Source of the DNA: a virus
Length of the DNA stretch: 27,616 bases
IMG/VR virus record: IMGVR_UViG_3300028384_000901
Coordinates: 1-27,616 of that record
Direction: 5' to 3' (one strand)
Positions 1 through 27,616 of the stretch are shown in pieces. The position numbers and the translations under genes were made by a program. Every line of letters starts with the position of its first letter. Within the stretch, counting starts at the first letter, position 1. The notes below the pieces were generated by a model, which made no database searches, was not told where the DNA came from, and saw only the letters and a list, made by a program, of their open reading frames with translations.

Positions 1-122
1 GCACCAACCTCAGAGCCCACGACTCCGGTATTGGCTTCGACATTGATGTACTTGTCGGCTGCATTTGCGGCACCACCAGCGAAGGAGGTCAGCAAAAGGC
101 CAGCAATAACAGCAAGTTTCAT
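1..122 (-). CDS. Secreted protein of unknown function, N-terminal part only
   Basis: The gene starts at an ATG whose complement is at 120-122 and runs off the left edge, leaving 40 visible codons. The first ~21 residues form a classic signal peptide: Lys2, then a hydrophobic core (LAVIAGLLLTSFAGG) and a small-residue cleavage site near ANA-AD. The mature part begins with ADKYINVEANTG. I remember similar 'VNVEAN.G' secreted or porin-like proteins from cyanophage genomes, but this was not checked. It is transcribed away from the head module. The product is likely exported to the periplasm or outer membrane. No clear Shine-Dalgarno sequence precedes the start. Confidence 0.7.
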   Translation of the reverse strand, partial: MKLAVIAGLLLTSFAGGAANAADKYINVEANTGVVGSEVG

Positions 123-253
123 GGAAAAATGTATTAAAGACTACGACAGGTATTTGAAAGGCCTGGCGTTAAGGTTATTACTCCAGCCCTGATATTACCG
201 GAGAAAAATTACACATAAACGTGCGCTAGAACCAGATCAGTATATAAAAATCG
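123..253. promoter_or_regulatory. Divergent intergenic region, probable promoter area
   Basis: These 131 bases separate the leftward secreted-protein gene from the rightward head module, so promoters for both directions would be expected here. The region is AT-rich. TATATAAA at 241-248 is the best -10-like string for the plus strand, but no matching -35 is visible and it lies only a few bases before the start at 254. No defined promoter can be called. Confidence 0.3.
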
Positions 254-517
254 ATGAACACGGCTCGCCAAGACGAAGTGTGGGAAACCAAGAAGAATGA
301 GGCCCTGGGTGCCGACGTCTTTAAGTCTGCTGCTGCTTATAGGGATCGGATGTTGACCAGCATGAAGGACACTGTCTCTGAGTATCTTGACGAGCCGGAT
401 GGGTATGAGTTGTTCCGTGCTCATCTACTGCATGCCTGCGTAGATCAACTCAATTACCACAAGGAAAAAGTGGAATTCCTGAACAAAATGATCGCTAATG
501 TGGAGTTAATGAGTTAA
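254..517 (+). CDS. Small conserved-looking protein upstream of portal
   Basis: This 87-residue acidic, mostly helical protein has no signal peptide or membrane segment. The C-terminal half, with DGYELFRAHLLHACVDQLNYH followed by KEKVEFL, looks like an amphipathic helix pair. I recall comparable small proteins just upstream of cyanophage portal genes, but no function is known to me. The portal gene starts 10 bp after its stop, so the two are probably co-transcribed. No Shine-Dalgarno motif precedes the ATG at 254. A start at the ATG at 350 is possible but would remove the N-terminal 32 residues. Confidence 0.6.
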   Translation: MNTARQDEVWETKKNEALGADVFKSAAAYRDRMLTSMKDTVSEYLDEPDGYELFRAHLLHACVDQLNYHKEKVEFLNKMIANVELMS

Positions 518-527
518 GTGTTAAAGT

Positions 528-2582
528 TTGGCTGAAACTTCGGATAACTCTGAAATTAGGGCGGATGGCGTACTGATTAACGCCATTACTGGTCTGGGTA
601 CAAAGAGGGATAAGAGCGCCTACTACGGCCTGCAGACCGAGTCCCACATGAGTGAGACGGAGTTGGAGGCCCTTTATTACGACCCTCTGTGTCGTCGCGT
701 GGTTGATGTGCCTGCAGAGGCAGCACTCGCCAAACCCCCGACGATCACCTTCGCTGAGGAAGATGAGGGGCACGAGGACATTGTTCGGTCTGTTGAGAAG
801 TACCTGGAAGAGGAGTCTGTCTTTCAGTTCATCGAAGAGGCCCTGAAGCTCCAGCGCATCTATGGCGGGGCAGGAATCTTCATGGTGTGTGACGACGGGC
901 TGGAACCAGACCAGCCGATGGACATCAGCCGTGTACGCCGGATCGTCGATTTAGTTCCGTTGTCGAAACGTGAGCTGAAGCCTCACGACTACAACTACCT
1001 GAACTATCGAAACCCTGATCTTTACCGGATCAGCACCAGTAAATCGCTTTCAGATAGCAATGACCTGCAATACCTGCTTGTGCATAGCAGCCGCGTGCTT
1101 CGTTTTGACGGGCTCTTCCTTCCCTGGAAGCAACGGCTCTACAACGATGGATGGGGTCTCTCATTTCTACAGCCCTTCTATGAGCCCTGGAAGCGATACA
1201 GGGGAGCCACCGACGGGCTCGCGACAATGCTCAACGAGATGGATCTATTCGTTCATAAGATCCCAGGGCTCGCAAACAAAATCACCGCTGGTAAGGAGTC
1301 CGCTCTTAAGCAAAGACTTGAAGCCAACGCCCTCAGCCGATCCATTTATGGGGGCATGGCCTTGGATACCGAAGAGGAAGTTTCCTTCGCGGCAAGGTCT
1401 CTGGGGGGCGCACAGGACATATTCGACCGCTTGCTGGACGATCTAGTCGCAGCTGCCGATATGCCTAAGCCTCTGCTGTTCGGCACCAGCCCAGCAGGTG
1501 GTCTTTCAGAAAGCGGTAAGTACGAAGACAAGGTGTGGGCAGCGACGATCGAGCGCTACCAAAACCACAGCCTGCGGCGGGTACTTACCCAATACTTCAC
1601 CATCATCATGTCGATGGCTGATGGACCGACCAAGGGGCAGTTGCCTGACGACTGGACCGTTCACTTCCCACCGTATTTCGCAACCTCTGACGCTGACCGA
1701 GCCAACCTTCGTCAACAAGTAGCCCTGACCGATCAGATCTACCTGCAGGCAGGAGTGTTGACGGCCATGGAGGTTCGCGCCTCTCGTTATGGCGGCACGG
1801 CTTACAACATTGAGACTGTCATCCACGAAGAGGAAGAGGCACGCCTACTTGCCAAGCGTGAACTGGAGCATGAGGCGGCACTGCAAGGCTTCGAGGGACA
1901 GCGCAAGGCCCTGGAGCAAGGGGAGAACGAGGCAGAGGTAGAGGTTGAGGCAGATAGAGCCGTACAGGACGCGACCGACTACATCCAGATGTGTGGCGTC
2001 ACGCTCGAAGCATCCCCAAACAACGGCATGTACCGGGTCGCTGCCGTTGTGCATCCCGATGGCCAGCGCAATGACGCTGAGCCGATTGTGCTTGTAGGAA
2101 GCCGTCACCATGACAAGAAAATCTATCGGGGTTATCTGAAGCGCGAGGACTCCAGCTTGGTAGAGGGTCCCCTGCTGATGGGCTTCTACTCATCCAGGTC
2201 GGCAGGAAACGCGCTGAAGCACTTCTGCCAAGACGACGAGGTGCATGGAGTTGTTCAGCTACATGAACTCGACGTTCAGCATCTGATTGGCACCTATGAC
2301 CGTGCCGATGGGATTGAGTATGCAGGCCACACGTTCCCTGCCTACAACGATCCGATTCGTACCCCTGACCACCCCACCAAATCGCATGCCGTGCTCGCGA
2401 GGGAGGGAAGCAAGGTCAAGCTGATCCGTTTCGGTCAGCAGGGGGTCAAAGGCAGCCCAAAGCGTAAGGGCGAGTCAGAAGCCAGCCGTAAGCGGCGGGA
2501 ATCATTCAAGGCTCGCCATGCCAAGAACATTAAGAAAGGGAAGATGAGCGCGGCGTACTGGGCCTCTCGCGAAAAATGGTGA
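528..2582 (+). CDS. Portal protein (DUF1073 / Acb1-N-like family) with extended C-terminus
   Basis: This is the portal, the dodecameric ring at the capsid vertex through which DNA enters and to which the neck binds. Residues ~14-430 match the DUF1073 pattern: GVLINAITGLGTKRDKSAYY at the N-terminus, RRVVDVPAEAA near 57-66, and LLFGTSPAGGLSESG near 316-329 followed by a long helical stem. Residues ~433-480 are Glu-rich and probably coiled coil. Residues ~483-590 form an extra globular region. Residues ~595-684 are a strongly basic tail ending in KMSAAYWASREKW. With 684 residues it is longer than a plain portal. The start is TTG at 528; an in-frame stop at 522 leaves no upstream choice, and the conserved N-terminus needs this start. 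Database labels may call it an 'anti-CBASS Acb1 family' protein, but the paired HxT motifs of that enzyme are not visible. Confidence 0.9.
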   Translation: MAETSDNSEIRADGVLINAITGLGTKRDKSAYYGLQTESHMSETELEALYYDPLCRRVVDVPAEAALAKPPTITFAEEDEGHEDIVRSVEKYLEEESVFQFIEEALKLQRIYGGAGIFMVCDDGLEPDQPMDISRVRRIVDLVPLSKRELKPHDYNYLNYRNPDLYRISTSKSLSDSNDLQYLLVHSSRVLRFDGLFLPWKQRLYNDGWGLSFLQPFYEPWKRYRGATDGLATMLNEMDLFVHKIPGLANKITAGKESALKQRLEANALSRSIYGGMALDTEEEVSFAARSLGGAQDIFDRLLDDLVAAADMPKPLLFGTSPAGGLSESGKYEDKVWAATIERYQNHSLRRVLTQYFTIIMSMADGPTKGQLPDDWTVHFPPYFATSDADRANLRQQVALTDQIYLQAGVLTAMEVRASRYGGTAYNIETVIHEEEEARLLAKRELEHEAALQGFEGQRKALEQGENEAEVEVEADRAVQDATDYIQMCGVTLEASPNNGMYRVAAVVHPDGQRNDAEPIVLVGSRHHDKKIYRGYLKREDSSLVEGPLLMGFYSSRSAGNALKHFCQDDEVHGVVQLHELDVQHLIGTYDRADGIEYAGHTFPAYNDPIRTPDHPTKSHAVLAREGSKVKLIRFGQQGVKGSPKRKGESEASRKRRESFKARHAKNIKKGKMSAAYWASREKW

Positions 2583-2713
2583 TGAACAAGCACATGAAAA
2601 AGCTCGTCAAATATATGCAGCAAGCGGATGAGTGTGTCACCCGCGATAAGGCTCAGAAGCTAATTAAGAAAGCAGACAAGGCTCATAAGAAGATCCAGGA
2701 AAAGAATGGATGA
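2582..2713 (+). CDS. 43-residue basic peptide
   Basis: The ATG overlaps the portal stop codon (TGATG at 2580-2584), a typical translational coupling arrangement. The product is 43 residues, lysine-rich and predicted to be one amphipathic helix (MNKHMKKLVKYMQQADE at the start). Its stop overlaps the next gene's start region, closing an otherwise empty 124-bp gap. I do not recognise a family. The positive charge would fit a capsid-interior or nucleic-acid contact, but this is inference. It could be non-coding, although the exact coupling at both ends argues for a real gene. Confidence 0.5.
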   Translation: MNKHMKKLVKYMQQADECVTRDKAQKLIKKADKAHKKIQEKNG

Positions 2714-2897
2714 GCACAATATCAACGTTTCAATCAACCTGAATCTTCCTGCTGTCCGTCTGCTTTATCGAACGCTTTGTAAAGCCTACGAAAACTGGCC
2801 TGGCGGCGACCCCGAAGAACAGGTTGGCTTAGAGATGATGAAAAAGGATATGTACCGAATCCTGTACGACACGCTCCTTAAAAACGACTTGGTATAG
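2706..2897 (+). CDS. Small conserved-looking phage protein (63 aa)
   Basis: This short helical protein has no signal peptide or membrane segment. An AGGAAAAG ribosome-binding site lies just upstream of the ATG. The body, with LLYRTLCKAYENWPGGDPEE followed by a MMKKDMYRILYDTLL helix, resembles small hypotheticals I remember next to portal genes in cyanophages; that is memory, not a search. The gene overlaps the end of the 43-residue ORF and lies 2 bp before the Mu-F gene, so it belongs to the head operon. Function unknown. Confidence 0.65.
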   Translation: MDEHNINVSINLNLPAVRLLYRTLCKAYENWPGGDPEEQVGLEMMKKDMYRILYDTLLKNDLV

Positions 2898-2899
2898 AC

Positions 2900-3769
2900 G
2901 TGGAAGAACTGATCGAAGAGTACAACGATCGACTGAGGGATTTAGAGACAGTGATGGCAGCGGGCATTGCTGCAGCACTCGATCGCTATTTCAGAACTCT
3001 TCAAGGTCGTATCCAGATTGAGTTACAAAGCGATCAATCTCCTGCTGCAGCGACATCAACTCGGGCTGTTGAGCTAGTGCCTCCCCTGCTTCCCGGTGAA
3101 TCTGATGAGCTACTTCAGATTTTTGAGGATCTCCTGCAGCAAGCGACAACAAGTGGTTTAGCTCTAGGAGCAGAGCTATCGAAACCCGTTGTGTCCTCAC
3201 CAGTCGCTGCAACCATCCAAGTAGCAGAAGTTGTGTCACAAGCGCGAAGAGCGCGAGGATACTTAGAAGAACATTCGTTAGCATTTTCTACTGCGGCGGC
3301 GGGTATTGTTGCTCAGGCAATCGCTGAGCAGCGAGCAACGGCAGAAGTAATCAAAGACATCCGCCGTCGTTTAGACGTGCTTAAAAGCCGTGCAGAAGTG
3401 GTTGTCCGTACTGAATCTATGACCGCAGCCAACTCAGCTACCGCAAGCTATTACGTCCAAAACAATATCAAACTTGTCGTATATTACGCTACTGCTGACG
3501 ATAGAACTTGCCCGTTCTGCATTGCGTTTGCGGGCAAAGTATTCAAGCTTGGTGCTGTGAAGGTGCCTAGGCACCCTAATTGTCGCTGCTATCTAGCTCC
3601 GTATTCTGCGGATGTTTTCGGCAAGAATGCTGCATACGATAAAGAGCGCAGAAAGCATCGTAAAGAAGTTCTTAGTTACGCTAGAGCTAAGGGCATTCAA
3701 CCTAATGAAGGCCCTGCTTTCTTTGAGCTTGGGAGTCCACTACCCATAAGGACAGATGCACAAAGGTAA
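2900..3769 (+). CDS. Phage head morphogenesis protein (Mu-F / SPP1 gp7 family)
   Basis: Mu-F-type proteins are minor head proteins that bind the portal and sit inside or at the vertex of the capsid. The family signature is in the C-terminal half: VRTESMTAANSA near residue 169, then DRTCPFC with Cys204 and Cys207, GKVF, and PRHPNCRC with His225, Cys228 and Cys230. This Cys/His cluster may bind a metal. The N-terminal ~160 residues are helical and less conserved. The start is GTG at 2900, right after the preceding stop. The position after the portal gene is the usual one. Base composition looks more AT-rich than in the portal and capsid genes, which may reflect mosaic origin. The 289-residue length is normal. 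Confidence 0.88.
   Translation: MEELIEEYNDRLRDLETVMAAGIAAALDRYFRTLQGRIQIELQSDQSPAAATSTRAVELVPPLLPGESDELLQIFEDLLQQATTSGLALGAELSKPVVSSPVAATIQVAEVVSQARRARGYLEEHSLAFSTAAAGIVAQAIAEQRATAEVIKDIRRRLDVLKSRAEVVVRTESMTAANSATASYYVQNNIKLVVYYATADDRTCPFCIAFAGKVFKLGAVKVPRHPNCRCYLAPYSADVFGKNAAYDKERRKHRKEVLSYARAKGIQPNEGPAFFELGSPLPIRTDAQR
3562..3575. repeat. 14-bp perfect palindrome inside the Mu-F gene
   Basis: GGTGCCTAGGCACC is self-complementary over all 14 bases. It encodes part of the conserved PRHPN motif, so the protein sequence may be enough to explain it. It has no spacer, so a stable RNA hairpin is unlikely; a dimeric protein site is possible but unsupported. Confidence 0.4.
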
Positions 3770-4136
3770 ATGCGATAGCCCTAGTTATACGTTTAAGAGC
3801 AAGGCAGAAGCTGAGAAAGCAGGCGGCGCTCTCGGGCTCTCAGGAAGTCACACCCACACGAACGAAAACGGAGAAACCCTTTACATGCCTGGTAAGAATC
3901 ACGAACAGTTTGAGAAGGCACAAAAGGACGGCAAGGGCATGAAGTCCAAGTTCCAGGCTGCCCGCGATGCCATGTATCAGAAGCGTCTGAAGGACATGGG
4001 TGTCAGCAAAAAAGGCAAGAAGGGCGACGGTTACAAGTACACCGACGGCCACAAGAAAAAGAAGAAGTCCCCCTACGCGGACGGTGTCGCCTCTGATGCA
4101 GGGAGTATTGGTCGGGAGTTCGACAAGTTTCTCTGA
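3756..4136 (+). CDS. Small basic virion protein with a YMPG-type domain
   Basis: This 126-residue protein overlaps the end of the Mu-F gene by 14 bp and has an AAGGA ribosome-binding site just before its ATG. Residues ~10-50 contain KAEAEKAGGALGLSGSHTHT and ETLYMPGKNH, a pattern I remember as a recurring small domain in phage head-module proteins. The second half is very rich in lysine and glycine (KKGKKGDGYKYTDGHKKKKK) and is likely disordered, ending in GREFDKFL. Its place in the head operon suggests a capsid-associated, possibly DNA-contacting protein. The exact role is unknown. Confidence 0.65.
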   Translation: MHKGKCDSPSYTFKSKAEAEKAGGALGLSGSHTHTNENGETLYMPGKNHEQFEKAQKDGKGMKSKFQAARDAMYQKRLKDMGVSKKGKKGDGYKYTDGHKKKKKSPYADGVASDAGSIGREFDKFL

Positions 4137-4143
4137 CTAGGTC

Positions 4144-4800
4144 ATGCCTGAGCTGCCGGACTTTCAGTTACCGGACATCAGGCTGCCTGACCGGCTCAAA
4201 TTGCCTGAACCGGTCATAGCTGAACCCAAAATTGAATATCCTGTTGTCTTAATCCCTTCGGTTACTGACCGAAGGGCAACTTTCCGCCCGCAGAAGGTAA
4301 CTCCAAAGGCACCGAAGGCAGGTCCACCTCCGGGAGAGAATCAACCGAAGGAAGCTCAGGAATCGCCTCCAGATCCGGTAGAGGAGGTAGTAGATCAGAT
4401 ATTAGATTTTGTAGAACCAGCCCTGTCAGCACAGTCGGCGTCATTACGCCTATTAGAAGGCCGTATAGAAACACTAAGGGACGACGTAAAAGTAGAGATA
4501 GAACGAATCGAGGAGACATTTGAGAATAAGGAGATAACAGAAGTGACTTTGCCGCACATGGGTTGGGTTATACCCATGCCCAAGGCGGAGATTCTTGTTG
4601 CTGCAGGTACTACAGCTGGCGTGAGTGTCGCGGCCACACTGACGGCGACGGCTGTATTTAAGAAAGCGGTATCAGCCTTAAAGCCTGTAATTACTCAAGT
4701 GGTGAAACGGGTTCGAGCGCGTCTCGGGAAGCCTGGCCCGACTTGGAGTAGGCAGCGATTGGCACAACGTCATCACAGATTTTCGCGTAAGGCGAACTAG
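4144..4800 (+). CDS. Proline-rich protein with a membrane segment (cyanophage-like)
   Basis: The 218-residue product has three parts. Residues ~1-85 are repeat-like and proline-rich (PELPDFQLPDIRLPDRLKLP). Residues ~86-125 are predicted coiled coil. The C-terminal third has PHMGWVIPMPKAEILVAAGT running into a hydrophobic stretch near 145-170 and then a very basic tail. I recall cyanophage proteins with the same order (Pro-rich, then 'IPMP.AEI', then a hydrophobic segment ending in a basic tail), function unknown. It lies 7 bp after the previous gene. Its last 110 bp overlap, on the opposite strand, the end of the secreted-protein gene at 4691. Possible roles include a membrane-penetrating virion protein or an envelope-interacting protein; neither is established. 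Confidence 0.65.
   Translation: MPELPDFQLPDIRLPDRLKLPEPVIAEPKIEYPVVLIPSVTDRRATFRPQKVTPKAPKAGPPPGENQPKEAQESPPDPVEEVVDQILDFVEPALSAQSASLRLLEGRIETLRDDVKVEIERIEETFENKEITEVTLPHMGWVIPMPKAEILVAAGTTAGVSVAATLTATAVFKKAVSALKPVITQVVKRVRARLGKPGPTWSRQRLAQRHHRFSRKAN
4254..4276. repeat. 9-bp perfect inverted repeat with 5-nt loop
   Basis: CCCTTCGGT at 4254-4262 pairs perfectly with ACCGAAGGG at 4268-4276 across the loop TACTG. It lies within the proline-rich gene. Neither strand has a T-run directly after the stem, so it is not a classical intrinsic terminator. Confidence 0.6.
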
Positions 4801-5212
4801 GTCGGATCATGTATCCAGCGTCGTAAAGCTTGGTGCATTCACGCATTCTGGTCAGAAGAATATCAACCCTAGTTTTCTGAATTTTCTTCTTTGCCACCTC
4901 TTTACAGAGTTCAGTTATTGAGCCGTCGAGAGGGACGCTAAAAGAAATCTGAGCACCAAAATTCTGGTTTCTGGTGTACTTTGTTGAATGAACATCAGCA
5001 CCGAGATAAAACGGTGTAAATACAATAGTGCCACTATTGCAGTAATGGCCACCACCGAATCCTTGGGTTGAATAAGATCCTTGATTGATTTGAACTGCAC
5101 TGTTAGTCACTGACCCGCTTGAGGACGCCTGAGGGCTTGCGACGACAGTAGTCCCATCAGATTCAGCTCTGACAGGACTACATATCATCGCTAGAGCCAG
5201 AAGTATTTTTAC
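4691..5212 (-). CDS. Secreted four-cysteine protein, start codon uncertain
   Basis: The minus-strand frame is open from well upstream to a TAA at 4691-4693. The clear protein signal begins with K-I-L-L-A-L-A-M-I-C-S-P-V-R-A-E, a signal peptide, followed by a mature part with four cysteines (58, 103, 126 and 146 counting from 5212). It is similar in my memory to a cyanophage secreted family. The codon in the initiator position is GTA (5210-5212), not a normal start. It overlaps the TAA stop of the preceding gene. The first standard ATG is at 5188, inside the signal peptide, and a CTG lies at 5200. From 5212 the product would be 173 residues; from 5188, 165. The 3' end overlaps the convergent gene ending at 4800. 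Confidence 0.6.
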   Translation of the reverse strand, partial: VKILLALAMICSPVRAESDGTTVVASPQASSSGSVTNSAVQINQGSYSTQGFGGGHYCNSGTIVFTPFYLGADVHSTKYTRNQNFGAQISFSVPLDGSITELCKEVAKKKIQKTRVDILLTRMRECTKLYDAGYMIRPSSPYAKICDDVVPIAAYSKSGQASRDALEPVSPLE

Positions 5213-5568
5213 TGGCTGAATACGGAAAGGCTGGTGATGGTGCTGGTGGTTTCGATGGTCCTTTCGATGTCTTGCGTTTCGATAATTCCAGCAGCCCGAG
5301 TAGTGATCTCCAGTTGCCAGTTTTCTGCTCCGCTGTTCATCGAATAGGTTGTGCCAGTTGCTCCAATAGCCCCACTGGGAGTCACGTTGTGACCCGAGTA
5401 GGTGTTTACTGCAGCGCCGTACTTCTCGATCGCGATAGTTTCTGTAATCGTTTGTTCCGTCTCGGTCGTCGAGTTCATCGAGCCTTGACTGAAGCCCATA
5501 TTTGATTGAGCTGCTGCACTCATGGGAGTGAGCAACATAATAAGTGTTAGCCAACGTAGTGGTTTCAC
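5209..5568 (-). CDS. Secreted protein ending in FSQ (cyanophage-like)
   Basis: The 119-residue product begins with a clear signal peptide: MKPLR, a hydrophobic core (WLTLIMLLTPMSA) and an AAAQ cleavage region. The mature protein starts with SNMGFSQGSMNSTTETEQ, is rich in Thr/Ser and beta-prone, has no cysteine, and ends in TITSLSVFSQ. I remember cyanophage proteins with the same beginning and the same ending. It has no lipobox, so it is probably soluble in the periplasm or surface-associated. Its ATG overlaps the stop of the upstream membrane-protein gene (ATGA at 5565-5568), and its stop overlaps the start region of the next secreted protein. The three genes look like one coupled unit. Function unknown. 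Confidence 0.7.
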   Translation of the reverse strand: MKPLRWLTLIMLLTPMSAAAQSNMGFSQGSMNSTTETEQTITETIAIEKYGAAVNTYSGHNVTPSGAIGATGTTYSMNSGAENWQLEITTRAAGIIETQDIERTIETTSTITSLSVFSQ

Positions 5569-5819
5569 TTGGCTTTTGGTGTTGAAGTGGGCTCTTCAAT
5601 TTTAGATTTTTTCTGTCCACTTTTTTCAGCAGCGCGACTGATTCCATACCCGGCTAAGGAGCCAGAGAAGACCGAGGCAATAAATGTGGGATCCATCTTT
5701 TGGAAAAAACCCATATATGAGAGTGTCAACAACGCAGCTGACCAGCTCAATACAGAGACTTTGACTAATTCAGACAGCCACTCATACGATTGTTCAGTTT
5801 TTTCTGTGTTGTCATCCAT
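5565..5819 (-). CDS. Small two-helix membrane protein, holin candidate
   Basis: The 84-residue product has two hydrophobic segments: roughly residues 14-39 (ELVKVSVLSWSAALLTLSYM) and 44-62 (PTFIASVFSGSLAGYGIS). The C-terminus is charged and hydrophilic (EKSGQKKSKIEEP). This layout fits a class II holin, which makes the hole in the inner membrane at lysis, and I recall cyanophage proteins with the MDPTFIASVFSG string. No endolysin is present in the window, so lysis remains a guess. A good ribosome-binding site (AAGGGTGA on the minus strand, about 10 nt upstream) supports the ATG. It is the first gene of the minus-strand trio. Confidence 0.65.
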   Translation of the reverse strand: MDDNTEKTEQSYEWLSELVKVSVLSWSAALLTLSYMGFFQKMDPTFIASVFSGSLAGYGISRAAEKSGQKKSKIEEPTSTPKAK

Positions 5820-5872
5820 GGCAAAATATCACCCTTACTTAGATTAAAATATGATTGACTTTGGATATTGAT
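5820..5872. promoter_or_regulatory. Short divergent intergenic region
   Basis: About 53 bases separate the start of the minus-strand trio (5819) from the plus-strand basic-protein gene. The region is AT-rich and holds the minus-strand ribosome-binding site. A promoter for the minus-strand unit must lie here or inside the next gene. No consensus -35/-10 pair stands out; TTAAAAT near 5844-5850 is the nearest -10-like string for the plus strand. Confidence 0.3.
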
Positions 5873-6382
5873 ATGAGCAAGTTCCGTGACAAAGCGCTCC
5901 ATGCTCGCGCAGTCGCGGCAGCTAAGCGTAAGTTCAAAGTCTGGCCTAGTGCGTATGCCTCAGGCTTTATGGTTCAGACCTATAAACGCCTTTACAAGAA
6001 AAAGCACGGCTCATTGTCAGGTGCTTTCCGAGGTGATGATCTAGGCAAGTGGTTTGGAGAGAAGTGGGTGCGCATCACTTCCTCCGGCGGCATTGCAGGT
6101 CCCTGTGGCGGCCGTAGCAGCAAAGAGGGCAAGCCGAAGTGTTTGCCTCGCGCCAAAGCTCAGTCACTGTCTACCGCCGAGCGAAAAAGGTTGGTAGCGA
6201 GAAAGCGAGCCAAGGACCCAAATCCGAATCGGCGTGGAAAAGCGATTATGACAAGTAGCAAACCGGATAGTGATGCTGTCAGGCTCTCAAAGATGGCTAA
6301 GCAATCAAGAACCAAGGATCCAAAGGTTCGCGAACGCCTGGCTAAACTTATGGACGCCTATCGTAAGCAAAACAGCTACTAG
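5873..6382 (+). CDS. Basic small phage protein (DUF5872/DUF6321-like)
   Basis: The 169-residue product is rich in Lys and Arg with no membrane segment. Residues ~1-35 (KFRDKALHARAVAAAKRKFK then VWPSAYASGFMVQ) and ~50-95 (GKWFGEKWVRI, then a Gly/Cys turn GPCGGRSSKEGKPKCLP, then SLSTAERKR) match a group of small phage proteins that I associate with the names DUF5872 or DUF6321; I am not sure which label applies. The two cysteines in the CGG..KPKC turn could bind a metal. Similar short basic modules are often near head genes. The ATG at 5873 is preferred; a TTG at 5855 would add six residues. Neither has a strong ribosome-binding site. Confidence 0.65.
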   Translation: MSKFRDKALHARAVAAAKRKFKVWPSAYASGFMVQTYKRLYKKKHGSLSGAFRGDDLGKWFGEKWVRITSSGGIAGPCGGRSSKEGKPKCLPRAKAQSLSTAERKRLVARKRAKDPNPNRRGKAIMTSSKPDSDAVRLSKMAKQSRTKDPKVRERLAKLMDAYRKQNSY

Positions 6383-6418
6383 GTTTCTGCGATAGACAGG
6401 AGTAATTGAGTTTTTGGG

Positions 6419-6826
6419 TTGCCTGCGGTCAGCTCCCCATTTACTGGTGCTTTAGGAGAAACTGCGTTTCAGCAGCACTTTCTCTCTGAGGGTCGTTTCA
6501 TGGCGGCCCCGATATTTGACCTATGGAAGACCGACTTCGTGATGGAGTGGGAAGGTCGGCTGGTGAAAATCAATGTGAAGACGATGAGTAAGGCCCCAAA
6601 CGCCTTTCACGTCACGTTGCAGACCGGTGGTGCGACCAAGCGTCGTTTGTACCGGGAAGGCGAGATCGATTACTTCGGGATCGTCAACTTGGAGTACGAC
6701 CATATATGGATGGTGCCGTTGGAAGCGGTTGCCCACAGAACGTTGGTTTCGTGGATACCAGACTCAAAACGGAAAAATAGAATATCTCGACGCGCTTTTA
6801 AGTGGGATCAATACCTCATTAAGTAA
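6419..6826 (+). CDS. PD-(D/E)XK nuclease-like protein (possible homing or resolvase type)
   Basis: The 135-residue product shows the core of the PD-(D/E)XK fold: a helix with ALGETAFQQHFL (Glu14), then a strand with TDFVMEW (Asp39), then KINVKT (Asn52-Val-Lys54) as the x-x-K strand. The later RLYREGEIDYFGIVN and DHIWMVPLEAV strands also fit the family. The nearest relatives I know are the PDDEXK_5 group, which includes the cyanobacterial homing endonuclease I-Ssp6803I, and Holliday-junction-resolvase-like proteins. The start is TTG at 6419; the next ATG at 6500 would remove the Glu14 helix. An ACAGGAG motif lies ~17 nt upstream, a long spacing. It sits between two head genes, an unusual place for a nuclease. 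Confidence 0.65.
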   Translation: MPAVSSPFTGALGETAFQQHFLSEGRFMAAPIFDLWKTDFVMEWEGRLVKINVKTMSKAPNAFHVTLQTGGATKRRLYREGEIDYFGIVNLEYDHIWMVPLEAVAHRTLVSWIPDSKRKNRISRRAFKWDQYLIK

Positions 6827-6878
6827 GTCCAGGCGTAAATAAGGAGTATTAACACATTAAGTTCGTTAGTATCAAAGT

Positions 6879-8120
6879 ATGGGACAAGTTTCTCGGTACG
6901 ATTACGGACAAGTCACCAAGTCAGAAGTAACTGATGAGGGGTACTTGAAAGTTTGGTGTAAAGCGGCCCGCGTAGGGACTCAGCTTTATACCAGGGGCGA
7001 TGGCACGCAAGTGCGTGAATATCGTCCTGAAGATGAGGTGTCTAATCCAGACTCCCTCGCTTCATTTGGAATGAAGGCAGTCACCCTCAATCATCCGAAG
7101 GTGTTGCTGGATTCCAAGACCACGAAACTACATCAGGTTGGGCATGCGGGTTCGCATGTTCGTTTCTCCGATGGGTTCGTCGAAGTGGCCTTGGTTATCA
7201 CTGATCAAGACGCAATCGATGCAGTCCAGCGTGGAGATGCGCAGGAAGTTAGCGCGGGTTACCGCGTGGACTACGACCCCACTCCTGGTGTCACTCCTGA
7301 TGGCGAGTCTTACGACGGCATTCAACGAAATATCAAGGTGAATCACATCGCTTTGGTGGCCCGTGGACGTGCCGGACGCGAAGCCCGCTTACTTCTCGAT
7401 TCCTGTGACCGCAATGACGCGGTGGCAGACATCGAGCCCCCGTCGAATTCGCCCGTAATTTCAATGGCACGAATCACCCTCGACGGACTGGATATTGAAC
7501 TTCCCGCAGACGCTGCAGGTGCGGTCCAATCCTTCGTAAAGGAGACCGGGCGTGCTCAGGCGGAACTCCAGCAAAAGCTGGATGCGCAGGAAGAGAAAAT
7601 TCAGGCCGTAGTTACCGAAAAAACCGAAGCTCAAGATCGCATTGATGCGAGCCAAGAGCGAATTGCAGAGCTTGAGAAGCAACTGGCCGAGGCTGTTGCT
7701 GCATCTGAGCAACGCGACGATGCTGCAGAGATCAACGATGCAGTGAACAAGCGCCTCGAAGCTCTCAATAAGTTCGCCGCAATCATGCCTGAGGACTATA
7801 AGTTCGATGGCGAAGATGAGGCCCAGATCATGGCTATCGCATATCAGAACGTCTTTGAAAAGGAAGCTCGTTCCGACGCAAGCGCTGACTATCTCCTGGG
7901 TGTCCTGGACGGTGTTCTCGCTGCCATGGAGGACATTGAAGAGGATCAAGAGGAAGTAAAAGCTGATTCCGAATTCGTTCCCGAAGAGGACGGCTCGAAT
8001 GTTGCCGAAGTCCGTGCCGCTATTGCACAGGTCCAGGCATCTGAGAAGTTCGACGCCAAAGACTCTTACCGCGAGCGTCTTGTGAACGGTTGGAAGTCTG
8101 ACCTCTCTGCCAACGCTTGA
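6879..8120 (+). CDS. Head maturation protease (DUF2213) with scaffold-like C-terminal half
   Basis: The N-terminal ~175 residues match DUF2213, a prohead-protease-like family. Candidate catalytic residues are visible: His72 in TLNHP, Ser125 in QEVSAGY and His156 in VNHIALV. Such proteases cut the scaffold during capsid maturation. From ~196 to ~330 the protein becomes acidic and helical with a long coiled coil (ELQQKLDAQEEKIQA to ELEKQLAEAVAA), as in scaffold proteins. The last ~80 residues are Glu/Asp-rich. Protease and scaffold are thus one chain of 413 residues placed just before the cement and capsid genes, the usual order. Met196 (7464) could be an internal scaffold start. An AAGGAG motif at 6841-6846 is ~32 nt from the ATG, too far for normal use. 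Confidence 0.85.
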   Translation: MGQVSRYDYGQVTKSEVTDEGYLKVWCKAARVGTQLYTRGDGTQVREYRPEDEVSNPDSLASFGMKAVTLNHPKVLLDSKTTKLHQVGHAGSHVRFSDGFVEVALVITDQDAIDAVQRGDAQEVSAGYRVDYDPTPGVTPDGESYDGIQRNIKVNHIALVARGRAGREARLLLDSCDRNDAVADIEPPSNSPVISMARITLDGLDIELPADAAGAVQSFVKETGRAQAELQQKLDAQEEKIQAVVTEKTEAQDRIDASQERIAELEKQLAEAVAASEQRDDAAEINDAVNKRLEALNKFAAIMPEDYKFDGEDEAQIMAIAYQNVFEKEARSDASADYLLGVLDGVLAAMEDIEEDQEEVKADSEFVPEEDGSNVAEVRAAIAQVQASEKFDAKDSYRERLVNGWKSDLSANA

Positions 8121-8135
8121 TAGGAGATCTATCTA

Positions 8136-8723
8136 ATGACTGTTTCTTACTCTGAAACCCTGGTTTCGAGCCCCATTGGGGCACAGGGTGCTTATCCACA
8201 AACTCTCACGAAGGGTCATGAGGGTCTGATTGGCGATCTGCAGGCTTATGTCTCTCGTTCTTACACCAACGAGACCAGCGCTGCTATCCCCTTCGGTCAC
8301 GCTCTGATCCGTGACGGCGCTGCATCCGGCGACGGTGCAAAGCTGCCCGCTGGTGCTTCTGCTACCGGCATTCTCGGCATCGCTGTTGACTCCAACACCT
8401 TTGAGATCAACGCCGACGCCAAAACCGCCGATGGTCGCGTTGGCTATCCCGACAAGGAGATGGTGAACGTTCTGAGCAAAGGCGTTGTGTACGTCTACTC
8501 CAAGGACGCCATCGCCCTGGGTGACGCCGTCCGCTTGTATCACACCGACGGTGCTTCTGCTGCATCCGACGGTTCCTACAAGGGTCGCTTCGGCAAGACC
8601 GCTGCTGCTGGCAAAACCTTCGAGGTGACTGCTGGTGCTCGCTGGCTGAGCGCTTGTGCCGCTGGCGGTATCGCTCTCCTGGAGATCGATATTCCTGGTC
8701 TGGCTGTTACTGCCGACACTTGA
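8136..8723 (+). CDS. Capsid cement / decoration protein
   Basis: The 195-residue product is rich in Gly and Ala, predicted mostly beta, and carries the pattern of phage structural cement proteins (DUF2190-like or P22-cement-like): AIPFGHALIRDG near residue 50, ATGILGIAVDSNTFE, MVNVLSKGVVYVYSKDAIAL and GDAVRLYHTDG. Cement proteins bind the outside of the expanded capsid and stabilise it. It sits between protease and capsid genes, as is usual. A TAGGAG ribosome-binding site lies at 8121-8126. Codon choice is as GC-biased and uniform as in the capsid gene, consistent with high expression. Confidence 0.8.
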   Translation: MTVSYSETLVSSPIGAQGAYPQTLTKGHEGLIGDLQAYVSRSYTNETSAAIPFGHALIRDGAASGDGAKLPAGASATGILGIAVDSNTFEINADAKTADGRVGYPDKEMVNVLSKGVVYVYSKDAIALGDAVRLYHTDGASAASDGSYKGRFGKTAAAGKTFEVTAGARWLSACAAGGIALLEIDIPGLAVTADT

Positions 8724-8724
8724 T

Positions 8725-8731
8725 AAGGAGG
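8725..8731 (+). promoter_or_regulatory. Strong ribosome-binding site of the capsid gene
   Basis: AAGGAGG lies 8 nt before the ATG at 8740. It is the closest match to the full anti-Shine-Dalgarno sequence in the window, fitting the high demand for capsid protein. Confidence 0.75.
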
Positions 8732-8739
8732 ATTAACTA

Positions 8740-9648
8740 ATGTCTGACATCCGTAACGACGAGGTCGGTCTGTTTCTAGCCCGCGAATTAGAGACGATTC
8801 TGTCTCGTTCGTTTGAGGTTGAGTACGCCGACATCAAATACTCTCAGGTGCTGCCTATCAGCACCGAAGTCGCCTCTGGAAGCGACTCCTATACCTACCG
8901 CATCTTTGATGCTCAGGGCCAAATGAAGATGATTGCCGACAAAGGCAGTGATCTTCCTCGCGCTGACGTCCTGCGGAAGGAAGTCACCCTGCCTGTCCGC
9001 AGCATGGGTGCATCTTTCGCGTACACCATTCAGGAGACCCGTGCCGCCGCTCAGGTGCCCGGCATGAACCTGGAGCAGCGCCGCGCCAACGCTGTGCGTC
9101 GTGCTTACGAGGAGAAAGTGCAGGACGTTGCCTTCTTTGGCGATTCTCCCTCCGGCATGAAGGGCCTGGTCAACTCTGACCAAGTAGACAAGATCGTCCC
9201 GAACAAGTGGTTCGACGGCGCATCGACTACTACCGACGAGATGCTGGAGATCCTCAACGAGGCTCCGACCCGCATTGTGAACGGCTCCAACCAGAAGGAG
9301 ACCCCCAACACGATGCTGGTGCCTTACGACGTTTATCGCATCATCAGCACCACCGCACGTTCCACCACCAGTGATACCACTGTGATGGAATTCTTCCTGC
9401 GTACCAACCCCTTCATCCGCTCTATCGAGCCGATCAACGAGCTGGCCGCTAGCAAGTCTGTGCTGAGCAAGGACCGGATCATCTGCTACGACCGCAGCCC
9501 CGAGAAGCTGCAACTGCACATCCCGCAGACCCTTGAGTTCCTGCCCCCGGTCCGCACCGGCCTGGAGTTCACCGTGGCATCCCACGCCCGCATCGGCGGC
9601 ACCGCCGTGTACTACCCCAAGAGCGTTCTCTACGTCGAGAAGGCCTGA
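8740..9648 (+). CDS. Major capsid protein (DUF2184 family)
   Basis: This is the main shell protein of the icosahedral head (HK97-type fold). The 302-residue sequence matches the DUF2184 major-capsid pattern: residues ~20-60 with SFEVEYADIKYSQVLPIST and SDSYTYRIFDAQGQ, a long helix with EQRRANAVRRAYEEKVQDVA, then FFGDSPSGMKGLVN, and C-terminal strands with PPVRTGLEFTVASHARIGG. No separate N-terminal delta domain is evident, as expected when scaffold is encoded upstream. The gene follows the protease/scaffold and cement genes. Codon use is strongly biased toward C-ending codons, consistent with very high expression. Confidence 0.9.
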   Translation: MSDIRNDEVGLFLARELETILSRSFEVEYADIKYSQVLPISTEVASGSDSYTYRIFDAQGQMKMIADKGSDLPRADVLRKEVTLPVRSMGASFAYTIQETRAAAQVPGMNLEQRRANAVRRAYEEKVQDVAFFGDSPSGMKGLVNSDQVDKIVPNKWFDGASTTTDEMLEILNEAPTRIVNGSNQKETPNTMLVPYDVYRIISTTARSTTSDTTVMEFFLRTNPFIRSIEPINELAASKSVLSKDRIICYDRSPEKLQLHIPQTLEFLPPVRTGLEFTVASHARIGGTAVYYPKSVLYVEKA

Positions 9649-9669
9649 TCAAACCTATTTCTTCAGATC

Positions 9670-10080
9670 ATGATTGTTACTTACTCCCCTCAACTGGAAA
9701 ATCCGCCCCGTGACCGAGAAGTCACTCTCGGCTTCTCGTTCATCGGTGAGCGAACCGGCAGTACGGAGCATGTGCAATTCAAGAGTGGGGTCAATCGCGA
9801 CATTGACCCTGCTACTTGGGAGAAGGTCAAAGAGATGCCTCTCGTCGCTGACCTCCTCGAAATCGGCGCACTGACCGTCGAAGAAGACCTTGAAGTAGTG
9901 GTTGATGCTCCTAAGGCAACTGGCGGTCTCGCCAAGAAGCCTGTAAAGGATGCACTCTCCCTCATCAACAAGACCTTCGACCTGGACCTGCTCAAAGAGT
10001 GGGATACCGCCGAAAACCGGGTGCGTGTCAAGAACGCAATCCAGAAGCGCATTCGTAGCATTACTGAAGGAGAAGGCTGA
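9670..10080 (+). CDS. Small head-neck region protein
   Basis: The 136-residue product follows the capsid gene by 21 bp. The N-terminal half is beta-prone (TYSPQLENPPRDREVTLGFS). The middle holds VEEDLEVVVDAPK, and the C-terminal ~40 residues are helical and basic (LDLLKEWDTAENRVRVKNAI). I recall similar small proteins between capsid and connector genes in siphoviruses, but I do not recognise a named family. No Shine-Dalgarno motif is seen before the ATG. Its stop overlaps the next start (TGATG). Confidence 0.65.
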   Translation: MIVTYSPQLENPPRDREVTLGFSFIGERTGSTEHVQFKSGVNRDIDPATWEKVKEMPLVADLLEIGALTVEEDLEVVVDAPKATGGLAKKPVKDALSLINKTFDLDLLKEWDTAENRVRVKNAIQKRIRSITEGEG

Positions 10081-10409
10081 TGGCCGTCACAGCAACAACC
10101 TTTACTCAAAGGTTTCCAGAGTTCTCGAACCTGGAAAGTGCTGTGATTACCGCCACCATTGCCGAATCGCAGCGTCAGAATGATTCCGACCTGTGGGGCG
10201 ACCAATACGATGACGCCGTCAACTACATGACGGCTCATCTGCTCGCCAGCCGTACACAATCAATCGGCCAACAGATCGGCGTCAGTCAGAACGCTCGCGT
10301 CCAGAAGTATGTCGGTGCTGCGGGCTACACCCTTGCAGACACGACCTACGGCGCTACTTATCTCTATTTGCGGGAGGGGCTAGTCGAGCTAACTGGCTTT
10401 AGTTACTGA
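10080..10409 (+). CDS. Head-tail connector (DUF4054 family)
   Basis: The 109-residue helical protein shows the DUF4054 pattern: TTFTQRFPEFSNLESAVITA, then LWGDQYDDAVNYMTAHLLAS, and a final YLYLREGLVELTGF. DUF4054 proteins are the gp6/gp15-type adaptors that bind under the portal and start the neck. The gene is joined to its neighbours by stop-start overlaps at both ends (10078-10082 and 10407-10411), which suggests coupled translation in fixed ratio. Confidence 0.8.
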   Translation: MAVTATTFTQRFPEFSNLESAVITATIAESQRQNDSDLWGDQYDDAVNYMTAHLLASRTQSIGQQIGVSQNARVQKYVGAAGYTLADTTYGATYLYLREGLVELTGFSY

Positions 10410-10786
10410 TGGGCTCCTACTCACCTTTTGACAACACAACCTTGGTTTTCAAGGTTTACTCGTCGTATTCCACTGATAAGGCTACGGGTAACCTCGTTCA
10501 AAACGACACGAACGAGACGTATATCTGTAACGTACAGCTCAGCGGGAAGTTTTCCGAAAACAAAGAAGGCGTGAACGAAGTGGAGAGTCGTTGCAGTGGA
10601 AAGCTGCTATCTCCCGCGACCTTCAGCACCAAGATCAAGGCAGGCATGTATGCCGACGCCACGATCAATGGCGTGACCGGACGTCTACGTCTGGTTGACC
10701 TAGGCACGAACATGCTGCCTTACGCCAGGGCTACGCAATTCCAGAGCTTCGCTGGTGTGTTCGAGCAAACAGGCGCGGCGGGCTAA
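10409..10786 (+). CDS. Head-closure (stopper) candidate
   Basis: The 125-residue product is beta-rich, with FDNTTLVFKVYSSYSTDKA, an ETYICNVQLSGKF strand, AGMYADATINGVTGRLRL and a C-terminal AGVFEQTGAAG. By position between the DUF4054 connector and the HK97-gp10-like protein it should be the head-closure protein that caps the neck (SPP1 gp16 type). This is inferred from gene order and beta content; I did not recognise a specific motif. Start and stop overlap both neighbours. Confidence 0.6.
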   Translation: MGSYSPFDNTTLVFKVYSSYSTDKATGNLVQNDTNETYICNVQLSGKFSENKEGVNEVESRCSGKLLSPATFSTKIKAGMYADATINGVTGRLRLVDLGTNMLPYARATQFQSFAGVFEQTGAAG

Positions 10787-11193
10787 TGGCAAGAGACATT
10801 CAGCCACATGAGTTGCGTCGTGAGTTCGACAAAGCCGTCAAGACTGCATTGGCTCAGACGGCAGGAAAACTCGGCGCGGAATTCACCAAGCAGATTTCCG
10901 AAAAGAAATGGGACTGGCCTAACGAAACCCTTCGTAAGAACGGTCAAAAGGTCACAGCTCCTAGAGACATTGTTGATCTAGGTAATCTCCGGTCAAGCCA
11001 ACGTCGTGAAACTGTCAGCTCTACTGCAGTCGAGTGGACATGGCATGTTGATTATTCAGCAGTCGTACATGAAGGCGCTGCATTGAAGAATGGCAAAACT
11101 CTTCTAGCACGTCCCTGGACAAAAGATGCCGAGAAAGAGGTAAAGCCCTTAAAAGACTTCGCTGATAGACTTAGGAGAGAGTTGGATGGCTAG
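10786..11193 (+). CDS. HK97-gp10-like tail completion protein
   Basis: The 135-residue protein shows the general HK97 gp10 layout: an N-terminal helix (RREFDKAVKTALAQTAGKLG), then DIVDLGNLRSSQ, VEWTWHVDYSAVVHEG with the YxxxVHEG turn, LLARPWTKDAEKE, and a C-terminal helix. Proteins of this type complete the neck or the tail's head-proximal end. Its AT-richer codon use differs from the capsid gene. It overlaps the next gene by 8 bp. Confidence 0.78.
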   Translation: MARDIQPHELRREFDKAVKTALAQTAGKLGAEFTKQISEKKWDWPNETLRKNGQKVTAPRDIVDLGNLRSSQRRETVSSTAVEWTWHVDYSAVVHEGAALKNGKTLLARPWTKDAEKEVKPLKDFADRLRRELDG

Positions 11194-11587
11194 TGTATCA
11201 GAAGTACGCTCTGTCGTAGACTCCATTGTTGGAACTTATTTGGGAAACTATAACCTTCCTGATGGTTCCTCTTCCCCCGCCCTTTGGGTTCGGGGTTCAC
11301 AGCAAGTTCCGAAGGACTGGTCTGTCACAGGCACAGAATGTGTCATAGATGAAGTACCGGAAGCACGGAATTTACCGACGATGTCTCAGGCGGTCTTCTT
11401 AAATCTTTTTTGGACCGTAACGCTAACCAGTTACGACACATCGGTCACCTTAGACAATCTTCGTTTGCTTCTTTTTCGGGCTTTCCCTGATATGGATACA
11501 GCGGTACATACACCGCAAACAGACATATCTTACGAATCCCTAAAAGTAACTATCCCCGATTACTCAATTCACACTGAGATAAGCTAA
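11186..11587 (+). CDS. Tail terminator protein (gpU-like) candidate
   Basis: The 133-residue product sits in the tail terminator slot, directly before the tail tube gene. It has an N-terminal helix (SEVRSVVDSIVGTYLG), beta strands around TECVIDEVPEARNL and LFWTVTLTSYD, then a helix LDNLRLLLFRAFPDMDTAV and a final pair of strands, which is the alpha/beta order of gpU-type proteins. The terminator stops tail tube growth and docks the tail to the head. The call is position plus predicted topology. Its stop overlaps the next start (TAATG). Confidence 0.7.
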   Translation: MASVSEVRSVVDSIVGTYLGNYNLPDGSSSPALWVRGSQQVPKDWSVTGTECVIDEVPEARNLPTMSQAVFLNLFWTVTLTSYDTSVTLDNLRLLLFRAFPDMDTAVHTPQTDISYESLKVTIPDYSIHTEIS

Positions 11588-12171
11588 TGGCTCAACTTCC
11601 TGGAGGTGCGTTTGCAAAGGGGCGGGACCGCATCGTGCGGATCGCTGACCCTAGCGGCACCCGACTCACCCCTGCATCTCACGGCAGTGGCAACACCGGT
11701 AACGCCTATACCTCTCCCTCTGGCGCTACGTTCAACTTCCTGAAAGGTCTGACTCAGGCTGAGTACACGCCTGCACCTACATCCCAAGAGTTCTTCCTGC
11801 TCGGCGACAACGGCTACAGGGACTCTGTGGGCACCACCATGGCCGGTGAAATGGCCTGCACGACCTTCTTCATCAACAGCCTCTCTTCAGGCGCTCCACA
11901 GGCGGATATTGACACCGCTCTGGGCCTTGTAATGGCGGCTGAATCCGATCCTGACAAGGAGCTGTTCGTCGAAATGCTGACTCTGTTGGGTCAAGACGGC
12001 AGTAACAACTTCCTATACTTTGTGCGTGCTTTCCAAGCCTGTGTGACGGGCGTTTCTGAAGCCGCCCCCTCTGATGGTCTGATCGAGTATTCGTGGAGTT
12101 TCCAAAGTCGTGGTGAGATCTTTGTTGGCACTCTGAACAACTCCACCACCGCTCTCGACGTCTACGCCTGA
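11587..12171 (+). CDS. Major tail tube protein
   Basis: The 194-residue protein is beta-rich: PGGAFAKGRDRIVRIADPSG, a Gly/Ser loop, SATFNFLKGLTQAEYTPAP-like strands, and near the end LIEYSWSFQSRGEIFVG. The size, fold impression and place between terminator and tail chaperones fit the tube subunit that stacks along the tape measure. The codon use is GC-biased and uniform, like the capsid gene and unlike the AT-richer terminator gene before it, matching a highly expressed protein. No sheath gene follows, so the tail is non-contractile. Confidence 0.82.
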   Translation: MAQLPGGAFAKGRDRIVRIADPSGTRLTPASHGSGNTGNAYTSPSGATFNFLKGLTQAEYTPAPTSQEFFLLGDNGYRDSVGTTMAGEMACTTFFINSLSSGAPQADIDTALGLVMAAESDPDKELFVEMLTLLGQDGSNNFLYFVRAFQACVTGVSEAAPSDGLIEYSWSFQSRGEIFVGTLNNSTTALDVYA

Positions 12172-12398
12172 TGCAAGCTGATCTGCTTACCTCTGAGGAT
12201 AAGCAGTCTTACTTCATCAACTGTCGAGTCAAAGGTGAATTACTTGAGGTTGGGGCGGTTTTCATCGCCCCTTCTTCGTGTTCACCTATGAAACTAATCT
12301 CAGAAGATGGTGTTAGTTTGACTGTAGAAATTCCTGAAAATGTCCGTGGTCAACATCATGAGATGGTGGCGGCAGACACATCATTTTTCATAACATGA
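12171..12398 (+). CDS. Small protein between tail tube and tail chaperones
   Basis: The 75-residue product starts at an ATG that overlaps the tail tube stop (TGATG). It is beta-prone with LLEVGAVFIAPSSCSPMKLI and VSLTVEIPENVRG; no signal peptide or membrane segment. I do not recognise it. Its last four bases overlap the next start (ATGA). A GC-rich hairpin lies inside it at 12252-12271. Confidence 0.6.
   Translation: MQADLLTSEDKQSYFINCRVKGELLEVGAVFIAPSSCSPMKLISEDGVSLTVEIPENVRGQHHEMVAADTSFFIT
12252..12271 (+). repeat. 6-bp GC hairpin followed by TTCTTC
   Basis: GGGGCG (12252-12257) pairs with CGCCCC (12266-12271) across an 8-nt loop, and TTCTTC follows. This is a weak terminator-like structure inside the 75-residue gene, after the tail tube gene. 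It may be no more than coding sequence. Confidence 0.4.
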
Positions 12399-12904
12399 GC
12401 AAGTATTCAAAAATCTTCTTTGGCCAGAAAGAGTATTACGACATCGCTCCATTCCGTTTTCCGATCTATAAAGACCTAGTTGCAGGCGAGATCGAGGGTA
12501 TCGAGGATGTAGCCCGAAAGCAGGCTAAGAACACCTACGCCTTGCTCAAGATCGCTAAGGACATCGCTGTCCGCAAAGACATTCCGGTGCAAGAGGCCCT
12601 GGATGCTTTGTCTGACGTAAACGAGAACCAAGAGGTTCTGTATGACTACGTCGATCAGCTAGCTGACATCCAGACCAACGGACAGTCTGCAAGTGAGCAG
12701 AAGATTCTCACGGTGACCCTGTTCATGAAGTACAGGGCTGAGTTGAAGGAAGGCAAGAAGTGGGTGCAGACCCCTGATTGGGAGGTTACCGACACCCGAG
12801 AGATGCCTAGCCGTCTATTGGACGAGATCTACGCCTTTGTCGAGTGGGAACGCAACGGCTGGCCCGATCCAGGTGAAGAGGAAGAGGATTCTGAGGGAAA
12901 CTGA
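12395..12904 (+). CDS. Tail assembly chaperone, short form (lambda gpG equivalent)
   Basis: The 169-residue helical, acidic protein precedes the tape measure gene, the fixed position of the gpG-type chaperone that keeps the tape measure soluble before tube assembly. Helices include VAGEIEGIEDVARKQAKNT and a conserved-looking KKWVQTPDWEVTDTREMPSR stretch before the acidic C-terminus (EEEEDSEGN). The last three sense codons (GAG GGA AAC) carry a GGGAAAC slippery site directly before TGA, so a fraction of ribosomes should shift into the -1 frame and make the long form. Start: ATG overlapping the previous stop. Confidence 0.82.
   Translation: MSKYSKIFFGQKEYYDIAPFRFPIYKDLVAGEIEGIEDVARKQAKNTYALLKIAKDIAVRKDIPVQEALDALSDVNENQEVLYDYVDQLADIQTNGQSASEQKILTVTLFMKYRAELKEGKKWVQTPDWEVTDTREMPSRLLDEIYAFVEWERNGWPDPGEEEEDSEGN
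12895..12901 (+). other. Programmed -1 frameshift site GGGAAAC
   Basis: G GGA AAC in the G frame fits the X XXY YYZ rule for tandem slippage; lambda uses GGGAAAG at the same point. The stop TGA follows immediately, and the -1 frame is open from here to 13338 without a good start codon of its own. A 7-bp stem (12901-12907 with 12914-12920, one G-U pair) begins right behind it. Confidence 0.82.
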
Positions 12905-12920
12905 CCGAAGAGGCGGTTAG
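12901..12920 (+). other. Hairpin directly after the slippery site
   Basis: CTGACCG pairs with CGGTTAG (one G-U pair) around the loop AAGAGG. Stem-loops downstream of slippery sites can stimulate frameshifting, but the usual spacer of 5-9 nt is missing here, so its effect is uncertain. Confidence 0.4.
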
Positions 12921-13338
12921 CGAGCGTATTGCGTTTCTGCGGCAGTACCTAGCCACCTCTGAACTTGATCTACTCAATGTGTACTCCGAGCTGCGGGCCT
13001 GTCCTGCAGGGGTTGATATTGGGCGGGATGAATTTGTTCGTCTACCTCTTAAGCTCATCTACGAGATGATTCGGTTTGGTTCCGAACAGCAGAAAAGGAC
13101 TGCAAATATAAATTCAATATCTACAGCACGGCTTGCAGGAATTATTATTGGTATTGCTAAGAGCTTCAGCAAAGAGAAGACAGGCGAAGTCAACATCGAT
13201 CAGTTGTTGCCATTCCCGCTCAATGAAGAAGCTAATCTCTTCGTTGCTGAAACAAGAGAGATATTCAAGGGTCTAATTGCTAAGCGTAAGTTGCCTGTCT
13301 CGGTGATTGCTTCTCTTAGCAAAGTTATTAGCACATAA
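12901..13338 (+). CDS. T part of the G-T tail chaperone, made by -1 frameshift
   Basis: After slippage at 12895-12901 translation continues in the -1 frame with LTEEAVSERIAFLRQYLATS and runs 145 residues to TAA at 13338. The full G-T fusion spans 12395-13338 and would be 314 residues. In lambda the T part binds the tail tube protein while G binds the tape measure. The only possible independent start is a GTG at 12979, which lacks a ribosome-binding site and would drop the N-terminal 26 residues of the open frame. Helices include FVRLPLKLIYEMIRFGS and LAGIIIGIAKSFSKE. The tape measure gene begins 33 bp after the stop. Confidence 0.8.
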   Translation: MTEEAVSERIAFLRQYLATSELDLLNVYSELRACPAGVDIGRDEFVRLPLKLIYEMIRFGSEQQKRTANINSISTARLAGIIIGIAKSFSKEKTGEVNIDQLLPFPLNEEANLFVAETREIFKGLIAKRKLPVSVIASLSKVIST

Positions 13339-13371
13339 CCCGATAAAATTAACTTACGGCGTGGAGTTTCT

Positions 13372-16254
13372 GTGGCTCAAGGTCAATATACTTATAGGCT
13401 TGACGTTGAGAATGCAGCGGCTCTCCGAAAGCTTGCTCAGTTTGCGAAGGCTTCTGATAAGGCCACGCAGCGAATTGAAAAGGATATTCGTAGCCAGAAG
13501 AAGACCCAGCAGGAACTTGGTAGGGAACTTCTAAATCTCAAGCGTAAATACGCTGAGGCACAGAACGCCGCTAAAAATTACGGTGGCACTGCACGTACCT
13601 ACAACAAAAGCCAAGTCGAGAGCTTAAGGAAGCTTAAGCAGTCGATTAGAGAAACAAGGGACGAATACGCAAAAGCAAGACAAAGCGTTCAAAGGTTTAA
13701 CGCGGCCCAACAAAACCAGCGTCGGGCTGGTATGTCCGGCCAATACGGCGGTCCTATTGGCCCTGCCCCCGCAATGCGTGGGTTTCGGGGTAACACCGGA
13801 ACACGAGCCGCCATTGGTGGGGGTTTCGCTAGTGGTTTGGCTGGCGGCGGCGGTGCTGGACTTATGGGTTCCGCCGTTGCAGGTGGTGTTGCAGGTGTTG
13901 CTGCAGCCGTTGCAGGGCGGGCAATCCAAGCTGTTGAGGATCTAGCTCGCGCAACAGCTCAATACGCCAACGACGCAGCAGTAGCGGCGGCTCAGACGCA
14001 GAAGATGCAGATCGCCCTCAAGGGCGTTACAGGTGCAGGTTTTGTCGATGCGCTGGCAGACATCCGCCAGGTCACTAAGGACTACAACGTTCCGCTGCAA
14101 GACGCGACAAAAAGCTTCACACGCTTTGCCGCATCAGCTAAAGCCTCAGGTGTAGGAGCTGAAGATATAACCGCGTCCTTCCGTGGATTGATCGCGGCGA
14201 ACAAAGCTCTGGGTGGTTCGCAAGAACAAGCGAACGGAATTTTGCTTGCTGCTACACAAGTATTCGGCAAAGGTAAGGTCTCTGCAGAAGAATTAAGAGG
14301 GCAAATTGGTGAACGTTTGCCAGGTGCAGTTGCTCTCTTTGCAGAGTCAATGGGCATCACAACTGCAGAGCTGGACAAGCGTCTTGAACAAGGCACTGTA
14401 TCGGTTGAGGACTTTGTCAATTTCACAAAGACGCTGTTGCAGGATTTTGATGCTGAAGCGCAGAAGATCGGTCAAAGCTCTGCAGAGGCAGGCCAACGTC
14501 TGGCAAACGAACTTGATGAGTTGAAGCGAAATATTGGTAATCTTCTGATGCCGATCGGAGCTGCTTTTCAAGACGTTTTCGGTGAGATTATCAAGGTCAT
14601 CAACGGTGCTATCCGTGCCCTAAACAATTTCTTGGGTCTGGGCACAGAGGGTGCTATTGCCAAGACCGAGCGTGAACTTGAGGACGCTCGCCAGCGGTAC
14701 ATCGCAAACCGTGGTGGCGGTGAAGGAAAGGGAGCTTTCCGCCGTCGCACGGCTGCAAGTCAAGCAAAAGGAGACATTGCACGTCTCACCGAGAGACTGC
14801 GAGAGCTTAGAGGTACTGGTGAAGGCAATATCGAGACAGGCACACTTGTCACCGGAGAAGACCTAATCAATAACCGCAAAGGCAAAGGGAAAGACACTGC
14901 GGGGCAAATAGCCCGTATCGCTGCTACAGATGCCCGACGTGCGGCTGAGGCAAGAGCCCGTGAAAACGAGAAGTTCGATAAACAGCGTTTCAAGCTGCTG
15001 GAACAACTACGTCGGAACGACGCCAAGATTGCTGAGGCGCAGCTCAACGGCACTCAACGCGCCCAGCTAGGCATTCTGAACACCTACCAAGAACAGAACA
15101 GAGCCGTTGCTAACGAGATTGCCTCACTGGACATCGCGGTTAATAAGGCAGAGGCAAAACTGAAGGCAGCGCAGGGTCAGTTGGCTGCTGCAGCACCAGG
15201 GTCTGTAGATGCGGCTAGGGCAGCGGGACTGGTCGAGCGAGCGCAGATAGGTTTAACCGGAGCCCAGGACCGTCGTGCGCAATTCGGTGAGTCAGCCGGT
15301 GCCCTAAGAGCTGACAACCTGTCTATGGCTATCGCCCAGTCCACACAGGGCTTCAGACAGCGGGCAGAGGCAGCGCAGAAAGAGGCAGAGGCGCTGCGTA
15401 TGCGTAACCGCTTGGCTATGGAGGGCATGTCTGATGCAGAGATCAATCGTCAGATCCAGCTAGCGGAGATTGAGAAAGAACGCACTGATCGGATCGCACA
15501 GGCGCAGAAAGAAAATCTGCCAGGCCTCAACGCCTTGATGGCAAAGATCAACGAGGATGCGGCTAGTGCAGAGGCGGCAATCAATGACCTAACAGAAGCG
15601 CAGCTACAAAGCTCTGATGCGTTGAGGAACTACGTCGCCACTTCGATGGAATTTCTTACCAATGTCCGTGAGCGTATTGCAGAGATTGCTCAATCAATCG
15701 AACAGTCCATATCGCAGTCGATTATGGGAGTCGTAAGCGGCACCATGACTGCTTCAGAGGCTTTTGCTAATTTCTTTAAGAGTGTTGGTCAATCCTTTAT
15801 GGAGCTGGCTGCACAGATGATTGCCAAGCTTATTGTCATCAACCTTTTGAAGAAGGCTTTGGGCGGTTTGTTTGGTGGTGGTGCAAAGGACACATCAGGC
15901 TTAAACATCGACGGTATTGACCAGTACGTTGACCCTTCGATTTATACAGTTGAACCATTCGCGAAAGGTGGCATTGTTACTAAACCAACTAACGCGATGA
16001 TTGGCGAGGGTGGCATGAACGAAGCTGTTGTGCCGCTGCCCAACGGCCGATCCATCCCTGTTGATTTAGGTAAGAATGCAGGCGGCGGTGTGACCACAAA
16101 TATCACCGTTAATGTGGATCAAGGTGGAAACACCAGCACTGAGACTGACGGTGATCAAGCCAATAAGTTGGCAAATGCCATCGATGGTGCCGTGAAGCGC
16201 GTCATCATGGATGAGCGCAGAGTTGGAGGACTTCTTTACAATGGCCGACGTTAA
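13372..16254 (+). CDS. Tail tape measure protein
   Basis: At 960 residues this is the longest gene in the window and sets tail length. Residues ~15-115 are coiled coil; ~140-185 are Gly/Ala-rich and hydrophobic. Residues ~205-400 match the tape-measure N-terminal domain (IALKGVTGAGFVDALADIRQ, GKVSAEELRGQIGERLPGAV, ELDELKRNIGNLLMPIG). Residues ~460-790 are mostly long charged helices, and a hydrophobic stretch lies near 790-840. The C-terminus has the common GGIVTKPTNAMIGEGG motif with PLPNGRSIP. By the lambda ratio (853 aa, ~135 nm) the tail would be roughly 150 nm. The start is GTG at 13372 with a GGAG motif 9-10 nt upstream. Its end overlaps the next gene by 14 bp. Confidence 0.92.
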   Translation: MAQGQYTYRLDVENAAALRKLAQFAKASDKATQRIEKDIRSQKKTQQELGRELLNLKRKYAEAQNAAKNYGGTARTYNKSQVESLRKLKQSIRETRDEYAKARQSVQRFNAAQQNQRRAGMSGQYGGPIGPAPAMRGFRGNTGTRAAIGGGFASGLAGGGGAGLMGSAVAGGVAGVAAAVAGRAIQAVEDLARATAQYANDAAVAAAQTQKMQIALKGVTGAGFVDALADIRQVTKDYNVPLQDATKSFTRFAASAKASGVGAEDITASFRGLIAANKALGGSQEQANGILLAATQVFGKGKVSAEELRGQIGERLPGAVALFAESMGITTAELDKRLEQGTVSVEDFVNFTKTLLQDFDAEAQKIGQSSAEAGQRLANELDELKRNIGNLLMPIGAAFQDVFGEIIKVINGAIRALNNFLGLGTEGAIAKTERELEDARQRYIANRGGGEGKGAFRRRTAASQAKGDIARLTERLRELRGTGEGNIETGTLVTGEDLINNRKGKGKDTAGQIARIAATDARRAAEARARENEKFDKQRFKLLEQLRRNDAKIAEAQLNGTQRAQLGILNTYQEQNRAVANEIASLDIAVNKAEAKLKAAQGQLAAAAPGSVDAARAAGLVERAQIGLTGAQDRRAQFGESAGALRADNLSMAIAQSTQGFRQRAEAAQKEAEALRMRNRLAMEGMSDAEINRQIQLAEIEKERTDRIAQAQKENLPGLNALMAKINEDAASAEAAINDLTEAQLQSSDALRNYVATSMEFLTNVRERIAEIAQSIEQSISQSIMGVVSGTMTASEAFANFFKSVGQSFMELAAQMIAKLIVINLLKKALGGLFGGGAKDTSGLNIDGIDQYVDPSIYTVEPFAKGGIVTKPTNAMIGEGGMNEAVVPLPNGRSIPVDLGKNAGGGVTTNITVNVDQGGNTSTETDGDQANKLANAIDGAVKRVIMDERRVGGLLYNGRR

Positions 16255-16603
16255 TTTAACCCTCGACCTTCGTATGGAGGTCAACGAACAAACTACACAC
16301 CGTATCCGCAAGTATGGTTTTGGGGACGGCTATGAAGCCATTGCGAAAGACGGCATTAACACTAGGTTGACTGAATACAACGTCACTACCGAACCAATCA
16401 AAGACGCGACCACTCAAACGACCTTCATCGCCGATCTGGATAAGGTGGCCACGGGTGATTATTTCCTTGCTACTCTCGCACCATTCAGCGCAGTACCACG
16501 TCGTTACAGATTAAAAGACAATACTTATTCGAGACGAATCCTCCCCTCCAACAGGGCGATGACATTTTCGTTCACTCTCGTCGAGGCTTATTCCAATGCC
16601 TAA
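16241..16603 (+). CDS. Minor tail protein, gpM-like
   Basis: The 120-residue product matches the lambda gpM family pattern, with THRIRKYGFGDGYEAIAKDG near residues 19-38 followed by beta strands (TEYNVTTEPI, ATGDYFLATLAPFS, MTFSFTLVEAYS). In lambda gpM joins the tip to the tail tube. ATG at 16241 is preferred to the upstream in-frame ATG at 16211 because a TTGGAGG ribosome-binding site lies at 16223-16229, and the extra residues would lie entirely within the tape measure reading frame. The gene overlaps the tape measure end by 14 bp and the next gene by 8 bp. Confidence 0.78.
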   Translation: MADVNLTLDLRMEVNEQTTHRIRKYGFGDGYEAIAKDGINTRLTEYNVTTEPIKDATTQTTFIADLDKVATGDYFLATLAPFSAVPRRYRLKDNTYSRRILPSNRAMTFSFTLVEAYSNA

Positions 16604-17294
16604 CGAAAAGCTTAGGACAGAGACAAGAAGGCTTACCCAAGACTCACCCATAACCCTTTTCCAAATCTCTGGAAATGCATCATCTATGGGAAGTTCATGG
16701 ACTAACGACCTTTACTTCGTCTCTCCAGAGCAATCCGGTGGCACTGAGGTCGAGTACGTCAACCGCGATGGCGCTGTTGTGACCTATGAACCTGTACCTA
16801 TTGCGGCTGGCGGTTTTGAACTGACGGGTAGTAACAATCTTCCTCAACCCAAGGTTCAAATATCGAACATTGATGGAAAGATGACGCTGTATAACCTTGA
16901 TTTTGAGGATCTAATTGGTTTCAGTCTTACACGAATCCGTACCTACGCCAAATACCTGAAGTCTATTGACGGTGTTGCGCAAGCTGGGTACGACAGTAAT
17001 GCGCACTTTACTCCTGATACTTGGTGGTTTAATCGAAAGGTAGAGGAGACAAAGTTAGGTGTTGTGTATGAACTTGCATCCATATTCGATCTAGAAGGAA
17101 CTAGACTTCCAAAACGCAGAATGTATAGTAACTTTTGTCCTTTTGAATACAGAGGTCCCGAGTGTAACTACACAGGTCCTGCGGTTTCTTCGCCTGATAT
17201 TTGCCCTAAAACTCTTGAGGCTTGTACTGCTCGATTTGGCGGTCAAAATGATCCACTGCGATTCGGTGGTTTTCCTGCAGCAACTGACCGCTAG
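16596..17294 (+). CDS. Minor tail protein, gpL-like with Fe-S cysteines
   Basis: The 232-residue protein fits the lambda gpL family: an N-terminal beta domain (SPITLFQISGNAS, TVTYEPVP-like strands, PKVQISNIDGKMTLYN) and a C-terminal domain with four cysteines: Cys181, Cys190, Cys203 and Cys210. The spacings (9 between the first pair and 7 between the second pair) equal those of the lambda gpL cysteines that bind a [4Fe-4S] cluster. The protein forms part of the tail tip hub. It ends in a Phe/Gly-rich segment (GLRFGG-like). It overlaps gpM upstream by 8 bp and is followed after 3 bp by the JAMM gene, as in lambda L-K order. Confidence 0.85.
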   Translation: MPNEKLRTETRRLTQDSPITLFQISGNASSMGSSWTNDLYFVSPEQSGGTEVEYVNRDGAVVTYEPVPIAAGGFELTGSNNLPQPKVQISNIDGKMTLYNLDFEDLIGFSLTRIRTYAKYLKSIDGVAQAGYDSNAHFTPDTWWFNRKVEETKLGVVYELASIFDLEGTRLPKRRMYSNFCPFEYRGPECNYTGPAVSSPDICPKTLEACTARFGGQNDPLRFGGFPAATDR

Positions 17295-17297
17295 ACC

Positions 17298-17639
17298 ATG
17301 GCTAAACTTCTTCACAGACGTATAGCGCAGATTTCTAAGAAGGCTTTGCCAAACGAGGCCTGTGGATTTGTCGTAGATGGGAAAGCCGTAGCTTTAGAAA
17401 ACAAAGCGGAGAACCCAACAGAGGCTTTTCTTATTTCCGCGCATGATTATCTGACCTACCGATCCGATACTATTTTTCACTCGCACCCACTAGGCGACCA
17501 TACTTTTAGCGAGCATGACAAGCTTGTAGCTGCGAATATGGAGTTGACCTCTTATCTTTATGTAGTTGATGCTGACCGGCTTGAGATTCTAAGCCCAAGT
17601 GGTGACATACAGATTTTTGACAAGGTACTAGGTAAATGA
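17298..17639 (+). CDS. JAMM (Mov34/MPN) metalloprotease, gpK-type N-terminal domain only
   Basis: The 113-residue product is a JAMM-fold protein with all motif residues present: Glu20 in PNEACGF, His61 and His63 in HSHP, Ser71 and Asp74 in the S-x-x-D of FSEHD. These bind zinc and cleave peptide or isopeptide bonds. Lambda gpK pairs such a domain with an NlpC/P60 domain; here the NlpC part is absent and no separate NlpC gene is seen nearby. It lies directly before the gpI-J protein (ATGA overlap), whose N-terminus is ubiquitin-like, a pairing known from phage tail operons. The likely role is in tail-tip assembly or maturation. Confidence 0.85.
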   Translation: MAKLLHRRIAQISKKALPNEACGFVVDGKAVALENKAENPTEAFLISAHDYLTYRSDTIFHSHPLGDHTFSEHDKLVAANMELTSYLYVVDADRLEILSPSGDIQIFDKVLGK

Positions 17640-20245
17640 TGAAGATCAGGCTGGAAGGTGTAGCCGGTAAACGATTTGGCTACGAACATAACTTAGATGT
17701 TCGGACCCCGAATGAGGCTATTAGAGCCTTATGCCAGCTCATTCCTGGGTTCAGAGCATTCCTTAGTTCTGCGCACGAATACGGTCTGTTCTTTCAGCTA
17801 CTGACGAAAGATGATCTAATCGGATACGACCATCTGGACTTTGGGGCGTCTGAGATGACGCTAGTTCCTGTTGTCACAGGTAGTTTCTTCAAAAGCGCCA
17901 TCGGTCAGATTCTATTAGGTGTTGTCCTCGTAGCTTTTGCCTTCACGGGCTTCGGCATTGTCGCCTTTAGCGCTAAGGCTGCAACCATCTCGGCCGGTAT
18001 TAAAACGGCCATCATGAGTATGGGCTTCGGCATGATATTCACAGGCATCGCCGGTCTGTTTGCTCCGGGTGTACCTGACCCTGAGATGAAGACTGAGGGA
18101 AGGCCTGCTGACGATGCAATTACAAATGCGGGCACAGGTACAGCAGGAGACGGTACTCCAGTGCCAGTCGTTTATGGAGAAACCTTAGTAACAAACATTC
18201 CAGTTGTAAGTTCATATATTCTTGACGGTCCAGAAGAGGAAGACGCTAAAGCATATTGGCTTGGTGTTGTATCTGAGGGTGAGATTGAGGGTTTTCCAAA
18301 CAGTAAAGAGGACGATATATTTTTCAATGGATTAAAGGGTTCAGCAGCTGGTGTTGATGTTGTTGAGTTTACAGACGGAACTCAGAACGATGTTCAGATA
18401 AAGGAAATCAAAAACCAAGGATTTCACATGCAAATCGGGACATCGTTCCCTTTAGGCGGTGGTGATTACGACGACAATGTACCTTTATCGGAAAGTCCCA
18501 ACACAGTGGTTGTCCGATCTTTTAATCAGCCTTATGCGGACAAGATTCGGATAAGGATTATGCAAGAGCCTTTCTATCAAACTAGGAATTTTACTAGCAA
18601 GAAGGGTGATGGAGAGTTCAAATATCTAGAGTACAACAGAGACAAAGACGATTCTGGTGGTGCTAATAATCCAACCAAATATAAGATTGAGGTTTTTGCT
18701 GATGGAAACCTTTTTCATACCATTGAGCATCCGACAGCTGAACGGGTTCTCCACAACAAGCTTGTTGTCCATGAAGTCGATGTCTCAGGTAGAGCCCAAC
18801 CTATCTCTGTAAGGATTGAGCGTATCGACAGGAACCAACCTCCTGAGCCATATAACTATCGTGGTGGCTCTGGATCTAGAAGTTATCAGTGGGTTAAAGG
18901 TGGTTTTACTTGGCTCTCCATGGAGGTTCTGTGGAATGAACGTCTCGTTTACCCACATACATCTTTACTAGGATGCAGTTTCAAGGCAGGAGCAGTGAGC
19001 CGAATACCTGGCATCACAGCGCTTATTAAGGGGAAAAAGCTGCCTGTACTTAGGCGTAATCTCAGTGTCACTTATGAGTGGTCTCGTAACCCTGCAAACG
19101 TGGTACTCGACCTACTTACAAACCCCAGGTACGGTGCTGGCCAACGGACTTTCACAACGAATGCACCGCTAAATCAACAGGTTTTCCAGCCAGGGATTCG
19201 GTTTGACGATATAGATAAGGCCTCTTTCTACAAAGCACAAAAATACTGCGAAGACCACGACATAACCTTCGACGCAACCGTCGCTGGTGACGCTGACACT
19301 ATTGAACTACTGCGAAGTGTTACGTCAACCTTCCAAGGTCAGCTGATCTATCAAGGTGGTTATGTTTCTGTCGTCATTGATGACCAAGTCAAAGACACCA
19401 ACCAACATTTCTTATTCACTGATGCAAATGTGATTCAAGGTTCAGAAGGTGGAGAAGCGGAGCCTGGCTTTATTTATGAGGGAACTGGCAAGCGGGCGAG
19501 GACAACTGCTATACAAGTAAGCTACATCGACAAGACAAACTTCTATAAAGAAGCCAAGGTGCTTGTAGAGGACCGTGATGCGATGCAGAAGTATGGATAC
19601 AACTTGAACAAGATCAGGGCATTGGGTTGCACAGATCGTGAGCAAGCTAAGCGTATGGGTCGATATACCTTAGCCACAAATTTAAGATCAACTGAAACAG
19701 TTACGTTCAAAGTAGGCCCAGAAGGCGCATTGCTTCTTCCAGGCGATGTATGTCTGATCGGCGACCCCCTTAAGACACGAATTGAAGCTGGCGGCCGGAT
19801 TGCATCTGCCACTACAAGTTCGGTCACAGTGGATCGTGATCTTACTTCTGGTGTTAATTACACCGATGGTAAATGGTATTTATACACATACACCACCGGA
19901 GGTTTGGCTGAACGCAGCAAAGTTCAATCCATCACAGGTAGGACCATCAATGTTACTGGTTTGAGTCAGGCTCCATCGTCAAACATGCTCTGGATTCTCG
20001 TTGACGAAGGCCCAACCAATAACACTGCAAACCGATTTAACAGGTATAAAGTTCAGAAGATTACTGAAAATAATGACGGCACATATTCCATAATTGGTAT
20101 CAAGTATGATCATGCCAAGTATGATTTTGTAAATAAAGGGGAAGCGGACTACGGCCAACGCAAAACGCTGAATACCAAAGTCAATAAGGCGCTTGATGGC
20201 AACAAGATTACCTTCAGAGTCCGTACAACAAATCCAATGCCCTAA
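17636..20245 (+). CDS. Tail tip protein: gpI-like and gpJ-like regions in one chain
   Basis: Residues ~1-80 resemble the TAPI/ubiquitin-like domain of lambda gpI (RLEGVAGKRFG, NEAIRALCQLIPGFRAF). Two hydrophobic segments follow (~88-111 and ~121-143), then DGTPVPVVYGETLVT near 172-186, which in gpI-type proteins is near the C-terminus. From ~194 the sequence follows lambda gpJ: AYWLGVVSEGEIEGF, YPHTSLLGCSFKAG, LLTNPRYGAG, AIQVSYIDKTNF, DAMQKYGYN, RALGCTDREQAKRMGRY and LLLPGDVCLIGD. At 869 residues the J part is shorter than lambda's 1,132 and lacks its receptor-binding end. It forms the central tip fibre and hub. The ATG overlaps the JAMM stop. Confidence 0.88.
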   Translation: MMKIRLEGVAGKRFGYEHNLDVRTPNEAIRALCQLIPGFRAFLSSAHEYGLFFQLLTKDDLIGYDHLDFGASEMTLVPVVTGSFFKSAIGQILLGVVLVAFAFTGFGIVAFSAKAATISAGIKTAIMSMGFGMIFTGIAGLFAPGVPDPEMKTEGRPADDAITNAGTGTAGDGTPVPVVYGETLVTNIPVVSSYILDGPEEEDAKAYWLGVVSEGEIEGFPNSKEDDIFFNGLKGSAAGVDVVEFTDGTQNDVQIKEIKNQGFHMQIGTSFPLGGGDYDDNVPLSESPNTVVVRSFNQPYADKIRIRIMQEPFYQTRNFTSKKGDGEFKYLEYNRDKDDSGGANNPTKYKIEVFADGNLFHTIEHPTAERVLHNKLVVHEVDVSGRAQPISVRIERIDRNQPPEPYNYRGGSGSRSYQWVKGGFTWLSMEVLWNERLVYPHTSLLGCSFKAGAVSRIPGITALIKGKKLPVLRRNLSVTYEWSRNPANVVLDLLTNPRYGAGQRTFTTNAPLNQQVFQPGIRFDDIDKASFYKAQKYCEDHDITFDATVAGDADTIELLRSVTSTFQGQLIYQGGYVSVVIDDQVKDTNQHFLFTDANVIQGSEGGEAEPGFIYEGTGKRARTTAIQVSYIDKTNFYKEAKVLVEDRDAMQKYGYNLNKIRALGCTDREQAKRMGRYTLATNLRSTETVTFKVGPEGALLLPGDVCLIGDPLKTRIEAGGRIASATTSSVTVDRDLTSGVNYTDGKWYLYTYTTGGLAERSKVQSITGRTINVTGLSQAPSSNMLWILVDEGPTNNTANRFNRYKVQKITENNDGTYSIIGIKYDHAKYDFVNKGEADYGQRKTLNTKVNKALDGNKITFRVRTTNPMP

Positions 20246-20613
20246 TGACAGCCATCGATCCCACATCCAGAGTCAGTGTATTCTGGGAAGCTCCCATGCA
20301 ACTGGTGCCTGGAGCGCTCGATTATGTTTTTGCTGGATCACTCGTAAGTGTAGAAATACCTGACACCAATATCGACAGGTATGAACTTGAGCTGTATAAC
20401 ACAGAGCTTCAACGGTACGTTAATCAAGGTTATTTCTATCGAGAACAAGCGGATATAACTGTAGCTGATTCCGCAAATGTTAAGATCAGAATACGAGCTT
20501 TACTGCGCGACGAAACTAAAACTCCTTGGGTTGAGTCCGGTACACTCATTTTGTCTACTACGCAATTTGATTTTGCGGAGCCAGATAATTCTATTCTCTT
20601 GGGTTTTGTCTGA
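20245..20613 (+). CDS. Beta-rich tail tip protein, possible fibronectin-like domain
   Basis: The 122-residue product starts with TSRVSVFWEAPMQLVPG and has strands such as IDRYELELYNTELQRYVNQG and VKIRIRALLRDET, which resembles a fibronectin type III or similar sandwich. Lambda gpJ carries such domains after its hub region, so this may be a separated piece of a J-like protein. The family is not recognised with certainty. The start overlaps the upstream stop region and the stop overlaps the next start (TGATG). Confidence 0.6.
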   Translation: MTAIDPTSRVSVFWEAPMQLVPGALDYVFAGSLVSVEIPDTNIDRYELELYNTELQRYVNQGYFYREQADITVADSANVKIRIRALLRDETKTPWVESGTLILSTTQFDFAEPDNSILLGFV

Positions 20614-21014
20614 TGTCCCTGTTTGGAAGAGACGCTAACGGCGGTGATGCTTATATCCGAGCGTCAGGTACGCCTAGTGCCACCGATGGACTCGTCACTT
20701 TTCACGACGCCTTCACTAACGATCTCAAGTACAAAGCGCTTGATCTGACTGCTAGCGCCGACGTCATTGCTCTCGTCGCTAATACCAAGCTTCGAGTCAT
20801 GTCTGTGACGCTTAGCGCGGATGCTGCATGCAATGTTCAGTTCCAGACGGGTGCAACTGACAACGTCACTGGAAAAATCTACTTGCCTGTAAACGGTACG
20901 GTTCAGCTCAGCAACCCTCTTGGTCTCTTCGAGTCTGACTCCGGTGAAAAGATCAACGCCGTTATCACAGGTACTGCAAACGTTGGCTTGTCTGTTGCCT
21001 ACCGCGAGGTCTAA
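20613..21014 (+). CDS. Small beta-sandwich structural protein
   Basis: The 133-residue product has the pattern of a small recurring phage structural domain: DVIALVANTKLRVMSVTLSA, then CNVQFQTGATDNVTGKIYLP, then NPLGLFESDSGEKINAVITG and a final strand. I remember this module in many phage tail and capsid-decoration proteins. The N-terminal ~40 residues (FGRDANGGDAYIRASGT) differ. It lies in the tip/fibre cluster. A role as a fibre or adhesin component is inferred from context. Confidence 0.65.
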   Translation: MSLFGRDANGGDAYIRASGTPSATDGLVTFHDAFTNDLKYKALDLTASADVIALVANTKLRVMSVTLSADAACNVQFQTGATDNVTGKIYLPVNGTVQLSNPLGLFESDSGEKINAVITGTANVGLSVAYREV

Positions 21015-21016
21015 TC

Positions 21017-21766
21017 GTGACGAGAGTTCATGGCCAATTATTTAGTGATGGCCGTAACGGCCTTTTGGTTGTTAAGCCTTCTCAACCCTTCTTTGGTGTC
21101 GCTCGCCATGAACGTCATTTCGACGTCACCGACGGATCGATCGACATCAACCTCGACCCCACCCCGGCGGGGGTGACCTATTTGGTCGCTTACAAAGAAA
21201 AGGGGGACATTCGTAAGACCGATTTCACGCTCAAGTGGCGTGTGCCTGATCGTGAGTCTTACGACATTACCCCTGGTGCTACACAGGCTTCGAGCGCCCC
21301 TTCTGTCGTTCAGTCGGCCACTGTCTATGAGCGTGTCCAGCTGCGTCGTGCGGCATCTGAGCTTGGCGATGCCTTGGAAGAGCAGGTGCGTCTTGAGTCC
21401 AGCTTATTGACCGCACAGCAACGTATCAGCGTGTTGGAAGCGCAGCTTCGTGATTTTCGCTCTGTATCAGAAGAAGCATTGGTCGCTCGCGACAGAACGA
21501 TCGCTCAAATGGCTGAGCAAACTGCTCCAGAAGTGCAGACTATTTATGTTGATCGACCCGTACCTCCTGCTCCTTTAGAGGAGAGAATTCGTCGATTAGA
21601 AGCTGAGAATCAGCGGCTGACAAGCCTTAACGCTGAATACTATCAGTCTGTCGTACAACTGCATCAGTTACAGTTAGATAAAGCGCGTAACACACCTCCG
21701 CCAGCACCTGTCGAACAGGGTAATTCGCCGCAACAGCGACTACGTCGTAAGCTCCTAGGTAACTAA
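21017..21766 (+). CDS. Coiled-coil structural protein of the tail tip region
   Basis: The 249-residue product starts at GTG (21017), 2 bp after the previous stop. Residues ~1-95 are beta-prone (NGLLVVKPSQPFFGVARHER, then PAGVTYLVAYKEKGD). Residues ~103-168 and ~186-224 form two coiled coils with clear heptad character (LEEQVRLESSLLTAQQRISV; EERIRRLEAENQRLTSL), separated by a proline-rich linker. The end is basic (QRLRRKLLGN). The layout suits an elongated trimeric fibre shaft or spacer. I do not recognise a named family. Confidence 0.65.
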   Translation: MTRVHGQLFSDGRNGLLVVKPSQPFFGVARHERHFDVTDGSIDINLDPTPAGVTYLVAYKEKGDIRKTDFTLKWRVPDRESYDITPGATQASSAPSVVQSATVYERVQLRRAASELGDALEEQVRLESSLLTAQQRISVLEAQLRDFRSVSEEALVARDRTIAQMAEQTAPEVQTIYVDRPVPPAPLEERIRRLEAENQRLTSLNAEYYQSVVQLHQLQLDKARNTPPPAPVEQGNSPQQRLRRKLLGN

Positions 21767-21769
21767 TCA

Positions 21770-22492
21770 ATGGCTCTCGATAATATCGCGATAACCGTCA
21801 GAGAAGGGGACAGTTTTGACGAGCTGTACCTCAACATCGAGAAGCCGTGGGGTACTCCCTACAACTATTCCAACTCTGTACTGGTCGCAGATATTCGTCG
21901 TTTCTTTAACGACAATACAAGCCCTGCTTCGGCTGTGGATAGCTTCGGAATTGTTGAGCTTGACCCCGCTAAGGGTCAGGTTGCACTGAAGCTAACCAGC
22001 CGTCAGACAGAGGCTTTGGGTCGAAATGTGCCGGTTGGTTATACAGAGCGTGGTTTGGAGCAGACCGGTCTTGGTCTATCCGTTGATGTGTCTGATGAAC
22101 TGCAGGGCAAGTTTCTTTGGGACTTGCGTGAGTATTACTCAGAGACCCAAGCAACGATCAGTTCTATTAGTCAAGGCACCTCTTTTACGACCACTGGTGG
22201 CGTTACTGCTAATAAAGTCAGAATTACAACGGCTGCAGCACACAAGTTGACAGTCGAGGATCAAATTATTATTAGCGGCACCGGCCAAAATGTTTATGAC
22301 GGTGTTGACTTTAATGCTAATAAGCTCTCTATTATTAGCAGCACAGTATTTGAGATTGAGCCAACAACGGCTGGTGCACCTGCGTTTTCTGTAGGTTCCA
22401 GCCAGGGTACAATAGCTGTGTATAAGGAAGACACTCTGGCGATTGGAACGCTAGATGTTATCCCCAGAATTTCTAGAGATTCCGTTAGTTAA
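21770..22492 (+). CDS. Tail tip / fibre-associated beta protein with Ig-like module
   Basis: The 240-residue product begins 3 bp after the preceding stop. The first ~120 residues are beta-rich (DNIAITVREGDSFDELYLNI; LGLSVDVSDELQGKFLWDLR). Residues ~155-200 hold a module I associate with phage structural proteins: VRITTAAAHKLTVEDQIIIS, GTGQNVYDG, then STVFEIEP. Such small sandwich modules occur as add-ons in tail fibres. The N-terminal part resembles the tip-region 'DUF' beta proteins, but no family can be named. Confidence 0.6.
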   Translation: MALDNIAITVREGDSFDELYLNIEKPWGTPYNYSNSVLVADIRRFFNDNTSPASAVDSFGIVELDPAKGQVALKLTSRQTEALGRNVPVGYTERGLEQTGLGLSVDVSDELQGKFLWDLREYYSETQATISSISQGTSFTTTGGVTANKVRITTAAAHKLTVEDQIIISGTGQNVYDGVDFNANKLSIISSTVFEIEPTTAGAPAFSVGSSQGTIAVYKEDTLAIGTLDVIPRISRDSVS

Positions 22493-22503
22493 GGTATTTC
22501 CTT

Positions 22504-24123
22504 ATGGCCAGCGTTGAAGAAGGCGTAAGTGTAATTTCAGTAGGAAGGACTACGCCTGTTCCTGCTGGTCAAAACACTGCTGCAAACTCTTTACCTGTTG
22601 TCGTCGCGTCGGACCAAACTCCGGTCCCGATTCTTGACAACCTGAGTGCCCCATCCCAGGTCCGTGATGACCTGCTTGGTATCCCCCGTGTCCAGACGCC
22701 TCTCGCGATCTTCGATGACACAAACCTCCTGGACATTGACCAAAATATCTGGGCTACCAACGAGCAAACCACCTCTGGGGTGAAAGTCACTCAGGTCAAC
22801 CACCTGATCGACCAATCGGCAGCAGAAATTCGACTCAAGGTTGCAGCAGCCAACGGCAACGTCGGCAGCCTGATCACCAAACAGGCTTTCCCATACCAGA
22901 CCGGTCGCATCACCAGCGCATCTTTCGGTGTTGCACTGTCTACTGACACTTCAGCCACGCTGGAGTTCGGCATGTTCGATGCGTCGGACGGCTACTTCCT
23001 CCGCGTCGTCGGAACATCACTCTTCTACGTTCGTCGTACTAGCTCCGGTGAGCGTCCGTCTGATCACCTCAACGGCTACACCGCACAGGGCACCGACCCC
23101 ACCACCTTCACGGTGGATACAGCGGTGATGACTGCTCAACCCAACCGGACGGACGAAGGCACGATCTACAAGCTGGTCAGCACGTCTCCGAACGTGATGG
23201 AAGAAATCGTTCCTCGTAAGCACTGGAACGGCGACACCATGGTGGGTGAGGACGGTGCCAGCCTGATTGGCGCTGCAGACTCCAGCTCTGGGCACAAGCT
23301 GAGCCTGACGAACCTCTGCATGGTTCGTATTGAATATGGCTGGTACGGCGGCACGGGTAGCCGTCTGCTGTTCTACGTCCCTGAAGACGCCAACCTTGCG
23401 ACCGGCTCTACGGTCAAGGCATCGCGTTGGATTATCGCTCATAACCTCAACTGCTCTGACCGGATCCCCTACCCCTCACTGGGTAACCCGACACTGCCGA
23501 TGCAGTTCCGGGCTGAGAAGTCCGGCACCCTGTCTGCCGATTCTTACATCCGTAAGTACGGCGCACAGATCAGCATCGATGGTGGTGACGCCGAAAAGCT
23601 CGCCATCTTCAGCCAAGACGGCGCAAAAGTCACCGGAATTGGCGCGAGCACCTTCAAACCGTTGCTGGCTATCCGCATCAAAGAAAACATCACCAACAAT
23701 CAAGGTGAGAGCAAGCGCAACTTGCTCCGCGTCTTCCCGTTGATGTTGTCAATGGTCAGCTCGCACAGAGCGCAGTTCTTGCTGGTCAAGAACCCGACGA
23801 CCATGACTGACAGCGGCACTACTGCCGTTACCACCTTCACGTCGTCAGGCACGCTCTCGGCGATTGAGTTCAACAGTCCTGACAGCGCCTCGAACGCTAT
23901 TGATGCGTTCACTGGTGGTGAGCAGCTCGCATCCTTCTTCACGGGTGATGCCGACGCAGCCACACAAGCGCTTACCGACATTTTCTCCTACGCCCGCCAG
24001 TACCTAACTCGCGAGGCAACTGCCGCTACTGGCACTGCCGGAGATGTGTTGGTTATCGCCGCACGATCGATCGACAACAGCTCCAACACCTGTAAAGCAA
24101 GCCTGACTTGGGGTCAGAGATAA
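22504..24123 (+). CDS. Large tail/fibre structural protein A
   Basis: The 539-residue protein opens with an N-terminal anchor-like region containing NSLPVVVASDQTPVPI, a motif I have seen repeatedly in phage tail proteins. A central domain follows around YQTGRITSASFGVALS, FGMFDASDGYFLRVVG and LFYVRRTS, which resembles a virion domain usually written 'YQPGKS...G.FD..NG.FFE'. Later blocks are PRKHWNGD, VRIEYGWYGG, SRWIIAHNLN and YGAQISIDGG. These blocks recur in order in the next gene, so the two are paralogues. Codon use is GC-biased as in the capsid gene, suggesting abundant product. The role (fibre or baseplate-like side protein) is inferred. Confidence 0.7.
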   Translation: MASVEEGVSVISVGRTTPVPAGQNTAANSLPVVVASDQTPVPILDNLSAPSQVRDDLLGIPRVQTPLAIFDDTNLLDIDQNIWATNEQTTSGVKVTQVNHLIDQSAAEIRLKVAAANGNVGSLITKQAFPYQTGRITSASFGVALSTDTSATLEFGMFDASDGYFLRVVGTSLFYVRRTSSGERPSDHLNGYTAQGTDPTTFTVDTAVMTAQPNRTDEGTIYKLVSTSPNVMEEIVPRKHWNGDTMVGEDGASLIGAADSSSGHKLSLTNLCMVRIEYGWYGGTGSRLLFYVPEDANLATGSTVKASRWIIAHNLNCSDRIPYPSLGNPTLPMQFRAEKSGTLSADSYIRKYGAQISIDGGDAEKLAIFSQDGAKVTGIGASTFKPLLAIRIKENITNNQGESKRNLLRVFPLMLSMVSSHRAQFLLVKNPTTMTDSGTTAVTTFTSSGTLSAIEFNSPDSASNAIDAFTGGEQLASFFTGDADAATQALTDIFSYARQYLTREATAATGTAGDVLVIAARSIDNSSNTCKASLTWGQR

Positions 24124-24125
24124 AG

Positions 24126-26270
24126 ATGACTGCCTACCAGCTCCCAGAAGACGTCGGACAAAACGCCGTCACCAGAAATGGGAAGGTGGTTCAGGCAGAG
24201 GGGACGTTCCCAAGCGGTCAAAAGGCTGCTGACAAGAGCATCCCCATCGTTCTGCCTAAGGAGAACTTCACCCTCCCAATCATCGACAACTACCGGCATA
24301 AGACCGAAGTTGATCGCGACTTACTTGGTTTTCCGAGGCAGACCCGTCCATACAACTTCCTCACCAAGGACGACCAGTTCGAGCTGTCTAGTGACGATTG
24401 GATCTACGACGTCACGGGCTTAAACGAGCGTCCCCTGGACGACAGCACTCAATCGGCTCGATGGACCCAGCTCAGCCAGACGTCTGCTGTTTATAACCCC
24501 GCTCCGAATGGAGAGGTTGCTTACAACGGTTCAGCCAACTCCGCCCAGCTGACGCTCAGCACGAACAAGGGTGGATTTCAGCGAGCAAGGATTGCGACCA
24601 AGCGCAGGTATCGCTACCAGCCAGGCCGGATTGTTAGGGCGAGTCTTGCGACTCGTCTTTCTGTTGAGGGAAGCCCGGTCAGCCTCACCCGTCTTTGGGG
24701 CGTAGGTGACACCAGTGATGGTTTCTTTATTGAGTGCAAAGGAGACGGCGCTGGAGATCGTCTGGGTGTTCTTTATCGAAATAGCGCAGGCAATGGCCTG
24801 ACTTTTGAGAAGCGAATTCCTCGTTCTGAGTGGAATGGAGACAAGCTGGATGGCACTGGCCAATCGAAGCAGACGCTCGATCTGAGTCAGACATTCATGA
24901 CCATGATCGAGTGGGGGTGGTATGGAGCCAGCAACGTCCGTATTTACTTCTATCTTGTCGATAAGGATGAGGATCTTCCTACCTCAATCACACAGATCCC
25001 CCGAGCACGGTGGATTCTGGCCCACGAACTGATTCTTGCTGACACTCAGAAGCGGAATGATCTTACCGAGGACGACGGTGCTGGTGGCACTCGCAGTTAT
25101 GACGTCCCATCTCTCAAGACCCCTTCGCTGCCTATCTGGGTTGAGATCAACAACAGCGGCAACCTAGCCCGCAGTCATTTCATCGAGCGCTATGGCGCTT
25201 CTGTTTTGGTTGATGGTGGCTCCGATGATGGTGCCAAGATTCGTGTCGTTGATGCCGGTTTTGACAGTTCTGTTAATCCGGTAATTGGGGGTGACTTCTC
25301 AGGCGCTGGTCAATCGATCGCCACCATCCGATCGAAAAATACGATTACCAATGCTGACGGTAAGGAGGTAGACAACCTTCTGATGACTCAGCCCACATTG
25401 ATGAATGTCGGTGCGTCTGACTTGGTCGAGATTGAACTGTGGCTTGACCCTGTAATGGTGGAGCCAACCAATGTCGGTCACGTCAATGGTGAGCTTCCAT
25501 TCAAAGCTGGTGACTATGTATCGCCTTTCAATTTGGTTCCACAGCTAATTACAAGCTTTGATGGCACTCAGACTGAATTTGCGATTACTCAGGAGGACCC
25601 AACCAACGAACGGCTGACTGTCAATACGCAGTACGCCAGCGGTGATCTATTGTCTTTGGACGTCAGTTTTAACGACTTTAGAATCGTCAAGAGTGGTAAG
25701 CGCATTGCCAGCTTCCTGGTGGACAGTAAGGGTGCAGCTTTTGATCTAAAAGAAGTGTTCGCTACTCAGCGAGAAATCCTGACCACTGAGTTTGACGCTC
25801 CAACCGAGTTTCCGAGTCAATCGGTATCTATCACTGTAGAAGCTTTTGACACTTCAAGCGGCCTGATTACCGTCAACCGTGCGTTTCCGCTGCGTATCTA
25901 CGAAAATCAGCGGATTCAACTTAGTGGAGTTGATTACTATGTGTTGTCTGTTGACTCAGTCAATACCTTCAAAATCAAAGCGGCTAAAGTAAATACAAGT
26001 GCTGTAACTACTGGTGTTTCGGTAGGCGATACATTTGTCGCCTTCTATGAGCTTGATCTCACCTCCTCCGTAGCTGCAAAGCTGTTACCGGTTTATCGTT
26101 CTGAGCTTGTAATTCTCGCTAGGCCATTTAACGCTACTTATAGTTCTTTGGATAAAACCACAGAATATAATGCGGAATGGATGCGACTTGTAAATACTAC
26201 AAGTTCCGATGCTTATACCGTGCAGACCGCTCCAACCGTAAATCTGTACCTGACTAACAGGGTGAGCTAA
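24126..26270 (+). CDS. Large tail/fibre structural protein B, paralogue of A
   Basis: The 714-residue protein shares ordered blocks with the gene at 22504: SIPIVLPKENFTLPI, YQPGRIVRASLATRLS, GDTSDGFFIECKG, RIPRSEWNGDKLD, MIEWGWYGASNVRIYFYL, ARWILAHELI and ERYGASVLVDGG. It extends further with an added C-terminal ~250 residues of beta-rich sequence, including an ITQEDPTNERLTV region and an Ig-like SGLITVNRAFPLRIYENQ module. The likely start is ATG at 24126, 3 bp after the previous stop; an upstream TTG at 24108 is less likely. The products may form a heteromeric fibre or tip appendage. Confidence 0.7.
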   Translation: MTAYQLPEDVGQNAVTRNGKVVQAEGTFPSGQKAADKSIPIVLPKENFTLPIIDNYRHKTEVDRDLLGFPRQTRPYNFLTKDDQFELSSDDWIYDVTGLNERPLDDSTQSARWTQLSQTSAVYNPAPNGEVAYNGSANSAQLTLSTNKGGFQRARIATKRRYRYQPGRIVRASLATRLSVEGSPVSLTRLWGVGDTSDGFFIECKGDGAGDRLGVLYRNSAGNGLTFEKRIPRSEWNGDKLDGTGQSKQTLDLSQTFMTMIEWGWYGASNVRIYFYLVDKDEDLPTSITQIPRARWILAHELILADTQKRNDLTEDDGAGGTRSYDVPSLKTPSLPIWVEINNSGNLARSHFIERYGASVLVDGGSDDGAKIRVVDAGFDSSVNPVIGGDFSGAGQSIATIRSKNTITNADGKEVDNLLMTQPTLMNVGASDLVEIELWLDPVMVEPTNVGHVNGELPFKAGDYVSPFNLVPQLITSFDGTQTEFAITQEDPTNERLTVNTQYASGDLLSLDVSFNDFRIVKSGKRIASFLVDSKGAAFDLKEVFATQREILTTEFDAPTEFPSQSVSITVEAFDTSSGLITVNRAFPLRIYENQRIQLSGVDYYVLSVDSVNTFKIKAAKVNTSAVTTGVSVGDTFVAFYELDLTSSVAAKLLPVYRSELVILARPFNATYSSLDKTTEYNAEWMRLVNTTSSDAYTVQTAPTVNLYLTNRVS

Positions 26271-27079
26271 TGGCCACAGGATCGAACCTCATCAATACCT
26301 CTGCAACCGGACAACCGACCAATAACGAGGATCGTCCGTTCAGTTTCGCTATTGGTACTCAGATTTTTCTGAACCCAAGCGATGACCCTACAGACGCAGT
26401 GGTCTCATTCAAGGCAGACGCCAACCTTTTGGCGGGATCCCTTGCGAGCGGAACATCAAACCTTTCTATTGGTCTTTCTGCTGATTCAGAGCTAAATACT
26501 TTGTCTCAGTGGGGTGAAAGCTTTATCAGTACAGCCAGCTCCAACCGGTATCCGATTGGCTTCGGTCGGCTTACTACTGCACCCACAAAAATCGGTGTGA
26601 ATGTAGAGGGAACGCAAGTTGCCACTATCGGAAAACCCTCTACGGTTTCTACTATCGACACGGCTAGTAATGAGATTTCTATTACGGGTCATCCATTTAA
26701 CACTGGCGATAGGGTCCTTGTTACCTCTACTGGCAATGTGCCTGGGGGACTTTCCTCGACTGTTGGCTATTTCGTAATTAGCGCATCTGCTAATTCGATC
26801 AAGCTCGCTACCACCCGAGCAAACGCAGTCGCTAACTCAGATATTGATATTCAATCAGTGGGCTCCGGTACAATTACTGTAGCTTCAGATGAGATTTTTA
26901 CTCTCACACGCGCTGGCAGCAGTGGCTCCGTAACACTTAAGAAAGCTGACGTAACTATCGCCACTTTCACAAATACAAATGTGAATAGCCCATTGCGTCT
27001 CTTTTATTGGAATAGAGAGCAATCCGCCTCTTCAACTGACCCGGTACTGAAGGAAATCAAGGTAACAGGAGCCATCTGA
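26270..27079 (+). CDS. Beta-rich structural protein with Ig-like repeat module
   Basis: The 269-residue protein starts at an ATG overlapping the previous stop (TAATG). The first ~125 residues are a beta domain (RPFSFAIGTQIFLNPSDDPT; NRYPIGFGRLTTAPTKIGVN). Residues ~134-195 carry a module common in phage fibres: NEISITGHPFNTGDRVLVTS, PGGLSST, GYFVISASANSIKLATT. The last ~70 residues are beta-prone (FTLTRAGSSGSVTLKKADV). It looks like part of the fibre or adhesin cluster. It is not recognised beyond the module. Confidence 0.65.
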   Translation: MATGSNLINTSATGQPTNNEDRPFSFAIGTQIFLNPSDDPTDAVVSFKADANLLAGSLASGTSNLSIGLSADSELNTLSQWGESFISTASSNRYPIGFGRLTTAPTKIGVNVEGTQVATIGKPSTVSTIDTASNEISITGHPFNTGDRVLVTSTGNVPGGLSSTVGYFVISASANSIKLATTRANAVANSDIDIQSVGSGTITVASDEIFTLTRAGSSGSVTLKKADVTIATFTNTNVNSPLRLFYWNREQSASSTDPVLKEIKVTGAI

Positions 27080-27080
27080 C

Positions 27081-27616
27081 ATGGTCGCAACACGCAACAT
27101 CACCGATCTGAATACGCTCGTCACGCCTGCGGCTGACGACATCATGCTGATTGTCGATCGGCTGAGCGCGACCAGCACAGAAGCAAAGCAGATCACTTGG
27201 GGCAATGTTCAAGAAGCCATCCAAGACATCGTCGGTGCTCTGGCTACTGACACATCTAGCGTTAATTTCGTATATGACGACGCTAATGGAACCCTTACTG
27301 CAGCAGTCCTAAATAATACTTCTACTCAAAAGTCGATCTTCCACGACGGGACCACGTCGAGCACAAGGCAGGAAGGTCGTTTTGTAGATGGCATCGGCAT
27401 CAATGTAGAGGTCGCTGACGATAGCACTAATGACCGTGCAAACATCACTGTCAAAAATACTGGTGTTGTCAACGCTAATAACAACACTGTTGCTGGTACG
27501 AGCTACAACTTCCTATCCAGTGTCACTGTTGAGTCGGACGGCAGTAAAACGCTTGAGATGCGTCCGCTCAAGCTTGGTTCTAACAAGCTCTCTGCAACAC
27601 TCACCGACTCGAACCA
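27081..27616 (+). CDS. Tail fibre-like protein, N-terminal part only
   Basis: The ORF begins at ATG 27081, 1 bp after the previous stop, and stays open to the right edge (178 codons visible), so its full length is unknown. The N-terminus (VATRNITDLNTLVTPAADDI, then MLIVDRLSATSTEAKQITWG) is the kind of short anchor seen at the start of many phage and cyanophage tail-fibre proteins. The rest is rich in Asn, Thr and Ser and beta-prone (FVYDDANGTLTAAVLNNTST; INVEVADDSTNDRANITVKN). A receptor-binding fibre is plausible by position and composition. Confidence 0.7.
   Translation, partial: MVATRNITDLNTLVTPAADDIMLIVDRLSATSTEAKQITWGNVQEAIQDIVGALATDTSSVNFVYDDANGTLTAAVLNNTSTQKSIFHDGTTSSTRQEGRFVDGIGINVEVADDSTNDRANITVKNTGVVNANNNTVAGTSYNFLSSVTVESDGSKTLEMRPLKLGSNKLSATLTDSN

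Follow-up and report, generated by a model that had tools for sequence, protein, structure and literature searches.

A mobile set of four small envelope-aimed genes, probably a lysis cassette, in a marine picocyanobacterial siphovirus and unrelated cyanophages

Four genes at one locus of a siphovirus head module

The stretch of DNA analysed here (the window) is a 27,616-base IMG/VR record (IMGVR_UViG_3300028384_000901) that encodes head and tail proteins of a phage of siphovirus type, with detectable tape measure and minor tail protein L domains and a major capsid protein that is 56% identical to its homologue in Synechococcus phage S-CBS4. An initial annotation described three minus-strand genes at 4691-5819, surrounded by plus-strand head genes, and all three frames are borne out: they match PHROG or Pfam families, always with an E value of 2e-19 or lower, and are genuine genes, which we call g1, g2 and g3. 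Their grouping stands, although its limitation to three genes does not. The minus-strand genes were described as converging on a plus-strand membrane-segment protein, with which g3 does overlap, and this convergent gene (4144-4800) is a fourth member. The set is thus one of four small envelope-aimed proteins, g1, g2, g3 and a gp164-like protein, arranged as follows.

4125-5873: inserted unit, missing from the same site in sibling siphoviruses
5565-5819, minus strand: g1, 84 aa, DUF6450 (PF20048), phrog_721 and phrog_21865; proposed holin
5209-5568, minus strand: g2, 119 aa, phrog_650, Thr/Ser-rich, predicted to be exported; proposed outer-membrane component
4691-5320, minus strand: g3, predicted to be exported, four cysteines, phrog_1755/848; end certain, start tentative
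About 4691-5164, minus strand: mature part of g3
5320-5318, minus strand: tentative CTG start of g3, codon -37
5328-5331, minus strand: GGAG, possible ribosome-binding site, 7 nt before the tentative CTG start
4144-4800, plus strand: gp164-like gene, 218 aa, Pro-rich, with a C-terminal membrane segment and a basic tail, phrog_9426
4691-4800: tail-to-tail overlap of g3 and the gp164-like gene, 110 bp

A further signal-peptide gene had been read at the left edge (1-192), where the window edge cuts the frame; it has no PHROG match and its Pfam match is weak and below the cut-off. We reject this frame as another exported protein, as its counterpart in locus L121 has a stop shortly upstream (by eye). 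Elsewhere in the window, the head module encodes a PD-(D/E)XK endonuclease-like protein at 6419-6826 (PF11645, 36 bits versus 26.1), and the portal protein (528-2582) has a C-terminal extension that matches phrog_7595, elsewhere a family of its own. The gene at 5855-6382 has homologues in diverged siphoviruses (L034, L052, L070 and L082), where the frames are larger or the distances differ.

The set moves as a unit

Sibling siphoviruses have the same site without the inserted unit, and the set moves as a unit. In one of them (L042), the alignment with the window ends at 4124 and restarts at 5874, with 9 bp in between, and at the empty site of another (L020) 2 bp remain. In L023 the two flank alignments overlap slightly, and the flanks of L041 and L025 are looser. 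Among 80 loci of relatives with similar capsids, many of which are too short to judge, only L012, L013 and L015 carry genes of the set, and neither g1 nor g3 was found in the sequence examined from 17 capsid-similar records, mostly fragments, that include S-CBS4.

Two predicted membrane proteins

The product of g1 has two hydrophobic segments of moderate hydropathy (1.56 and 1.16) with a short uncharged loop, and scores 69.6 bits against DUF6450, for a curated cut-off of 25. A hairpin with an uncharged loop and a positive C-terminus is predicted from hydropathy and charge, with moderate scores, in 8 of the 8 g1 homologues examined. The g1 of P-SCSP1d, missed by a 19-residue hydropathy scan at a threshold of 1.6, scores 31.5 bits against DUF6450.

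The gp164-like protein found nothing in phages by tblastn, and its relation to T4-like cyanophages is visible only by profiles, with which the window-type and T4-type gp164 families match over 76 columns (probability 96.5, E 1e-9). Its tail-to-tail overlap with g3 is common to T4-like cyanophages and several IMG/VR groups.

Two predicted exported proteins

The start codon of g2 is a GTG that overlaps the g1 stop as GTGA, and its product, which appears by eye to begin with a signal peptide, matches PHROG 650 (E 1.7e-24); this family gives weak second matches in P-HM1 and P-SSM2. The g3 product matches PHROG 1755 and 848 (E 7.2e-40 and 1.1e-37, respectively) and has the leader of an exported protein, with a conserved AxA-type cleavage site, followed by four cysteines that are invariant in 48 sequences. 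Failure of these two proteins to be exported had been named beforehand as an outcome against the initial reading; conservation of the g2 leader among homologues, as of that of g3, predicts that both are exported.

No resemblance of g2 or g3 to known lysis proteins was found in PHROG, Pfam and solved-structure searches. Against the sequences of solved structures, the g3 profile found no relative (best match E 0.19) and neither did that of g2, for which the best matches were 'Cake' proteins, with E values of at least 0.001 and no stretch passing alone. The structural model of g2 (mean pLDDT 83) has two strands of 23 and 24 residues. Foldseek returned 0 matches to it at E ≤ 0.001, and weaker fold matches (best Z 3.9) are mostly to long hairpins, such as the stems of pore-formers and the FliF flagellar ring, and include phage collar and tail proteins. 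A beta-pore model for g2 is only suggestive. For g3, a fold like the coat protein of single-stranded RNA phages was discarded, with a Z of 4.1 or less that is not meaningful for a model with a mean pLDDT of 66.5 and a pTM of 0.39.

Members of the set in T4-like cyanophages are accompanied by an extra gene for a predicted exported Ser/Thr-rich protein, gp167 (phrog_564), which precedes g2, has no profile match to it and is a possible fifth component. Genes of this type were located at three loci.

L004, 9027-9521: gp167-type gene
L231, 4997-5557: gp167-type gene
L241, 4432-4932: gp167-type gene

The hidden start of g3

As a gene for a secreted four-cysteine protein g3 holds up. No ATG, GTG or TTG lies just before the leader and the frame reaches back into g2, so that a normal start cannot be assigned. 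Such codons are missing near the leader in many loci, the T4-like members have an ATG at g3 codon -55, and for KBS-P-1A, P-SSP7 and P-SSM5 GenBank places the start downstream of the leader. At all junctions examined, g3 is in the minus-1 frame relative to g2 and overlaps its 3' part, except in P-SCSP1d, where g3 lies in the other frame and has an ATG start. A shared start at codon -37 was considered and set aside, as an NTG at this position follows from a conserved Trp codon of g2 and proves little.

In 29 of 33 distinct genes, the open stretch in the minus-1 frame of g2 exceeds in length that of synonymous shuffles (p ≤ 0.05), compared to 0 of 33 for the plus-1 frame. In a larger set of loci, it does so in 93 of 106 genes compared to 2 of 106, although these counts do not represent independent trials because the sequences are related. 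The minus-1 frame of g1, used as a control, exceeds shuffles in 0 of 84 genes, and that of gp164 in 11 of 90, which is above the 5% expected. The minus-1 frame of g2 therefore stays open more often than chance would allow, and g3 is probably produced either from a start within g2 or through a frameshift.

A programmed minus-1 frameshift would yield a g2-g3 fusion rather than a protein with its own internal start. Both the frame bias in the larger set and the many loci that have no ATG, GTG or TTG near the leader agree with this, but g3 retains a cleavable leader of its own, pointless within a fusion, and inspection of the junctions by eye revealed no conserved slippery heptamer. With the ATG starts of P-SCSP1d and the T4-like members also speaking against it, we regard a frameshift as rather unlikely and consider that translation of g3, in the minus-1 frame of g2, probably begins at a start within g2.

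The four genes occur together across cyanophages

When 50,697 phage records were searched with tblastn, g3 was found in 466, g1 in 443 and g2 in 51, the last being seen in few records because it has diverged and is poorly detected in pairwise comparisons. The organism names tallied for the matched records are those of phages of Synechococcus and Prochlorococcus and of cyanophages, with some few labelled 'marine' or uncultured, which confirms the statement in the initial annotation that cyanophages have similar proteins with no assigned role. In the literature that we searched, no function was found assigned to the families of the set, and the terms DUF6450 and DUF6322 were not met.

We fetched 123 g3 loci, comprising 30 loci, 79 new ones from the best 80 of 588 relatives, and 14 from genome collections. 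Of these, 66 include no less than 2.0 kb upstream and 1.5 kb downstream of the g3 end; 56 are too short and one has no profile match. All four genes are present in 65 of the 66 flanked loci, the exception (L230) having no g1 in the fetched piece. Five gene orders occur among the 65: gp164, g1, g2, g3 in 36 loci, g1, g2, g3 against gp164 in 24, and the remainder in 5. Separate searches for g1, g2 and g3 in 19 named cyanophages, both podoviruses and myoviruses, found all three in 12 and none in 7 (S-CBS4, Syn5, P-SS2, Pf-WMP4, S-PM2, Ma-LMM01 and P60). The families had been expected beforehand to lie apart in most genomes if the grouping was mistaken; they are together in nearly every flanked locus and all-or-none in 19 of 19 named records.

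In S-TIM5 all three genes are present, with g1 roughly 143 kb from g2 and g3 in the deposited record, and tblastn additionally detects g3 in P-SSM4, P-SSM7, S-SSM7, S-SM2 and P-RSM4. S-CAM7 (L008) has a partial g3 relative and no other gene of the set. The set was met only in phage-like contigs, and the 14 matches from genome collections are short contigs from metagenome-assembled or single-amplified genomes (MAGs or SAGs), or long contigs of phage size. Cyanophage-like contigs (L221-L234) lie in MAGs and SAGs named Neomarinimicrobiota, Flavobacteriaceae, Euryarchaeota and others, a placement that probably reflects binning errors or infected cells.

In T4-like cyanophages, where g1 is gp161, g3 is gp165 and g2 is gp166, next to gp164 itself, the set sits between regA and hsp20/DNA polymerase, which is not an obvious late region. 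In the T7-like P-SSP7, KBS-P-1A and AP013539, gp164, g1, g2 and g3 lie on one strand between the tail-fibre region and the terminase, and P-SCSP1d has the order of the window, with g1, g2 and g3 against gp164. A position after tail-fibre genes, together with the phage tail and collar proteins among the weak fold matches of g2, could suggest that the exported proteins are components of the virion or tail that lie near membrane genes by chance. This is very unlikely, as components of a virion that is put together in the cytoplasm would not be expected to carry cleavable export leaders, and the set is unchanged across podovirus, siphovirus and myovirus backbones.

Coupling of g1 to endolysin genes in some relatives

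In two loci (L147 and L240), g1 and a GH24 (+ C39) endolysin gene share an ATGA overlap, while g2 and g3 are directed away from them. In L268 the endolysin gene is followed directly by g1, g2 and g3, all four running the same way and either overlapping or separated by roughly 10 nt. In loci of the L144 type, a gene for a GH24 lysozyme + C39 endolysin is found roughly 0.5 kb upstream of g1, in the same orientation. A C39-like gene that overlaps g1 in L231 has no Pfam match but is similar to the L144 protein (blastp E 1e-7), and this strand also carries a GH24 gene. In total, 18 distinct contigs, most of them near-identical within a few groups, have GH24 and genes of the set in one fetched piece, and 15 contigs have a C39-like gene without GH24. 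In the L144 endolysin family, 44 of 55 loci have no gene of the set in the fetched piece, some of them being truncated. Searches of 31 whole records detected GH24 in 5 and C39 in 10 (7 above the cut-off), but neither in any of the nine named records (T4-like, T7-like and S-CBS4), and endolysin adjacency is therefore confined to some relatives. No endolysin was found among the 20 window proteins scanned, and no lysis gene is annotated in the complete genomes of P-SSP7 and P-SCSP1d, the latter of which encodes a gp15-like internal virion protein of 953 residues that contains an SLT_3 domain.

Lysis, superinfection exclusion and surface modification had been left open as candidates for the set, and lysis is favoured by the translational coupling of g1 to endolysin genes in L147 and L240 and by the endolysin gene directly before g1, g2 and g3 in L268. 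If the whole set served superinfection exclusion or modification of the cell surface, it would be expressed before lysis and be unrelated to it. Its place near replication genes in T4-like phages, its own strand in the window and its absence from some phages of the same host genera, Synechococcus and Prochlorococcus (S-CBS4, S-PM2, Syn5, P60 and P-SS2), are consistent with such a role. We nevertheless consider it very improbable, given the coupling to endolysin genes and a near-universal retention in many T4-like and T7-like cyanophages that suits a core function better.

A narrower alternative makes g1 alone the lysis protein, a holin, and g2, g3 and gp164 an envelope device that travels with it and blocks superinfection, changes the surface or frees progeny from debris. 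In its favour, g2 and g3 are predicted to be exported and are unlike known lysis proteins by sequence, g1 is far from them in S-TIM5, and g1 and the g2-g3 pair occupy opposite strands in L147-type and T4-like phages, where their transcripts are therefore separate. Yet in 19 of 19 records the presence of g1 predicts that of these two genes, and the uninterrupted run from endolysin to g3 in L268 also argues against this alternative, which we judge quite unlikely.

A lysozyme-like protein of P-SS2 (L319, 7303-8529) has relatives in S-CBS4 and S-PM2, which do not carry the set, and weakly in S-ShM2, which does; it is possibly an alternative lysis gene, and was not found in Syn5 or P60, also without the set. 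With a weak match beside the set in S-ShM2 and none in Syn5 or P60, this distribution does not amount to a clean exchange of lysis systems.

A proposed route through the cyanobacterial envelope

How marine cyanophages open a Gram-negative envelope is a standing question, and their lysis of the host governs carbon release in the ocean. According to the available part of a 2018 survey, 20 Prochlorococcus and Synechococcus phages are among 91 without spanins, for which a fragile outer membrane was suggested and the question of an alternative route was raised (Kongari et al. 2018, PMC6139136). We tested 17 cyanophages from its spanin-less table (PMC6139136), and 11 carry g1, g2 and g3 while 6 do not. 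A 2025 survey, as far as its available text goes, likewise describes cyanobacterial phages without spanins and an endolysin-only pattern in Kyanoviridae (PMC12596118).

We propose that the set is probably the lysis cassette of a marine picocyanobacterial siphovirus, of a type common to unrelated cyanophages, in which g1 is the holin and g2, g3 and gp164 replace the spanins; the functions of all four proteins are predicted ones. Judging by its topology and the coupling to endolysin genes, g1 would form a two-helix hairpin with both ends in the cytoplasm and open the inner membrane. Gene neighbourhood suggests that the wall would then be degraded by a peptidoglycan hydrolase encoded elsewhere or, in some relatives, beside g1. 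Their leaders would send g2 and g3 to the periplasm, the C-terminal segment of gp164 may hold it in the inner membrane while its Pro-rich arm extends outwards, and the three together would break the outer membrane in place of spanins.

If this proposal is correct, the set explains the spanin gap and supplies the so far missing outer-membrane step. Possible stand-ins for spanins put forward in the available part of the 2018 survey are type I inner-membrane proteins, with a C-terminal membrane segment, and outer-membrane proteins, which gp164 and g2 resemble (PMC6139136). More speculatively, g2 could form pores from the inside, its exported hairpins assembling into outer-membrane beta-barrels, with g3 as a disulfide-held partner and gp164 coupling them to holin-triggered collapse. 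We regard this version as unlikely; if true, a g2 pore would add to spanins and membrane-active endolysins a third way of disrupting the outer membrane, one exchanged among cyanophages that are otherwise unrelated and with g3 concealed in an overlapping frame.

Comparison with known lysis systems

In resemblance to class II (two-helix) holins, g1 is small, with two predicted membrane segments of moderate hydropathy, a positive C-terminus and, in some relatives though not in the window or the nine named records, coupling to a GH24 endolysin; unlike them, it matches no holin family in PHROGs or Pfam, and its function here is predicted. In T7, the holin and spanin genes (17.5/18.5/18.7) are located between the tail-fibre and terminase genes. 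The set occupies the same interval in T7-like cyanophages, although similarity of sequence to annotated lysis families was not detected. The gp161-gp167 block (T4-GC) of cyanomyoviruses (gp161, gp164, gp165 and gp166 in syn9) contains homologous genes with the same gp164/gp165 overlap, but differs from the window in that g1 is three genes off and on the other strand, gp167 precedes g2, and the genes are annotated as hypothetical.

Compared with the Rz/Rz1 spanins of phage lambda, as presented in the available part of the 2018 survey, g2 and g3 similarly come last in the proposed lysis cassette, overlap in different frames and would act at the outer membrane, and the annotated starts of g3 are often wrong, as are those of spanin genes (PMC6139136). 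In contrast to Rz/Rz1, g2 and g3 have cleavage sites of the AxA type at the ends of their leaders, with no lipobox or conserved cysteine (by eye), and the set has no coiled-coil i-spanin with an N-terminal transmembrane segment, that of gp164 being C-terminal. Whereas gp164 has no N-terminal cysteine or lipobox and would depend on its partners g2 and g3, it shares with unimolecular spanins of the T1 gp11 type a long, predicted extracytoplasmic stretch followed by a C-terminal membrane segment.
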